A stretch of 64,000 nt of DNA from Bacteroidota bacterium (lineage in GTDB: Bacteria > Bacteroidota > Bacteroidia > B-17B0 > Aurantibacillaceae): assembly GCA_025362395.1 (NCBI GenBank), contig JANYGK010000035.1, positions 1-64,000 of the forward strand, written 5' to 3'. The notes under the pieces are model-generated. The model was given only the letters and a program-made list of their open reading frames with translations. It had not been told where the DNA came from and ran no database searches. Positions 1 to 64,000 of this stretch are shown piece after piece. Position 1 is the stretch's first letter; each line of letters opens with the position of its first letter. Position numbers and translations under genes: made by a program.

Positions 1-482
1 AGATGCCTGAAATGAATGGTTATCAATTGGTTGAAATTCTTAATCAAGAATTTAGATCAATCAAAATTATTTTTATATCCATGTATTATTCGTCATCGTT
101 CGCAGCGGAATCTTTAAAAAACGGAATCAATGCTTTCTTGCCTAAAGAATGTGATTTTTGTGTATTAGAAGAAGCTATTCGTATTGTTTATAAAAACAGT
201 TATTATTTCAATTCAGGAGTAAGTAGTAAATTGATTTCAGATATTATGGCAGAAAGACGTTTTGAGGCTATGAGAAACCAACTGGCTTTAAACCATAGAG
301 AAACAGAAATATTAAAATTAATTTGTGAGGGAAAGATTAACAGAGAAATTGGAGAGCTTCTAAACTTAACTTGTGCTACAATTGATTTTCATAGGCAAAG
401 TATATATAAAAAAACGGAAATTAGTTCAGTAGCCTTACTTGTTAAATATGCTATACAAAATGGCATCACCACGTTATATTAA
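1..482 (+). CDS. LuxR-family response regulator, 5' end cut by window
   Basis: C-terminal part of a two-component response regulator. The visible start MPEMNG is the segment just after the phosphoacceptor aspartate in receiver domains, so the true start and that aspartate lie upstream of the window. The receiver part continues to the conserved lysine in FLPKE (about residue 48 of the visible part). A LuxR-type helix-turn-helix follows (about residues 95-155, beginning LNHRETEILKLICEG). It would bind DNA when phosphorylated by a histidine kinase that is not visible here. It ends 20 bases from the convergent gene at 502-1035. Target genes are unknown. Confidence 0.85.
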   Translation, partial: MPEMNGYQLVEILNQEFRSIKIIFISMYYSSSFAAESLKNGINAFLPKECDFCVLEEAIRIVYKNSYYFNSGVSSKLISDIMAERRFEAMRNQLALNHRETEILKLICEGKINREIGELLNLTCATIDFHRQSIYKKTEISSVALLVKYAIQNGITTLY

Positions 483-501
483 TTATCAAAAAAATAGTTT
501 A

Positions 502-1035
502 TTATTTTATATCTAATTTTCCACTTTCGATTAACCAATTTGGTAAAATATAAGTATACCCAAAATTACCAGTTTTAAAGTATCTTATCAATCTATTTAA
601 CTTAATTCCACTGTAAATTGATTTTGTAATAGAGTTAAATGGGTCTAGCAATTTTTGCTTTAGCGTAGGTTCAATTTCTACTAATTTATTTACGATTTGA
701 TGACTGGTTAAAGGCTTTCTAGTCCGTTCAATAACAAAAACAATCTTATCAATGTATAGCCAATCTACATTATACCCGATATACTTTTTTAAATCTTCGG
801 AATCACTATTAAAAAAAGCCAATTCTTCAGAAAGTTCAACACTTTTATTTTTACGATCTTCTAATTGTCGCTCTAGCTTTAGAATCAGTTTTTCGTTTTT
901 CTGCTGTAAATAAACTAATTCTTTGATTAAAATAATTAACTCTTTTTGAGAATAAGTCTGAAATTTCAAATACTTATACTTACTAGCTATTGAATCTGCT
1001 TTTCCTTTGTATTTTGATTCGTTTTGATTATCCAT
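502..1035 (-). CDS. coiled-coil protein with winged-helix-like C-terminus, unknown function
   Basis: A 177-residue protein that I do not recognise. The N-terminal 85 residues are charged and heptad-like (QQKNEKLILKLERQLEDRKN), pointing to a coiled coil and possibly dimerisation. The C-terminal 80 residues (from about residue 95) have the pattern of a small winged-helix domain: helices around TSHQIVNKLVEI and ITKSIYSGI, then a strand-rich end with YFKTGNFGYTY. It has no signal peptide. It is the next gene after the recombinase on the same strand, separated by the repeat cluster at 1064-1210. An element-encoded regulator or excision factor is a guess from context only. Confidence 0.65.
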   Translation of the reverse strand: MDNQNESKYKGKADSIASKYKYLKFQTYSQKELIILIKELVYLQQKNEKLILKLERQLEDRKNKSVELSEELAFFNSDSEDLKKYIGYNVDWLYIDKIVFVIERTRKPLTSHQIVNKLVEIEPTLKQKLLDPFNSITKSIYSGIKLNRLIRYFKTGNFGYTYILPNWLIESGKLDIK

Positions 1036-1063
1036 ATGAGATTGTTCTTTAAGTAATTTTATA

Positions 1064-1210
1064 AAGTATGTACTTTCTACTATTCATCTGCATAGTTTCT
1101 ACCAACACCTACTTACTTTCGATATTGGACTACCTAGAATACACCTTCAAGTACAAACTTTGTATACAAGTAGTAAGTAGAAAGTACACACAAGTATGTA
1201 CTTTCTACTT
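1064..1210. repeat. direct repeats and long hairpin between recombinase and next gene
   Basis: The string aagtatgtactttctac occurs at 1064-1080 and again at 1192-1208. The second copy is also one arm of a perfect 14-bp inverted repeat, 1175-1188 against 1197-1210, with an 8-base loop. Related fragments (cttactttc, tagtaagtag) lie between. On the minus strand this follows the recombinase stop codon and precedes the start of the 502-1035 gene. It could be a set of protein-binding sites, an attenuator, or recombination-directionality sites; the sequence does not decide. Confidence 0.75.
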
Positions 1211-1213
1211 TGA

Positions 1214-2641
1214 TTATGTCCCCAACAATTTAATTAGACCCTTCAATTGATCTAATTTTTCAGGACTTAGATTTTGTAACATAGGCAGCATTTCCTTAAT
1301 GTTTGTTTTTTGCTTGTCTTCGTCATCTACCATTATTTGAAATTGACTTAAGCCCCTATTTAGTTTATCCATTTCATAAAATAATTTGTTTTGTGATAAA
1401 TGGGTATATACTTCTGTAAATTTTCTATTTCTATGCCCTAATAATTTTTGCCCAACCTTTTCAGGGATTTCATATAGAAAGCAAATTGTAGCAAAGCTAT
1501 GTCTGGCAACATGGAAAGACAATTTTTTATTTAATTTCGCCTTAGTGTTAATAGATTTTAAATGTTTATTTAGTTTTTGATTTGAAATTTTCTCAAATAC
1601 AAGTTCGGTAGTTGATTCTTTAATTAATTCTGTTGCCTTATCAATCAAAGGGATAAATACAGGTTGAGAAGTTTTAGACATACTCAATTCAATATAACTT
1701 CTGTAAATCATTTTATTTGTTTTAGGGTTTAAAATAAATTTACTGAATATGTGCTCCTTCTTACTTAGGTTATTTACATCAGCATATCTTAATCCTGTAT
1801 AACAGGCAAAAAGGAATCGTTTCGTGGCTTTAATTTCACCCTCTGTTAGCAGATGGATTTTTTCAGGAGATAAGAGTTGTTCAACTTTTAATAAATCTTC
1901 CGGTTCCAAATAGTCCCTTGTCGTTAATACAGGATCAACGTGTTTTATTTTGAAGTCTTTAAACGGATAAGCCTCTTTTAGGAAATCTTCATTTTTTATG
2001 GCTATGATAATTAAGGCTCTTAACATTTTAAGAGTTTTACATACTGTGTTTGGAATATTCCCTAATCCACCATCAATAATAGGCTTAAGCATATGGTTTT
2101 CAAATTGGCTTAAAAACCTATAATCAATATCCGCAATAGAAAGGTTTGGTTTAAATCTGCAAACTTTTGAGATAGCTGATTTATATGCTCTATAAGTATC
2201 GTTCGCAATTAAATGTCTTCTTTTGTTATCCAATTCATTTGTGAAATACTCTTTAAAATCATTTGTGCCTGATGGTTTTAGAAATGCTTGCTTAAATAGT
2301 GCCAGAGTAATTGGCTTATTCATTAGCTCATAATTTAAGAGTATTTTATTAGCTCTGGCCTTTTCACTGTCTAAAAGGTCATTGATACTTTGCCAATTTT
2401 CAGTTCCTTTTGTTGCCCTTTCTTTTGATACATCCCAGTAATATAAATCTTCTTTATTATCAATACTTGAAAATTTAATCTGATCTATATTTGTTGAATA
2501 TTCTTTTTTTAAAGAAATATACTTCCCTAGACTAATTTTTAATCTTTGGTTTCTATTAAGAGTGAAAAACAGGACTATTTGAACAGAGCCATCTTTTTTA
2601 GGTCTATCAGTTCTTATATTAAAGTGAATTGAGGAATTCAT
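1214..2641 (-). CDS. tyrosine recombinase / integrase
   Basis: A 475-residue site-specific recombinase of the Bacteroidota integrase type, which cuts and rejoins DNA through a covalent tyrosine link. An N-terminal arm-binding region (about 1-100), a SAM-like core-binding region (about 125-230) and the catalytic domain (about 245-425) can be followed. The catalytic residues are all present: R285 in YTGLRYAD, a likely K323, H377 and R380 in HVARH, H403 in LGHRN, and the nucleophile Y412 in VYTHL. It therefore looks active. It lies 235 bases from the 3' end of tRNA-Phe, its likely integration target. The start ATG at 2641 is the first in frame. Confidence 0.93.
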   Translation of the reverse strand: MNSSIHFNIRTDRPKKDGSVQIVLFFTLNRNQRLKISLGKYISLKKEYSTNIDQIKFSSIDNKEDLYYWDVSKERATKGTENWQSINDLLDSEKARANKILLNYELMNKPITLALFKQAFLKPSGTNDFKEYFTNELDNKRRHLIANDTYRAYKSAISKVCRFKPNLSIADIDYRFLSQFENHMLKPIIDGGLGNIPNTVCKTLKMLRALIIIAIKNEDFLKEAYPFKDFKIKHVDPVLTTRDYLEPEDLLKVEQLLSPEKIHLLTEGEIKATKRFLFACYTGLRYADVNNLSKKEHIFSKFILNPKTNKMIYRSYIELSMSKTSQPVFIPLIDKATELIKESTTELVFEKISNQKLNKHLKSINTKAKLNKKLSFHVARHSFATICFLYEIPEKVGQKLLGHRNRKFTEVYTHLSQNKLFYEMDKLNRGLSQFQIMVDDEDKQKTNIKEMLPMLQNLSPEKLDQLKGLIKLLGT

Positions 2642-2832
2642 ATATTTTATTTATAACGGTTACTACTATGAATAATTACAGGTATTGCATTTCTTTAACA
2701 GATTAGGGAGGTTTTTTTAGTTGATAAAAAACATGGGGACACAATGGGGCAGCATTTTGTGTAAAAACATCAAAAATTTCTTTTTTCTGTTTACACCTAT
2801 AACCTTCTAAAGTGTTGGTAATTAAGGGAATG

Positions 2833-2865
2833 AAAAAACCCAGTAAATTTTCATTTACTGGGTTT
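2833..2865 (-). terminator. intrinsic terminator after tRNA-Phe
   Basis: A perfect 12-bp inverted repeat (2836-2847 and 2854-2865) with a 6-base loop. On the minus strand it ends in a run of six T. It begins 12 bases after the tRNA-Phe 3' end, so it most likely ends that transcript and isolates it from the recombinase gene. Confidence 0.85.
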
Positions 2866-2876
2866 ACTTGGTATAG

Positions 2877-2949
<73 letters not shown>

Positions 2950-3053
2950 AACATAGGGATGCAAATTTAAAAGAATAATTTGATTCCCCAAAAGAAATAT
3001 TAAAAAATCCTAAATAAGAATTCGTAAATACTATTTGGTTACTTTTATAGCGT

Positions 3054-3773
3054 TTGAATTTAGTTATAGATATTGGAAATACACGTGTTAAAACAGCGTT
3101 GTTCAACAACAAGGAGTTGGTAGAAACAAAATGGTTTAATTCCCCGGCAGAAATTTTAAATGACCTTGCATTTGTTACGCAAGCAAAACGTGCTATTATT
3201 GGTTCGGTTGTTAATGAGTCGGAACACTTTTTAGAAAAATTAAATAAGATACTGCCTGCACAGCTATTTACGGCTAGCAGTAAAATTCCCTTAAAAAATT
3301 TATACCGTTCCGCTTCTACCTTAGGCTCCGACAGGCTTGCGGCTTCAGTAGGTGCTTTTGCGCTATACCCGAATTCAGATGTTTTAGTGATAGATGCCGG
3401 CACGTGTATAAAATATAATTTCACTAATTCATTAAATGAATACTTAGGCGGCGGTATTTCTCCGGGCCTTACTATGCGGTTTAGAGCATTACACGAATTT
3501 ACCGGCAAATTACCGCTTGTTGAACTTGATGCAAATTATTCAGGCCTTATCGGGGATACTACACAACATTCTATTTTAAGCGGCGTCGTAACAGGTAGCA
3601 CAGCCGAAATAGACGGCATTATAAGCTTGTATCAAGCACAATACCCAAACGTAATTTGCATTATAACCGGGGGTGATGCCGGGCACTTGGCAAAACGATT
3701 AAAAAGTAGCATCTTTACCCGGCAAAATCTTGTTTTAAAAGGGCTTAACCATATATTAAATTGCACCATCTAA
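3054..3773 (+). CDS. coaX: type III pantothenate kinase
   Basis: Phosphorylates pantothenate with ATP, the first step of coenzyme A synthesis. It is a 239-residue protein of the ASKHA fold with all the usual type III motifs: DIGNT (6-10) for phosphate binding, GSDRLA with the catalytic D93, DAGT (114-117) and GGGISPG (132-138). The start is TTG at 3054; no in-frame ATG lies near it and the first residues match the family start. It heads an envelope gene run (outer-membrane protein, lptC), an arrangement often seen in Bacteroidota. The next gene begins immediately after or slightly inside its stop. Confidence 0.95.
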   Translation: MNLVIDIGNTRVKTALFNNKELVETKWFNSPAEILNDLAFVTQAKRAIIGSVVNESEHFLEKLNKILPAQLFTASSKIPLKNLYRSASTLGSDRLAASVGAFALYPNSDVLVIDAGTCIKYNFTNSLNEYLGGGISPGLTMRFRALHEFTGKLPLVELDANYSGLIGDTTQHSILSGVVTGSTAEIDGIISLYQAQYPNVICIITGGDAGHLAKRLKSSIFTRQNLVLKGLNHILNCTI

Positions 3774-3778
3774 TTATT

Positions 3779-5257
3779 GTGAATAAACATATCTTATTTT
3801 TTAAAACAACTCTTTTATTACTTATCGGTATTTTTACTGCCGGGTTTTCCTATTCGCAAATATTAACGTCAAGCCCTTATTCACGCTATGGTTTGGGCGA
3901 ATTAAACTTGCCAACTTTTGCTACACCAAGTGCTATGGGTGGTTCATTTATAGCTTACCAACATGACAGTACTACAACACCTTTATTTATAAATGCCGCT
4001 AACCCGGCGGGCTTGGCGGGTTTACGGTTTACTACGCTTGAGTTAGGCGGGCAATCACAGTTTACAAAAATAAGCGACGGCTCAACATCCCTTAAAAAAC
4101 GAAACCTTAATTTTTCTTATGCTTCACTCGGGTTTCCTATAAAGAAAATCGGTGGAGCAGCTGCTTTTGGAATTATGCCTTACAGCTCCGTGGGTTATAA
4201 TATAAACTCTACGCAAGAAGTGACCAATATTGGTACGGTTAACTACCGGTTTGATGGTTTGGGCGGACTTAACAAAGCTTTTATAGCTTGCGGTATAAAG
4301 CCGTTCCGCAAGCAATTGATAAAATTTTATCATTCGGCGTATCACGACACTTTAGTAAAGCATAAAAAAACAGCTAAATATAAATTTGTAAGATTTACAA
4401 GAGAGTTAGCGTCAGAATTATCGGTTGGAGTAAATGCCGCATATTTATTTGGAAACATTATTCAGACCACACGTGTCATTTACCCCGGCTCTATTACATA
4501 TTTTAATTCGTTAAGGCAGCGTTCCATACAAGTAAATGATTTTATTTTTAACGGAGGTCTTCAAACGCATTTTTCTATTGACTCGGTTAGATACCACGGT
4601 AAAGACCCCTTAAAGCAAGGCCACAGAAGGATATTAAAAGAAAAGATAAGGATTGGGTTCGGATTTTTTGCAGCTATTCCTTCAGGCGTAAGCTCAAAAC
4701 AAAGTAATATAATTTACACGTATTCGTTAGACGGTGTTGGTGTTGAAACTCCAAAAGATACGCTTTTAAATTCTCAAAATGTACATGGAAGCGTTAGGTT
4801 GCCTTTAGAAACAGGCTTTGGCTTATCTATAAAAAAAGGGGAGCGATTAACGGTATTAATGGATGCCGCTACTACCAATTGGAGCGGTTATAAATATTTC
4901 GGCGAAAAAAATTCAAATTTCACGAACAGTTATCGCTTGTCGGCCGGGTTAAATTATGTACCAAACCGGCTTGCTTATAACTCTTATGTTAAAAGGGTGC
5001 AATACCGGCTTGGCGTATCATATACCAATGGCTATTTAGATCTCAAAAACACAAAAATCAGTAATTATGCCCTTACGGCGGGTCTTGGTTTACCGGTAGG
5101 TTTGGGGCGTGCAGAAGACATTGCAGTGGTTAATATAACAGCCCAGTTCGGCACCATTGGTACAGTAACTAACAGCTTAATACAGGAAAAATACATAAGG
5201 CTTATCGTTGGCTTTACCTTTAATAACCGTTGGTTTAAAAAATTTAAGTACGATTAA
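3779..5257 (+). CDS. outer-membrane beta-barrel protein, FadL/OmpP1-like
   Basis: About 492 residues with an N-terminal signal peptide (hydrophobic TTLLLLIGIFTAGFSYSQ), then SSPYSRYGLGELN and many alternating beta-strand segments typical of a large outer-membrane barrel. The C-terminus ends in strands with aromatic residues (RLIVGFTFNNRWF). The likely start is GTG at 3779, just after the coaX stop, because it gives a normal-length signal peptide; a TTG at 3761 inside coaX is possible. Proteins of this kind commonly sit between coaX and lptC in Bacteroidota. The transported substrate is unknown. Confidence 0.75.
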   Translation: MNKHILFFKTTLLLLIGIFTAGFSYSQILTSSPYSRYGLGELNLPTFATPSAMGGSFIAYQHDSTTTPLFINAANPAGLAGLRFTTLELGGQSQFTKISDGSTSLKKRNLNFSYASLGFPIKKIGGAAAFGIMPYSSVGYNINSTQEVTNIGTVNYRFDGLGGLNKAFIACGIKPFRKQLIKFYHSAYHDTLVKHKKTAKYKFVRFTRELASELSVGVNAAYLFGNIIQTTRVIYPGSITYFNSLRQRSIQVNDFIFNGGLQTHFSIDSVRYHGKDPLKQGHRRILKEKIRIGFGFFAAIPSGVSSKQSNIIYTYSLDGVGVETPKDTLLNSQNVHGSVRLPLETGFGLSIKKGERLTVLMDAATTNWSGYKYFGEKNSNFTNSYRLSAGLNYVPNRLAYNSYVKRVQYRLGVSYTNGYLDLKNTKISNYALTAGLGLPVGLGRAEDIAVVNITAQFGTIGTVTNSLIQEKYIRLIVGFTFNNRWFKKFKYD

Positions 5258-5270
5258 TTTAATATTAACC

Positions 5271-5837
5271 ATGCGTGCATTTAAACCCTTTTATATTTCC
5301 ATTGGCACTATATTAATTATACTCCTTATTACAGGCTGCGAAACAAACCGTGATGAGGTGATGGCCATAGGTAAGAAAAAAATTATGCCTTCGCAAACCG
5401 GTAAAGATATTACCATGTTATATACCGATTCGGCCCTATTAAAAATACGTTTGGAAGCCCCGCAAATGCTTATGTATGATAAGGGAATTAAAGAACCGAT
5501 GACGATTATGCCGAAAGGGCTGTACGTAGTATTTTTTGACGGTAAAGGCAAAGAAACTTCAACGTTAAAGGCCAACTATGGCGTTAGGTATGAAACGAGC
5601 AGGCGTATGGAAGCAAGGTATAATGTTGAGGTGGTTAACGCTACGGGAGAAAAATTAAATACAGAACATTTAGTGTGGGATGAAAACACAAAACAAATTA
5701 CTTCGGATGTGTTTGTAAAAATTACAACGGCCAAAGAAATTATTATGGGCAAAGGGTTAAGGTCTAACCAAGATTTTACAGAATACGAAATTTTGGAAGT
5801 TACAGGAACTTTAAGAGTAGAAGATAATCAATTATAA
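5271..5837 (+). CDS. lptC: LPS export protein LptC
   Basis: A 188-residue LptC family protein anchored in the inner membrane, part of the Lpt bridge that carries lipopolysaccharide to the outer membrane. The N-terminus is hydrophobic and ends in a lipobox-like LLITGCETN, so in this lineage it is probably a lipoprotein. The rest is the LptC beta-jellyroll: the DSALLKIRLEAP strand, LKANYGVRYETSRRMEARYNV, the family pattern for LPS-binding edge strands, and YEILEVTGTLRV. ATG at 5271 is preferred over an upstream in-frame start because it begins the signal sequence. It lies 13 bases after the barrel gene. Confidence 0.9.
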   Translation: MRAFKPFYISIGTILIILLITGCETNRDEVMAIGKKKIMPSQTGKDITMLYTDSALLKIRLEAPQMLMYDKGIKEPMTIMPKGLYVVFFDGKGKETSTLKANYGVRYETSRRMEARYNVEVVNATGEKLNTEHLVWDENTKQITSDVFVKITTAKEIIMGKGLRSNQDFTEYEILEVTGTLRVEDNQL

Positions 5838-5839
5838 GC

Positions 5840-6049
5840 ATGAATAAATTTTTTAGAATACTTGAGGTTATATGGCTTATAACGGCTATAGGATGTGCAT
5901 GTGTAGCTGTTTATTTTTTAATTATTAAAGATTCGGACAGTGCTTTATATTTTGTATTTGTATTCATTATAGCGTCTATTATGTTTTTGCTGCGGAGGCA
6001 CCAAAGAGTGAACCAAGATAAAATAAACCAACCGCAACAAAAAAAATGA
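5840..6049 (+). CDS. small two-helix membrane protein
   Basis: A 69-residue protein with two predicted membrane helices (about 8-27 and 34-50) and a basic, glutamine-rich tail (RRHQRVNQDK). It begins 2 bases after the lptC stop and its own stop overlaps the next start (ATGA at 6046-6049), so it is translationally coupled. Small proteins like this often follow lptC in Bacteroidota. Its function is unknown. Confidence 0.7.
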   Translation: MNKFFRILEVIWLITAIGCACVAVYFLIIKDSDSALYFVFVFIIASIMFLLRRHQRVNQDKINQPQQKK

Positions 6050-7377
6050 CCGGTACCGTTGCTATAATCGGCGGTGGCGTAAGCGGGACATTCATTGTTT
6101 TAAATTGCTTAAAACAGGCAACAAAACCTTTACGGATTTTATGGTTCGACGGCAATGATGCTTTCTGCAAAGGCTTAGCCTATTCTACAACGGAAGATCT
6201 TTATTTGCTAAATGTAAGAGCGTTTAACATGTCTGTTTTTGCTGATGAGCCGGCGCATTTTGTAAATTGGCTTGAAAAAAAAAACCTACCTTATTCAGGG
6301 AAACATTTTGTTCCGCGCAAATTATTTGGCACGTATGTTTTAGAAACGTATTTAGAATTAAAGGACAAACACACTTACGTTGAAATCATTCAAAAACCGG
6401 AAGAGGTTACTGCCATCACTTTTAAAGCCGCCGGTTATATCATTACGGCAAAAGAAAGTCACCGGGCAAATAAATTGGTGTTGGCAGTCGGCAATTTTTT
6501 ACCGGCTCATCCGCGCTCCGTATCGCAAGAATTTATAAGCTCCTCTAATTATTTTCAAGATGCGTTTGCAGGGGAAGCCATGCGTAAAGTCCTTGCTGCT
6601 AAATCTGTTACTATTATTGGTGCCGGCTTAACTATGGTTGATATCGTTGTAGCATTAAAGCATAAAAATTATAACGGAACGATACACGTAATTTCTCCGC
6701 ACGGTTATTTACCGCATGCTCATAACGAAGATCAACTCCCGGCCGGTGAAAATTTTATTGACCCAAGTATAAATTATTCCTTAAGCCAAATTTTCAGCTT
6801 GGTTAAGGTTAAGCTTAAAGAAGCGTTTAAAAATAAATTAAATCCTCAAAGTGTTATTGACACTATGAGGCCACATTTGCAAACGCTTTGGATACATTTT
6901 TCAATAGAAGAAAAAAAGCGCTTTTTAAGACATTTAAGGCATAAATGGGGTGTAGCCAGGCATAGAGCGCCTAAAGAGAGTATGAAGGGCATTACCGAAT
7001 TAATAGATGATAAAAGATTAACCGTATTTAAAGGCAGGATATATAATATTAAAACAAAACCCGGCGGTTTTGAAATACAGTATACGGCTTCGGCGGATGG
7101 AAACAACGTGTTAAAAACTAATATAATTATTAACTGTACAGGCCCCGAACCCGATTTTAATAAGGTGGAATCTCCGCTTATTAAACAGCTTATCAATAGC
7201 TCTCTGATCGTAAATCATGAGTTGGCTTACGGGTTAAAGACTCAAAAGAACGGGGAATTAAGAGAAAATGTGTTTACAATAGGGCCGCCTTTAAAAGGAG
7301 TTTTGTGGGAAAGCACCGCCGTGCCTGAGATCAGGGTTCAGGCAAAGGAAATAGCGTCAAAAATAATTTTTGATTAA
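6046..7377 (+). CDS. FAD/NAD(P)-binding protein (NAD_binding_9 type)
   Basis: A 443-residue flavoprotein-like oxidoreductase. The N-terminus carries the dinucleotide fold VAIIGGGVSGTF (GxGxxG, about residues 4-15), followed by the family segment GNDAFCKGLAYSTTEDLYLLNV. A second nucleotide motif, TIIGAGLTMVD, lies near residue 190. The C-terminal segment NCTGPEPDF closes the FAD site. This matches the FAD-NAD(P)-binding group whose substrates are mostly unknown. It is coupled to the small membrane protein upstream by a 4-base overlap. Confidence 0.85.
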   Translation: MTGTVAIIGGGVSGTFIVLNCLKQATKPLRILWFDGNDAFCKGLAYSTTEDLYLLNVRAFNMSVFADEPAHFVNWLEKKNLPYSGKHFVPRKLFGTYVLETYLELKDKHTYVEIIQKPEEVTAITFKAAGYIITAKESHRANKLVLAVGNFLPAHPRSVSQEFISSSNYFQDAFAGEAMRKVLAAKSVTIIGAGLTMVDIVVALKHKNYNGTIHVISPHGYLPHAHNEDQLPAGENFIDPSINYSLSQIFSLVKVKLKEAFKNKLNPQSVIDTMRPHLQTLWIHFSIEEKKRFLRHLRHKWGVARHRAPKESMKGITELIDDKRLTVFKGRIYNIKTKPGGFEIQYTASADGNNVLKTNIIINCTGPEPDFNKVESPLIKQLINSSLIVNHELAYGLKTQKNGELRENVFTIGPPLKGVLWESTAVPEIRVQAKEIASKIIFD

Positions 7378-7402
7378 TTTTTCCGTTATTCAGCAATAAT
7401 TT

Positions 7403-7410
7403 TATCTTTG
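7403..7410 (+). promoter_or_regulatory. Bacteroidota -7 promoter box
   Basis: TATCTTTG matches the TAnnTTTG -7 consensus. It lies 21 bases before the ATG at 7432, in the short gap after the oxidoreductase gene. It argues against the earlier TTG at 7408 as translation start of the foldase. Confidence 0.6.
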
Positions 7411-7431
7411 CATTCCTTAAATTATACAAAG

Positions 7432-9588
7432 ATGAGTGTTTTAGAAAAAATTCGCAGCAAAACCGGGCTTCTGGTTGGAATTATTGGATTAGCCCTGGTT
7501 ATTTTTATTTTAGAAAGTTTATTAGGCTCCGGTAGCGCGCTTTTTTCAAATAATGATACATTGGTTGGTAAAATCGGCAGCGATAATATTGATTATACGG
7601 CCTTTAGCTCAAAAGTAAATGAGCAGATCATGCAGATCCAGCAATCGAATCCGAATACAACTATTGATGAAAAAACAAAAGAACAGATCATTGATCAGGT
7701 TTGGAACCAAATGATCAATGAGCGTCTCATCAAAACACAATATAAAAAAATAGGTATTTCAGTGTCTGATGAAGAGCTGTATGACCTCATGTTAGTCCAT
7801 CCTCACCAATATGTTATTCAACAATTAACGGATCAGCAAACCGGTAAAGTGTATGAAGGATTTGCCCGTCCTGACGGCTCATTGGACGTAGTGAAATTAA
7901 ATCAGTGGGTTGGGCAAATGAATGCTGATCAGGAAAAATTCTGGAAACAATTGGAGACTTCTATTTCTGATTTACGTACCGTTGAAAAATATAATTTACT
8001 GATCAAAAAAGGAATGTATGTAACAACCGCCGAAGCAAAGGATGCGTTTATTAATCAAACCAAACAGGTAAACGTAAGTTTCGTCATGAAGCGGTATGCA
8101 ACTGTTTCTGACTCTACGGTAAAAGTAACTGAGGAAGATATTAATAATTACTATAATAAACATAAAGGAGATTATAAATTATCTGAAACAACCCGTAAAA
8201 TTGAATATGTATCTTATGATGTAATGCCTTCTAAATTAGATTACGATGCTATCAGCAAAGATGCCATGCGCGTAGTAGAGGAGTTTAAAGGAAAAACGAC
8301 TAAAGAAGATTCAGCTTATATAGCACAGGAAAGTGAAGGCGGGCAGGTTATGATTTCGGGGTATACTAAAAAGAATATGATTATATCTGATTCTACAGTA
8401 TTTACAGCACCTAAAGGAACGGTTTACGGGCCTTATACGGAAGGTACTTTTATTAAAGTTTATAAATTAACCAATATAAAATCTATAGCAGATTCGGCAA
8501 AAGTACGTCATATTCTTATTGGCTTACAAAGCCCTAAAACACAGAAACAACGTACACCGGCTGTTGCAAAACGTGTAGCAGACAGCTTACTGACGTTGAT
8601 AAAAGAGAAAAAAGTAACATTTGATACATTGGTAAAAACAATGTCTGACGATTTAGGCTCAATTGATAAAGGCGGCGATTACGGTTGGTTTGATGAAAAT
8701 AAAGGGTTTGTTGATCCTTTTAAAAATGCGGGTTTAGAAGGTGCTGTAGGTAATATTAAAGTTGTACCTACACAATTCGGTTTCCATATTATAGAAGTAT
8801 TAGGTGTATCTAAAACACGCCATAACTCTTATACAGTAGCGCAAATTACCAAATTAATTTCTCCAAGCTCTGAAACAAACCAGGAGTACTATAAACTGGC
8901 AACCGATTTTGCCGGAAAAAACCAAAATTCTGAATCCTTTAATAAAGAAATGGAAGCTGCAAAATTAAATAAGCGGATTGCTGAAAACATAAAAGAAAGC
9001 GATAAAAATTTACCGGGTCTTGATGGCGCAAAAGATTTGGTACGTTGGATGTATAAATCAAAAAAGGGTGACGTATCGCAAGTGTTTGAATTTAAAGACC
9101 GTTATATTGTAGCTAATTTAGTTGGTATTAAAGAAAAAGGAGTTGCTCCTTTGGACGAGGTAAAAGATGATGTGACGATGAAAGCGATTCGTGATAAAAA
9201 AGCGGAACAGTTTATGGCTGAATTTAATACAAAAGCAGGCTCTTCAAAATCGATAGATGATATTGCCGGTAAAATGAATCAATCGACGGAAAAGGCGGAG
9301 AATCTGACTTTTTCATCTTATAACGTTGCCGCTATCGGCCGTGAAGATGCTTTAACAGGAACAGCAACCGCTATGAAAACAGGGGCTGTCAGCAAAGCTA
9401 TTAAAGGTGATAATGGAGTATTTGTAGTAAATGTAACTTCAGTAAATGAAGGAACTTTACCTAAAGATTTCAAAAACAAACAAAAAGAAATGGAACAAGC
9501 TTCAGCCGGGCGTGTGGATTATGAATTGTATGATGCATTAAAAGATAAAGCAAACATTGAGGATCACAGAGGGAAATTTGATTTCTAA
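7432..9588 (+). CDS. PpiD-like periplasmic peptidyl-prolyl isomerase/chaperone
   Basis: A 718-residue membrane-anchored foldase. One N-terminal membrane helix (about 14-34, LLVGIIGLALVIFILESLL) is followed by a SurA-like N-terminal chaperone domain (about 45-190). A parvulin domain (about 360-470, starting VRHILIGLQ and ending QFGFHIIEVLG) comes next, and then a long C-terminal extension with a second parvulin-like stretch. It would act on proteins emerging into the periplasm, including outer-membrane proteins. ATG at 7432 is chosen because a promoter box occupies the alternative upstream start. It ends at a clear terminator. Confidence 0.9.
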   Translation: MSVLEKIRSKTGLLVGIIGLALVIFILESLLGSGSALFSNNDTLVGKIGSDNIDYTAFSSKVNEQIMQIQQSNPNTTIDEKTKEQIIDQVWNQMINERLIKTQYKKIGISVSDEELYDLMLVHPHQYVIQQLTDQQTGKVYEGFARPDGSLDVVKLNQWVGQMNADQEKFWKQLETSISDLRTVEKYNLLIKKGMYVTTAEAKDAFINQTKQVNVSFVMKRYATVSDSTVKVTEEDINNYYNKHKGDYKLSETTRKIEYVSYDVMPSKLDYDAISKDAMRVVEEFKGKTTKEDSAYIAQESEGGQVMISGYTKKNMIISDSTVFTAPKGTVYGPYTEGTFIKVYKLTNIKSIADSAKVRHILIGLQSPKTQKQRTPAVAKRVADSLLTLIKEKKVTFDTLVKTMSDDLGSIDKGGDYGWFDENKGFVDPFKNAGLEGAVGNIKVVPTQFGFHIIEVLGVSKTRHNSYTVAQITKLISPSSETNQEYYKLATDFAGKNQNSESFNKEMEAAKLNKRIAENIKESDKNLPGLDGAKDLVRWMYKSKKGDVSQVFEFKDRYIVANLVGIKEKGVAPLDEVKDDVTMKAIRDKKAEQFMAEFNTKAGSSKSIDDIAGKMNQSTEKAENLTFSSYNVAAIGREDALTGTATAMKTGAVSKAIKGDNGVFVVNVTSVNEGTLPKDFKNKQKEMEQASAGRVDYELYDALKDKANIEDHRGKFDF

Positions 9589-9607
9589 ATTTATATAATA
9601 ATTACTT

Positions 9608-9640
9608 AAAAGCCCTGCATACACATGCGGGGCTTTTTTT
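9608..9640 (+). terminator. intrinsic terminator after the PpiD-like gene
   Basis: An 11-bp stem aagccctgcat / atgcggggctt (one G-T wobble) with a 4-base loop, followed by seven T. It ends the coaX-to-foldase run before the permease gene. Confidence 0.88.
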
Positions 9641-9652
9641 ATAAATTTAGGA

Positions 9653-10456
9653 ATGAATTTCAATCAATTACTTAATAATTACGGACTTTTTACAATTTTA
9701 GTAATTGCCGTTTTTGCTTTCATTGCCGGCTTTATTGATTCAATTGTGGGCGGAGGCGGCTTAATTCAGTTGCCTGCATTGTTAATAGCATTCCCAACAA
9801 TACAATTACCGCTTTTATTCGGCACCAATAAAATAGCAGCTTTATCGGGTACAGCTATTTCAACGTATAAATATTCAAAACGGATTAAGTTTAATTTTAA
9901 ATTGTTGTTTGTTATTGCGACCTGTTGTTTTGTGTCGTCCTTTATAGGTGCAAAGCTTATAAGCCATATAAATAGTAATACACTAAAACCTATCATATTA
10001 ATTATACTGATTGTGATAGTAGTTTATACTTTTTTGAAAAAGAATATGGGGGCTATAGAAACCAAATCTTTATCATTGAACAAACAAATGCTGTATGGTT
10101 CTTTAATTGGGTTGGTAGTTGGGTTTTATGACGGTTTTTTTGGTCCGGGAACAGGAAGTTTTTTTGTATTGGGTTTTGTAGTGATCCTTGGGTTTGAATT
10201 TGTAAAAGCATCGGCTTATGCTAAAGTGGTTAACTGTGTTACTAATATTTCTGCCTTAATTGTTTTTGTGAAAGAAGGCTATTACATTTTGCCTTTAGCC
10301 GTTTTAATGGCTGTATTTAATATCATTGGCAGTTACATTGGCAGCCACATGGCACTTAAAAGAGGAAATGAATTCGTTCGTATTATTTTTTTAGTAATAG
10401 TAACAATTATGATCTTAAAATTTGGTTACGATGTGGTTTCTCCGTGGTTTAATTAA
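9653..10456 (+). CDS. TSUP (TauE/SafE) family permease
   Basis: A 267-residue inner-membrane protein with about eight hydrophobic helices. It carries the duplicated TSUP signature: first half GFIDSIVGGGGLIQLPALL (about 27-45), second half GFYDGFFGPGTGSFFV (about 156-171). Family members export or import small sulfur-containing or organic anions; the substrate here is unknown. It begins 13 bases after a terminator and appears to be a single-gene unit. Confidence 0.9.
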   Translation: MNFNQLLNNYGLFTILVIAVFAFIAGFIDSIVGGGGLIQLPALLIAFPTIQLPLLFGTNKIAALSGTAISTYKYSKRIKFNFKLLFVIATCCFVSSFIGAKLISHINSNTLKPIILIILIVIVVYTFLKKNMGAIETKSLSLNKQMLYGSLIGLVVGFYDGFFGPGTGSFFVLGFVVILGFEFVKASAYAKVVNCVTNISALIVFVKEGYYILPLAVLMAVFNIIGSYIGSHMALKRGNEFVRIIFLVIVTIMILKFGYDVVSPWFN

Positions 10457-10537
10457 TAATAGAATCCTAAAAGCGACTAAATGATTTGTAGCAAGCACCT
10501 GCTATAAAAATGTTCTAATTTCGACATCTATAAAAGT

Positions 10538-11083
10538 ATGATGAAGAAAGTAGAATTATTACAGGTTCCTGACGAATTGGTCATGAACAAAATTTATTTG
10601 ATCAGGGACCAAAAGGTAATGCTGGATAGAGACTTGGCGGAATTGTATGGTGTTGAAACTAAACGGTTAAAGGAAGCTGTAAAAAGAAATCTGAATCGTT
10701 TTCCCGAAGATTTCATGTTTGAATTAACAGAACTTGAATTGAAAAATTGGAGGACGCAATTTGCGTCCTCCAATTCGGCTAAGATGGGTTTGCGCTATAA
10801 GCCCTTTTGTTTTACGGAGCAGGGAGTTGCTATGTTATCAAGTGTTTTAAACAGTGAAAAGGCAATTACCGTAAACATTCAAATTATCCGGATTTTTACA
10901 CGCATCAGAAAAATGCTTACAGATAATACGGAGATTCGATGGATCATTGAAGAGCTAAGAACAAAAACAGAAAATAATACTAAAAACATTGAAGTCGTTT
11001 TTCAGTATTTAGACGAGCTGTTAGATAAAAAAGAAAACACAAAACTAAAGGAGCAGATCGGGTATAAGATGTCTAAAAAATAA
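10538..11083 (+). CDS. ORF6N-domain DNA-binding protein
   Basis: A 181-residue protein with the ORF6N domain (about 8-100: IYLIRDQKVMLDRDLAELYGVETKRLKEAVKRN, then the FTEQGVAML segment). The domain is common in phage regulators and in stand-alone genes of Bacteroidota and is thought to bind DNA. A charged C-terminal helix region (about 120-181) ends the protein. It stands alone between the permease and the convergent transglutaminase-like gene. A 29-base perfect palindrome lies within the coding sequence (10746-10774). Regulatory targets are unknown. Confidence 0.88.
   Translation: MMKKVELLQVPDELVMNKIYLIRDQKVMLDRDLAELYGVETKRLKEAVKRNLNRFPEDFMFELTELELKNWRTQFASSNSAKMGLRYKPFCFTEQGVAMLSSVLNSEKAITVNIQIIRIFTRIRKMLTDNTEIRWIIEELRTKTENNTKNIEVVFQYLDELLDKKENTKLKEQIGYKMSKK
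10746..10774. repeat. perfect 14-bp inverted repeat inside the ORF6N gene
   Basis: Bases 10746-10759 (attggaggacgcaa) are the exact reverse complement of 10761-10774, with one central base. In the reading frame it encodes NWRTQFASSN, between the two conserved blocks of the ORF6N domain. In RNA it would form a very stable hairpin with almost no loop. Confidence 0.9.
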
Positions 11084-11093
11084 TACCATTACA

Positions 11094-13232
11094 CTATTTC
11101 TTTTTTTTTGGTTTTGTTAATTCTCTTTTGTAGCGATCTGCCCGCTTTATAGATAATTTTACGTCTCTTAAATCAAAAACAATAGATTTGTTTGCATGTT
11201 TAAATCCTGTTTTTAAATCGTCATTTACTTTGTAATGCCGGTAGCGTTCTTCACTATTTTCAATATTGACAGCAAGCAAGGCATTGTTTTGTTTTATTTT
11301 TAAATAAGCTAATCCATACAGCATAGTTGCCATTTTAGGATAATTATCTGCCACCCAACAAAAATCATAATCGCAGTCTTTTATAATCAGTTCGCGGTAT
11401 TGTTCCAACGCATCATAACTCAAATCTTTGGCTTTTAAAAGCTCTCTGTTGTCTGCTAAACATTCTCTTTGGAGTTTTGTTTTAAGTTTTATTAGAGACG
11501 TAATATTTTTAAATAATACAAAGGCTTCTTCTGAAGGATTGTAAATAATATTATTTAAATCATTTGCATAGCGGAACTCAAATGCAGGAATGTTTTTGCG
11601 AATATCAATTACCACCTTTTTGTAATTATCTTTTCTTAATCTACGCAGGGTTGCGCCTTTTACAAATGGTTTAATAATAGAATCATGTTGTTTAACCTGT
11701 TGCCAGATGTTAAGTGATAAATGTTCCATAATTGAATCATAAGCCTGTTTTTTTACTCTTATGTTATTTACTAAAGAGTCAAGCTGCGTTTCTTTTTTTG
11801 CCAAATCGTTTTTAATGGCTGCAAGTATTTTTTCAGGATATGGCTTTAATTTATCAATTTTTAAATTGATCTTAAAGTGACTTATATTTTTGGCTTTTTT
11901 TAAATAATTGTTAGCATAGGCTTCGCCTTGGGATAACATTTTATTGAAATTTCGGGTATGATAAAGTGTTGCTTTTACCTTTTGAGAAACAAATAATGTA
12001 TGGCCTTTATTTTCCGTGAGTAATAAAGACATTTTCCTTTTATTCTTCTTTTTGTGCAACATCACAAAAACAGAAATATTTTTTTTGCATTGCTGTAAAT
12101 CTAACCGCGCGTTAGTATAATATATTTTTGCGCTGTCTATAAATTGTATTCTATTTAATGAGTCCTTTTCTGAGTAAGCTTCACCTAAATTTATGTTACC
12201 TAAAGCTGTTTCGCAGTAAGATGTTATAAACCGGTTTCGTTTATTAAAACTGAGGCTTGTTTCATTCAATGCTTTTAGTTTTTCTTTTTTCGATAACATT
12301 ATATACGTATCACACTCAGTACATTCTGTACCTTGCCTGTTTTGCGATTTCAATACACTATCCGTTAAATAGTAGTAGGCGCTGTCAGTTTCCAGGTCAC
12401 GAAATGTTTTGCTGCTGCCTAAATTCCAAGTGCGACTATCAGAAATGTGTGTAAGCCCAAATACGGCAGGTTCACTTAAATAATAATTTTTATTAATACC
12501 TTTTATAAATGCCCGATGTGTTTTAATAGGTAAGCGTGCTATGCGCGCACGAAGTATCCTGTTAAAGAATCTTGGTTTGTAATAGAAAATAGGTACTGTA
12601 TATTCATTGCCGCAAATAGATTTCATTTTATGGCGATATCTGTTTCTTATCTTTTTCTTTTTTAGTTTTTCAGGATGCTTTTCAAACCATCTTGTAATCC
12701 ATTTCCCCATGGCTGTCAACTTATAATCGATTTCGCCAATACTCCAAGTAGCATCATATAGGTACCATAAGTTGTCCAGTTTTACCGCGTTCCAGGCATG
12801 GTTATGGCCGTAAAGCGAATCGCCGACATCAAAAAAGTCATCTTTAGCATAACCGTAAACCGTTACGTTTGTGATTCCTGCCAACATACATAAGGTATCC
12901 ATTAAGTTGGAATAACCTAAACAAATAGTTCGTTTTGTTTTTAAAATGCGTTTAATGCTACCCGGAATTGATGCCGTAGGAGAATAAAATTCGTTATAAT
13001 CATATTTAATGTTTAAGGTAACCCATGTAAAAATGGCATCAAATTTTTCTTGATCGCCTGTTTTGTTTTTTATGAGTTTTTTTACAAGAAGTTCTGCATT
13101 GTTATCTTCTTGTCTATGCAGTTTTATGTCTTTTTTATTGTAGGGTAAAATGCCGTCATCAGTTACCGCTTGACAAAACAATATATTTACCCTAGAGATA
13201 AAAATTATAAGATATGTAATAAAACGTATTAT
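11094..13232 (-). CDS. secreted transglutaminase-like protein, start codon not canonical
   Basis: About 700 residues. The N-terminal part carries a transglutaminase-type cysteine protease fold with the expected triad: Cys in TICLGYSNL, His in GHNHAWNAV and Asp in YLYDATWS. The remainder is a long helical, TPR-like region. Counting from the TTG at 13181 gives MFCQAV, which has no signal peptide. The frame stays open upstream to a stop at 13245-13247 and encodes IIRFITYLIIFISRVNILFCQA, a convincing signal peptide. It contains no ATG, GTG or TTG before its end. I place the start tentatively at ATA 13232 or 13229. Function of the secreted product is unknown. Confidence 0.75.
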   Translation of the reverse strand: MIRFITYLIIFISRVNILFCQAVTDDGILPYNKKDIKLHRQEDNNAELLVKKLIKNKTGDQEKFDAIFTWVTLNIKYDYNEFYSPTASIPGSIKRILKTKRTICLGYSNLMDTLCMLAGITNVTVYGYAKDDFFDVGDSLYGHNHAWNAVKLDNLWYLYDATWSIGEIDYKLTAMGKWITRWFEKHPEKLKKKKIRNRYRHKMKSICGNEYTVPIFYYKPRFFNRILRARIARLPIKTHRAFIKGINKNYYLSEPAVFGLTHISDSRTWNLGSSKTFRDLETDSAYYYLTDSVLKSQNRQGTECTECDTYIMLSKKEKLKALNETSLSFNKRNRFITSYCETALGNINLGEAYSEKDSLNRIQFIDSAKIYYTNARLDLQQCKKNISVFVMLHKKKNKRKMSLLLTENKGHTLFVSQKVKATLYHTRNFNKMLSQGEAYANNYLKKAKNISHFKINLKIDKLKPYPEKILAAIKNDLAKKETQLDSLVNNIRVKKQAYDSIMEHLSLNIWQQVKQHDSIIKPFVKGATLRRLRKDNYKKVVIDIRKNIPAFEFRYANDLNNIIYNPSEEAFVLFKNITSLIKLKTKLQRECLADNRELLKAKDLSYDALEQYRELIIKDCDYDFCWVADNYPKMATMLYGLAYLKIKQNNALLAVNIENSEERYRHYKVNDDLKTGFKHANKSIVFDLRDVKLSIKRADRYKRELTKPKKKK

Positions 13233-13246
13233 AGATTGATCTTTCT

Positions 13247-13286
13247 AAGAAAAAAAAACCTGCCCGAAGCTATAATTCCGGCAGGT
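13247..13286 (-). terminator. terminator of the mks operon
   Basis: On the minus strand a stem formed by 13258-13264 and 13280-13286 (acctgcc/ggcaggt), extended by three pairs after a C-C mismatch, is followed by a run of about ten T. It lies 25 bases after the mksB stop and also covers the leader of the transglutaminase-like gene. Confidence 0.75.
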
Positions 13287-13310
13287 GTAAATAATCTCAT
13301 AAACAAATAA

Positions 13311-16300
13311 TTAAGCTTCTACTTCTGTAACAATACTTGGGAAGATCCTTACGTTGTTATTTTCTTCTCTTCTGAATTGGTAGGTGAATTTATAATGCGC
13401 CTCCAAGCCCGATTTATTTGGCAGACCGTTGATCATCATAATATTCCTGTTTTTTGCAAAACGTAATAACTCACGTAAGTAGTGAGCGGAGATTTGTCCC
13501 ACTTCATCAATAATGCAATGCACTTTAAAATCAGTGCTGCCGCGGTGCGACGACTCTTTAATGAATACGTGCAACAAGGTAATGTAAATAATAGCTTTCA
13601 CTAAAATATCTGTACCTGTACTGCCGATGCTGTCAATTTTATGTGTCCAGCCCGTTTCGTTCATTCCTTCTTTAATATTAAAACGTAACTCGAACAAATC
13701 CTGTAATCTGATCTCTTCCTGTTCCTGTTCTTTAATGGCGGTGCGAAGCTGGTCTAATAATTTAACGGCACGTGTACTGATCTCTTTATTTTTATGAGTG
13801 GCGAAATCCGTGTTAAATAAACCTTCGTTGTATACCAATCCATTTTCTTCACGAAATTCCTGGATACGCTTTAATAATTTGTAAACTTTATTGTCAGAAT
13901 CTTCTAAACGAATTTTAATGAACTCAATTAACTTAGATTCTTCAAATTCCGCTTTTTTGAAATCCTCCGCAATCAAAGTAATGATGTGCTGAATTTTATC
14001 TTTTTGTCCGCTCAACTCTTTTACTTTAGTTGCAATACTGTCTGTTACCAAGCCAATTTGTGTAGCAGTTTCAGCAATCGATAATTCAATTTTATTTTCA
14101 TTTATAAATGAACGTAAGTTCTGCGCAAAGCGTTCGTATTCGCCTTGTGTAGCATCATTGCGAATAATAAAGTTAAAGTGATTATCGAGTCTGAATTTAC
14201 CCGCAAACTCATTTACGTAACGCTGGAACGCGCCATACTCTTCATTAAAATGCGAATCATTCTTTAAGAGTTGTGTACACAAGTCCATCACACTATAATT
14301 GGTTTTCTTAGGTTCTGCTCTTTCAATAATGTCAGCGTATTTATTAAATACCGGTGTTTCACGGAAATTTTTTGTAAAATAATTGATCCCGTTATTAAAC
14401 TCGATCAGTTCTTCTTCCAGTGTGCGTTTTTGCTTATTCAGCTCCATGCGGCGCACATTATATTTACGGGCAATCTCTTCTAACTCCGTGCTTAAATCAT
14501 TTGCCGATTTTACATACTCTTCTTTCTTTTGAATTAAGTCAGGTAATTTATCAAAGATCTCACGCTTGTCTTTTAAATAATCGCTTACAATTTGTGAGTA
14601 CTGATCAATTTCTTTTAAAGCTTCCTGTAATTCTTTAATACGCGTATCAATTTTTTTGATCTCTTTACTGTCAACTCCTTTTTCTTTAAAGTTCGATTCT
14701 TTTTCGTTGCTTAAAGACGTTTCTTTTTCTTCGTATTCTTTAACCTGGTTTTTCTTTTCAACTTCCAACTCGCTGATCTCTGTTTCCTGCCTGTTTTTAA
14801 GATCCGCTAAACGCTCGTCGTTAAACGTTTTCAGCTTATCTAATTGGTTATTGAAATCGTTGAGGATGTTATTTTTATTTTTATTTAAAATAGCTAACTC
14901 TTCTTCAATAAAATTAATTTTTTGTTTGTTTCCGGTTAACGAGTCTTCTACTTCTGAGCTTGCACGTTGTTTCCAGTCTTCAATTTCAAGAATTAGTTTT
15001 TTCTCGCGTTTTTCTGCAAGCTCCAAAGAGTAATTCAATACCTTCAAATCTTCTTTTAATTCGCCTAATTGCTTTCCGAATTTATCGGCAGCAACCATTT
15101 TCTCTTCGTTATTAGCGGTTTGAAATTGATTTAAAGACTCCTCCAGGTCACGAATTAATGCCAGGCGTTCATTTTTCTCAAACTGGTATTCTTCAATGGT
15201 TTTAGAAACTACATTTACGCCGTCTAGTTTTAAATTTAACCCGTAAAATGAAACACCTTTATCTTCTGATTTAGTAGGATTTAAATCGGTACGGAATAAT
15301 AATTCTTCGTTAACAACCTTGCCAATCGTGGTATGCCAGTCTTTTACGTTTTTCTCTAAATACCCGTATAGCGCATCATGCTGAACATTTAATTTTTCTT
15401 CAATCGTTTTAATTTCCGTCTTCAAACGGATAATTTCATTATTGGTTTTTTGAATCTGGTTAGATAAAGATCCTTTTAATCTTTGTTCTAAATTTTCCCA
15501 TTCTTTTTGATTGGTTTGAACCAGGTTCGATTTAATAGCTCTCTCCGATTTATTTTTATAATTGATCGCTCTTAATTCTGCCAATTCAGTTTCCTGCGCT
15601 TTTATTTCCGTTTCATAAAAACGAGTGTTACGAATTACTTTTTCCTCCGCTTTTAATTCATTGAATTCAATTTGTTTTGCTGTTACTTCCGCGTTGAGGT
15701 TTACTAACGAATCTTCACGTTTTTGTTTTAACTCAGCATCTTTTTTACTGAATTCATTTTTTTGAAGTAACTGTAATTCATTATAATGATTAAAGATCTC
15801 GCCTGTCTTTGAATTGATCTTATTAATATAAGCCGTTTTATCGTTACGTAATTGCTCAATTAATGAGGAATATTTCATCTCAATGTTCTGTACATTCGAT
15901 GTTAAGGATTCATATTCACGACGTGCAATATTAAAATCAACTTGTAGTTTCTCACGCTCAGCATTTTTTTCAACAGCCTGCTCAATATTTTTTTCTTTGT
16001 ATTCTTTTAGTTTTTTATTGGCTTCACGAATCGTTCTGTCATAGTAACCGATCTCTTCACGAACGTCTTTTTGCTTTTCTTCTAAATTTATTTTTTGATT
16101 CTCGTTCGCATCCGCTAATTTCTCAATTTCTTCTTCTTTTTCTTTGGATGCTTTTATAACTGTTTCATTTTGTGTCTCGGCATAACGCAAGCTGCTGCCA
16201 AGCTTATCAGCCATTTCCATTTGGGCGCCTTTAAGCATGTGCACTTGGTCGTACTTTTTATCAATGAACTCAATTAACTGCTGAGACTCTTTTTTTAAAT

Positions 16301-16994
16301 ACGTTTCAATGTCCGAATATTTTTCATTGAACTGGCGTAACTGGCGCTCTACCTGCTCCAGCTTAATAGAACTGTTTTCGGTTGTTAATGAGTTCGCAAT
16401 AAAATCTTTAATAAAGCGACTGTCAATACTGCTTTTAGAGCTTAAGAAAACGTTGGTGATTGATTTAGGAATGTTCTGATATTTCTCATTCCCTTTAAGG
16501 ATGTGGAATTTAGTTAATGATTTATCTGTTTCCGTTCCGTACAATACATTACGGTAACGCTCAAACGTATCAATCTGGTTAGAAATAAAAATTCCTCTTT
16601 TTTCGAATCCTGAAATAACTTCTTTAATTTTAAGAGCCTCATCATTTTCATTGAAAAAATAATCAGGGTTAAATGCGGCATCCACAAAACGAAACACCAG
16701 TTTATTATGACGGTATACAATCACAAAAAAGGGTTTGTCTTCCGTGCTGATCTCATAAATTAAATATGAGTTCTCATAACGGAAATAATGTTCTTCAAAT
16801 GGCTTTTGCGACGCTGAAATCCCTAAACCACGACTGTTAGCGCTGTAAAAGAATAATATCGCACGTTGCAAAGAGGTTTTACCAAAGTTATTAGTTCCTA
16901 CGAAACACGTATTCCCGCTTAATTCAATATCTGCGTACTTAATGTTCGCAATATTGATCTGTACAATTCTATTTAATATTCTTACGTTTTCCAT
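13311..16994 (-). CDS. mksB: MukB/MksB-like condensin ATPase
   Basis: A 1227-residue SMC-like ATPase. The N-terminal head has the Walker A motif GTNNFGKTS (33-41). A very long charged coiled coil runs from about 230 to 1000, broken near its middle by a hinge-like region. The C-terminal head has the signature STGTDILVKAI (from about 1125) and Walker B CIIDE with D1163 and E1164, followed by IMMINGLPN. This end pattern matches MukB more than SMC or Rad50. With MksF and MksE it should form a ring that entraps or extrudes DNA. It is the last gene of a four-gene operon. No JetD/MksG nuclease gene is adjacent, so a chromosome-organising role is more likely than Wadjet defence. Confidence 0.85.
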   Translation of the reverse strand: MENVRILNRIVQINIANIKYADIELSGNTCFVGTNNFGKTSLQRAILFFYSANSRGLGISASQKPFEEHYFRYENSYLIYEISTEDKPFFVIVYRHNKLVFRFVDAAFNPDYFFNENDEALKIKEVISGFEKRGIFISNQIDTFERYRNVLYGTETDKSLTKFHILKGNEKYQNIPKSITNVFLSSKSSIDSRFIKDFIANSLTTENSSIKLEQVERQLRQFNEKYSDIETYLKKESQQLIEFIDKKYDQVHMLKGAQMEMADKLGSSLRYAETQNETVIKASKEKEEEIEKLADANENQKINLEEKQKDVREEIGYYDRTIREANKKLKEYKEKNIEQAVEKNAEREKLQVDFNIARREYESLTSNVQNIEMKYSSLIEQLRNDKTAYINKINSKTGEIFNHYNELQLLQKNEFSKKDAELKQKREDSLVNLNAEVTAKQIEFNELKAEEKVIRNTRFYETEIKAQETELAELRAINYKNKSERAIKSNLVQTNQKEWENLEQRLKGSLSNQIQKTNNEIIRLKTEIKTIEEKLNVQHDALYGYLEKNVKDWHTTIGKVVNEELLFRTDLNPTKSEDKGVSFYGLNLKLDGVNVVSKTIEEYQFEKNERLALIRDLEESLNQFQTANNEEKMVAADKFGKQLGELKEDLKVLNYSLELAEKREKKLILEIEDWKQRASSEVEDSLTGNKQKINFIEEELAILNKNKNNILNDFNNQLDKLKTFNDERLADLKNRQETEISELEVEKKNQVKEYEEKETSLSNEKESNFKEKGVDSKEIKKIDTRIKELQEALKEIDQYSQIVSDYLKDKREIFDKLPDLIQKKEEYVKSANDLSTELEEIARKYNVRRMELNKQKRTLEEELIEFNNGINYFTKNFRETPVFNKYADIIERAEPKKTNYSVMDLCTQLLKNDSHFNEEYGAFQRYVNEFAGKFRLDNHFNFIIRNDATQGEYERFAQNLRSFINENKIELSIAETATQIGLVTDSIATKVKELSGQKDKIQHIITLIAEDFKKAEFEESKLIEFIKIRLEDSDNKVYKLLKRIQEFREENGLVYNEGLFNTDFATHKNKEISTRAVKLLDQLRTAIKEQEQEEIRLQDLFELRFNIKEGMNETGWTHKIDSIGSTGTDILVKAIIYITLLHVFIKESSHRGSTDFKVHCIIDEVGQISAHYLRELLRFAKNRNIMMINGLPNKSGLEAHYKFTYQFRREENNNVRIFPSIVTEVEA

Positions 16995-17044
16995 TTCTAT
17001 TTATTTTTGCCGTTAAAGCGGCTCTTCATGTGTTATTGAATCTA

Positions 17045-18055
17045 TTAATAATCGTATAAGCTGCCGTAAAATTTAGCAACGACTTTAGGATCATTCATGT
17101 TTTGTCCTTTTAAGTCGGTTGGCTTCGGCACCATAACGGGGTATAAGCCTATTGATTTTCTTTTAATATTTGCCGGAGCAAATTCTTTAGGAGTTAGTTT
17201 TTCGTAACCTAACACAGGCTCGTAAAACTCAACGGGAAAGCCGTTATATAAATTTCTTCTGTCTATTACCTGTGCGTAAAAAGAAGGAGAAATTTGCCCG
17301 TTTACCAAGGCTTTAAAGAGTATATCATTCAAACGCTCATTTTTTTTATCGTAATCATAATTCAATAAAATGTTACGGGCAATATCACAAGCGCCTTTAT
17401 CAACCAGTTTCATATTAGGAAACCCGTATTTTTGAATATTGGCTAAAAGTGTAACGGCTGTGATTGAATCTGCTTTCATTTTTTCTTTTACCAAACGGTA
17501 TTTAGACATGTATTCCGGTAACGTTTTATTGCATTTGGGGTTTTTCATACATGCCGTGCAATATTCTGTTGCTAATTTATAAGTACCGGTATTGTATTTT
17601 TTATTGGCGTCTATAGTCGCGTAAAGCTGCGCTTCCCAAACATAATTTCTTCCCGCCTCTTTTGTTTTGTCCCATTGGGCAATATTAGCGTTGTATTCTT
17701 TTTTAGTGTTTTGATTATAAAATACAATAGCGTCTTTTTTTGAACTGTCTACATCGTACCCATTGATAATTGCTTTTTCTAAATAATGTAATCCTTTATA
17801 TTCTTCTTTAATTTTTAAGGCGCACAACGTTGCTTTAAAATAATGAGAAGGATTTATAACGCCTGCATAACTTGTAAAAGCAATGTCATATTTAGCATAA
17901 GCCTGTAATAATGAATCGTTTTTGTACATTCTTTCCGCTGAAGCGACTGCTGTATGAAAATTAATAAAATCTTCGGACGGAGTAGAGTATTTGGCCTGTG
18001 CATTTACACAATTTGCTGTTGCAATAGCGAGTATAAGTAATAATGGTTTTATCAT
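17045..18055 (-). CDS. secreted protein of unknown function inside the mks operon
   Basis: A 336-residue protein with a clear signal peptide (MIKPLLLILAIATANCVNAQ). The first half looks helical and repeat-like, resembling TPR (YKNDSLLQAYAKYDIAF, ALKIKEEYKGLHYLEKAI). The C-terminal part has the order KYGFPNMKLVD ... ACDIARNILLNYD ... ISPSFYAQVIDRRNLYNG, which reminds me of the DUF6624 family (from memory, not searched). It lies between mksE (58 bases upstream) and mksB (50 bases downstream), all on the minus strand. A secreted product is unexpected in an operon for a cytoplasmic DNA machine. Confidence 0.75.
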   Translation of the reverse strand: MIKPLLLILAIATANCVNAQAKYSTPSEDFINFHTAVASAERMYKNDSLLQAYAKYDIAFTSYAGVINPSHYFKATLCALKIKEEYKGLHYLEKAIINGYDVDSSKKDAIVFYNQNTKKEYNANIAQWDKTKEAGRNYVWEAQLYATIDANKKYNTGTYKLATEYCTACMKNPKCNKTLPEYMSKYRLVKEKMKADSITAVTLLANIQKYGFPNMKLVDKGACDIARNILLNYDYDKKNERLNDILFKALVNGQISPSFYAQVIDRRNLYNGFPVEFYEPVLGYEKLTPKEFAPANIKRKSIGLYPVMVPKPTDLKGQNMNDPKVVAKFYGSLYDY

Positions 18056-18113
18056 ATAATTATCTTTTATGTGTTTTAAATACTGATGTGTTATAGTGCA
18101 GATAAAAGAGAGC

Positions 18114-18722
18114 TTAGTTATAAATTAATCCTTGTGCGTCGTCATTGCTTAATCCGCCTTCTTCATATATAGCAACAGAGTTAATAATGTCCAACAGATA
18201 AGTGTACGAATCCAGTACTTTATAAGATTCTGTTTTTTCGTCTTCCAGTTCTAAAAAAGAATCACGGCTCATCAAATCACAAATTTCACGTACTTTATTA
18301 TGTAAGGTTTCAGAACGGTACAACGGAATTTTTTGAAGCTTTTGTTTTAAGCGCACATTGGCGTTACACTCTTCCGCAATTTCACCAGGGCGAAACCGGC
18401 TTCCAATGCCGATCTTATTATCCATACTCGCAAACAGATCTATAATATCAATGTAGCGTTCAAAGCGCTCCAGTTTTTTTTCTATCTCGCTGTTCGGTTC
18501 ACTTAATTTAGAAAAATAAAAGAAGTTATTCCCTCTTTCAATATTGTAGCGAATCACATTAAAGTAAGCCTGAAGCCTGTCAAAATTTTCAGGATTATTA
18601 ATCACATCATATAAACGATTCATACCATCCCTGCTGCCGTTGCTTGATATAAAAGCTCCGCGAGCCATCACGGCAAAAATATCGTGGGTTTGTTTCGGTA
18701 AATTAAAATTATATTCTTCCAT
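18114..18722 (-). CDS. mksE: MksE-like condensin subunit
   Basis: A 202-residue, helix-rich acidic protein whose size and position fit MksE/JetB, the winged-helix (KITE) subunit that bridges kleisin and ATPase heads. The segment DIFAVMARGAFISSNG near the start, and YFNVIRYNIERGNNFFYFS (about 53-71) with its helix-wing pattern, resemble MksE proteins. It has no signal peptide or membrane helix. It is preceded by a 169-base gap after mksF containing a degenerate leader repeat (18731-18762). Sequence support alone is moderate; gene order makes the call. Confidence 0.75.
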   Translation of the reverse strand: MEEYNFNLPKQTHDIFAVMARGAFISSNGSRDGMNRLYDVINNPENFDRLQAYFNVIRYNIERGNNFFYFSKLSEPNSEIEKKLERFERYIDIIDLFASMDNKIGIGSRFRPGEIAEECNANVRLKQKLQKIPLYRSETLHNKVREICDLMSRDSFLELEDEKTESYKVLDSYTYLLDIINSVAIYEEGGLSNDDAQGLIYN

Positions 18723-18730
18723 TAGTTTTT

Positions 18731-18762
18731 ATTTTTACCACATAGGCACATAGAAAACAGAG
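18731..18762 (-). repeat. degenerate leader repeat before mksE
   Basis: On the minus strand CTATGTG-C-CTATGTGG then TAAAAAT, ending 8 bases before the mksE ATG. It belongs with the related elements at 25866, 26711, 26818, 28199 and 39081. Confidence 0.6.
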
Positions 18763-18891
18763 TTTGTGCCGACCGGTTTTATTTTAAAATTTATTTTTAT
18801 TCTCAATGCGTTTCTGCCTTGCACTTGAATGGCATGAGTTTAACAATCTTCTATCCCTTTTGTCTCTTAGATCTTTTCTCTCTCTTCAATC

Positions 18892-20133
18892 TTATTTCTC
18901 CTTTACTTTCTTCGCTTTCTCCGTAACCGGCAGTATCAACGTATAGCCCAGTCGTTTTTTAATATTCGTAACAGCCTCTACATAATCATGGTATTGCAAA
19001 CGGTATTTAAAATCAAGTTGTGTCTGGTATTCCATCGCAATTTCAACGAATAAGGATAAACGCTCTTCAAACGTAACAGTACCAATGGCTTTCGGGAATT
19101 TGTATTCAATCAAATATTCAAATAAATTATGTTTTGTCTGCGTTAAAAAACGCTCTACTAATTTTTCTGTATCTAATTTAATTTGTTGCTCTAAACCTTT
19201 GTCCTTAAAGTTGCCTGCCATTTTATCAGCAAGGCCGCGCACCATAAGGCGTGTAATTTTATATTTTTCAGAAATGCGTTTGCATAACACATGCCCGTCA
19301 TCGCTGTATAAAAAGTCGATCGGTATTTTTGTCTTCGGCGTTTTATGTCCGTTGTGCTTAAGCGTATTAATGCTCGCTACTATTTCCCTGAAGTTCGTTT
19401 TAAAATGCAGCGTTCCGTGGTCTTTTACTTCTTTTAAGCGCTGCGCTTTTTTGTAAACATCTAACTGGAACTGGATCTTATTGATGAAATCCGTAATATC
19501 GGTTTGGATCTCAATTAAAAAATCCAAATTCTCTATCAGGCTTGATTTCAGGGCTGATACAATGCCGAACAATTCACTGTCGTTAGTAATATTAAACAGG
19601 CTTCTTGTTTCATCAACAATGTCTGTTGTTTTTTTAATGAATTCAATAATCGTATCACGTTTCTCGCGGTAGTCTTCCAGCTTTTGTAATTTAATGCGGT
19701 AGTTACTTTCGTTCTTGTAAGTATCATCTACATTTTTTTGAAGCTTAATAATTTCACGTGTTAATGTAGAATTGATCCGTTTTAAATATTTTTTAATGCT
19801 TCGTAAAAAGCGCATTTCACGGGCTTCCTGGTAAAATGCAATATGGCGTTTCAGCTCATTGATATAATCATTGATAAAGCCCGGCGTTACTTCACCAATT
19901 TCCATAAAGTCTTCAAACATGGCCACCACAGAGTCATTCAGACTCACAACGTTTTCATACTCAAATAAAATATCTAAGGAAATTAATTTTTTATATTGCT
20001 CTTCCGTAATATCATCACGGCCGAATAATTCATTCACAGTTATTTGGTCGCGCTGCCCGAATAACAATTCTACTATACCACGGTTGTGATATAGGTTTGA
20101 TAGTAAATCTTTTACATTAACCTGTAAACTCAT
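18892..20133 (-). CDS. mksF: MksF-like kleisin subunit
   Basis: A 413-residue protein predicted to be the kleisin of the condensin. The N-terminal winged-helix-like part (about 1-95) includes VNELFGRDDITEEQYKKLISLDILFEY. A long helical middle (about 100-250, KYLKRINSTLTREIIKLQKNVD) has coiled-coil character. The C-terminal part (about 300-400) would bind the ATPase head. Size and first position in the operon match MksF/JetA. ATG at 20133 (MSLQVNVKDLL) is preferred over a GTG at 20154. The divergent 283-base gap to the M43 protease must hold its promoter; I see no clear -7 box there for this strand. Confidence 0.78.
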   Translation of the reverse strand: MSLQVNVKDLLSNLYHNRGIVELLFGQRDQITVNELFGRDDITEEQYKKLISLDILFEYENVVSLNDSVVAMFEDFMEIGEVTPGFINDYINELKRHIAFYQEAREMRFLRSIKKYLKRINSTLTREIIKLQKNVDDTYKNESNYRIKLQKLEDYREKRDTIIEFIKKTTDIVDETRSLFNITNDSELFGIVSALKSSLIENLDFLIEIQTDITDFINKIQFQLDVYKKAQRLKEVKDHGTLHFKTNFREIVASINTLKHNGHKTPKTKIPIDFLYSDDGHVLCKRISEKYKITRLMVRGLADKMAGNFKDKGLEQQIKLDTEKLVERFLTQTKHNLFEYLIEYKFPKAIGTVTFEERLSLFVEIAMEYQTQLDFKYRLQYHDYVEAVTNIKKRLGYTLILPVTEKAKKVKEK

Positions 20134-20376
20134 TAATATAGTTCTGTTTAACACATAAAAATACGAAGGCTTTAGGGCGTACTAAAGTCGGGTTATTAAC
20201 AAAATCAGGAGTAATTCACAAAATAAGTCTTTGTTTTTTGTAAGAGCTTGAAAAACAGCTTTTTTACTGTTAATTAGGAGTGGATAAGGAATTTAAGTTT
20301 CGCTGAAAATTTAAGATTACGATTAAACTTCCTATTATATGACACTTATGCAATAAACGCATTTCAGGTTTATTTA

Positions 20377-20384
20377 TATCTTTG
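20377..20384 (+). promoter_or_regulatory. Bacteroidota -7 promoter box
   Basis: TATCTTTG matches TAnnTTTG and lies 31 bases before the ATG of the metalloprotease gene. No convincing TTG -33 element is visible at the usual distance. Confidence 0.6.
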
Positions 20385-20415
20385 GTAAGGATCCTTCACA
20401 TTTAAAAGCCGACAC

Positions 20416-23124
20416 ATGAAGACAAAACTATTCACCTTTTTATCATTACTTGTTTTAATTACTTACAATCATTTATCGGCACAAGAGCTCAAACGTTGCG
20501 GAACCGACGAAGCCATAAAAAAATTGTACGAAGCGCATCCTGAAATGCTACAATCATTTATAAATAATGAAGCTACTTACAATGCTAATGCTGCAGCGGC
20601 GGGAAAGAGCATACAAAGCATAACGGTTTACACCATTCCTGTTGTGTTTCATGTGTTACACCAAAATGGTCCCGAAAACATTTCGGACGCACAAATTGCA
20701 GATGCCATAAATGTCCTGAACACGGATATGAGAAAATTAAATGCAGATACAATTAATGCAACTACAAAATTTAAAAACCTGGTATCTGATATCCGCATTG
20801 AATTCAGGTTGGCACGCCTTGACCCTAGCGGTAATTGCACTAACGGTATTGATCGCATTTATACAAGCAAAACAAATTATGGCGACGATAGCGCAAAAGT
20901 AAATCCTTGGCCGCGTGATAAATATTTAAATATCTGGACGGCTAAAGCTTTGCAGCAAGGCTGGGCAGGCTATGCGTATTACCCTTCCGCTGCCACAGGC
21001 TCCTTATCGGTGCACGATGGTTTAATGATCCTTGCCGATTATGTGGGTTCCATTGGTACAAGCAGCATATTAAAATCGAGGACTATTACGCATGAAGTTG
21101 GCCACTGGCTTGACTTAGGCCATTTATGGAATACTACCATCAATATTTCCATTAACGTAGGATTGGCTTGCGGCGATGATCTGATAAGCGATACACCTAT
21201 TACTAAGGGGCATACGACATGCCCTGATCTGCTGACCCCCGATTGTATGGTAGATACGTTTTCTATGGGGGTGTTTAATTTTAATGCGGTAACTGTTTCT
21301 TCAGGAACTACAGATCCCTCTACCTTAACATCTACTTACGACAGCTTAACGGTAACACCTTTTCAGGCAGTAGGCGTTTCGCTGAATTCAAGTGTAAGTA
21401 ATGCATTTTCATTTTCAGATTGGCCTATAGGAGCTGCTAACGGCGAAACTAATTACAGCGCGTTAACCGGAACACTTAGTACGCTTAAATATTATGAAGT
21501 AACCCTGGCACCAAAATTTTCTTCATCCATGAGCTTGTACGGGTTTAAGTTTTTAGTAAATCGCTCGGCAACAGGCCCGCGCACGTATGCCATACGCTCG
21601 AGTGTTGACGGCTTTGCGGCTAATTTAACCGCCACGCTTACTCCTGCAAATTCAAATTTAAGTGTGAATACGGGAAACATATTTTTTTATAAAAATGATG
21701 CCACTACGGCTGAGCCGGGAAGTGCTATCACGGTTTCGGGCCTGCCTTTTACAAATAAAAGTACGCCCGTAACTTTCAGAATTTACGCATGGAACGCCGA
21801 AGACAGTTTAGGGTCGTTTACGATGGATGATGTTTCTATTTTAGGATCAACCGGAATTATCGAAAATATTCAAAACTTTATGGAGTATTCGTATTGTACC
21901 ATTATGTTTACTACGGGGCAAAAGGACAGGATGCGATTAGCGGTTGAAAGCCCGATTTCGGGAAGAAGTAATTTATGGTCTGCCGCAAACTTAGCAGCAA
22001 CGGGTATTACAGGGCCAACGACAACGTGCACGCCGGTGCCTGATTTTTATGCTTCCAGAACACGGCTTTGCAAAGGCAACACGATTACGTTTACGGAAAA
22101 TGTAATGAACGGGGCGGAAACAAGCCGCTTGTGGACCTTCCAGGGAGGCTTACCTGCAACGTCAATAGCAACAAGCCCGAGCGTTACCTATACAGCATCC
22201 GGTAGCTATTCGGTAAGCTTAACCGCTGCTAATGCCGCCGGGCCGGGTACTGTTACAAAAACACAGTATATAAGAGTTGATAATACAACGGCCGATGTGA
22301 TCTATACAGGATCCTATACAGAAGGCTTTGAAAGTCCTGTTATATTAAATACGACATGGGAATCATACGACATCGATAACAATGGCTACAAATGGGTGTT
22401 TTCTGCAGGTACAGGGGTTGGAGGCACAAACGCGGCAAAAATGAATGCTTATGGTAATTACGCGCAAGACCTTGATGCATTGATGAGCCCTTCATACGAT
22501 CTCACAAATGCACAAAATAAATCATTCAACTTTAAAGTGGCGGCAGCTTCAAGAAGTTCGGTAAGTGCCGATATTAAAGATGAACTCAGGATATTTTTCT
22601 CTACCAATTGCGGCTCTACATGGCTTCAAAGAGCTGTGTATACCGGTACAACATTAATTAATAATCCGGTTAGCACGTCTTCGTTTACACCGAATGCCTC
22701 TACAGTATGGATGCAAAATTCCATAATCATTCCTTCGCTGTTTCAAACACCTAACGTGCGCGTTAAGTTCCAATATAAATCGTGCCTGGCAAGCAATAAT
22801 ATATATTTGGATGATATTAATATTTCGGAATCGGTTAGTATTGCGGAAAATGAATTAAGCGCACAAGGATTTATTATTTATCCTAACCCTAGTAATGAAA
22901 CTACTACGGTGAGTTACCGGTTAAATTCTGCCGCTACTGTGGGGTTACAGGTCTTTGATGTGCTTGGCAAAAAGGTATTTCAAATACCCGGTACCGCTCA
23001 AACGCAGGGCGATTATAACATTACCGTATCAATGCGTGAACAAAATTTAAGCGCCGGTGTTTACTTTGTAAGGTTGGCGGTTAATACTAAAATGCTAACT
23101 CAAAAATTAATCATTTCAGAATAA
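20416..23124 (+). CDS. secreted M43-like zinc metalloprotease with T9SS sorting domain
   Basis: A 902-residue protein with a signal peptide (1-22) and a pappalysin/cytophagalysin-type protease domain. The zinc site HEVGHWLDLGH is at 226-236, and the Met-turn region MEYSYCTIMFTTGQ begins at 489. The 250-residue spacing is far longer than usual because a beta-rich domain of about 200 residues (280-480, including SMSLYGFKFLVNRS and YAIRSSVDGF) is inserted. A PKD-like domain (about 540-620), a jellyroll-like region (about 630-810) and a C-terminal T9SS type A sorting domain (about 825-902, IIYPNPSNE ... LIISE) follow. It should be exported and surface-attached or released. Confidence 0.92.
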   Translation: MKTKLFTFLSLLVLITYNHLSAQELKRCGTDEAIKKLYEAHPEMLQSFINNEATYNANAAAAGKSIQSITVYTIPVVFHVLHQNGPENISDAQIADAINVLNTDMRKLNADTINATTKFKNLVSDIRIEFRLARLDPSGNCTNGIDRIYTSKTNYGDDSAKVNPWPRDKYLNIWTAKALQQGWAGYAYYPSAATGSLSVHDGLMILADYVGSIGTSSILKSRTITHEVGHWLDLGHLWNTTINISINVGLACGDDLISDTPITKGHTTCPDLLTPDCMVDTFSMGVFNFNAVTVSSGTTDPSTLTSTYDSLTVTPFQAVGVSLNSSVSNAFSFSDWPIGAANGETNYSALTGTLSTLKYYEVTLAPKFSSSMSLYGFKFLVNRSATGPRTYAIRSSVDGFAANLTATLTPANSNLSVNTGNIFFYKNDATTAEPGSAITVSGLPFTNKSTPVTFRIYAWNAEDSLGSFTMDDVSILGSTGIIENIQNFMEYSYCTIMFTTGQKDRMRLAVESPISGRSNLWSAANLAATGITGPTTTCTPVPDFYASRTRLCKGNTITFTENVMNGAETSRLWTFQGGLPATSIATSPSVTYTASGSYSVSLTAANAAGPGTVTKTQYIRVDNTTADVIYTGSYTEGFESPVILNTTWESYDIDNNGYKWVFSAGTGVGGTNAAKMNAYGNYAQDLDALMSPSYDLTNAQNKSFNFKVAAASRSSVSADIKDELRIFFSTNCGSTWLQRAVYTGTTLINNPVSTSSFTPNASTVWMQNSIIIPSLFQTPNVRVKFQYKSCLASNNIYLDDINISESVSIAENELSAQGFIIYPNPSNETTTVSYRLNSAATVGLQVFDVLGKKVFQIPGTAQTQGDYNITVSMREQNLSAGVYFVRLAVNTKMLTQKLIISE

Positions 23125-23142
23125 AAGAATGCAGTAACAGTT

Positions 23143-23175
23143 AAGCTATCTGTATAGATGCAGGTAGCTTTTTTG
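23143..23175 (+). terminator. intrinsic terminator after metalloprotease
   Basis: A 10-bp stem aagctatctg / caggtagctt with one G-T wobble and an 8-base loop, followed by six T. Confidence 0.82.
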
Positions 23176-23261
23176 TTGTGTAAAAAAACAAAAACGATGT
23201 AAATTACATTAAGCCCTTATAAAAAGATACGTACTTTTATACATCTTACTACACAAATTAT

Positions 23262-24857
23262 ATGTTTACAAAACAAACGCTCCCGTTAAAAAATACAGCT
23301 CTCTTTACGGGATTATTTAATGATTATATAAACGCCGAAGAAAAAATAAAACCGTTTTATAATTTTCATATTAATAAAGAAGCCTACAAAGCGCATTTAA
23401 ATAAGGTTGATTTTAATTTAGTTAACCGAACTATTTTAACCGCATCATTATCCCGGCAAGCTAAACTGGTTGAAAATACTCACCCTGAAACATGGAACCA
23501 CATTAGCTTATTGGAGAATAAGGCTACTTATACAGTAACTACAGGCCATCAGCTTTGCTTATTTACGGGACCATTATATTTTATTTATAAAATTATCAGT
23601 ACCATTAATCTAGCAAAAACCTTAAAGGAAAATTTTCCGGATAAAAACTTTGTGCCGGTGTATTGGATGGCAAGCGAAGACCATGATTTTGAAGAAATAA
23701 ATCACATTCATGTATTCGGTAAAAAAGTAACCTGGACCGGTACACAAAAAGGAAGTGTTGGAGAATTCAGCACCGAAGGGTTAGAAGAAACCATTGCAGA
23801 ATTAAAAACTATTTTAGGAGAAAGTGATAACGCGAAAGCGTTGATCGGTATTTTTGAAAACGCATACATAAAACATTCAAATTTAGCAGATGCCACGCGT
23901 TACTTGGTAAATGAACTGTTTGGCGAATACGGTGTTGTAACGTTAGACGGAGATGATAAAGAATTGAAACAACTCTTTACGGAAGAATTGAAAAAAGATA
24001 TATTTGAAAATGTATCTTTTGCCGCAGTAGAAAAAAGCATCAATGAATTAAAAAATGAGTATTCAATACAGGTTAACCCCCGCGAAATAAATGCTTTTTA
24101 TAAAGAAGATCAGTTAAGAGAACGGATCGAGAAAGACGGCGATAACTTTAAAGTGGTCAATACGCAAATTAAATTTTCAAAAGAAGAAATGGAAAATTTA
24201 ATTATGTCAAATCCTGAAAAACTGAGTCCCAATGTGGTGTTGAGACCAATATACCAACAAAAAATTTTACCAAACATTGCTTATGTCGGCGGCCCGGGCG
24301 AAATTGCATATTGGTTGGAATTCAAACATGTGTTTGAAGTATACAACATTGATTTCCCTATTTTAATGCCCCGTAATTTTGTGATGCTTTTAGATAAAGG
24401 CACGCAAACTAAATTACAAAAATTAAATTTAGCTACGGAAGATACATTTAAAGACGGCGAAGAATTAGTAAAGCAGTTCATTAAATCGCATAATAACGTG
24501 AGCTTGGAAGAAGCTAAAGCAAACATGGCAGCTATTTACGCCGGCATCATAGAAAAAATAGCAGATATAGATAGAACACTGATAGGAGCCACGGAAGCGG
24601 AAAAGCAAAAATCAGTCAACGGAATAGCCGCCATCGAACAAAAAATAAACCGGTCTCTCAAACAAAAATCAGAGAATGATGTTAATCAGATATGGGCTAT
24701 AAAAGGGAAGTTATTTCCTAATAATATACCACAGGAACGCTACGATAATTTCAGTATGTATTATATAAAATACGGAAAAGATTTTATTAAAGGTTTAATG
24801 CAAGTGTTGACTTACGATTTGAAAGAGTTTGAATACACGATTATTTTAGAAGACTAA
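23262..24857 (+). CDS. bshC: bacillithiol biosynthesis cysteine-adding enzyme BshC
   Basis: A 531-residue cytoplasmic enzyme that adds cysteine to glucosaminyl-malate, the last step of bacillithiol synthesis. The family pattern is clear: TVTTGHQLCLFTGPLYFIYKI (about 89-109, nucleotide-binding part), PVYWMASEDHDFEEINH (about 134-150), a central helical arm and a C-terminal coiled coil (about 435-490, KSVNGIAAIEQKINRSLKQK). Length is normal. bshA and bshB are not in the window. It is followed 12 bases later by the DUF2071 gene and may be co-transcribed with it. Confidence 0.95.
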   Translation: MFTKQTLPLKNTALFTGLFNDYINAEEKIKPFYNFHINKEAYKAHLNKVDFNLVNRTILTASLSRQAKLVENTHPETWNHISLLENKATYTVTTGHQLCLFTGPLYFIYKIISTINLAKTLKENFPDKNFVPVYWMASEDHDFEEINHIHVFGKKVTWTGTQKGSVGEFSTEGLEETIAELKTILGESDNAKALIGIFENAYIKHSNLADATRYLVNELFGEYGVVTLDGDDKELKQLFTEELKKDIFENVSFAAVEKSINELKNEYSIQVNPREINAFYKEDQLRERIEKDGDNFKVVNTQIKFSKEEMENLIMSNPEKLSPNVVLRPIYQQKILPNIAYVGGPGEIAYWLEFKHVFEVYNIDFPILMPRNFVMLLDKGTQTKLQKLNLATEDTFKDGEELVKQFIKSHNNVSLEEAKANMAAIYAGIIEKIADIDRTLIGATEAEKQKSVNGIAAIEQKINRSLKQKSENDVNQIWAIKGKLFPNNIPQERYDNFSMYYIKYGKDFIKGLMQVLTYDLKEFEYTIILED

Positions 24858-24869
24858 TTATATCTACGA

Positions 24870-25589
24870 ATGTCAAAAAAAGTTTTTTTAAAAGCGGAAT
24901 GGAGAAAGCTACTCATGATAAATTATGAAGTAGAACCCGGTACGATTATGCCATATTTGCCTGCTCACACAGAGCCCGACCTGTACCACGGCAAATGCCT
25001 GGTAAGTATTGTAGGCTTTATGTTTTTAAACACAAGCATTAAAGGATTACGCATTTACTCGCACATTAATTTTGAGGAAGTTAATTTACGAATTTACAAT
25101 ACCTATAAAACCCCTGAAGGGGTTATAAAACGAGGAACTACGTTTATTAAAGAAATTGTTTCCAAACCTGCTATTGCATTTATTGCAAATACATTATATA
25201 AAGAAAAATACGTGACATTGCCAATGGGCAATACCGTTAAGGAGCATGCGCATGAGTTTGAAATCGAATACCGTTGGCGTTACAATAAAAAAATAAATTC
25301 TATCGGGTGTAAAGCAGAAAAGCAATTACAGCCTATTACGGAAAATAGTTTAGAGGAATTTATTACAGAACATTATTGGGGCTATACAAAAGTATCATTA
25401 ACTAAAACGGCTGAATATGCCGTGGAGCATCCGCGTTGGGAAACTTACGCTATTAAGGATTTTAAAATTGATATTGATTTTGAAGCGCTGTACGGAAGCA
25501 GCTTTGCAACATTAAAAGATCAAAAGCCGCATTCTGTTTTACTGGCAGAAGGTTCGGAAGTTTTAGTAAGGGATGGAAAAAGGATTTAA
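24870..25589 (+). CDS. DUF2071 (YqjF-like) protein
   Basis: A 239-residue protein of the DUF2071/COG3361 family. The diagnostic pattern is WRKLLMINYEVEPGTIMPYLP near the start, then the small-strand segment GKCLVSIVGFMFLNTSIKGL and FEEVNLRIYNTY. It has no signal peptide or membrane helix. It lies 12 bases after bshC on the same strand, and its end is 3 bases from a convergent gene. Function is unknown; an acetoacetate-decarboxylase-like fold is known for relatives. Confidence 0.85.
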   Translation: MSKKVFLKAEWRKLLMINYEVEPGTIMPYLPAHTEPDLYHGKCLVSIVGFMFLNTSIKGLRIYSHINFEEVNLRIYNTYKTPEGVIKRGTTFIKEIVSKPAIAFIANTLYKEKYVTLPMGNTVKEHAHEFEIEYRWRYNKKINSIGCKAEKQLQPITENSLEEFITEHYWGYTKVSLTKTAEYAVEHPRWETYAIKDFKIDIDFEALYGSSFATLKDQKPHSVLLAEGSEVLVRDGKRI

Positions 25590-25592
25590 TAA

Positions 25593-25859
25593 TTATTCTT
25601 TTGTAGGGGGGTCAGCCACATTTTTACCTCTCATGGTTCTCCAAAGAGAAGCAATTTGTTTACGGAACATAAACGCCATCAGTAAATAAGGCACTGCCAT
25701 TAAATATAAAATCCCTTTATTGATCCCTCTCGCTACCGAATTTTTTTGACCCATGCTGCTTTGCACAGCAGCCTTACACATAGAACATTGTGCTTCGGTA
25801 ATAGTTGGTAATAAAACCAAAACGGCAATTACGAATAATATGAAATAGTACTTTTTCAT
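25593..25859 (-). CDS. small membrane protein with CSMC motif
   Basis: An 88-residue protein with a cleavable-looking N-terminal signal (FILFVIAVLVLLPTITEAQ), a CxxC pair (CSMC) immediately afterwards and one membrane helix (about 48-66). The C-terminus is basic. I recognise this as a conserved small type in Bacteroidota but know no function. The CxxC at the mature N-terminus could bind a metal or form a disulfide. A degenerate leader repeat lies just upstream (25866-25936). Confidence 0.7.
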   Translation of the reverse strand: MKKYYFILFVIAVLVLLPTITEAQCSMCKAAVQSSMGQKNSVARGINKGILYLMAVPYLLMAFMFRKQIASLWRTMRGKNVADPPTKE

Positions 25860-25865
25860 TTAAGC

Positions 25866-25936
25866 TTTATTTTTTTCCGCGGATCTTGGAGAAGACACAG
25901 AAAAATAAATCTGCAAGATCAGCGAATTCTGCGGAA
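25866..25936 (-). repeat. degenerate leader repeat (CTGCG type)
   Basis: On the minus strand several near copies of tctgcg/tctgtg/atccgcgg follow one another (CCGCAGAATTCGCTGATC, then TTGCAGATT, then CTGTGTC, then ATCCGCGGAAAAAAATAA), ending 6 bases before the ATG at 25859. Confidence 0.55.
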
Positions 25937-25948
25937 CAAATTTACAAA

Positions 25949-26656
25949 TTATTTCAACATGATCGTTGCCCACATTCTTCCTGTTTTTCCCTGATCTCTA
26001 CGGTACGAAAAAAAATCCGGTTCAGTCGTACAGCGGTCCATGCTCCAAATATTTTCTTTCTTAATGCCCGTTTCTAGGGCTACAAATTTATTGCCTGCTA
26101 ATAGATCTAACTGTCTGTTTTTCCGGCATGAGCCGGGGAACCCCGCATCCTTAAATTTTGAGATCACTTCCTCACTTACCTCATAATTTTTCATACTAAT
26201 GCCTTGCCCGATCGCTAGTTTTATGAAATTTACATCGGCACCAAGTGTTTCCATTTCATTAATTGTATGTTTAACAATTCTTCCTAACGTTCCTTTCCAA
26301 CCACAATGCGCTGCACCAATGACAGCGTTTTTTTTATCATAAAATAAAATGGGATAACAATCTGCAGCCCCTACTGCCAAAGCAATATTTTTTTCATTAG
26401 TAACCAATGCATCTCCCGTTTGCTTGCCCGGTTGCGCTTTACAAACAATAGTACTGTGAATTTGATTTAAGTAGGATACTTGTCCGAACGAAATACCCAA
26501 GTCCTGTAATGCCAGCCTTCTGTTCTCGGCAATATTTTCTGAAAGGTCATCCGTTCCGCCTAAATTTAAGCTCTCAAAAGGCTTTGGTGAAATACCCCCG
26601 TGACGCGTGGAAAAACCATGTAGTGTAGTGATATTTTTACCTGTAATCCAACGCAT
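25949..26656 (-). CDS. pgeF: peptidoglycan editing factor, laccase-domain (YfiH) protein
   Basis: A 235-residue protein of the Cu-oxidase_4/YfiH family. Relatives remove wrongly incorporated serine from peptidoglycan precursors and have laccase-like or purine nucleoside activities in vitro. The metal ligands are present: His in NQIHSTIVC, Cys in AADCYPI and His in AAHCGWKG. The start FSTRHGGIS near residue 16 is typical of the family. Length is normal. A degenerate leader repeat (26711-26741) stands 55 bases upstream of its ATG. Confidence 0.92.
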   Translation of the reverse strand: MRWITGKNITTLHGFSTRHGGISPKPFESLNLGGTDDLSENIAENRRLALQDLGISFGQVSYLNQIHSTIVCKAQPGKQTGDALVTNEKNIALAVGAADCYPILFYDKKNAVIGAAHCGWKGTLGRIVKHTINEMETLGADVNFIKLAIGQGISMKNYEVSEEVISKFKDAGFPGSCRKNRQLDLLAGNKFVALETGIKKENIWSMDRCTTEPDFFSYRRDQGKTGRMWATIMLK

Positions 26657-26710
26657 TTTTTATAGTGTTTCAGTCATAAAAATAGTAAATTAGCCCCTGA
26701 TTTTGTGGAT

Positions 26711-26741
26711 TATTTTTAACCGCATAGATTCATAGAAAAAA
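26711..26741 (-). repeat. degenerate leader repeat before pgeF
   Basis: On the minus strand CTATG-AAT-CTATGCGG followed by TTAAAAATA. Same orientation relative to the gene as the other leader repeats. Confidence 0.6.
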
Positions 26742-26817
26742 ATAAGAGTAGAAATTAGCTTTAAGAAAGGATCACTATATAAAAACGGGGATTCTATTCT
26801 TTCCTGATTATAAAAAT

Positions 26818-26848
26818 AATACCTATGTTGCTATGTAGTTGAAAGATT
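26818..26848 (+). repeat. degenerate leader repeat before the DEAD-box gene
   Basis: CTATGTT-G-CTATGTAG followed by TTGAAAGA, about 45 bases before the TTG start at 26893. It is a weaker match than the mksE and pgeF copies. Confidence 0.5.
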
Positions 26849-26892
26849 TATCACAACGCGAATTATAAATAAAACAATTTAAATTACTACAC

Positions 26893-28149
26893 TTGACATT
26901 CAACGATTTTAATTTCGATCAAACATTAATAGACGGTTTATTGTCTATGGGTTACAAATTACCCACGCCCATTCAACAGCAAGCTATCCCGGTTATTCAA
27001 CAAGGGAAAGACTTAATTGCCTGCGCGCAAACAGGTACAGGTAAAACAGCCGCTTTTGTGTTGCCGATTCTCGATAAAATAATTAAAACAAAAAAGCACG
27101 GCATTAATACATTAATCATTGCGCCTACACGTGAATTGGTTTTACAGATCGATCAACAAATTGAAGGTATGGCTTATTTTTGCGGTGTAAGTTCTATCGG
27201 TATCTATGGCGGAAATGATGGGATAACTTGGGAACGACAAGCTAACGCGTTAAGAGAAGGGGTTGATATAGTAATTGCGACACCCGGAAGGTTAATTGCG
27301 CTTTTGCAATCGGGTGATGTAAAGTTTGACACCATCGAACATTTGGTATTAGATGAAGCAGACCGTATGTTGGATATGGGCTTTTCAGATGATATAAAAA
27401 CTATTTTAAAATATGTGCCCGAGAAAAGACAAACAGTTATGTTTTCTGCAACGATGGCGCCCAAGATCAGGAAGCTGGCAGAACATTTATTGAAAACCCC
27501 GGAATCCATTAACATCGCTATTTCCAAGCCTGCCGCGGGTATTGTACAGCAAGCCTATGTTGTTTACGATAATCAGAAGGAAAGCTTGCTGAAAGAAATT
27601 TTAAAAAACGAAGATTTTTCTTCGATCATTATTTTCTCTTCCACTAAAGAAAAAGTAAAAGACCTGTACCAAACATTTAAAGCTCTGAATTATTCTGTTA
27701 AAGGATTTTCTTCTGATTTAGAGCAACCTGAACGCGAAGAAATTATGCGTGACTTTAAAGCAAAGCGCTTGCGTATTTTGATAGGTACAGATATCTTGTC
27801 ACGCGGTATTGATGTAGACGGTATTTCTTTAGTGGTTAATTTTGATGCGCCGCCCGATCCCGAAGATTATATTCACCGTATCGGCCGTACGGCACGTGCT
27901 GAAAAGGCAGGTGTGGCCATTACATTTATCAATGAAAAGGATCAGCCTCGCTTTGCACAAATTGAAGCGCTTATGGGAATTGATGTCGATAAAATTGCCA
28001 TTCCGGGGCAATACGGCAAAGGCCCTGAATATAACCCCGAAGTCAATAAAAAGAAATTTGATAAGCCCCGTGGCTTTGGCGGAAAACCAAAATCGGGAGG
28101 CTCACATTCAGGAAATAAAAAACCATTTCATCGGCCAAAAAAAGCCTGA
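26893..28149 (+). CDS. DEAD-box RNA helicase, RhlE-like
   Basis: A 418-residue ATP-dependent RNA helicase. The Q-motif region (F7 to Q30, with PTPIQQQAIP), motif I AQTGTGKT (45-52), motif Ia PTREL, motif II DEAD, motif III SAT and motif VI HRIGRTAR are all present. A basic, glycine-rich tail (about 375-418) probably binds RNA. The start is TTG at 26893, since MTFNDFNFD lies at the normal distance from the Q motif and no nearby ATG fits. Likely roles are ribosome assembly or mRNA turnover, especially in the cold. Confidence 0.93.
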   Translation: MTFNDFNFDQTLIDGLLSMGYKLPTPIQQQAIPVIQQGKDLIACAQTGTGKTAAFVLPILDKIIKTKKHGINTLIIAPTRELVLQIDQQIEGMAYFCGVSSIGIYGGNDGITWERQANALREGVDIVIATPGRLIALLQSGDVKFDTIEHLVLDEADRMLDMGFSDDIKTILKYVPEKRQTVMFSATMAPKIRKLAEHLLKTPESINIAISKPAAGIVQQAYVVYDNQKESLLKEILKNEDFSSIIIFSSTKEKVKDLYQTFKALNYSVKGFSSDLEQPEREEIMRDFKAKRLRILIGTDILSRGIDVDGISLVVNFDAPPDPEDYIHRIGRTARAEKAGVAITFINEKDQPRFAQIEALMGIDVDKIAIPGQYGKGPEYNPEVNKKKFDKPRGFGGKPKSGGSHSGNKKPFHRPKKA

Positions 28150-28198
28150 GTATTTACACAAAATTGTATATTTAAAACTTTAAATTATAGGTTAAATA

Positions 28199-28248
28199 CC
28201 TCTTTGTGTTCTAGCGATTATCTCTGTACACTCTGTGGTTAAATAATA
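28199..28248 (+). repeat. degenerate leader repeat before the carboxylase gene
   Basis: CTCTTTGTGTTCTAGCGATT, then ATCTCTGTACACTCTGTGG, then TTAAATAATA, ending 5 bases before the ATG at 28254. The CTCTGT-ACA-CTCTGTGG-TTAAA core fits the family best. Confidence 0.6.
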
Positions 28249-28253
28249 AAAAC

Positions 28254-29798
28254 ATGGATTCGAAAACATCACTTCTTGAAAAGAAACAAGCTGAAGCCCT
28301 TTTAGGAGGGGGACAAAAACGGATAGATGCCCAACACAAAAAAGGTAAATTAACGGCGCGTGAACGGTTGCATTTTTTATTGGATGAGGGAAGTTTTGAA
28401 GAGATAGGAATGTTGGTAACACACCGGAGCAAAGACTTTGGTTTGGAGAAGGAACAATATTTAGGAGACGGTGTAGTAACCGGTTACGGAACAGTTAACG
28501 GTCGGTTAGTATATGTATTCTCGCAGGATTTTACGGTTTTTGGCGGTTCCTTATCCGAAACACATGCCGAAAAAATTTGTAAAGTAATGGATTTAGCCAT
28601 GAAGAACGGTGCACCGTTTATTGGCTTGAACGATAGCGGCGGAGCACGGATCCAGGAAGGGGTTGTGTCCTTAGGCGGGTATGCCGATATTTTTTACCGT
28701 AACGTAAGGGCGAGCGGCGTTATACCTCAATTGTCGGGTATTATGGGGCCTTGCGCCGGCGGTGCAGTTTACAGCCCTGCTATTACCGATTTTATTTTAA
28801 TGGTAGAAAATACGAGCTACATGTTTGTAACAGGCCCTAACGTTGTAAAAACAGTAACACACGAAGAAGTTACCTCTGAAGAATTAGGCGGCGCTATGAC
28901 CCACGCAAGTAAAAGCGGAGTTACTCATTTTGCCTGCGCCAACGAAATTGAAGCGATCACTAACATTAAACAGATTTTAAGTTACGTCCCTCAAAACTGT
29001 GAAGAAGACGCGCCTTCTGTTCCTTACGAACACACAGGTTCAGAGTCAAGGCCCCAATTAAATTCCATTATTCCTGAAAATGCGAACCAACCTTACGACA
29101 TTAGAGAGGTTATTGAAAAAGTAATTGATGATAGCAGTTTTTTAGAAATACATAAACACTTTGCGGAAAATATTGTTGTCGGATTTGCCCGTTTAGCAGG
29201 CCGTTCAATTGGTATAGTAGCAAACCAACCGGCTGTACTGGCGGGTGTGTTAGATATCCATTCATCCACTAAAGCGGCACGGTTTGTACGCTTTTGCGAC
29301 TGCTTTAATATTCCATTATTGGTATTTGAAGATGTACCGGGTTTTTTACCGGGCACTGACCAGGAGTGGAACGCCATTATTACGAATGGTGCAAAATTAT
29401 TATATGCGTTTAGCGAAGCAACGGTTCCGCGCATTACAGTTATTACGCGTAAAGCTTATGGCGGCGCGTATGATGTAATGAACAGCAAGCACATTGGAGC
29501 TGATATGAATTATGCATGGCCTAGCGCTGAAATCGCTGTAATGGGTGCCAAAGGAGCCGCCGAAATTATTTTTAAAGGCGAAATTTCTGCTGCTGCTGAT
29601 AAAGACGGTAAATGGAAAGAAAAAGAAGCGGAATATCAAACGATGTTTGCAAACCCTTACCGTGCAGCCGAACGAGGATTTATTGATGAAGTGATCAAGC
29701 CGGAACAAACCCGTGAAAAATTAATTCGTGCGTTTAAAATGTTAGAGAATAAAGTGGATAAATTACCTAAAAAGAAACACGGGAATATTCCTTTATAA
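28254..29798 (+). CDS. acyl-CoA carboxylase beta subunit (propionyl-CoA type)
   Basis: A 514-residue carboxyltransferase that moves a carboxyl group from biotin to an acyl-CoA, probably propionyl-CoA. The crotonase-like duplicated fold is complete: the N-terminal half includes [20 protein letters not shown] and [12 protein letters not shown] (acyl-CoA site), and the C-terminal half includes [14 protein letters not shown] and the biotin-site segment YGGAYDVM. The tail [13 protein letters not shown] is typical. The biotin carboxylase and carrier subunits are not nearby. It is followed 4 bases later by an unknown membrane-protein gene. Confidence 0.93.
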
Positions 29799-29801
29799 AT
29801 T

Positions 29802-30545
29802 ATGATTACGAATGCGCTGCTATTGATAGCTTTAGGTTTAATTTGCTTAGTAGGTGTTTTAGTAAGTGTTATTTTCACGATCCTGGCGTTCGCTAATAAA
29901 AAATCCGGTAAGTATACATGGCTTACCGGGTTTTTAGTTTGTTTTATCGGCTTAGTGTTTTGTATTTTCATCTTTGTCAGGAAAGCAGTTCATAAAGTAG
30001 AAAACTTTGCTACTAACCTCAATGAACAGATGACAGGATCCTTGAAAAACTATTCAGATTCAATGTCTTATTCTGCTACAACAAACCTCAAATCTAACGA
30101 ACACATAAAAATATTAAAAAGCTACCATGTCGATAGTACTGCTGTTCCGGATCAATTTTATTATTACCCCGGATTTGAAAGATATTACCGATTTCCTTTA
30201 CGTTACCCGTTCTCCATTCACTGTAATTTATTTAAAGACAACGGCGAATTATTTAATGAAGCAAACGTAAAGCGATTTGATGAAAATGATAACGGTGAGA
30301 GATCTGTAGCGATTGATAAGATCAGTAAAATAGCGATTGATAAAAACTATTTGCTGATAGATCAAAAAATAACGTCCACACGTTCTCCTGATTTTATTCA
30401 CCATTACCTATTGTTTTCTTTTGAAACAGAAAAAACCGAAGAAGTAAATTCTGAAAACGAGTTGATTAAACTGGCAAAACAAAAAGGATATACAGGCTCC
30501 GGGAAGCTTATCACTATTAATGAGTATAGTTTATTATTCAATTGA
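29802..30545 (+). CDS. membrane protein of unknown function
   Basis: A 247-residue protein with two N-terminal membrane helices (about 5-30 and 40-62) and a soluble domain of about 170 residues facing one side (FYYYPGFERYYRFPLRYPFSI near the centre). The end is rich in charged residues. I do not recognise a family. It begins 4 bases after the carboxylase stop, so co-transcription is likely, but a functional link is not shown. Confidence 0.7.
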   Translation: MITNALLLIALGLICLVGVLVSVIFTILAFANKKSGKYTWLTGFLVCFIGLVFCIFIFVRKAVHKVENFATNLNEQMTGSLKNYSDSMSYSATTNLKSNEHIKILKSYHVDSTAVPDQFYYYPGFERYYRFPLRYPFSIHCNLFKDNGELFNEANVKRFDENDNGERSVAIDKISKIAIDKNYLLIDQKITSTRSPDFIHHYLLFSFETEKTEEVNSENELIKLAKQKGYTGSGKLITINEYSLLFN

Positions 30546-30607
30546 GGTTTTTAAATAGTTTTATTTGTTTTTTATAATTTAATTTTATAAAAAAACATTT
30601 TGCCTTG

Positions 30608-30775
30608 ATGAGAATAGGGAAGTATACTGTTGGAATAGCTTATCGCCTTTCATGGTGGATGTTTGGTATAAGCCGGTATCCGTTTAAAAATTCAGGTAAA
30701 AAAAGCACAACTACCTATAGCCGTGTTTTACTAAATAAAACTTTCTCAGATGTCTTAATCCTTAATTACTTTTAA
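30608..30775 (+). CDS. possible 55-codon ORF, doubtful
   Basis: ATG at 30608 opens a 55-codon frame (MRIGKYTVGIAYRLSWWMFG...) in the 209-base gap after the membrane protein gene. Its end overlaps the tail of the convergent adhesin gene by 21 bases. The aromatic, basic composition is protein-like, but no ribosome-binding signal or promoter is seen and I do not recognise it. Confidence 0.2.
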   Translation: MRIGKYTVGIAYRLSWWMFGISRYPFKNSGKKSTTTYSRVLLNKTFSDVLILNYF

Positions 30776-33295
30776 AATGGATTGTTTGCTGTTAGAAATT
30801 ATGATAACAGTATACAGTCCATTTGCTAAATGTGAAAGAGATAAGGTTGTAGATACGGTGCTCATTTTTTCTGTCATCACTAAAGCGCCTATGGCATCAT
30901 AAATTTGAACAACAGAGTTTATCAAAGATGCATCGCCGGAAATAGAAATGGCATCGTTGGTGGGATTAGGGAAGATAGCAGTGGAAAACGTATTAGTTTC
31001 AACTATTCCCGTACACAAATTCACAGTTATAGTTTTGCTGTCAGAAGAAGAGCACCCATTAATATCTGTATAAACATAAGAAACCGTAAATGTTCCGGCA
31101 TTTGAAATTGTCGGGTCAAATGACGATCCTGTGACACCGGGACCTGTATAAATTCCCCCCACGGGAGTACCTGATAAGGTTACCTGTTGATCACCGACAC
31201 ATAAAGCGTTAACAGAAACCAAAGTCACTATCGGTAATGGATTTACAATTACAGTAGTTGTTTTAACGGTAGTTGAAGCGCATCCTGCAAGATAGCCTGA
31301 AACGCTATAAATAGTGGTGCTTAAAGGAGTTACAATTATACTGATTGAATTGGATCCTGTACTCCAAGTGTAGCTTGATGCGCCCATAGCAGTTAATGTT
31401 GCAGAAGAGCCAGTACATATAGAGGCTGCATTAACGGTTACAGGTGGTGCGGTAGAAACTATGATGTTTGTTGTAGTTGTATTCGTACAGCCTGCTACAG
31501 AGGTCCCGAATACGGTATAAGTTGTATTAGACGTTGGTGCAGCTGTTATATTCGATGAAGTTGAACCGGTATTCCAAGTGTAAGTAACAGCCCCTGTTGC
31601 TGTTAATGTTGCTGTTGCCCCGGTGCATATAGTTGCAGAATTAACTGAAATAACAGGTGCAGGATTAACCGTTACAGTTGTAGTTTTTATGTTTGCACAC
31701 CCGGAAGTACTTCCCGTGACCGTATAAATTGTTGTGCTTGCAGGACTAACAGAAATAGAAGTAGATGTAGAGCCGGTACTCCAGCTATAAGTTGTTGCAC
31801 CTGATGCAGTAAGGCTTGAAGTATTTCCCCCGCAAACAGTGGCACTGTTTACGGAAACCACGGGAGACGGCTTAACTGTTACGCTTACTGTTTTTGTATC
31901 CGTGCAAGTCCAGGACGCGCCGCTCACAGTATAATTTGTAGTGCTTGTTGGCGACACAGAAACAGTGGCTGTAGTTGCACCTGTATTCCAACTATAAGTA
32001 GTAGCACCCGACGCACTAATATTTGCGATGCTTCCGGAACAAATGGTGGCGCTGTTTACTGAAATCGTAGGCGTTGTAACAACAGTTACATCTACTGTTT
32101 TTGTTATTGAGCATAATGCATTAGTACCCGTAACACTATAGTTTGTTGTTGCTGCGGGAGCAACGGCTACAGACGAAGTGGAGGCTCCTGTACTCCAACT
32201 GTAACTTGTAGCCCCGCTTGCTGAAAGAACGGTAGAAGTTCCTGAACAAATGGTTGCATTATTTACGGTAAGCGGAGGCGCAGAATTTACCGTAACAGTT
32301 GCCGTTTTTATATTTGTACAACCACTTGCATTTGTACCTGTAACTGTATAAATAGTTGTTGCAGTTGGAGTAACTGAAACGACAGAGCCGTTTGCTCCTG
32401 TATCCCAGCTATAAGTTGTTGCGCCTGTAGCCGTTAAATTTGCGGAAGTTCCTGAACATACAGTTGCACTACTTACTGCAACTGTAGGTAAAGCATTTAC
32501 AACAAAAGTTTGTGTTACAGGAGTACTTATTCCGCTGGTATTATTTGCAGTATGCGTAACACTGTATGTTCCGGCTGTTGAATAACTTACATTCACTGCC
32601 GAAGTTGTAGCAGTGCTTGGTATACCTCCGGGGAAAGTCCAGTTCCAACCTGTTGGTGCGTTAGAGGAAGCGTCTGTAAAGGTAATAGGTGAATTTATAC
32701 ATTTTGTAGGGGAGCTTGTTAAGTTGGCTGCAGGCGTTACTAATGTTGGAACCCAATCCAGCTTCACACCCGTAAAATAAGCATTAGCTGTAGGCGTTTG
32801 GTGATCTGCCACAGGTCCTTTTGTAAAAGTATAAGAAGATGTAGCCGTTCCTGTTGTACCATGATTCCAAGTAGATTGTATTGTTATTTTATATACAGCA
32901 TCCGCCTGTAACGTTCCTGTTCCTGCCGCTCCTATGCAACCATCCCATGTTACCGTATAGCCCGTCCATGAACTCCTTGTAGCACCTGTAGTTCCATCAA
33001 CTATATTACAAGCACCACCTAAGCAATTTGCAGAAGATGCACATCCTGCATTTGCGGCCCAAGTCGGCAAATGATCCGAGGTTCCGGAACCGGCGTAACG
33101 CAGTTTCGTTTTTACAAATGTTCCGGCATTTGTTTGAACCCAAACCGCTAACACGTGTTGAAAATTACCATTATAGGTAGGCGTTTTAGCAACCTCTGTA
33201 AATGTAAAGGTTAAAGTGCCGGCTGTTTGAGCTGCCATATTTACTGACAGGGATAGTGAAACACAAACAATAAGTTTAGATAATAGTCTTTTCAT
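30755..33295 (-). CDS. repeat adhesin-like T9SS protein
   Basis: An 846-residue secreted protein. A signal peptide (1-22) is followed by a domain resembling DUF2271 (about 23-185; HVLAVWVQTNAGTFVKTKLRYA, VDGTTGATR, TWDGCIGAAG). Next are a PKD-like domain (about 195-270, SSNAPTGWNWTFPGG) and six tandem Ig-like repeats of about 70-75 residues, each with a C[ST]G ... GATTYSW[NS]TG ... TTxYTVTG core (about 270-690). A seventh, different module contains GIYTGPGV. The protein ends in a T9SS type A sorting domain (about 770-846, AIFPNPTND ... ILKVIKD). It is probably displayed on the cell surface. Confidence 0.88.
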   Translation of the reverse strand: MKRLLSKLIVCVSLSLSVNMAAQTAGTLTFTFTEVAKTPTYNGNFQHVLAVWVQTNAGTFVKTKLRYAGSGTSDHLPTWAANAGCASSANCLGGACNIVDGTTGATRSSWTGYTVTWDGCIGAAGTGTLQADAVYKITIQSTWNHGTTGTATSSYTFTKGPVADHQTPTANAYFTGVKLDWVPTLVTPAANLTSSPTKCINSPITFTDASSNAPTGWNWTFPGGIPSTATTSAVNVSYSTAGTYSVTHTANNTSGISTPVTQTFVVNALPTVAVSSATVCSGTSANLTATGATTYSWDTGANGSVVSVTPTATTIYTVTGTNASGCTNIKTATVTVNSAPPLTVNNATICSGTSTVLSASGATSYSWSTGASTSSVAVAPAATTNYSVTGTNALCSITKTVDVTVVTTPTISVNSATICSGSIANISASGATTYSWNTGATTATVSVSPTSTTNYTVSGASWTCTDTKTVSVTVKPSPVVSVNSATVCGGNTSSLTASGATTYSWSTGSTSTSISVSPASTTIYTVTGSTSGCANIKTTTVTVNPAPVISVNSATICTGATATLTATGAVTYTWNTGSTSSNITAAPTSNTTYTVFGTSVAGCTNTTTTNIIVSTAPPVTVNAASICTGSSATLTAMGASSYTWSTGSNSISIIVTPLSTTIYSVSGYLAGCASTTVKTTTVIVNPLPIVTLVSVNALCVGDQQVTLSGTPVGGIYTGPGVTGSSFDPTISNAGTFTVSYVYTDINGCSSSDSKTITVNLCTGIVETNTFSTAIFPNPTNDAISISGDASLINSVVQIYDAIGALVMTEKMSTVSTTLSLSHLANGLYTVIIISNSKQSILKVIKD

Positions 33296-33558
33296 GAATT
33301 ATAATTTTAAGCCATAGATTATTAGATGAGGTAATAACCTTTATTAACGCCAACGAAGTTAAATTGCAAATCTGAAGTAAAACGGAAGTAGGTTGAAAAA
33401 ATAAAATTTATATATGGCCTGAGAAGCCTTTTAAATAAGGCATTTACAAATACTGTTTTTTATCGAATTTGTTTTAGTATATAACTGTAAACGTAATTAT
33501 ATAAAAAATGCAATATACATATATTATTAAAATAGAAAATATAAGAGGTTAAGTCAAA

Positions 33559-34707
33559 TTATATCTTTGATACGAATTCTATCAATAATTTACACATCTC
33601 TGTATACTTAGTAAGCGGTAATGTTTTTTCAATATCATAAATATCATGGTAAGCTTGTATACCGCCCATCGTATAAATAAAAAAACTCGGCACCCCTTTT
33701 TCCGTAAACCAGTAATGGTCGCTGTTTGCAGCCTTGCCGCGTTGTTTTATTTGCTTTAAGTAATTTTTTTCAATATTGATTTGGTTCAACTTTTCAAATT
33801 GTGGTTTAAAAACAGTAGCATTCACCACCATGATACCGTCATCGCCTGTTCCAAGCAGATCAAGGTTAGTAAGAAATTTAATTTTTGATAAAGGAAACAG
33901 AGGATGCTCTGAATAATATTTAGAGCCTAACAAGCCGGCCTCTTCTCCGCTAAAGAAAATAAAAGCAATAGAAAAGTTTGAAGGATGTGATTTATAATAC
34001 TTCACTAAATTTAATAATACACTTACACCGCTTGCATTGTCGTTAGCTCCGGGAAAATAAGTATCTTTTCCCATAGCGCCTAAATGGTCGTAATGTGCCG
34101 TAAACACTACAAAGCTATCCGGATGTTGGGTGCCTTTAAAATAACCTATCAAATTCAGGCATTTAAAATCCGGGATAAATTTATTTTCAAAAATAAGGTC
34201 TATTGTTTTTAATTCATTCGGGAAAGAATCTTTTAATAATTCAACCGTTGTTTGATCTGTTGTTTCTGTTTCAACCGTATAAGTTAATTTCTTTTTTAAT
34301 TTTATCTGCAGCGGCATTTCTCTTCTGCCGTCAGTAGCTTTATAAGTTACACTATCTGTTTTAAATAACTGAAAACCCATTTTAACGGTTTTTGTCGAAG
34401 GATAAATTAAATAATGTTTGCCTGCTGTCAACAGCCTTCCGTCAAGTGTTACAGACATTTCTCCCGGAAAAGTGTTTACAGGAAAAGAGTAGGGCTGAGC
34501 ATACGATTTACCGAAAGGTATTAAGCCGATCGTTTTTAACTCTTTCGAAATATAATTTGCAGCTTTATTAATACCGTTATTTACATAGCCCCTTCCCAAA
34601 AATTCTTTTGACGTTAGTTTTTTAATAACTTGCCTGGCGTATACTGTATCTTGGGCATGAAACGTAAGCGCTGAAAAAAAGAATGAAAAAATAATAAGAG
34701 TTCTCAT
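33559..34707 (-). CDS. secreted M28-family zinc aminopeptidase
   Basis: A 382-residue exported peptidase with a signal peptide (1-18). The M28 metal-binding residues can be followed: His and Asp in TAHYDHLG, the bridging Asp in PGANDNASG, the catalytic pair in SGEEAGLLGS, Asp in NLDLLG and a final His in QAYHDIYD. The N-terminal part (20-110) fits the propeptide/PA-like lead of these enzymes. It likely trims peptides in the periplasm or outside the cell. It is the second gene after a conserved hypothetical (11-base gap), on the same strand. Confidence 0.9.
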   Translation of the reverse strand: MRTLIIFSFFFSALTFHAQDTVYARQVIKKLTSKEFLGRGYVNNGINKAANYISKELKTIGLIPFGKSYAQPYSFPVNTFPGEMSVTLDGRLLTAGKHYLIYPSTKTVKMGFQLFKTDSVTYKATDGRREMPLQIKLKKKLTYTVETETTDQTTVELLKDSFPNELKTIDLIFENKFIPDFKCLNLIGYFKGTQHPDSFVVFTAHYDHLGAMGKDTYFPGANDNASGVSVLLNLVKYYKSHPSNFSIAFIFFSGEEAGLLGSKYYSEHPLFPLSKIKFLTNLDLLGTGDDGIMVVNATVFKPQFEKLNQINIEKNYLKQIKQRGKAANSDHYWFTEKGVPSFFIYTMGGIQAYHDIYDIEKTLPLTKYTEMCKLLIEFVSKI

Positions 34708-34718
34708 GAATAAGTTGC

Positions 34719-35360
34719 TTACGAAAAACGTTTTTCGGTCAATGAAAATAACTGTTTCACCTGTTCATTTTCTTCATCCCAATGGTATATCGATTTCAAA
34801 CCTTTTAAATAGGCGCCGGCTTCATCCACTGTATTTACTGTATTTAATTGCTTAATGGCAATGTTGTATTCATTGGCATTTCCGGCAAACAAATCATTAA
34901 TAAACCTAAATTTATCATTAATGCTGATGCTAAGCTTTGGTAATGTTTTATGTTCAGTAGGTTTTATAACAACTTCAGGCTGAGAAACAGCGGGTGTTCC
35001 AGAAACTTTTTCTTTTTCTAAATTAACCGGTGGCTCTGCAACCGATTTTTCTCCTGGCATTTCCGTTGTTTTTAGTTCCTCTTTTATGTCGTGCTTCGGT
35101 TCCTCCTTTTTTAATTCTGGTACAGGCTCAGTTTCCTGAGCAGACATTATTTTTAAATGCAGGTTTAATTCAGGAGAAATATCTTTATGCTCTTTTAAAA
35201 CCACATACGCTGCAACGAGTTTATGAGCATCATTCATAGTGAGGCGAAGCTGTTCGGCATATTCCGTGCTTGGCGAAGCATGTTTCTCAAATTTATCAAT
35301 GGCTGTTTTCAAGCTTGCCAAAGAAGAAGTAATCTGTTTTAATAAGATGTCTGTCTGCAT
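34719..35360 (-). CDS. conserved hypothetical protein with disordered middle
   Basis: A 213-residue cytoplasmic protein. The N-terminal part (1-75) is helical. The middle (about 75-135) is rich in Glu, Lys and Pro and likely disordered. The C-terminal 70 residues contain a compact segment, LSISINDKFRFINDLFAGNANEYNIAIKQLN..., which I recall as a recurrent domain of unknown function in Bacteroidota. It precedes the M28 peptidase on the same strand. No function can be given. Confidence 0.75.
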   Translation of the reverse strand: MQTDILLKQITSSLASLKTAIDKFEKHASPSTEYAEQLRLTMNDAHKLVAAYVVLKEHKDISPELNLHLKIMSAQETEPVPELKKEEPKHDIKEELKTTEMPGEKSVAEPPVNLEKEKVSGTPAVSQPEVVIKPTEHKTLPKLSISINDKFRFINDLFAGNANEYNIAIKQLNTVNTVDEAGAYLKGLKSIYHWDEENEQVKQLFSLTEKRFS

Positions 35361-35445
35361 AATTGTGGATAATTATGAATTAAAATTACTGCATTTTATG
35401 GTTAGTTAGTTTATTTTTAGGCTTTGTTATCAAGATATAATAAAC

Positions 35446-36033
35446 ATGTTTTTAGAAAACATTAAACATAGCAAGGGCCGTAAAGGTTGGATAGAAGTTG
35501 TTTGCGGCTCCATGTTTTCAGGTAAAACAGAAGAGCTGATCAGGCGACTAAAACGTGCGCAATTTGCCAAACAAAAGGTAGAGATCTTTAAACCGCAAAT
35601 TGATACGCGTTACCACGAGCTGAAAGTAATTTCGCACCAAGGCAACGAAATTATGAGCACGCCTGTTCCCGCGAGTGCTAATATTTTACTGTTGGCTAAC
35701 GATGTGGATGTAGTAGGAATTGATGAGGCACAGTTTTTTGATATGGAGTTGGTGAACGTATGCAATCAGTTAGCGGATAGTGGTGTGCGTGTAATTGTAG
35801 CCGGCCTTGATATGGATTTTAAAGGCAAGCCTTTCGGGCCAATGCCTGCATTGCTGGCTGTTGCCGAATATGTTACAAAAGTGCATGCTATCTGTATGAA
35901 TTGCGGAAGCTTGGCGCACATTTCGCACCGTAAAACAAACGAAACTAATTTAGTAGTATTAGGAGAAACAGACAGCTACGAACCGTTATGCAGAGATTGT
36001 TTTAATGAGGCAACTCTTGTTAATACTATGTAG
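35446..36033 (+). CDS. tdk: thymidine kinase
   Basis: A 195-residue type II thymidine kinase that phosphorylates thymidine in the salvage pathway. The P-loop is GSMFSGKT (21-28). The Walker B-like segment is [10 protein letters not shown], with the catalytic glutamate. The structural zinc site comes from CMNCG and a later CRDC pair. The lasso-like segment near the end is present. Length is normal. Its 3' end overlaps the convergent acetyltransferase gene by 8 bases. Confidence 0.95.
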
Positions 36034-36571
36034 TTGCTCTATTTGTCCAATGTTCTTTTTTGATTTGATACACGAAATTCAATTTTGGCGCTTCGCCGTA
36101 ATACTCCATTTCTACTTCATCTATTTTTTTAGCGCCTAATCTTGTCACGGCTTTTTGAGACCGGATATTATTCGAGCCAACATGTAACACAACAGCGTCA
36201 ACAAAATGAAAAGCGTGCGTTAACATGAGTGATTTTAAAGCAGGGTTATACACTCCGCCCCAATGGTCTTTAGCAAAGAAAGTATAACCAACGGCAACTG
36301 TTTTTTTAGCTTCATCTAATTCATAAAATCGAGAGCTGCCAATTACTTTCCCGGTTTTTGTATCAAATACTAAAAAAGCACCTTTCGATTCCATAGCGCC
36401 TTTAAAAAAAGTTTCAAATACATCTTTTTTATAGCGATCTTTATTAGGATGCTGTTCCCAAATTAAAGGATCGGAAGCCACACGGTAAAGTGATTCAAAA
36501 TCGTCTTGTTTGAGCGGTTCAATTTTAATGTATTCGTTTTGAAGAGTAGGTTGGAGATCGAAGTGAGTCAT
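36026..36571 (-). CDS. GNAT family N-acetyltransferase (RimJ/RimL-like)
   Basis: About 181 residues. It begins [26 protein letters not shown], the usual start of RimJ/RimL-type acetyltransferases. [35 protein letters not shown] (beta4-beta5 and the acetyl-CoA loop) and [19 protein letters not shown] (C-terminal CoA contact) follow. It should acetylate an amine on a small molecule or protein; the substrate is unknown. ATG at 36571 is preferred to a TTG at 36610, which would lie inside the upstream gene. Confidence 0.88.
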
Positions 36572-36593
36572 ATCTTTGTTTTGATAATTAAAT

Positions 36594-37436
36594 CTATTTA
36601 TTTGGGTCAATACAATCTTCCTGCTTGATCCAAATCAAAAGAGGATACTCAATGTTTTTATCGTTTAATGAAATACATTTTTTTGGAACACTGCAATATA
36701 ACCATTTGATCCCTTTTTTATCGGTTACAGTCGCATATGATTTTATAGGAGCCTCAGTATTTATAGTAGTGTATAAACTTTTAGATATAAATACAGGCGT
36801 TTCTAAAGAATCTTGGGGCACATAATTAATCCTTGAATTCGCCTTAACCGTATAGTGTTTTCCGTGTTTTAATTTTTTTGGGATTATAGATTCGTAGTCT
36901 TTACTGAGTGGCTTTAAAATAGGGGAGAAAAAGAAATTAAATCCAAAATTTTTAATCGAAGAATCATTCCTTACCTTAAAATTAATGACTGTGTTTTCTA
37001 TTTCCGCACAGCACGGGTATTTGTAAATGGTAAAATCTTTACCCGGATTCAAATGCATGATCCTTCCACTCATATCCAACACTTTTTCATACTCATTATT
37101 TTTATTCAAATAGATCAGAACCGTTTTTGATGAAAGCCCGGCGCATTCAAAACCTTCATAAACCACATCCAAATCACCGTCACTGTCAAGATCCGGTAAA
37201 TGAAAATCCTCCAGGTAACTGCCTTCTATCCAATACTCATTGCAAAATGTATTTGTCGAATCCTTAATCATTTTAACGATGTGATTTTTTTCGCTTGGCA
37301 AAAATGTATTTCTTGAGACAGTGCTCCATTGAATTTTTGCTTTTATGAGTTCATTCAAATTTTCAATAACACCATCTTCCGGAGTTTGCGCATAAGATGG
37401 CAGGCAAAGCATAAATAATATTGAAAGCAATTTCAT
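36594..37436 (-). CDS. secreted protein with calcium-loop-like DxDxDGD motif
   Basis: A 280-residue exported protein with a signal peptide (1-16) and several cysteines. DLDSDGDLDVVYEG (about 82-95) is the FG-GAP/EF-hand-like calcium loop seen in VCBS and integrin-type repeats; only one copy is present. The C-terminal part (about 190-275) has strand-rich features that may be an SH3-like domain (YATVTDKKGIKWLYCSV). The fold and role are not known. It sits between the acetyltransferase and adenine deaminase genes on the same strand. Confidence 0.7.
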   Translation of the reverse strand: MKLLSILFMLCLPSYAQTPEDGVIENLNELIKAKIQWSTVSRNTFLPSEKNHIVKMIKDSTNTFCNEYWIEGSYLEDFHLPDLDSDGDLDVVYEGFECAGLSSKTVLIYLNKNNEYEKVLDMSGRIMHLNPGKDFTIYKYPCCAEIENTVINFKVRNDSSIKNFGFNFFFSPILKPLSKDYESIIPKKLKHGKHYTVKANSRINYVPQDSLETPVFISKSLYTTINTEAPIKSYATVTDKKGIKWLYCSVPKKCISLNDKNIEYPLLIWIKQEDCIDPNK

Positions 37437-37445
37437 TAGAGAAAA

Positions 37446-39074
37446 TTAATCCGCAAACACATTCGCAAATTCAAATGTTTTCCCGTTAAACAAGCCTTTA
37501 TCACTTAATTTTAATTCGGGAATAACCAACAATGCCATAAACGATAGGCTCATATAAGGTGCTCGCAGCTTACTTCCCAAAGCTTTGGCACGTTTATCTA
37601 ATTTTGTGTAGGCTTCTGCAACTTCTTCTGCGGGTTGGTTGGTCATAATACCCGCAATAGGTAATTCTAAAACCATTTCTTCAGTTTTGTTCGCTAACGA
37701 AATTCCTCCTTTAGCATTAATAATTAAATTAACCGCAGTGCACATATCCTCATCATTTGTACCTACTACCACAATGTTGTGGCAATCGTGTGCTACACAG
37801 CTTGCAATGGCACCTTTTTTTAATCCTATGTTTTTAATAAACGCTTTAGCGATCGGCTCATCACTATACCGGTTCACTACTGCTATTTTTAAAATATCAC
37901 GTTCAGTGTTTGATTCTGCAAATCCATTTATAGAAAAAGAGTCTGCGTATAGTTCATTTGTGATTAATTGTCCGTCCAGTACTTCTATTACTCTTATCTT
38001 AGACCCTTCGCTTTTTAATTTAAAATCTGCCGGTGTTTTTAAACTGCAATTAAAATTATTAACGATGGGTGCGTTAACCGATGTTATAAATGACTTTCCT
38101 TTTTCTGCGACTAACGTTCCGCTGATGTATGTTTTTAAAATAGAAAAATCTTTGAGGTTATCTATTTCAATAAAATCAGCGGTATCGCCAACCTGTAATA
38201 AGCCTACAGGTAATTTATAATGTTTAATAACGTTATAAGAAGCAGCCCTTAATACATTAAAAAGGTCATGGCCTTCCTGTAAAGCCCGCTTTACATGGTC
38301 GTTAATATGCGACTCCATTAAATTATCAGGATGCTTATCATCGCAGCAAAACATAATTTGGTCGGGGTAGTCTTTTAGAAGACTGATTAATGTTTCAAAA
38401 TTTTTAGCAGCGCTTCCTTCACGGATCATAATATTAACACCATGCTTTGCTTTTTCTAAAGCTTCTATATAGCCAAAACATTCATGGTCAGTAGATATTC
38501 CCGCGTTAAAATACGTTTGCATATCCTCACCTGTAAGGCCGGGAGCATGTCCGTCAATAGGTTTACCGTGTTTTTTAGCGGATGCGATTTTTTTTAGTAC
38601 TTCTTCATCTTTATAAATAACTCCCGGAAAATTCATCATTTCTGCCAGGTACACAATGTCTTTACGTGATAGTAGTTTATCAACGTCATTTGAATTAATA
38701 ATTGCTCCCGCTGTTTCAAAATTAGTTGCAGGTACACAAGAGGGCGCTCCAAAATAAAAATGAAAAGGAACTTGTTTAGCATTTTCGATCATATAATCAA
38801 CACCCGCAACCCCTAAAACGTTAGCTATTTCATGGGGGTCAGAAATGGTTCCTACAGTGCCATGCGTTACAGCTATTCGTGCAAATTCACTTGGCACCAG
38901 CATGCTGCTTTCCACATGTACATGCGCGTCTATAAAGCCCGGTAAAATATAGGTAATACATGTTTCATTTATTTTTTTAATGGAAGCGATTTTGCTGTTT
39001 TCTACCGTGACTTCAGCCGGGTAAATTTCCTTCGCAATAATATCAATCAAATTAGCTTTGAGTGTAAACGTCAT
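37446..39074 (-). CDS. ade: adenine deaminase
   Basis: A 542-residue amidohydrolase that converts adenine to hypoxanthine and ammonia. The metal site starts in [12 protein letters not shown], with [22 protein letters not shown] and DGHAPGL carrying further ligands and contacts. The C-terminal ade-specific part includes [18 protein letters not shown] and GGISLA. Length is slightly below the 570-600 residues of many relatives but all core motifs are present. A leader repeat of the CTGCG type (39081-39120) lies 7 bases before the start. Confidence 0.94.
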
Positions 39075-39080
39075 ATAAGT

Positions 39081-39120
39081 ATTATTTAATCTGCGCCTTC
39101 TGCGAAATCTGAGGAAACCA
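39081..39120 (-). repeat. degenerate leader repeat before ade
   Basis: On the minus strand TTTCCTCAGATTTCGCAG, then AAGGCGCAGATTAAATAAT, 7 bases before the ade ATG. The cgcagatt-type core is shared with the element at 25866-25936. Confidence 0.5.
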
Positions 39121-39122
39121 GC

Positions 39123-40406
39123 CTACTGCTTAACCCCGTATTTATCGGCATACTTTTTATAAAGGTCGTTCTGAAAATTAGTAACCTTAATGTATCTTCC
39201 ATTTATAAAAGCCATCGCAATAACACTGCTTTTCATATCCAATACATCGCCTGCGGAAACTACGATGGATGCGGCCTTGCCCGGTTCCAAACTGCCTATC
39301 AAACGATCTACCCCTAAAATTTTTGCGGTATTCAACGTAATGCTTTGTAAAGCCTGCTCCTTGGTTAAGCCGTATGCGGCCGCTGTGCCTGCAAGGTAAG
39401 GCAGGTTACGTGAATTCATTGCTTCCATTTCTCCCTGGTTTTGCAGACAAAACAGTACAGAATCTTTTTGTAATAAATACGGTAATTTATAAAACAGGTC
39501 TATATCCGCTTCAGGTAATTCAGGTAGGTCGTGCACACGATTAACCATAACCGCGATGTTATTTTCTTTTAAAAGCTGCGTTACTTTATAGCTGTCTTTA
39601 CCGCCAACAATAACCGTTTTTTTAATGCCGAATTTTTTAGAGAAATTCACGGCCATTATAATATCCTTTACATAATCGGTATGGATGTATAGATTTTTAG
39701 TGCCGTTAAATAAACCCCTCATAGCTTCAAAACGTAAGTTTTTTTCACTAACGGTTGGCGTGTTGTTATAGGCCTTTGCGTTTTCAAAAAAAGTGTTCAG
39801 ATCATTTAATTGCTCCCGAAACTTTGTATTCTTATCACTTGGTTGCGGTTCTGCCCACCAGCCGTGTCTTTGTATAGAAATAGGAAAATTTAAATGGATG
39901 CCGTCATCCGGTTTTATCACAGCATCTTCCCAGTTCCAACCGTCTGTTGCCAGTATGGAAGAGCTACCGCTAATAACACCGTAGCGCGGTGTAGACTGTG
40001 TATACAATATACCGTTGGCTTTAACCGTTTCTAAAATTTTACTGTCAGTATTGTAAGCGATCAAACTCCTAATGTGCGGGTTATAATCTCCTACTTCCGC
40101 GTAATCGCTGGTTTGTCTTACAGCTTCCGCTTCCTGTAAACCTAAAATACAATTAGGAGCTATAAATCCCGGATACACATGTTTGCCGAACACATCAATA
40201 GTTGTATCAAATTTCGTCATATCTAATTTTGTAAGGCGCGCATCGGCAACAAAATCAATTTTCCCTTCCGAAAAAGCGACATAGCTGTTTTCAATAACTT
40301 GCCCGTTACCAATATGAGCTGTTCCGTTCATTAACAAAATTCTTTTTTTGTTTTGAGCAACTAATGCTGTACTTAGTGTTAACAGTATAATAACGAGTGT
40401 TTTCAT
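39123..40406 (-). CDS. secreted amidohydrolase-like protein lacking the HxH metal motif
   Basis: A 427-residue protein with a signal peptide (1-18) and an imidazolonepropionase-like amidohydrolase fold. It has the composite beta-domain (KRILLMNGTAHIGNGQVIENSYVAF) and the C-terminal end AASIVVSAGDVLDMKSSVIAMAFINGRYI. Where active members have GFID(A/S)HxH, this one reads YPGFIAPNCILGL, so the first two metal ligands are absent. Loss of activity or a different mechanism is likely. Bacteroidota carry groups of such proteins, and their role is unknown. It lies 48 bases upstream of ade on the same strand. Confidence 0.82.
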   Translation of the reverse strand: MKTLVIILLTLSTALVAQNKKRILLMNGTAHIGNGQVIENSYVAFSEGKIDFVADARLTKLDMTKFDTTIDVFGKHVYPGFIAPNCILGLQEAEAVRQTSDYAEVGDYNPHIRSLIAYNTDSKILETVKANGILYTQSTPRYGVISGSSSILATDGWNWEDAVIKPDDGIHLNFPISIQRHGWWAEPQPSDKNTKFREQLNDLNTFFENAKAYNNTPTVSEKNLRFEAMRGLFNGTKNLYIHTDYVKDIIMAVNFSKKFGIKKTVIVGGKDSYKVTQLLKENNIAVMVNRVHDLPELPEADIDLFYKLPYLLQKDSVLFCLQNQGEMEAMNSRNLPYLAGTAAAYGLTKEQALQSITLNTAKILGVDRLIGSLEPGKAASIVVSAGDVLDMKSSVIAMAFINGRYIKVTNFQNDLYKKYADKYGVKQ

Positions 40407-40474
40407 TCAAAAACTATAATTGTGGACAGGTAAATATAAACAAAAAATAAAGCAAACCGGGTATGCAAAAATCT

Positions 40475-40482
40475 TAACTTTG
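40475..40482 (+). promoter_or_regulatory. Bacteroidota -7 promoter box very close to start codon
   Basis: TAACTTTG matches TAnnTTTG and ends 3 bases before the ATG at 40486. If used, the transcript would begin at or near the start codon, giving a leaderless mRNA. Confidence 0.5.
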
Positions 40483-40485
40483 CGC

Positions 40486-41697
40486 ATGTCCAAAAAAAAT
40501 AAAAAACCGGCTAAGCCCCATCGCATTTTATTGCAGGCGGTTGTTGACGCTCTATCTACCATATTTAACGATCAAAAATATGCCGATAAGGTTATTGAAA
40601 AAACATTAAAGGAAAATCCGAAATTTGGTGGCAGGGACAGGCGCTTTGTAGCGGAAACAACTTATGATATGGTGCGACAATACCGTTTATTGTCCTATTT
40701 GGCCGATTCAGAAACAAGTTATTGGGAAATGTTGGGTGTTTATTTTATTTTAAAATATATGCCAATGCCCGATGAACGAGACTTTAAAAACCTTGATGAA
40801 AAAAAGATTCTGGATAAATACAAAGCCCTGAAAGATGAAAAGATTTTACAGGCTTACCCTGATTGGTTATGGACATTGGGAGAAACAGAATTAGGTAAAG
40901 AAGAATGGGAAGAGCAGGCAAAAGCGCTTAATAAACAGGCAGAAGTAGTGTTGAGGGTTAATACCTTAAAAACTAAAAAAGAAATTTTATTAAAACATTT
41001 AGCGGAACAGGAGATTGAAGTTGTACCTTTAGAAGACCACAAGGATGCATTGGTTTTAGTGAACAGGCAAAACCTTTTCCAAAATCAATTATTTAAGCTG
41101 GGCTTATTCGAATTACAGGATGCCGGCTCGCAGCAGATCTCTGAATTTCTAGCGCCTGAAGCCGGGATGCGTGTCATTGATGCCTGTGCAGGCGGCGGCG
41201 GAAAGAGCCTCCATATCTCGGCACTCATGCAAAATAAAGGACAGATCATTTCCATGGATATTACACAATGGAAATTGGATGAATTAAAAAAACGGGCGCG
41301 CAGGGCAGGAGCGGGTAATATTGAACCGCGATTAATTGAAGGGAGTAAAACCATTAAACGATTAGAAAATACGGCCGATAGAGTATTACTGGACGTGCCT
41401 TGCAGCGGTATGGGAGTTATAAAAAGAAACCCCGACGCTAAATGGAAACTGAATTTAGAATTTATTGAACGCACAAAATCCCTGCAACAAAAAATATTGA
41501 ACGATTACTCAGGCATGACAAAAATAGGCGGACAACTTGTGTATTCTACCTGTAGTATTTTACCAAGTGAAAACAGGAACCGGGTGGATGCCTTTTTAGC
41601 AGACAATAAAAATTTTGAATTGATAAAAGATAGAACTATTTTGCCGAGCGAAGGCTTCGACGGATTTTATATGGCACAAATAAAACGCGTAAAATAA
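40486..41697 (+). CDS. RsmB/NOP2-like RNA (cytosine-5) methyltransferase
   Basis: A 403-residue SAM-dependent RNA methyltransferase. The N-terminal part (about 10-150) resembles the NusB-like/FmU domain. The catalytic domain has the SAM motif I DACAGGGGKSLH, motif IV DVPCSGMGVIKRNPDAKW with one catalytic Cys, and motif VI YSTCSILPSEN with the second Cys. It should make m5C in rRNA; whether the target is C967 as in RsmB cannot be told. ATG at 40486 is chosen because a promoter box lies directly before it, excluding a TTG at 40420. Confidence 0.9.
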   Translation: MSKKNKKPAKPHRILLQAVVDALSTIFNDQKYADKVIEKTLKENPKFGGRDRRFVAETTYDMVRQYRLLSYLADSETSYWEMLGVYFILKYMPMPDERDFKNLDEKKILDKYKALKDEKILQAYPDWLWTLGETELGKEEWEEQAKALNKQAEVVLRVNTLKTKKEILLKHLAEQEIEVVPLEDHKDALVLVNRQNLFQNQLFKLGLFELQDAGSQQISEFLAPEAGMRVIDACAGGGGKSLHISALMQNKGQIISMDITQWKLDELKKRARRAGAGNIEPRLIEGSKTIKRLENTADRVLLDVPCSGMGVIKRNPDAKWKLNLEFIERTKSLQQKILNDYSGMTKIGGQLVYSTCSILPSENRNRVDAFLADNKNFELIKDRTILPSEGFDGFYMAQIKRVK

Positions 41698-41760
41698 TTT
41701 TAATTCATTCGAAGCAATTAACCGGTTACTCTCATTTAAAAACAATTAACTCTTATAAAT

Positions 41761-42147
41761 ATGAAAAAAGCACTTACACTTATCGCCCTCTTTATCTCTG
41801 TAATTAGTTTTTCGCAAACTAAAGTGGAGAATGTGGATGCTGCAACCTTTAAGAAAATGATCGATGAAAAAAAATCAGTATTGATCGACCTTCGAACGAG
41901 CGATGAATTAAAAGTTAAGGGTTATATTAAAGGTTCCACACAAATTAATTATTTAGATAAAAATTCAGAAGCCGTAATTTCTAAATTAGATAAAAGTAAA
42001 ACCTACTTAATTTATTGCGCCGGTGGCGGAAGAAGTGGAGAATGCGCTGACCTTATGAAAAAAGAAGGCTTTGCACACGTTGTTAACCTTGAAAAAGGAT
42101 TTGACGATTGGAAGAAAAAGGGCTATGAGATTGAAAGGCAAGACTAA
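41761..42147 (+). CDS. exported rhodanese-domain protein
   Basis: A 128-residue single-domain rhodanese with a signal peptide (1-18), so it acts in the periplasm. The active-site Cys86 sits in YCAGGGRSGECA, a six-residue loop (86-91) of the sulfurtransferase type. VLIDLRTSDELKVKGYIKGS is the usual N-terminal CH2A-like motif. It may transfer sulfur or bind a redox partner. Its end is 10 bases from the convergent gene 42157-42621. Confidence 0.92.
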   Translation: MKKALTLIALFISVISFSQTKVENVDAATFKKMIDEKKSVLIDLRTSDELKVKGYIKGSTQINYLDKNSEAVISKLDKSKTYLIYCAGGGRSGECADLMKKEGFAHVVNLEKGFDDWKKKGYEIERQD

Positions 42148-42156
42148 AATAACCTG

Positions 42157-42621
42157 CTATTTAAGCCTGTAACCAAGCATAAAAACCGCGCATCCTGTGT
42201 ATGCCCCTGCTTCTGCTTGAGGAACTATATAATCAACATATACGGTGCGAACCCGTGTTACATCAAACTGAAATTCTTTTTTATCGGAAGCCGACTCTTT
42301 CGAAGAAAATAATAATTTTCTGTTTTTAGAAGTCTTGTCTTTATTATAAATTTGCACTTCCACATGCTTAGGCAATGCTTCCATTTCAAATACAAACCGG
42401 TATTTTTCTCCAATAAACAAAGGCACTTCCACCTCTTTAACCGACTCTTTGGTTTTATATAATATTTTAGTCATTTCCGAACTGTCATACTTATAAGGGT
42501 CCAACAAAGCACTTGCTTTTTCTTTCATTTCCTTAGCATTACATAAAATATTGCCGGTTTGAAAAGACATTAAAATAAAAATAAAAGTTAACGTTAGGAT
42601 AGGTATAATAATTGTTTTCAT
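42157..42621 (-). CDS. small exported protein of unknown function
   Basis: A 154-residue protein with an N-terminal hydrophobic segment (IIIPILTLTFIFILMSF) that serves as signal or anchor. The mature part is beta-rich: KEVEVPLFIGEKYRFVFEMEALPKHVEVQIYNK suggests a C2- or jellyroll-like sandwich. Two cysteines are present (27 and about 147). I do not recognise a family. It shares strand and neighbourhood with a lipoprotein gene 59 bases upstream and an S41 protease beyond that. Confidence 0.7.
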   Translation of the reverse strand: MKTIIIPILTLTFIFILMSFQTGNILCNAKEMKEKASALLDPYKYDSSEMTKILYKTKESVKEVEVPLFIGEKYRFVFEMEALPKHVEVQIYNKDKTSKNRKLLFSSKESASDKKEFQFDVTRVRTVYVDYIVPQAEAGAYTGCAVFMLGYRLK

Positions 42622-42680
42622 GTGTAAAAAGTATGGATTTTTTTAATTATCGTTAATTCGGGGTTTAAGCTTTTAAATTA

Positions 42681-43571
42681 TTATTTGATCATTTCTGCTC
42701 TGAGTGCTTTAATAGATTCTATCATAAGCCTCATTTCATTATCCGTTATAGAAATTGTGTTGGAATCAATCTCTTCATCTTTCTCTACCGCCGAGCTGAT
42801 AGCGGGGATCATATTAAATTCATTATTAATTTTTTCGATCGAGGCAATTAATGCCGGCACTTCCACTTCTGTATTTTTATTGCTTTTAAGCGCTTTAATA
42901 ATGGGTTCAGACAATAGCAATTGTTCTAATAAGCTCGCCTGAATTTTTTTATTTTTATCTTTGGTGTAAATTTCACAGGCAATGTATAGGCTTTCAGTCC
43001 AAGCGCCGGCAATGGCCAACACCTTAATATGCTTTTGTTTATTTTCCTCAAACATAATATCCGTTTTCATTTGAACACTCGAAACCAACTTGATCAAAGA
43101 ATCATCATTCGAAATATTTTTGTCAAATCTCTGAGCCATATTTTCACTTTCAAAAGCCTTATCCAGCCCTAAATAAGAGCCTATATCCTTACAGGCCTTT
43201 AAGTATTCTTTCGATTCCTGGTACTTTTTATTAAATAAGCAATAAGCAAGATCCGCACTGTATATACCAAAATTAACAGCTTTTTTATAATTGCTTGTAT
43301 TATATTTTGTTGTATTTGCTTTATTATTGGGAAGCGTAGAGATAAAGCCTGCGCCCGATTTTTTAAATACATAAGCTATTTGCAGCGGAGACGGTAGGTT
43401 ATAAGAAACATCGTTATCATCGGTTGCCGCTGCTAAAGCAATATCGGGCATGTTCACTGTTGAATCAGGTTCCTCAGCCAATTGGTTTTTTTGATCTTCA
43501 GAATTAGTACCGCAGGAAAAAAAGACCGGCAACGCTGCAATTAAAGGAATAGCTAAAAGTTTTATCGTCAT
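42681..43571 (-). CDS. lipoprotein of unknown function
   Basis: A 296-residue protein with a lipoprotein signal (AIPLIAALPVFFSCGTN; Cys20). The mature region starts with a flexible acidic stretch (NSEDQKNQLAEEPDST) and then becomes mostly helical (YSADLAYCLFNKKYQESKEYLKACKDIGSYLGL). Its helical repeat character suggests a protein-binding role. It has no recognised family. It lies between the small exported protein and the S41 protease and may share their transcript. Confidence 0.75.
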   Translation of the reverse strand: MTIKLLAIPLIAALPVFFSCGTNSEDQKNQLAEEPDSTVNMPDIALAAATDDNDVSYNLPSPLQIAYVFKKSGAGFISTLPNNKANTTKYNTSNYKKAVNFGIYSADLAYCLFNKKYQESKEYLKACKDIGSYLGLDKAFESENMAQRFDKNISNDDSLIKLVSSVQMKTDIMFEENKQKHIKVLAIAGAWTESLYIACEIYTKDKNKKIQASLLEQLLLSEPIIKALKSNKNTEVEVPALIASIEKINNEFNMIPAISSAVEKDEEIDSNTISITDNEMRLMIESIKALRAEMIK

Positions 43572-43611
43572 AATAAATAGTTATAACAGTAAAAATAGCT
43601 ATTTAAATGGA

Positions 43612-45243
43612 TTATTTGTTTTTATTTAAAATTTCTGCTGCCTTTAAGATGCACTTATCATTTTCATTGATAATAGGATAATAAGCGTCTTTATCAAACA
43701 CATCTCTGCCTATCAATGCTTTTAAATAAGGCTTTAACGCGCTTGTTGCTTTTGCTTTAGTGCCGGCATCTAACTTTACGTTTTGATTTTCGCAATAAGC
43801 GTAAAAGCCTTCTAAAACATCATGACTTACCGTAAATTGATTAATAAAATTTTTAGCGGACCCATACGCTTTTAATTTAGCCCGGTTACTGTCCGAATAT
43901 TCAAAAGCAAAGGTGTTAACAACACCCGCGTAAAATAATTTATTTAATACAGAGTTTGCTTTTGAAGTATCTATCGGTACAAATACATCCGGCATAATGC
44001 CGCCGCCGCCATATACTGTTTTTCCTTCCGGTGTTTTATATTCTTTCGATTTATCAAGCTTAATGCTGTCCGCATTCAGCAGCTCCCCGGTCGCAAAACG
44101 ATCGTATTCTTCATTATAGTATTGATCCTTATCATTTGTATAAGGCTTTTGAATACAGCGCCCGGTTGGCGTATAGTATCTGGCAATGGTTAACCGTATA
44201 GCAGATCCGTCGGGCAATTGCATTTGGTCCTGTACAAGCCCTTTACCAAAGCTTCTCCTGCCAATAATAATCCCCCTGTCGTTATCCTGTATGGCACCAG
44301 CTACAATTTCGCTGGCGCTTGCCGATCCTTCATCAATTAAAACGGCCATGGGGCTGTTTTCAAAACTGCCCCGCTCCGTTGCTTTATAAACCTTTTTTGG
44401 GTTTGCCTTACCCTGTGTGTAAACAATTTGCAAACCATTAGCCAAAAACTCGTCCGAAATATCAACGGCTGCATTTAAATAACCTCCGGGATTACCGCGC
44501 AAATCCAATACCAGTTTTTTCATACCCTCTTTACTTAAAGTATTAAAGGCTTTTAAATATTCCTCATAAGTTGTAGCGGCAAACTTGCTTATTTTAATGT
44601 AACCTATTGTTTTATCAATCATATAATAAGCATCCAAGCTGTACAAAGGAATAGCATCTCTTATTATTTTAAAATCGATCGCTTTTTTAATTCCCGAACG
44701 CATCATACTAACGTTAACGGTACTGCCTTTGATGCCTCTCAGTTTGTCAAAAACTTCCTTATTGGTAATTTTTACACCGGCGGCGTTTTTACCTTCTATT
44801 TTAATAAGCTTATCTCCTGCCCGTATTCCTATTTTTTCTGAAGGTCCTCCATCAATAGGGTTTATAACCCTTATGGTATCTTTAATAATATTAAATTCTA
44901 CGCCAATTCCGTCAAAATTACCTTCCAAAGGTTCATTAACGGCATTAAATTCACTGGCTGCTATGTAACTCGAATGTGGGTCAAGGCTTTGCAATAAAGA
45001 AGTTACTGTTTTTTCTACAAGCTCTTTTTTGTTGATCGTATCAACATACTGGTATTCTATATAATCTAAAAGGCTGTTTATTTTTTCGTTGCCTGAGCTT
45101 TGATTTCGAGAAAATGAACCCCCCGTACTCATTCTTTGACTTAAAAAATAACCCAGCCAAATTCCTAAAACTAAAACTAAAGACAATATAACTGGTAAAA
45201 AAACGTTCCGATTACGTGGAGGCGTAGGCTTTTCAAAGTCCAT
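43612..45243 (-). CDS. S41 C-terminal processing protease
   Basis: A 543-residue protease of the CtpA/Prc family. One N-terminal membrane helix (about 14-34) anchors it, so the protease domain is periplasmic. A PDZ domain (about 110-190, with GIRAGDKLIKIEGKN) precedes the serine-lysine catalytic site: S309 in DEGSASASE and K334 in SFGKG. A C-terminal extension (about 440-543) is present. It would cut periplasmic or secreted proteins from their C-terminus. It starts 56 bases from the divergent Rieske-like gene. Confidence 0.93.
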   Translation of the reverse strand: MDFEKPTPPRNRNVFLPVILSLVLVLGIWLGYFLSQRMSTGGSFSRNQSSGNEKINSLLDYIEYQYVDTINKKELVEKTVTSLLQSLDPHSSYIAASEFNAVNEPLEGNFDGIGVEFNIIKDTIRVINPIDGGPSEKIGIRAGDKLIKIEGKNAAGVKITNKEVFDKLRGIKGSTVNVSMMRSGIKKAIDFKIIRDAIPLYSLDAYYMIDKTIGYIKISKFAATTYEEYLKAFNTLSKEGMKKLVLDLRGNPGGYLNAAVDISDEFLANGLQIVYTQGKANPKKVYKATERGSFENSPMAVLIDEGSASASEIVAGAIQDNDRGIIIGRRSFGKGLVQDQMQLPDGSAIRLTIARYYTPTGRCIQKPYTNDKDQYYNEEYDRFATGELLNADSIKLDKSKEYKTPEGKTVYGGGGIMPDVFVPIDTSKANSVLNKLFYAGVVNTFAFEYSDSNRAKLKAYGSAKNFINQFTVSHDVLEGFYAYCENQNVKLDAGTKAKATSALKPYLKALIGRDVFDKDAYYPIINENDKCILKAAEILNKNK

Positions 45244-45252
45244 AAAATGATG

Positions 45253-45260
45253 TATATTTG
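45253..45260 (+). promoter_or_regulatory. Bacteroidota -7 promoter box
   Basis: TATATTTG matches TAnnTTTG and lies 39 bases before the ATG at 45300, in the divergent gap with the S41 protease gene. Confidence 0.55.
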
Positions 45261-45299
45261 TAGCGTTAAAGGTATTTGTTTAAAGGATAGTGTTGACTA

Positions 45300-45770
45300 A
45301 TGTTTAGAAATTTTGGCATATTACTTTTGTTGGTCTCATTATACACTATTTCCTGTAAAAAGAAAGCAAAGACTATACAGGATAATATTCCTTACCAAAC
45401 TGTAAATATTACGCTTCGTCCTTCCGATCCGCTTTATAATATAGCAACTAACCCGCCGCACTCAGGCCTTTCACAAATAGGAGGATGGGTTTACTTAAAA
45501 GGCGGTGTAAACGGTATTATTGTATACCGGAAATCTCAAAACAGTTCGGCAGACTTTGTTGCCATGGAAAGAACTTCGACCTATTACCCGGATGATGCGA
45601 ATGCTATTGCCAAGGTACAATCTGATAATTTTACGTTAAAAGACAGCCTGAGCGGCTCAAAATGGCAAATTATTGACGGGGCCTTGCTTGGAGGGCCTGC
45701 CATACGGGGTTTAAGAATATATAATACACTTTACGACAATGGTACAGGCTTACTGACCATTAAAAATTAG
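45300..45770 (+). CDS. Rieske-like lipoprotein without iron-sulfur ligands
   Basis: A 156-residue lipoprotein (lipobox LYTISCKKK, Cys19). The mature part follows the order of Bacteroidota Rieske-like proteins: GGWVYLKGGVNGIIVYRKS, then a MERTSTYYP segment where Rieske proteins have DRTCPY-type cluster ligands, and SGSKWQIIDGALLGGPAIRGLRIYN where they have CGSxF...DG...GPA..PL..Y. The Cys and His ligands of a 2Fe-2S cluster are absent. It therefore likely keeps the fold without the cofactor. This identification rests on pattern memory. Confidence 0.7.
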   Translation: MFRNFGILLLLVSLYTISCKKKAKTIQDNIPYQTVNITLRPSDPLYNIATNPPHSGLSQIGGWVYLKGGVNGIIVYRKSQNSSADFVAMERTSTYYPDDANAIAKVQSDNFTLKDSLSGSKWQIIDGALLGGPAIRGLRIYNTLYDNGTGLLTIKN

Positions 45771-45839
45771 CACGTAAAAAAAGTCTCCCGATCTTTCAGA
45801 AGACTGTTCTTTCCATAAAATATATCGTAAAAGTAAATT

Positions 45840-46097
45840 TTATGCAGCGGTTTCAGGTTTTCCCTTTGCCTGTGATACAACTATCGCTCTTTCATAATGC
45901 TCTGATCCGTTCAGCGCATCAATGGCCTTTTGCCCGTCGTCGTCGTTGGCCATTTCCACAAAACCAAAGCCCCTGCTTCGTTTCGTTTCCTTATCTTTAA
46001 TAATTCTTGTGGACGTTACCTCACCATATTGAGAAAAAAGTTCACTTAGTGCTTCTTCTCTAACTTTAAAGCTGATATTGCTTACAAAAATATTCAT
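45840..46097 (-). CDS. RNA-binding protein, single RRM domain
   Basis: An 85-residue protein made of one RNA recognition motif. RNP2 is IFVSNI (3-8) and RNP1 is RGFGFVEM (42-49), both with the aromatic residues that stack on RNA bases. A short tail ends KGKPETAA. Such single-RRM proteins are common in Bacteroidota and are thought to act as global RNA binders. Its upstream region (46098-46315) has a long hairpin and two copies of a short palindromic element that could be part of its leader. Confidence 0.92.
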   Translation of the reverse strand: MNIFVSNISFKVREEALSELFSQYGEVTSTRIIKDKETKRSRGFGFVEMANDDDGQKAIDALNGSEHYERAIVVSQAKGKPETAA

Positions 46098-46168
46098 AAC
46101 ATAAATTTATTAGTTAAAGTAAAATTATAACAAATAAATAAATAAACAAATTTTTTATGCAACTTTCG

Positions 46169-46202
46169 TTAAACCTTTTAATTTTATCTTTAAAAGGTTT
46201 AA
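46169..46202. repeat. 13-bp inverted repeat upstream of the RRM gene
   Basis: Bases 46169-46181 and 46190-46202 form a perfect 13-bp AT-rich stem (core aaaccttttaa / ttaaaaggttt) with an 8-base loop. It lies 72 bases before the RRM start codon, in the gap after ridA on the same strand. No T-run follows on the minus strand, so it is not a typical terminator. Confidence 0.65.
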
Positions 46203-46315
46203 ATTATTCTTTTAAAACGTTAATTACACTAATTTTAAGTACTGAAACTGTAAAACAGGCTATTTTAGTGATTATTATACTGCTGTAAAACAGTAAGTTA
46301 CCTTTTTTAAGAATA

Positions 46316-46696
46316 TTAAAATACTCTTGCCTCTACACTGATTTCAACATTTGCATCCTTAGGTAACCTGTCTGCCTGTATAGTAGCTCTTGCAGGAAAA
46401 TCTCCTTTAAAATAACCACTGTAAACTTCATTCACATGAACGAAATTATTCATATCCGCTAAAAATATAGTGGTTTTTACAATGTTATCATAAGTAAGGC
46501 CGGCGGCATTTAAAATTTCGCCCAAATAATCCATTACTACTTTTGTTTCTTCTTTAATGTTTGTTTTTATTAATTGTTTAGAGCCAAGGTCCATAGCAAT
46601 AGTTCCCGATACGTATACACTGTCTCCAACCTGAATGGCTTGGTTATAAGGACCAATGGGAGAGGGCGCTTTTGTGGTATTAATAATTTTTTTCAT
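46316..46696 (-). CDS. ridA: RidA family enamine/imine deaminase
   Basis: A 126-residue RidA (YjgF) protein that hydrolyses reactive 2-aminoacrylate and related enamines. The family pattern is complete: PSPIGPYNQAIQVGDSVYVSGTI at the start, VVMDYLGEILNAAG and the active-site region FPARATIQADRLPKDANVEI with the key arginine. Length is normal. A promoter with good spacing lies directly upstream. Confidence 0.95.
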   Translation of the reverse strand: MKKIINTTKAPSPIGPYNQAIQVGDSVYVSGTIAMDLGSKQLIKTNIKEETKVVMDYLGEILNAAGLTYDNIVKTTIFLADMNNFVHVNEVYSGYFKGDFPARATIQADRLPKDANVEISVEARVF

Positions 46697-46720
46697 AAAA
46701 GTAAAGTATAGTTAGTATAA

Positions 46721-46748
46721 CAAAAATAGCAAAAAACTTATAAATACA
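46721..46748 (-). promoter_or_regulatory. Bacteroidota-type promoter of ridA
   Basis: On the minus strand TTG (46748-46746), 17 bases, then TATTTTTG (46728-46721) match the -33 TTG and -7 TAnnTTTG elements. The expected transcript start is about 18 bases before the ridA ATG. Confidence 0.65.
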
Positions 46749-46889
46749 ATTAAATAACCCGTTAATTAAAGGCTTAAAATCCAATATACCGGTATCCATA
46801 AATAAACCCCGACCAAATGAACAAAGTATGTTTAGTAAAAAAATATTTTATCCTTAAAAAAGCTTTACAAAACCAATAGATTTACCAAA

Positions 46890-47660
46890 ATGGAACAAAG
46901 ACCTTTAATACTTGTAACTAACGACGACGGCATAAGCGCCCCCGGCATTCTGCATTTGTCATCCATTGCTCAAAAATTTGGCGATGTGTTTGTCATAGCG
47001 CCCGATAAGCCACAATCGGGCATGGGGCATGCCATTACCATTAACTCAACATTGCGGTTACAAAAAACAAAATACCATTCGTGGGCCGTTGGAGAATACA
47101 GCTGCAGCGGGACCCCGGTAGATTGTGTAAAAATGGCGATTAATAAATTATTGCCCCGTAAGCCCGACTTAATCGTGTCGGGCATTAATCACGGCAGTAA
47201 CAGTTCTATAAATGTTATTTATTCGGGCACTATGAGTGCGGCTATCGAAGGCTCTTTGGAAGGCACGTCTTCAGTAGGGTTTAGCTTGAGCGATTTTAGC
47301 ATTGATGCGGATTTTACCGCAACAACACTATTTATTGAACGAATTATCACATCGTGCCTTAAAACGGAATTACCCAAAGGAATGTGCCTGAATGTAAACT
47401 TCCCTAAATTAAAAGCCGATGAAATTAATGGCGTAAAAATATGCAGGCAGGCCAGGGCAAATTGGGTTGAAGAGTTTGAAGAAAGGCAGGATCCTTACGG
47501 AAGAGCCTATTACTGGCTTACCGGTAAGTTTGTGAACTTTGAGCCTGAAGCAACCGATACCGATGAATGGGCTTTGCAAAACGGGTATGTGTCCATAGTG
47601 CCCGTCATGCACGACCTTACAGCGCACCAATACATTAATCATTTAAAAAATATATTATAA
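46890..47660 (+). CDS. surE: 5'/3'-nucleotidase SurE
   Basis: A 256-residue SurE phosphatase that dephosphorylates nucleoside monophosphates. The metal-binding start LVTNDDGISAPG includes D12 and D13. The rest of the site is in SGINHGSNSSINVIYSGTMSAA. Length and order match the family. It is the first gene of a plus-strand run with a small membrane protein (2-base gap), lpxB and a SpoIID-domain gene. Confidence 0.96.
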   Translation: MEQRPLILVTNDDGISAPGILHLSSIAQKFGDVFVIAPDKPQSGMGHAITINSTLRLQKTKYHSWAVGEYSCSGTPVDCVKMAINKLLPRKPDLIVSGINHGSNSSINVIYSGTMSAAIEGSLEGTSSVGFSLSDFSIDADFTATTLFIERIITSCLKTELPKGMCLNVNFPKLKADEINGVKICRQARANWVEEFEERQDPYGRAYYWLTGKFVNFEPEATDTDEWALQNGYVSIVPVMHDLTAHQYINHLKNIL

Positions 47661-47662
47661 AC

Positions 47663-47956
47663 ATGCTAGATAAATTAGATAAAAAATGGATCGGATGTGT
47701 GATCGGCATACTGTTCCCGGCATTTTGTTTTTTATGCTATTGGGCATTTTTTCACAGCGCTATCGGCTTTCCCGGCAGCTTTATTAAGTATTTAAAAATG
47801 GGACAAATGTTGCAGGAAGTAACCATTATGTGCGTTGTGGCAAACCTCATTGTTTTTTACCTGTTGTTAAATAAAAAAGCGTACAATTTAGCCAAGGGAA
47901 TTATATATGCCACATTTGGCTATGTAGGCTTGGTGTTATACATTTCGCTGCTTTAA
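47663..47956 (+). CDS. small membrane protein between surE and lpxB
   Basis: A 97-residue protein with about three hydrophobic helices (about 10-30, 47-65 and 75-95). It starts 2 bases after surE and ends 16 bases before lpxB, so it is part of that transcript. I know no function; similar small proteins are found at this position in related genomes as far as I recall. Confidence 0.7.
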   Translation: MLDKLDKKWIGCVIGILFPAFCFLCYWAFFHSAIGFPGSFIKYLKMGQMLQEVTIMCVVANLIVFYLLLNKKAYNLAKGIIYATFGYVGLVLYISLL

Positions 47957-47972
47957 ATTTAAAAATTAATTA

Positions 47973-49103
47973 ATGAAATATTATATTATATCAGGCGAGC
48001 CATCAGGCGATCTTCACGCATCAAACATGATGAAAGAGCTGCTGTTGCTTGATCACACTATTAAATTTCGTTTTTGGGGTGGCGACCTCATGGCAAAGGT
48101 TGCTCATGAAGAACCGGTAAAGCATATTAAGGACCTGGCCTTTATGGGCTTTGTAGAGGTAGCAAAAAACCTTCGTACCATTTTAAAAAACATTGAATTC
48201 TGCAAACGCGATATTTTAAGCTATAAACCGGATGTATTGATATTAGTGGATTACCCGGGCTTTAATTTGCGCATTGCCGATTGGGCAAAGCAAAATAACA
48301 TAAGGGTATTGTATTATATTTCTCCTACCATTTGGGCATGGAAAGAAAACAGGGTAGAGATTGTAAAACGTGCCTGCGAAAAGATGTTTGTCATTTTGCC
48401 TTTTGAAGTAGAAGTATATAAAAAACACGGCTACGCTGCCGATTACGTGGGCCACCCGTTATTGGATGCCATAGAGCAGGAAAAAGCAACACTGCCCGAC
48501 AGGGATACATTTATTAAACATAATAAGCTGGATAATCGCCCTATTATAGCGGTTTTACCGGGCAGCAGGAAGCAGGAAATTGAGCGGATGTTTTCGATTA
48601 TGCTTAACGTGATAAATGATTTTAAAGACTATCAATTTGTGATTGCAGGCACTACTAATTTACCTAAAGAAGCATACCAACCCGCGTTGGATAAGAACCT
48701 GAAAGTAGTATTTAATCAAACCTATGCTTTAATGCACAACGCATACGCAGGCATTATAAAATCAGGCACATCAACCCTTGAAAGTGCCTTGTTTAGGTTG
48801 CCGCAGGTTGTATGCTACAAGGGAGGAACCGTATCCTACTCCATTGCAAAAATGGTGGTTGGCGGCCGGGTAAAATATATTTCGTTACCTAATTTAATTT
48901 TAAACAGGCCTGTTATAAAAGAACTGATCCAAACGGATTTAACACCAAAAAATTTAAAAGAAGAACTTATTAAAATAGTAGACCCCGAATTAAGAAAGCC
49001 AATACTTGCTGATTATGACGAACTTATTAAACTATTAGGAAACAGCGGAGCTTCTAAAAAAGTAGCACACTTAATTTATAAACAACTGCATGCAAAGCAT
49101 TAA
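47973..49103 (+). CDS. lpxB: lipid-A-disaccharide synthase
   Basis: A 376-residue glycosyltransferase of family 19. It joins UDP-diacylglucosamine and lipid X to make the lipid A disaccharide at the inner membrane. The family start ISGEPSGDLHASNMM, FMGFVEV, and VDYPGFNLRIADWAK are present, with YYISPTIWAWKENR, VGHPLLD, LPGSRKQEIERM and KSGTSTLESAL later. Length is normal. Its 3' end overlaps the SpoIID-domain gene by 14 bases, implying coupled translation. Confidence 0.96.
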   Translation: MKYYIISGEPSGDLHASNMMKELLLLDHTIKFRFWGGDLMAKVAHEEPVKHIKDLAFMGFVEVAKNLRTILKNIEFCKRDILSYKPDVLILVDYPGFNLRIADWAKQNNIRVLYYISPTIWAWKENRVEIVKRACEKMFVILPFEVEVYKKHGYAADYVGHPLLDAIEQEKATLPDRDTFIKHNKLDNRPIIAVLPGSRKQEIERMFSIMLNVINDFKDYQFVIAGTTNLPKEAYQPALDKNLKVVFNQTYALMHNAYAGIIKSGTSTLESALFRLPQVVCYKGGTVSYSIAKMVVGGRVKYISLPNLILNRPVIKELIQTDLTPKNLKEELIKIVDPELRKPILADYDELIKLLGNSGASKKVAHLIYKQLHAKH

Positions 49104-50331
49104 TATAATTACTCTTGCGTTCTTATTAACGTTTGTTGGAAGGCATACGCATAAAGAACTGCATAAAAATGAAATTGTTTTAAAAAAACCGGTTGCGGTT
49201 AAGTCTGCGTCTAAAAAATACTTGTCGGATGAAATTGTAAATATTAAAATCTTTTCGCAGATAAAAACGCAAGCCTTTACTTTTAGCGCTGAGGAAGGAA
49301 TCTACAGCATTTGGGCTAATGGAAATGAAATAACAAGCACTTCAAAATTCCCTATCATTAAATTGAGTTATGTAAATGATTCTATCGAAATAAAAACATT
49401 CGAAAACGTGATCGGGCGATTTAAACGCGTTAAAATCTCAAGCGTTGAGCCTTTAAAAGCGTTTCGTTTTAAACTTATTGCGCCCGAAAGAAAACCGCGA
49501 TTTTATCAGGACAATTTAATAGTGGATGTAGAGGCGGGGAACCTCAAATGCATTAATGAAATTACACTTGATAATTATATTGCGGGCGTCGTACAGGCGG
49601 AGTCGGGCAGGCGCTCTTACCAGGAATTTTATAAAGTACAAGCTATACTGGCAAGAACCTTTGCCCTGTCGCATTTACAAAAGCATGGCGCGGAAGGCTT
49701 TGGTTTATGCGATCATACGCATTGCCAGGCCTATTTTGGGAAAACGACCGAACTGGAAATTATGAAAGCGGTAGCAGAAACCAAAGGAAAAGTAGTAGTG
49801 GATGATAACCTTAATTTAATTGAGGCGGCTTTTCATAGTAACAGTGGCGGGCAAACTGTAAATTCGGAAGATGTGTGGGGCAGCAAGCTATCCTATTTAA
49901 GAAGTGTAAATGATACATTCAGCACCAAAATGCCCAATGCAAAATGGGAACGTAAAATGGCTAAGGAAGACTGGTTGTCTTATTTAAAATTAAAACATAA
50001 CTATCCCATTCAGGATTCGAATGCGCGTTGGCTGGCAATTAATTTTAAACAGGATAGTCGTAAAGCTTATCTAGAAGCAAATAATAAAAAAATACCTTTA
50101 AGAAATATAAGGACAGACCTGCAATTAAAATCAACATTTTTCACCATCATTCCGCAGGGCGACACGTTGGTCTTTAAAGGAAGAGGTTTTGGTCATGGAG
50201 TAGGTATGTGCCAGGAAGGCGCTATGCGTATGGCAAAGCTGGGTTACAAATACCCGGAGGTCATTAATTTTTATTATCAAAAAACGCAGCTTATCGATCT
50301 GCACAAGCTTAACTTTTTTAAAGAGGAGTAA
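49090..50331 (+). CDS. SpoIID/LytB-domain protein
   Basis: A 413-residue exported protein. The SpoIID fold is clear: LDNYIAGVVQAESGRRSYQEFYKVQAILARTFAL (about 157-190), CDHTHCQAYFG, HSNSGGQTVNSEDVWG and GRGFGHGVGMCQEGAMRMA near the end. SpoIID is a lytic transglycosylase acting on stripped glycan strands in spore formers; in Bacteroidota the substrate and role are unknown but cell-wall related. The start at 49090 overlaps lpxB, and the first hydrophobic segment (SINIITLAFLLTFVG) would be the signal. Confidence 0.9.
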   Translation: MQSINIITLAFLLTFVGRHTHKELHKNEIVLKKPVAVKSASKKYLSDEIVNIKIFSQIKTQAFTFSAEEGIYSIWANGNEITSTSKFPIIKLSYVNDSIEIKTFENVIGRFKRVKISSVEPLKAFRFKLIAPERKPRFYQDNLIVDVEAGNLKCINEITLDNYIAGVVQAESGRRSYQEFYKVQAILARTFALSHLQKHGAEGFGLCDHTHCQAYFGKTTELEIMKAVAETKGKVVVDDNLNLIEAAFHSNSGGQTVNSEDVWGSKLSYLRSVNDTFSTKMPNAKWERKMAKEDWLSYLKLKHNYPIQDSNARWLAINFKQDSRKAYLEANNKKIPLRNIRTDLQLKSTFFTIIPQGDTLVFKGRGFGHGVGMCQEGAMRMAKLGYKYPEVINFYYQKTQLIDLHKLNFFKEE

Positions 50332-50335
50332 TTGC

Positions 50336-50692
50336 TTAAAGGCGGTCCAGTTCAGCTTTCAGCTTTTTTGTTAAACTATTTACAATTAATTCATAACTGT
50401 CGTCGATCCATTGTTTAATTAGTTTTTTATTTACGGAACCCTCACAGATCACCGTATTCCAGTGTTGTTTACTCATGTGATAGCCTGGTAATACATTCGA
50501 ATACATTTCGCGTAATTCAATTGCTTTTTCAGGATCGCATTTTACATTAAACTGAAGAGGTTGTGATTCGATGCCCGTAAGTAAAAACATTTTCCCCATT
50601 ACCTTAAACACTAAAGTTTCATTATCAAAAGGAAAGGTTTCCTCCACTCCTTTTTTAGCAATACAATAATCCCGTAATTCTTCTAAATTCAT
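50336..50692 (-). CDS. MmcQ/YjbR family protein
   Basis: A 118-residue protein of the MmcQ/YjbR family, which has a CyaY-like DNA-binding fold in known structures. The pattern LRDYCIAKKGVEETFPFDNETLVFKVMGKMFLL at the start, KCDPEKAIELREMY and PGYHMSKQHWNTVI are all typical. Length is normal. It stands alone, ending 5 bases from the convergent SpoIID gene. Confidence 0.92.
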   Translation of the reverse strand: MNLEELRDYCIAKKGVEETFPFDNETLVFKVMGKMFLLTGIESQPLQFNVKCDPEKAIELREMYSNVLPGYHMSKQHWNTVICEGSVNKKLIKQWIDDSYELIVNSLTKKLKAELDRL

Positions 50693-51196
50693 AAAATAAA
50701 AGTATAGTTACAGCTTTATCAGCCAAAATTAAAACAATATCGCTATTAATATATAAAAATGAAGTATTAAAAACAAAATAAAATAATTTTTTTATTTACG
50801 AATTAAAGATAGGTTATCAACATGTTCTTTGAGATTTCTTATCTGTTTTTTCGGAAATTTACTTTTTTTCGCCTACAATTGGATTTTCAATTTTTCATTT
50901 TTTTTATCAATTCATTAACTAAAACTATACTGAAATTTAACTTTAGAGTCTTCCGTTTTGCTTTAAACTACTTGCGGCCTTTGGTCTTCATTAAAAAAGG
51001 AGAAAATTATCCTATTTAACTTCATTTAACAATCTTAACAAAAAAACGATTTTAAAAGTTAAAAAGCATACTTTCTAAAATATTTAGATCCAAAAAGAGA
51101 TATGATTTCCATCCAATGTGGATTGGTTTTTTATGTTAAATATATTCTTCTCACTTTTTATTTTATTAGCTTTACGGACTAATTAAAAATTAAAAT
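50693..51196. other. 504-base AT-rich gap before the giant adhesin gene
   Basis: No convincing gene. A 65-codon frame at 50822-51019 is dominated by Phe and Leu and looks like chance in AT-rich DNA. A short hairpin (ccaat-gtgg-attgg, 51113-51126) followed by six T lies about 60 bases before the adhesin ATG and could be a weak terminator or attenuator. The sequence tagcttta at 51167-51174 is an imperfect -7 box. Confidence 0.5.
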
Positions 51197-54100
51197 ATGA
51201 AAAGAATATTACTAACTGGTCTTTGTTCCATCATGCTATTTGTTGGAATAAAGGCGCAAACAACAGTTACCATTACGGCTACCGGCACTGCCGGTTCCTT
51301 TAATTCTGGCTCAGTAAATGCCGGAGGGACGAAAAATGATGGGGATATGATTACAATTAACTCAGGCGCAAATGCGGGTTGGGCAAAATTTGATCTTTCA
51401 TCTTTGCCTGCAAGTGCAGTAGTTACAGCGGCATCATGTTTATTTACCACCTACTCGTCAATAACTTCAGGGGCTTCAAATAACCTTTACGGGTTTATAG
51501 GAAATCCGGCAGGAATAGCCGGTGCTGCATTGTATACCAATTGTACATCAGGCACAACGTTTAATAATACAACCTGGACTGCTAATGCATTAAATACTAA
51601 AGTGCTAAATGCTGCCGGTATAAGTTTTATAGCAAGTAATATTACTAGTACACAACTATGTATAGGTTATGCAAGAGCATCAACAAATACATATAATATT
51701 TATGGCTATGGTGCGGCAGCAGCTTCCCTGCCTAAAATTTTAATTACATATACTGTTCCTCCCGCATGCTCCGGAACTCCAACCTCCGGAACAGCTACTG
51801 CTTCCAGTACTGTTTTTTGTACTCCCAGAACTATTAATTTAAACTTAGCCGGATCAACGTCCGCTACAGGTCTAACTTATCAATGGTTATCTTCGCCTAC
51901 CGGAGTATCTTACTCTAGTATATCATCAGCTACAAATATTGCCTACAGCCCGATAGTAAGTTCAACAACTTATTTTCAATGTGTGGTATCTTGTGGTGTT
52001 AGCTCTTCTACATCTACTCCTGTAATGATTAATTACGGGCCAGCACCAACGGGAGGTACTTCTGTTGCCTCTCAAACTTATATTTGTGCTTCTCCAAATG
52101 TTGCGCTTAGCACAACAGGTTCTTCTACAGTATCAGGTACTACTTATCAATGGCAATCATCACCTAATGGTTCTACATGGACTTCGATCCCATCGCAAAC
52201 ATTATCTACTGCCAATCCAACTATATCTACTACAACTTATTACCAAAATGTTTTAACATGTGGTACCGGTACGGCGGCATCTTCATCGATTATGGTTACG
52301 GTTGCTCCAACAGTAACTAATTCTATATCCTACTCTGAAGGTTTTGAAGGGATTACGGCTAACGATCAATTACCAAATTGTTCATGGGCAGCAAGCAGTT
52401 TAGGATCTATTTGTAAAACGTATACTGCTGCTACAGGTTCATATAACCAAATTCCTAAAACAGGAAGTAAATTTGCGTCATTCCGTTATGGAACGGCAGC
52501 TACCGGAGATTATTTTTACACAAATGGTCTTCAATTAAATGCAGGTATGACTTATTCAGCTTCTGCAGGTTATATTACGGATGGTCTGACAGGATGGTCA
52601 GAGTTTTCTTTACTAGTAGGAACGTCTCAATCAACAACCGGTTTATCTAACATTGTTTCAGCAACAGGTGCTCTTACAAATACTGTGTATGTAAATGTAT
52701 CAAATACATTTACGGTTGCTACTTCAGGCATTTATTATATAGCAGTTAAATGCATTGGAAATTCAAGCCCATGGTATTTAACGTTTGACGATATTAATGT
52801 TATTGCTGTGCCTAATCCGCCGGTATTGAATGCTAACTCTATTAATTTAATTGGTAATCAATGTATCGCTGCCGCACGCACAGTAACAGCTAACATTACT
52901 CCGGGAACAAATCCTTTAACATCTGTTGTATTAAGTTATAGCTTTAACGGAGTAGCGCAGCCAACTATTGCGCTTACAGGTGGCAACACAACAGCTACTT
53001 CAAACTGGACAGGAACGATTCCGGTTGCAAATCCTGTTAACGCAAATGTAATGTGGACTATTACTGCAAATGATGTAACATATGCAAGAACATTAGCCGG
53101 AACATCTTATAACGATGAGCCATTGTTAGGTTCTATAGTAACAGCAACATCTTCTTCAAATCCACTTTGTGCGGGTTCAAGTACAACGTTATCCCCAATA
53201 TTCAGTTCTTCTAACCCTGCCAACTATGCTTTACCTCCCGCGGTGACGTATCCTACTTCAGATGAAGATATCGGAAATGTATTATTTGGAACACTTAATA
53301 ATAGTTCGGCAATAAACGGCTTAACCGGAACCATAGGTACGGCATCAGGCGTAGCCGGAAGTTATTCTGATTTTACGACGTTCGGTCCTTATAATTTTAC
53401 GGCAGGCAATACATACAGTATGAGCTTAACATCTTTACAGGCAGCTACCGCTTACAGTAATGCTTTTGGGGTATATATTGATTATAACAGGAATGGTATA
53501 TATACAGACGCCGGTGAAGCGGTATATGTTTCTACTGTTACAACTTCCGGAACACATACGGAAACAGTAAGTATTACTATTCCTGCTACTGCCAAAAACG
53601 GATTAACCCATATGCGTGTTATTTGTAATGAAGGCTTGGTTACCGGACCAACAATGCCTGTTTATTATGGAGAATATGAAGAATATATGTTAAACGTTTC
53701 AAGCGCTAATAATGGAGGGGGTGCAATGCCAACCTATACTGCTTATGCTTGGAGTAACGGAACAACTATTGCAACTACCAGTACTACTGTTCAGTCTCCC
53801 GCAGTTAATACTACTTACAGTATCACAGCAACAGATGCAAATGGTTGTACAATCACTTCCGCTCCTTTAAATGTTACAGTAACTCCTTTACCTGCGGCAC
53901 CAACCGTTACTAATTCATCACAGTGCGGTAATGGCGTTCCAACAGCTATGGTTGGCGGCGGAAGTTTATACCATTGGTATGCAACACCAACTTCAACTAC
54001 AGTATTACAATCAAGCTCAAGCCAGTTTTATACAGTATCAATTAATACAACTACTACGTTTTATGTAGCGGCGGCTGTTGGTACGTGTGAAAGTTCAAGA

Positions 54101-57100
54101 ACTGCTTTAACAGCTAATGTTACACAGCCTGATGCTGTAACAGCTACAACAAGCGCGGCAAATATTTGTCCTGCAGGTTCAGTAACGTTAACAGCGGTTC
54201 AGTCAGGAACCGTAAACCCTTATACATTTTCATGGGTAGCAGTGCCTGTTGCAGGAAGCGGACTTTCTTCTTCAGTTCCGGGGAAAACACTTAACGTTAC
54301 TCCAACTGCCCCGGGAACTTATATTTATAGTGTAACGGCCACAGACGGTATTTGTACTACAACTTCTTCAGTAAGTGTTACCTCAAATAATCCTCCTGTA
54401 ATTACCGCAACTGCAAACCCGACAGTAATCTGTTCAGGCGCAAATGTGAATTTAAACGCAACAACTCCCGTTATCGCTTCAGGTTCCCTTACAGTGGGAG
54501 CCGGCAGCAGCACATCAAGTTTTGGCGGATCTCCATTTTATCACAGTTGGGGAGGAACTAAAGTGCAATACATTTATACGGCAGCGGAGTTAAACGCTTT
54601 GGGATTAAGTGCCGGTAATATTACATCCTTAGGGTTAAATGTTACAGTTGTAGGCATACCTTATGAAGGATTTACCATTAACGCTGGCACAACTACCCAA
54701 TCTGCTTTTGCAACTGCCAGTACTATTAACGGGCTAACACAAGTTTATTTAGGAACAGGTACCAATAACAGCTATCTGCCTACTGTAGGCATCAACACAT
54801 TTAATTTCTCTACTCCTATTAACTGGAATGGTACGGATAATGTGGTTATATCTATCTGCTGGAGTAACGCAACAACTGGAGGAGCTTCTTCTACCGTTAC
54901 CTGGGATAATTACGCAACTAATGTCGGCATGTATATCTACGCTGATAGCCAAACACCAAGTACAGTATGTAGTGCAACTACTACAATTCCCGCAAGCGGA
55001 GGTAGTTCTACAACAACCGGCCGGCCTCAAACTTATATTAACGGGCAAATACAAACATCAGGTGCAGGTCCTTTAACATGGCAATGGAACCCCGGCGCTA
55101 TAAATAGTAATACTACAACAGTTAACCCGGTAAATACAGGTACAGCAGCGGCTACAAAAATTTATACTATTACAGGTACAAATACATTAACCACATGTTC
55201 AAATACTGCTACTGTCAGCATATTGGTAAATCCTTTACCGGCTACACCTGTTGCGGTTAACGCAACACAGTGTGGTTTAGCAATACCAACAGCATCCGTT
55301 AGCGGTGGTACTTCTTATAAATGGTATGCAACTCCAACTTCAACAACTGTTTTACAGGCAGGGGCGAGTGCTAATTTTACAACGGCGATTAATGCAACTA
55401 CAACTTGGTATGTTTCTGCTTTTAACGGAACATGCGAAAGTGTAAGGGCTATGTTAACCGAATCGGTAACAATTCCTGATGGCGTTACTGCGGCATCCAC
55501 TTCAACTGCTATTTGCCCGGGCAGTACATTTACATTAACAGCAACAAAAACAGGTACGGTTAACACATATATTTATACATGGACGGCTACTCCTGCAGCA
55601 GGCAGCGGAATACCAACTTCTGTAACAGGTGCAACAACGGCTGTTACACCAACAACAAGCGGAACACGTGCATATTTGGTTACAGCGGTTGACGGTGTTT
55701 GTACAACAACCGCTTCTGTTAATGTTACATTAAATGCACCTCCGAATATTACTAATGCATTGGCTACGCCATCTATGGTTTGTTCAGGTGGAACTGTTGC
55801 ACTTAGTGCTATTTCAATTAACGCGGTTTCTTCTACAACCACTGTAGGTTCAGGAGCAAGTACAAGTGGTTCAGGCGGTTCTCCATTCTATCACGGTTGG
55901 GGCGGAGCAAAAGTGCAGTATATATACACAGCAGCAGAATTAGCAGCACAAGGATTAACTATTGGTAATATTACAAGCATAGGATTAAATGTAACAGCAG
56001 TTGGTCAGGCTTACAATGGATTTGCTATTAACGCAGGTACAACCAGTCAATCTTCATTTGTCGCTGCAAATACCATAAATGGATTAACACAGGTTTATTT
56101 GGGTGCAGGAGCAGGTAATAGTTATTTACCAACTGTAGGAATTAATACATTTAACTTTTCAACACCGATTTACTGGAATGGAACAGACAATGTTGTTATT
56201 TCTATCTGTTGGAGTAATGCTACCACAGGTGGTATTTCTTCTACTGTTCAGTGGGATAATTATTCAGGAAATGTTGGAATGTATATTTATTCTGATAGTC
56301 AAACACCTAGTACAGTTTGTAGTGCTACAACAACAATCCCTGCCAGTGGTGGTAGTTCAACTACTACAGGAAGGCCTTTAACTTATATCTCAGGTCAGAT
56401 AGGAACGAATGTAAGTAGTTCTATTAACTTTGTATGGAATCCGGGAGCTATTGCTACTAATACAGCCGTTGTAACTCCGATTAACACAGGAACTACAGCT
56501 GTAGCCCAGATATATACTGTAACAGCAACTAATACTGTAACAGGTTGTACAAATACAGCCACTACAAGTGTACTTGTTAATCCAATTCCTGTTACACCTA
56601 CTGCTTTTAACTCATTACAGTGCGGGGTTGCTATTCCAACAGCGTCTGTTACAGGTGGTACTTCTTATAAATGGTATGCTACTCCAACTGCTACAAATGC
56701 AATTCAAGCAGGAACAAGTCAAACGTACACTTCATCCATCAGTACAACCACTAATTTTTATGTAACGTCGTTTAACGGGAACTGTGAAAGTCCAAGAGTG
56801 ACATTAACAGCAAGTGTTACCGTACCTGATGCAGTTACTGCCTCTGTAGGAACAGCATCCATTTGCCCTAATACATCTGTAACATTAACAGCTGTTAAAA
56901 CAGGCACTGCTAATACATATGTATATACATGGACAGGCTCTCCTGTAGCGGGAAGCGGTATCCCTACTACTGTAACAGGTGCTTCAGTTACTATTACGCC
57001 TACATTATCAGGTACTTTTGTGTATACGGTTACTGCTGTTGACGCTGCTTGTACTGCTGTAAATACAACTACATTAATTGTGTTCTCTGCATTAACAACT

Positions 57101-58966
57101 CCGCCGGTAACTTCTTCATTACCAAACCCAATTTGTATCGGTAGCAGTGCAACGTTATCGGCCACGTTTGGAAATACGATTAACCCGGTTTACGCAGCTC
57201 CTCCTACAGTTTTTAATCCAACAAATGATGAAGATTTTGGTAATATCTCTTTTGGACCATTAGCAAACACAACAACTACCAATTCATTAATTGGTACTAT
57301 TGGAACAGCGTCAGGTACTGCCGGTGATTATTCTGACTTTACAGCTTTTGGGCCTTATACTTACATTAAAGGAAATACATATACGTTAACTGTAGGTTCT
57401 ATTACTACAGGTACCTCTTATAGCAATGCATTTGGAGTATACATTGATTATAACAGAAATGGTGTGTTTACGGATGCCGGTGAAGCGGTATATATATCGT
57501 CAGCTACTGTTAGCGGCCCTCATACAGAAACCACAACAGTAACGATACCGGCTTCTGCTTCTACAGGTGTTACAAGAATGAGAGTTATATCAAACGAAGG
57601 TTTAGTTACCGGTCCGGCAATGGCAGTTTATTATGGAGAATTTGAAGAGTATACATTAAATCTTCAACCTAATATTACTTATAACTGGACAAATGGCGTT
57701 ACTTCCGTAGGAACAACAAATCCTTTAACTGTAACTCCTGCAAGCAATACAACGTACAGCTTTACCGCAACAGATGGTAATGGATGTACAATCAACTCTA
57801 CTGCTGTAACGGTTACAGTAAATCCTTTACCTACAATAAATGCTGTTGCATCAAACACAACATCATGTGCGGCAAGTACAGTTACATTAACAGCAAGCGG
57901 CGCAACCACCTATTCATGGGTGCCTGCGGGCGGTACTTCTACAGTTGCTGTAGTAAGTCCTACTACAAGCACTGTTTATACCTTAACAGGTACAGCTTTA
58001 GGTTGTAGCTCTACTAAAACAGTAGGCATTAATGTTACACCTACGCCAACGGTTATTGCTTCAGCTTCGCCAAGCGTAATTTGTGCAGGGGCAACAGTGA
58101 GTTTAACGGCAAGCGGAGCAACTACTTACTCCTGGTCTCCTATTGGTGTAACTACTGCTACGGCAACGGCTACTCCTACTATTAATACTACTTACAGTAT
58201 AGTGGGTACCGCTTTAGGTTGTACAACCACAAAAACAGTTAATGTAACGGTTAACCATGTTCCTACTTTAACGGTAAGCGCATCAAGTTCTACGTTATGT
58301 ACTGCGGGGGCAACGGCTACGTTAATTGCAACAGGAACGTCTACAGCTTATGCTTGGAGCACAGGTGCAATTACAAACAGCACTGCAGTAACGCCAAGTG
58401 TAACATCAACCTATACACTTACAGGCACTAACAGCTGCGGTACTTCAACAGCAAGCACCATAGTAAATGTGGGTACAATACCAACATTATCGGCTGTAAC
58501 TTCCGCTACCATCATTTGTAAAGGTAATGCTGCGGTATTAACTGTTAGCGGAACAGCTACAAGTTATGCTTGGAGCACGGGTGCAATTACCACAAGCATC
58601 TCTGTTACGCCAACTATTACTACGACTTATTCGGTAACGGGTAACTCGGTATGCGGTGCGGTAACAGCGACAGTAGTGCAAAATGTATCGCCTTGTACGG
58701 GTATTGAATCCATCACAACATCAGATGATATCGGTATCTATCCTAACCCTGCAACGGATCATGTAACTATTTCGATCTCTTCTTACTTAGCTTCTAATAA
58801 CACACATGTGGAAATTACAGACGCTTTAGGCAGATTGATAATGAAAGAAAACTTAAATACGGATATGACTACCATCCGACTTAACAAACTGGAAGACGGT
58901 GTTTACTTCTTTAAAGTAATTACCAACAACCAAGTGGTGAAGATTGGTAAGGTGGTTAAACAGTAA
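51197..58966 (+). CDS. giant modular T9SS surface protein
   Basis: A 2589-residue exported protein. After a signal peptide (1-20) comes a DNRLRE-like domain (about 21-190). Ig-like modules follow, then a jellyroll-like domain ending in FDDINV (about 375-535). A first GEVED-type domain (about 681-834) contains VYIDYNRNGIYTDAGEAVY. Two and a partial third tandem units follow (about 894-2000), each with a WYATPT Ig-like module, a PVAGSG Ig-like module and, in the first two, a GGSPFYH-WGG domain (about 1097-1284 and 1544-1731). A second GEVED domain (about 1999-2154), further Ig-like repeats and a T9SS type A sorting domain (about 2510-2589) end it. Probable role: adhesion. Confidence 0.9.
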   Translation: MKRILLTGLCSIMLFVGIKAQTTVTITATGTAGSFNSGSVNAGGTKNDGDMITINSGANAGWAKFDLSSLPASAVVTAASCLFTTYSSITSGASNNLYGFIGNPAGIAGAALYTNCTSGTTFNNTTWTANALNTKVLNAAGISFIASNITSTQLCIGYARASTNTYNIYGYGAAAASLPKILITYTVPPACSGTPTSGTATASSTVFCTPRTINLNLAGSTSATGLTYQWLSSPTGVSYSSISSATNIAYSPIVSSTTYFQCVVSCGVSSSTSTPVMINYGPAPTGGTSVASQTYICASPNVALSTTGSSTVSGTTYQWQSSPNGSTWTSIPSQTLSTANPTISTTTYYQNVLTCGTGTAASSSIMVTVAPTVTNSISYSEGFEGITANDQLPNCSWAASSLGSICKTYTAATGSYNQIPKTGSKFASFRYGTAATGDYFYTNGLQLNAGMTYSASAGYITDGLTGWSEFSLLVGTSQSTTGLSNIVSATGALTNTVYVNVSNTFTVATSGIYYIAVKCIGNSSPWYLTFDDINVIAVPNPPVLNANSINLIGNQCIAAARTVTANITPGTNPLTSVVLSYSFNGVAQPTIALTGGNTTATSNWTGTIPVANPVNANVMWTITANDVTYARTLAGTSYNDEPLLGSIVTATSSSNPLCAGSSTTLSPIFSSSNPANYALPPAVTYPTSDEDIGNVLFGTLNNSSAINGLTGTIGTASGVAGSYSDFTTFGPYNFTAGNTYSMSLTSLQAATAYSNAFGVYIDYNRNGIYTDAGEAVYVSTVTTSGTHTETVSITIPATAKNGLTHMRVICNEGLVTGPTMPVYYGEYEEYMLNVSSANNGGGAMPTYTAYAWSNGTTIATTSTTVQSPAVNTTYSITATDANGCTITSAPLNVTVTPLPAAPTVTNSSQCGNGVPTAMVGGGSLYHWYATPTSTTVLQSSSSQFYTVSINTTTTFYVAAAVGTCESSRTALTANVTQPDAVTATTSAANICPAGSVTLTAVQSGTVNPYTFSWVAVPVAGSGLSSSVPGKTLNVTPTAPGTYIYSVTATDGICTTTSSVSVTSNNPPVITATANPTVICSGANVNLNATTPVIASGSLTVGAGSSTSSFGGSPFYHSWGGTKVQYIYTAAELNALGLSAGNITSLGLNVTVVGIPYEGFTINAGTTTQSAFATASTINGLTQVYLGTGTNNSYLPTVGINTFNFSTPINWNGTDNVVISICWSNATTGGASSTVTWDNYATNVGMYIYADSQTPSTVCSATTTIPASGGSSTTTGRPQTYINGQIQTSGAGPLTWQWNPGAINSNTTTVNPVNTGTAAATKIYTITGTNTLTTCSNTATVSILVNPLPATPVAVNATQCGLAIPTASVSGGTSYKWYATPTSTTVLQAGASANFTTAINATTTWYVSAFNGTCESVRAMLTESVTIPDGVTAASTSTAICPGSTFTLTATKTGTVNTYIYTWTATPAAGSGIPTSVTGATTAVTPTTSGTRAYLVTAVDGVCTTTASVNVTLNAPPNITNALATPSMVCSGGTVALSAISINAVSSTTTVGSGASTSGSGGSPFYHGWGGAKVQYIYTAAELAAQGLTIGNITSIGLNVTAVGQAYNGFAINAGTTSQSSFVAANTINGLTQVYLGAGAGNSYLPTVGINTFNFSTPIYWNGTDNVVISICWSNATTGGISSTVQWDNYSGNVGMYIYSDSQTPSTVCSATTTIPASGGSSTTTGRPLTYISGQIGTNVSSSINFVWNPGAIATNTAVVTPINTGTTAVAQIYTVTATNTVTGCTNTATTSVLVNPIPVTPTAFNSLQCGVAIPTASVTGGTSYKWYATPTATNAIQAGTSQTYTSSISTTTNFYVTSFNGNCESPRVTLTASVTVPDAVTASVGTASICPNTSVTLTAVKTGTANTYVYTWTGSPVAGSGIPTTVTGASVTITPTLSGTFVYTVTAVDAACTAVNTTTLIVFSALTTPPVTSSLPNPICIGSSATLSATFGNTINPVYAAPPTVFNPTNDEDFGNISFGPLANTTTTNSLIGTIGTASGTAGDYSDFTAFGPYTYIKGNTYTLTVGSITTGTSYSNAFGVYIDYNRNGVFTDAGEAVYISSATVSGPHTETTTVTIPASASTGVTRMRVISNEGLVTGPAMAVYYGEFEEYTLNLQPNITYNWTNGVTSVGTTNPLTVTPASNTTYSFTATDGNGCTINSTAVTVTVNPLPTINAVASNTTSCAASTVTLTASGATTYSWVPAGGTSTVAVVSPTTSTVYTLTGTALGCSSTKTVGINVTPTPTVIASASPSVICAGATVSLTASGATTYSWSPIGVTTATATATPTINTTYSIVGTALGCTTTKTVNVTVNHVPTLTVSASSSTLCTAGATATLIATGTSTAYAWSTGAITNSTAVTPSVTSTYTLTGTNSCGTSTASTIVNVGTIPTLSAVTSATIICKGNAAVLTVSGTATSYAWSTGAITTSISVTPTITTTYSVTGNSVCGAVTATVVQNVSPCTGIESITTSDDIGIYPNPATDHVTISISSYLASNNTHVEITDALGRLIMKENLNTDMTTIRLNKLEDGVYFFKVITNNQVVKIGKVVKQ
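53880..57190 (+). repeat. tandem long modules within the adhesin gene
   Basis: Units of about 1340-1360 bases start near 53880, 55221 and 56581. The first two have the same order (WYATPT Ig-like, PVAGSG Ig-like, then the GGSPFYH domain). The third keeps the first two modules and then passes into the GEVED domain. The proteins are very similar, whereas many third codon positions differ between units. Confidence 0.75.
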
Positions 58967-58985
58967 TAGTTTAATAAATTCAATT

Positions 58986-59017
58986 AAATGCCCTGCAAGA
59001 AATTGCAGGGCATTTTT
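58986..59017 (+). terminator. intrinsic terminator after the giant adhesin gene
   Basis: A perfect stem aaatgccctgcaa / ttgcagggcattt with a short loop, followed by T residues, 20 bases after the stop codon. Confidence 0.9.
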
Positions 59018-59419
59018 GTTATAAGGAATGTTAGGAACGTAAAGGACATTAAGTTGGGTTGTGACCGTTATAGATCTCCTTATTTTATAAATTACCTATT
59101 GTTATGATTTCTTTTTATTGCTATAAACAAAAACAATCATCCGTATACATATTATAATACCTTCAAGCTTTTAACCCGGGGTGCGTTTGCAATTATAATA
59201 TGGAGTACACTCTTTTATTTTGTACTAAGGTGTTTGTAGAGTAGGATTACCAATCTTTCTCTTTGCCAAAGCGCATGTGACTTTGTGCGTTTCACATTTT
59301 CCGCTCTTAGCCTCCTTTTCCTTTAAGACTATATTATAAAAGAATACAAAGGATTCTATAGGTTTGTACGTAGGCACAATATATTCCTGTACTATTTTAT
59401 ACATCACTTTTTGAATACT
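59018..59419. other. 402-base gap without a convincing gene
   Basis: The gap lies between the adhesin terminator and the 3' end of the MFS gene. A 60-codon minus-strand frame (59225-59407) is low in complexity and I do not support it. The stretch 59251-59310 contains ctttgtgcg-like text that faintly resembles the leader repeats. No RNA gene or insertion sequence is seen. Confidence 0.5.
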
Positions 59420-60640
59420 CTATGTTCGTTTGGGGCTTTTTATATTAGGTAAAAACCCTGTTATAATTCCCAGCAGGGGTAAGTAAGCACAGATATTAAA
59501 TACATATTCAATACTTGTTTTATCGGCTAACCTGCCTAGCAATGCTGAACCAATACCTGCAATGCCAAAAGCAAATCCAAAGAATAATCCTGAGATCATT
59601 CCTACTTTTCCGGGTAATAATTCCTGTGCATACACTAATATGGCTGAAAAAGCAGATGCCATAATAATACCTATGATCACGGATAAAATACGTGTCCAAA
59701 AAAGATCGACATGCGGTAACAACAATGTAAACGGTGCAATCCCTAAAATGGAAATCCAAATAATGATCTTTCTTCCGAACTTATCTCCCAACGGCCCTCC
59801 CAGAAAGGTTCCGGCAGCTACGGAAGCAAGAAACAGGAACAAATGAAATTGTGATTCCTGAACCGATAAATGAAATTTATCTATTAAATAAAATGTGAAG
59901 TAACTGGTGATGCTTGTTAAATAAAAATATTTGGAAAAGATAAGTACCAATAATATTATAATAGAAATAGTTACTTTCCTTTTCGAAAGCTCCTGTCTTT
60001 GTTCTGTAAACACTATTTTTCCGGAGGCCCTTAAAAACAAATGCGCTTTGTACCAATTACCCACTTTCGTTAATACAATCATACCCAAAACCGCAGCTGT
60101 AATAAACCACAATATATAAAATTGTCCGCGGGGTATAACAATAAGTGCAACTAACAATGGCCCGATAGCACTACCTGTATTGCCGCCCAATTGAAAAATA
60201 GATTGTGCGAGGCCGCGCCTACCGCCTGACGCATAGTAGGCAACTTTAGATGCTTCGGGATGGAAAATAGAAGACCCGATGCCAACACAACCTACTGCTA
60301 CTAAAATAGAATGAAAGCCTGATGAAACTGCCAGTAAAATAATTCCTAAAAACGTAAAAGCCATACCAACGGCAAACGAGTAAGGCTTTGGTTTTTTATC
60401 CGTATAATTGCCTACAAAAGGTTGGAGTATGGATGCTGTTAATTGAAATGTAAACGTGATCCACCCGACTTGCGAAAAGGTTAACCGGTAATTTGCTTTC
60501 ACCATCGGGTAAATAGATGGTATAACGGATTGCAGCATATCATTTAATAAATGAGCAAAACAAATTGAGAACAGGATTGGGTAAACCGTTTGTGAGGCTA
60601 TTGATGTGCTTTGTGGGGGAGTAGTAGAGCTTGCCTGCAT
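59420..60640 (-). CDS. MFS transporter, fosmidomycin-resistance (FSR) type
   Basis: About 406 residues with twelve hydrophobic helices. The start SICFAHLLNDMLQSVIPSIYPMVK is the FSR signature. The segment GFHSILVAVGCVGIGSSIFHPEASKVA, with the conserved HPE, follows, then GGPLGDKFGRK between the two halves. The family exports small drugs such as fosmidomycin; the true substrate here is unknown. ATG at 60640 is preferred to an upstream in-frame start because a promoter box occupies 60651-60658. Confidence 0.92.
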   Translation of the reverse strand: MQASSTTPPQSTSIASQTVYPILFSICFAHLLNDMLQSVIPSIYPMVKANYRLTFSQVGWITFTFQLTASILQPFVGNYTDKKPKPYSFAVGMAFTFLGIILLAVSSGFHSILVAVGCVGIGSSIFHPEASKVAYYASGGRRGLAQSIFQLGGNTGSAIGPLLVALIVIPRGQFYILWFITAAVLGMIVLTKVGNWYKAHLFLRASGKIVFTEQRQELSKRKVTISIIILLVLIFSKYFYLTSITSYFTFYLIDKFHLSVQESQFHLFLFLASVAAGTFLGGPLGDKFGRKIIIWISILGIAPFTLLLPHVDLFWTRILSVIIGIIMASAFSAILVYAQELLPGKVGMISGLFFGFAFGIAGIGSALLGRLADKTSIEYVFNICAYLPLLGIITGFLPNIKSPKRT

Positions 60641-60650
60641 ATTAAAAAGC

Positions 60651-60658
60651 CAAAGGTA
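60651..60658 (-). promoter_or_regulatory. Bacteroidota -7 promoter box before the MFS gene
   Basis: On the minus strand TACCTTTG matches TAnnTTTG, 10 bases before the ATG at 60640. It supports that start and a separate transcript in addition to read-through from mqo and DUF6526. The leader would be very short. Confidence 0.5.
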
Positions 60659-60669
60659 AGAGTTTGTTT

Positions 60670-61104
60670 TTAAAGTCGCATGGGATCGGGAAGCCAATTT
60701 TTAACAGCTCTTTTTATAGCGTCGGGAGATAAGTTTTCTGCGATCGTTTTTTGTATCAGTGTTTCCAATTCTTCGTCGGGCGCAAACCGCAATGCTAATA
60801 TATGTGACAGCGATAATTTGTGCTCTATTTCTTCGAGGCGTTTATGTGTTGCCACATAATACCTGAACCGTAACTCTAAGCGCGCTATGCGGTTTTGGTT
60901 ACCTAAGGCATAATGCTGTCTTAACATAAACGATAACCATCCTATTGTGGTTACCATAACCGTTAATACAAGCCAAAGCAGTTTATTATGACCTTGTGTA
61001 AATCCATATATACAAGCTGAAAATAATATAAGTATAACAGGATAAAACACAAAATGGTGTTGTGTATAGTACCTAATATGATTTTTATAATTTTGTTCTT
61101 TCAT
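60670..61104 (-). CDS. DUF6526 membrane protein
   Basis: A 144-residue protein with two membrane helices (about 18-36 and 42-60) and a charged cytoplasmic tail. The start MKEQNYKNHIRYYTQHH and the LELRFRYYVATHKRLEEIE segment match the DUF6526 pattern I recall. It begins 6 bases after mqo on the same strand. Function unknown. Confidence 0.8.
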   Translation of the reverse strand: MKEQNYKNHIRYYTQHHFVFYPVILILFSACIYGFTQGHNKLLWLVLTVMVTTIGWLSFMLRQHYALGNQNRIARLELRFRYYVATHKRLEEIEHKLSLSHILALRFAPDEELETLIQKTIAENLSPDAIKRAVKNWLPDPMRL

Positions 61105-61110
61105 AATTCG

Positions 61111-62625
61111 TTACGATTTTAATTCAGGTTCAAAATATTTTAAGTGAAGTGCATCGCTTGTATGCTTTCTTATAGAATAACAAAGGGTATCATCCTTTGC
61201 TAAGGATTGCCCGTAAGAAGGGATCATTTGTTTTAATTTTGCCTGCCATTCGGGTGATTGAATTTCTTTTTTGAAACATTTTGTCAATACATCCAACATA
61301 ATAGCTACCGACGTTGACGCGCCGGGTGACGCACCTAATAAGGCCGCTAAGGAACCGTCTTCAGCGTTTACTATTTCTGTACCAAATTCTAACACGCCGC
61401 CTTCTTCTTCATCTTTTTTAATGACTTGTACACGTTGCCCGGCAATAACTAATTCCCAGTCTTCCATGTGCGCTTCCGGGAAATATTCTTTCAGCGCCTC
61501 AAAACGTTCTTCATCAGACTGGCTTGCCTGTTTAATTAAGTATTTTGTTAAAGGTAAATTATGAATTCCTGCAGATAACATTGGTAATAAATTATCTAAT
61601 TCCAAGGATGATGCAAGATCCCAAAAAGAACCGTGTTTTAAAAATTTAGTTGAAAAGCCTGCATAGGGGCCGAATAATAGTGCTTTTTTTCCGTCAATAA
61701 CACGCGTATCTAAATGCGGCACCGACATTGGCGGAGAACCCACGGAGGCTTTACCGTATACCTTTGCAGCATGCCGGGCAATTACTTTTTCATTATTGCA
61801 TTTTAACCATTGTCCGCTTACGGGAAACCCACCGAAGCCTTCAGCTTCTTTAATGTCTGATTTTTCTAATAAAGGAAGCGCGCCCCCTCCTGCACCAATA
61901 AACACAAAGCCGGCAAGTAAATGTCTTTTTTCATGATCTTTTAAATTTTTTACGGTCACATTCCACTTACCGTTTTTTTCTTTATCAAGGTCACGTACTT
62001 CATGATTTAAATGAATGGTAACGCCGCCTTGCTTTTCCAAATGGTTTAATAGGATACGGGTTAAAGCCCCAAAGTTAACATCCGTTCCTGTTTCCATCCG
62101 GGTAGCTGCCACTTCGCTTCCGGGGTCTCTTCCTTCCATTACTAAGGGCATCCATTCTTCCAGTTGCGGCCACTTTTCAGAGTACATCATTCCTGCAAAA
62201 AGCGCATGATTTTTTAAAGCTTCAAAACGTTTTCTTAAATAAAACACATTATCACCGCCCCACACAAAGCTCATGTGCGGAATATTCCTGATGAATGCAT
62301 GCGGTGCCGGAATGGCTTTTTTTTCTACAAGGTATGACCAAAATTGTCTTGATATTTCAAATGATTCGGCTATTTTTTCAGCTTTAGAAATGTCTATAGA
62401 ACCGTCTTCGCGTTCGGGGGTATAATTTAATTCGCAAAAAGCTGAATGCCCTGTACCTGCATTATTCCATGCATCGGAGCTTTCTTCAGATACCGCATCG
62501 AGTCTTTCAAAAATTTCTATAGTAATATCCGGATTTAATTCTTTTAAAAACATGCCAAGTGTAGCACTCATAATTCCGGCACCGATTAAAACTACATCGG
62601 GCTGTTTTAAGTTAGATGTTTCCAT
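61111..62625 (-). CDS. mqo: malate:quinone oxidoreductase
   Basis: A 504-residue FAD-dependent membrane-associated enzyme that oxidises malate to oxaloacetate and passes electrons to quinone, replacing or adding to malate dehydrogenase in the citric acid cycle. The FAD-binding start VVLIGAGIMSATLGMFL is followed by the family segment SSDAWNNAGTGHSAFCELNYTPE. GGFPVSGQWLKC, LLGASPGASTSVAIMLDVL and the end IPSYGQSL also fit. Length is normal. It heads a minus-strand unit with DUF6526. Confidence 0.96.
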   Translation of the reverse strand: METSNLKQPDVVLIGAGIMSATLGMFLKELNPDITIEIFERLDAVSEESSDAWNNAGTGHSAFCELNYTPEREDGSIDISKAEKIAESFEISRQFWSYLVEKKAIPAPHAFIRNIPHMSFVWGGDNVFYLRKRFEALKNHALFAGMMYSEKWPQLEEWMPLVMEGRDPGSEVAATRMETGTDVNFGALTRILLNHLEKQGGVTIHLNHEVRDLDKEKNGKWNVTVKNLKDHEKRHLLAGFVFIGAGGGALPLLEKSDIKEAEGFGGFPVSGQWLKCNNEKVIARHAAKVYGKASVGSPPMSVPHLDTRVIDGKKALLFGPYAGFSTKFLKHGSFWDLASSLELDNLLPMLSAGIHNLPLTKYLIKQASQSDEERFEALKEYFPEAHMEDWELVIAGQRVQVIKKDEEEGGVLEFGTEIVNAEDGSLAALLGASPGASTSVAIMLDVLTKCFKKEIQSPEWQAKLKQMIPSYGQSLAKDDTLCYSIRKHTSDALHLKYFEPELKS

Positions 62626-62940
62626 AGGGTAAGGTTATAAATTATTAGGATTATAAACGATCATATTAACATTATTTTAATATAATTGTTTAACAATAAA
62701 TGATTCTTGCCACTGATTAATTACCTCTGTTACTGATTTACTTCTATTGTGTATTTGAATTGATGACAACTTCGAATTTATTAAAATATGAGGAATATAT
62801 TTCTATTAAGGAAATAAATATACACTTATAAAATAAATGTGTGGATAATAGCTTACACATACCGGCATTAAAATAGTATAAAAGTTAATAGTCCTAAAAC
62901 ATAGGAATAAATTAATATAAACCAACTAAAACTCATTAAC
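62626..62940. other. 315-base gap, divergent promoters expected
   Basis: The gap separates the divergent mqo and histidine-rich protein genes. It is very AT-rich (stretches such as attattttaatataattg) with no frame of note and no exact TAnnTTTG box on either strand. Confidence 0.5.
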
Positions 62941-63147
62941 ATGAAACACGATCATCACGAAAAGGCTGCGGAACATCATAAAAAAGCTGCAGACCACCAC
63001 ACTAAGGCTTCTGAACATCACAAAACAGGTAATGATGAAAAAGCAGCAGATCATGCACAAGCCGCAAACGGCCATGCAAAACATGCTGAAACTCATTCCA
63101 ATGAATCTGCTAAACACCATGCAGAAAATCACGGAAAGAAAAAATAA
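62941..63147 (+). CDS. histidine-rich small protein
   Basis: A 68-residue protein made of repeating AA(E/D)HH-type units: HEKAAEHHKKAADHHTKASEHHK, then AADHAQAANGHAKHAETH and SAKHHAENHGKKK. About a quarter of residues are His, with Ala, Lys and acidic residues completing an amphipathic-helix-like 7-residue period. It has no signal peptide. Metal binding (nickel, zinc or cobalt) or acid/stress buffering are reasonable guesses. A good terminator follows at 63157. Confidence 0.75.
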   Translation: MKHDHHEKAAEHHKKAADHHTKASEHHKTGNDEKAADHAQAANGHAKHAETHSNESAKHHAENHGKKK

Positions 63148-63156
63148 TTACTTAAG

Positions 63157-63187
63157 AAAAGGCTATCTAAACGGTAGCCTTTTTTTG
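63157..63187 (+). terminator. intrinsic terminator after the histidine-rich gene
   Basis: Stem aaaaggctatc / ggtagcctttt (one wobble) with a 5-base loop, then a run of T. It starts 10 bases after the stop codon. Confidence 0.85.
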
Positions 63188-63442
63188 TTTACTGAAGCGA
63201 TGTGTTTAAAGATTTAAAAATCGATTTTTTTATTTTTTAGTATAAATAAAGTAAGTCTAATGTCGGAGATGCGTATTTAATTAATTGTAATCCGTTAACA
63301 TACTTCGTAAATTATTAGGCTAATTTAATATAATTTATACTTGTTGATGAAGTGTATTTTGAAGCAATAATGTTACGTAATTCCCTTTTTAAATAATTAA
63401 AAGAGCAAATAAAAAATACAGGTATTATAAATGCATGAGTGA

Positions 63443-64000
63443 TTAATGAATATCAGAATCATTGGCCGCGTCTCTTTTTACTTCAACAATAACTTCTCCC
63501 ATAGTTGGAGCCATATATCCGGTTTCGTACATTTTAACCAGTAAAAAAAAGAACGAAATTAAGAACGGGCCTATCACCAAACCTATGATCCCAAAAAAAG
63601 GAATGCCGATAATAACACCAATAATAGTTATTAAAGGATGTGTATCAGCAATTTTTTTAGAAATAAATTGCCTCAGAAAATTATCTACTAAAGTTACCAA
63701 TACTCCGCCCCAAATAAGAATACCGATTCCCGCAATATTGTGGCCTGAGGACAGTTCAATAATAGCGGCAGGTACAAATATAATAGGAGCGCCAACAACA
63801 GGTAAAAAACAAACAAAAACGGAAACAATGCCCCAAAACAATGGATCGGGAATACCAAAAATTAAAAAACCTACCCCTACAATAATGCCTTGGCTCAACC
63901 CTATTAAACCTTGCCCGATAATGTTAGAGAATGTAATATTTTTAAGCTCTGTTCCAAACCTCATACTTTGTTCATTATTGAAAGGTAAATATTTTAAAAG
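63443..64000 (-). CDS. AI-2E family transporter, C-terminal part (cut by window)
   Basis: C-terminal half of a membrane protein of the AI-2E/PerM family. The frame stays open to the window edge, so the first 150 or more residues lie outside. Visible are the NIIGQGLIGLSQGIIVG helix, FLPVVGAPIIFVPAAI, VDNFLRQFISKKIADTHPLITIIGVI and the glycine-rich helix GIPFFGIIGLVIGPFLISFF, all typical. The family moves small molecules or ions; the substrate here is unknown. A methionine at 63964 is internal, not a start. Confidence 0.85.
   Translation of the reverse strand, partial: LLKYLPFNNEQSMRFGTELKNITFSNIIGQGLIGLSQGIIVGVGFLIFGIPDPLFWGIVSVFVCFLPVVGAPIIFVPAAIIELSSGHNIAGIGILIWGGVLVTLVDNFLRQFISKKIADTHPLITIIGVIIGIPFFGIIGLVIGPFLISFFFLLVKMYETGYMAPTMGEVIVEVKRDAANDSDIH

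Follow-up and report, generated by a model that had tools for sequence, protein, structure and literature searches.

On the minus strand of the window (the whole stretch of DNA analysed, 64,000 nucleotides of contig JANYGK010000035.1 in the Bacteroidota assembly GCA_025362395.1) lies an operon encoding an SMC/MukB-type ATPase (MksB), the KITE subunit MksE, a predicted MksF-like kleisin and one further protein. The genes, and the ATPase motifs read in the MksB sequence, are:

18892..20133, minus strand: predicted MksF-like kleisin, 413 aa, in the ORF 18892-20154; fold matches JetA/MukF
18114..18722, minus strand: MksE, KITE subunit, 202 aa; Pfam PF21980
17045..18055, minus strand: 336-aa protein with an apparent signal peptide, between MksE and MksB; no family
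13311..16994, minus strand: MksB, SMC/MukB-type ATPase, 1227 aa; Pfam PF12128 (DUF3584)
16872..16898, minus strand: Walker A of MksB, GTNNFGKTS, residues 33-41
13599..13625, minus strand: ABC signature of MksB, GSTGTDILV, residues 1124-1132
13503..13517, minus strand: Walker B of MksB, CIIDE, residues 1160-1164

An earlier reading of the letters (the sequence-only reading) had proposed three same-strand genes with the order and sizes of MksF, MksE and MksB, and these ORFs were confirmed on the minus strand. The start of MksF was placed at residue 8 of its ORF, the ATG at 20133, from conservation in 48 relatives, and this is where that reading had ended the operon. The Walker A, STG-DILV signature and CIIDE Walker B that it had named are all present in MksB, and Pfam agrees with the flanks it had described: one neighbouring gene is transglutaminase-like (PF01841), and the opposite flank holds a divergent M43 metalloprotease gene whose product has a Por secretion tail. 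It had omitted the 336-aa ORF inside the operon. This protein had no family match in domain searches and was found in a subclade only, where it is 52–76% identical; it is probably not part of the condensin complex. Promoter-like sites were no more frequent than in shuffled sequences. Near the operon, an ORF6N-domain gene (10538-11083) scored 218 bits against PADLOC PDC-S05, a candidate defence family, and positions 51197-58966 of the window encode a secreted 2589-aa protein that contains GEVED and Ig-like domains as well as a Por secretion-tail domain.

MksE matched the curated Pfam family of that name with an E-value of 2.1e-29 and 103 bits, against a cut-off of 27, and at the level of sequence its identity is certain, as had been proposed. 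MksB matched DUF3584 across residues 22-1194 (3.7e-62). These two scores, together with the MksF-MksE-MksB (F-E-B) order in related loci, indicate that the operon pattern is not due to chance. Residues G33, T34, G38 and K39 of the MksB Walker A are invariant in 42 relatives, as are the key residues of the signature and Walker B, and E. coli MukB carries STGEAIGTGMSILV where MksB has its signature. PDB sequence searches returned generic coiled coils only for MksB and weak unrelated matches only for MksE. When the MksB profile was aligned with E. coli MukB using hhalign no significant probability was obtained, though the signature and Walker B were in register. In the structural model of MksB (residues 1-1200, mean pLDDT 63), the heads are poor and of low confidence, while the arms run from about 215-536 and 600-933 (approximately 320–330 residues each) with the hinge or apex at about 537-600. 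Its best fold matches in the PDB were JetC of Wadjet-II (3.6e-10) and MukB (1.5e-7), with Rad50 at 0.03.

MksF matched no Pfam family. PDB sequence searches found generic coiled coils only, and hhalign of the MksF profile against E. coli MukF and one JetA gave no significant probability. The model (mean pLDDT 71.5) resembles a winged helix in its N-terminal part, continues with long helices and a linker modelled with low confidence, and has helix and strand in its C-terminal part. The best Foldseek match in the PDB was JetA of E. coli Wadjet (8as8_E, 7.7e-4), followed by JetA of P. aeruginosa PA14 (8dk2) and MukF (9gm7, 1t98, 3rpu and 3euh), all with low TM-scores that ordinary helical bundles equalled in a second look. 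The MukF matches span more of the model, for example residues 4-253 against 3rpu. The top-ranking folds agree with the earlier assignment of MksF, and no sequence link to MukF or JetA was found; it is by gene position and fold ranking only that the protein is predicted to be the kleisin.

The sequence-only reading had also stressed that no nuclease gene adjoins the operon. Profile searches of the window genome (4.08 Mb, 99% complete) found no JetD_C or JetD/MksG, no DUF7281 and no ScpA, and no JetD-, DUF7281- or related nuclease was present in any of 73 related core loci. The genome search it had proposed was run for ScpA, SMC_N and JetD, and each came out absent or not SMC-length; the 16 SMC_N matches all sit in frames no longer than 639 aa, none of them SMC-length, and the three read among the best were RecF, RecN and a PtuA-like ATPase.

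The 73 related loci are nearly all from Bacteroidetes MAGs, and their MksB is 66–95% identical to that of the window. The comparison of loci that had been suggested showed that the F-E-B order is kept in every locus long enough to reveal it, with the exception of L044, while the flanking genes change. In L044 (8001-11684) MksB is 73% identical and MksE and MksF do not adjoin it, so the operon seems to be split. The dN values of MksB, MksE and MksF were 0.03–0.08, whereas the same pairs of genomes gave 0.10–0.33 for the flanking genes, and the three genes thus evolve several-fold slower than most of their neighbours; dN was compared in place of dN/dS because dS was saturated.

The order was covered by 65 genomes from 10 genera. 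Window-type MksE was found at full score, a uniform 99–111 bits, in 60 of these. Each of the remaining five assemblies consists of about 200 contigs or more, completeness is at most 95% in four of them, and one (G145) holds a truncated copy. ScpA was found in none of the 65, JetD in seven and DUF7281 in two. JetD adjoins a second, different MksE copy in six genomes (G099, G129, G139, G146, G153 and G177), and in G127 the JetD-linked copy is the only MksE found. The core operon and a separate defence-type operon occur together in several members of the order, for example G177, G157 and G099.

Across the class, 119 Bacteroidia genomes were searched with the Pfam MksE and ScpA models and the operons were read for grouping. 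MksE was found in 38, ScpA in 23 and neither in 62, which means that ScpA can be lost without a replacement that these searches would detect. The MksE operons fall into four groups. Group A is the window type. Group B has a compact MksB of about 890 aa and the gene order B-F-E, group C has a MukB-N-like MksB followed in part of the group by a 305–326-aa gene with an E...DxD motif, and group W is Wadjet I with DUF3375 and JetD. Nuclease-free MksBEF occurs in 28 genomes from three clades, several of which (including G052, G067, G084 and G110) were placed by genus or profile match. None of the 28 has ScpA, compared with 4 of the 10 other genomes with MksE (hypergeometric P of 0.001 by genome and about 0.05 by family, values that are indicative only because the genomes are related), and at family level the exclusion is weak.

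The compact nuclease-free operon, MksB (about 890 aa)-MksF-MksE, was seen in another order (L121-L124 and L137-L139) and is present in 14 of the 119 genomes, none with ScpA. A profile of this MksB clade matched no genome beyond those in which MksE had already been found, and DUF3584 was too insensitive for tracing other MksB clades. In one ScpA-bearing genome (G075; L118:7440-11511) the operon looks degenerate: MksE was found with a MksB lacking Walker A, and an ORF of only 115 aa lies upstream at the expected place of MksF.

The nearest relatives outside the window clade are operons with the arrangement F(396)-E(189)-B(about 1225)-DUF7281(285), seen complete in G030, G177 and G145; in G157 MksB is split into two ORFs (L145:3299-6981). 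Identity between the window clade and the G030 operon is 29% for MksB, 36% for MksE and 26% for MksF. In seven loci a gene for a DUF7281 protein of 284–297 aa directly follows MksB:

L117:10911-11765
L143:6910-7767
L144:11049-11903
L151:8651-9529
L153:8699-9556
L154:8711-9565
L159:9666-10559

Besides its DUF7281 match, this fourth gene has weak similarity to JetD_C and the PADLOC JetD. The family alignment retains a GDFD motif and, within GIEN/VENP, the E, and this E...DxD pattern appears Toprim-like; the four-gene operon is thus, on motif and gene content, an apparent Wadjet-like system, although its MksF and MksE are not recognised by PADLOC. Distribution is patchy. Similar operons were found in records of Phocaeicola massiliensis and of a Persicobacter plasmid, and a gene for a WYL-domain regulator is upstream of the operon in L144. 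In G177 a DUF7281 operon (L143) coexists with the slow core operon (L146, 91–92% identical to the window). In phylogenetic trees the window clade is apart from the nuclease-bearing clade (support 99/100, MksB heads). An operon of Parabacteroides distasonis with no fourth gene is sister to the nuclease-bearing operon of P. massiliensis (support 100/99 for MksF and 96/100 for MksB), an indication that such operons do lose the nuclease.

A different gene, encoding 305–326 aa, follows the MukB-like MksB in L119 (4735-5652), L147 (3856-4782), L127 (10670-11623) and L128 (3308-4288). The products contain E and DxD motifs, have at best weak similarity to JetD_C or JetD3, and are a candidate for another divergent nuclease partner. 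Four records (L151, L152, L159 and L160) are labelled as plasmids of Phocaeicola, Parabacteroides and Bacteroides strains TSDC17.2; L152 carries the housekeeping genes gcvT, glutamine synthetase III and NAD synthase and may therefore be a chromosome fragment. Relatives in records from these three genera had raised the idea that Bacteroides uses the window complex. We do not advance it, as both Phocaeicola operons carry DUF7281 and the Bacteroides ihuae control had no Pfam MksE.

We consider it likely that this bacterium and its order rely on nuclease-free MksBEF as their main, and probably their only, SMC-type organiser of the chromosome, noting that most of the relatives are MAGs and that the MksB head model is of low confidence. 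The operon is near-universal and conserved (60 of 65 genomes, low dN) and is found with neither a nuclease nor ScpA, which argues for a housekeeping role rather than plasmid defence and supports the three-subunit chromosomal condensin that the sequence-only reading had preferred. In the proposed mechanism, the kleisin MksF, to which MksE dimers are bound, would bridge MksB dimers made up of ATPase heads and long arms of coiled coil, and ATP cycling would power the entrapment of chromosomal DNA and the extrusion of loops. We infer this assembly, the loop extrusion and the chromosomal role by analogy with MukBEF and Pseudomonas MksBEF (PMC7485682; PMC10586767). As no JetD/MksG-like nuclease was found in the genome, the complex would be expected to compact and segregate DNA and leave plasmids uncut.

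A divergent Wadjet that restricts plasmids by means of a nuclease from a different family, its gene lying elsewhere, would account for the four-gene DUF7281/JetD-like operons being the nearest outside relatives and for DUF3584 being common to MksB and JetC. This is nevertheless very unlikely, as the genome contains no JetD_C or DUF7281, no nuclease adjoins the related loci, and the window operon is near-universal and slow, unlike the patchy nuclease operons (seven JetD and two DUF7281 of 65). Moreover, G177, G157 and G099 own a separate defence-type operon besides the core one. The defence variant that had been offered as an alternative consequently fits the window copy poorly, though DUF7281 variants exist nearby. 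It also seems unlikely that MksBEF is an accessory condensin with a minor or conditional role, and that an SMC-like protein that has escaped recognition, or ParABS with nucleoid-associated proteins and nothing else, organises the chromosome. Retention across the order, the very low dN of all three genes and a genome without another SMC-length SMC_N match speak against this, while in its favour many Bacteroidia have no recognised condensin in these searches and a Hi-C study reports none of the known condensins for two Bacteroidota from the gut, one of which has a secondary diagonal (PMC10197239).

A Rad50/SbcC-type repair ATPase next to two unrelated genes would share the P-loop and coiled coil of MksB. 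A head nearer to Rad50/SbcC than to MukB, the outcome against which the sequence-only reading had set its own, was not what was found in the fold search with the MksB model, where JetC and MukB both rank far above Rad50 (4e-10 for JetC versus 3e-2). MksB has three cysteines and no CxxC, and thus no Rad50 zinc hook. The missing hook and a partner, MksE, that is a curated Pfam match largely refute this reading, which we regard as extremely improbable. Returning to the chromosomal condensin, we suggest tentatively that nuclease-free Mks/Muk complexes replaced SMC-ScpAB as core condensin in several separate Bacteroidia lineages, and that the window complex may have lost the nuclease of, or share an ancestor with, a plasmid-cutting Wadjet of the DUF7281 type, and so have passed from defence to chromosome organisation.

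If the main reading is true, the order would offer a clean setting in nature for studying MksBEF as a condensin that works alone. It would bear on which condensin Bacteroidota use, given that none was reported in the two gut species (PMC10197239), and on the origin of nuclease-free condensins from plasmid-defence complexes, which has been suggested (PMC10586767). Reviews name Smc-ScpAB or MukBEF as the bacterial condensins (PMC10586767), and MksBEF is described as sporadic, typically alongside one or the other (PMC7485682). A description of MksBEF as the core condensin of Bacteroidota was not found in the open-access papers searched.

Compared with known systems, the DUF7281 operons are nearest in sequence outside the window clade and share its F-E-B order, but they are patchy and have a Toprim-like fourth gene where the window operon has no nuclease. 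Wadjet (JetABCD/MksBEFG) shares the kleisin-KITE-SMC gene order and a DUF3584 SMC protein, and its JetA and JetC are the best fold matches of the MksF and MksB models. It differs in that the window genome has no JetD/MksG and the window kleisin is not DUF3375; PADLOC and Pfam Wadjet models gave no JetA match in the window and only marginal matches to JetC (0.005) and JetB (0.02). The F-E-B order, the STG...ILV signature and Walker B are shared with Enterobacterales MukBEF, and MukF is among the best fold matches of the predicted kleisin, whereas MukB is 1486 aa long and the window MksB 1227 aa. The window proteins did not match the Pfam MukB N-terminal, MukE or MukF models, and another Bacteroidia clade does match MukB N. 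The MksBEF of P. aeruginosa has been shown to organise the chromosome and to segregate it (PMC7485682). Although it accompanies SMC-ScpAB there and the window genome has no ScpA, the MksBEF of strain PAO1 has, by its published description, the same arrangement as the window operon, mksF-mksE-mksB with no nuclease.
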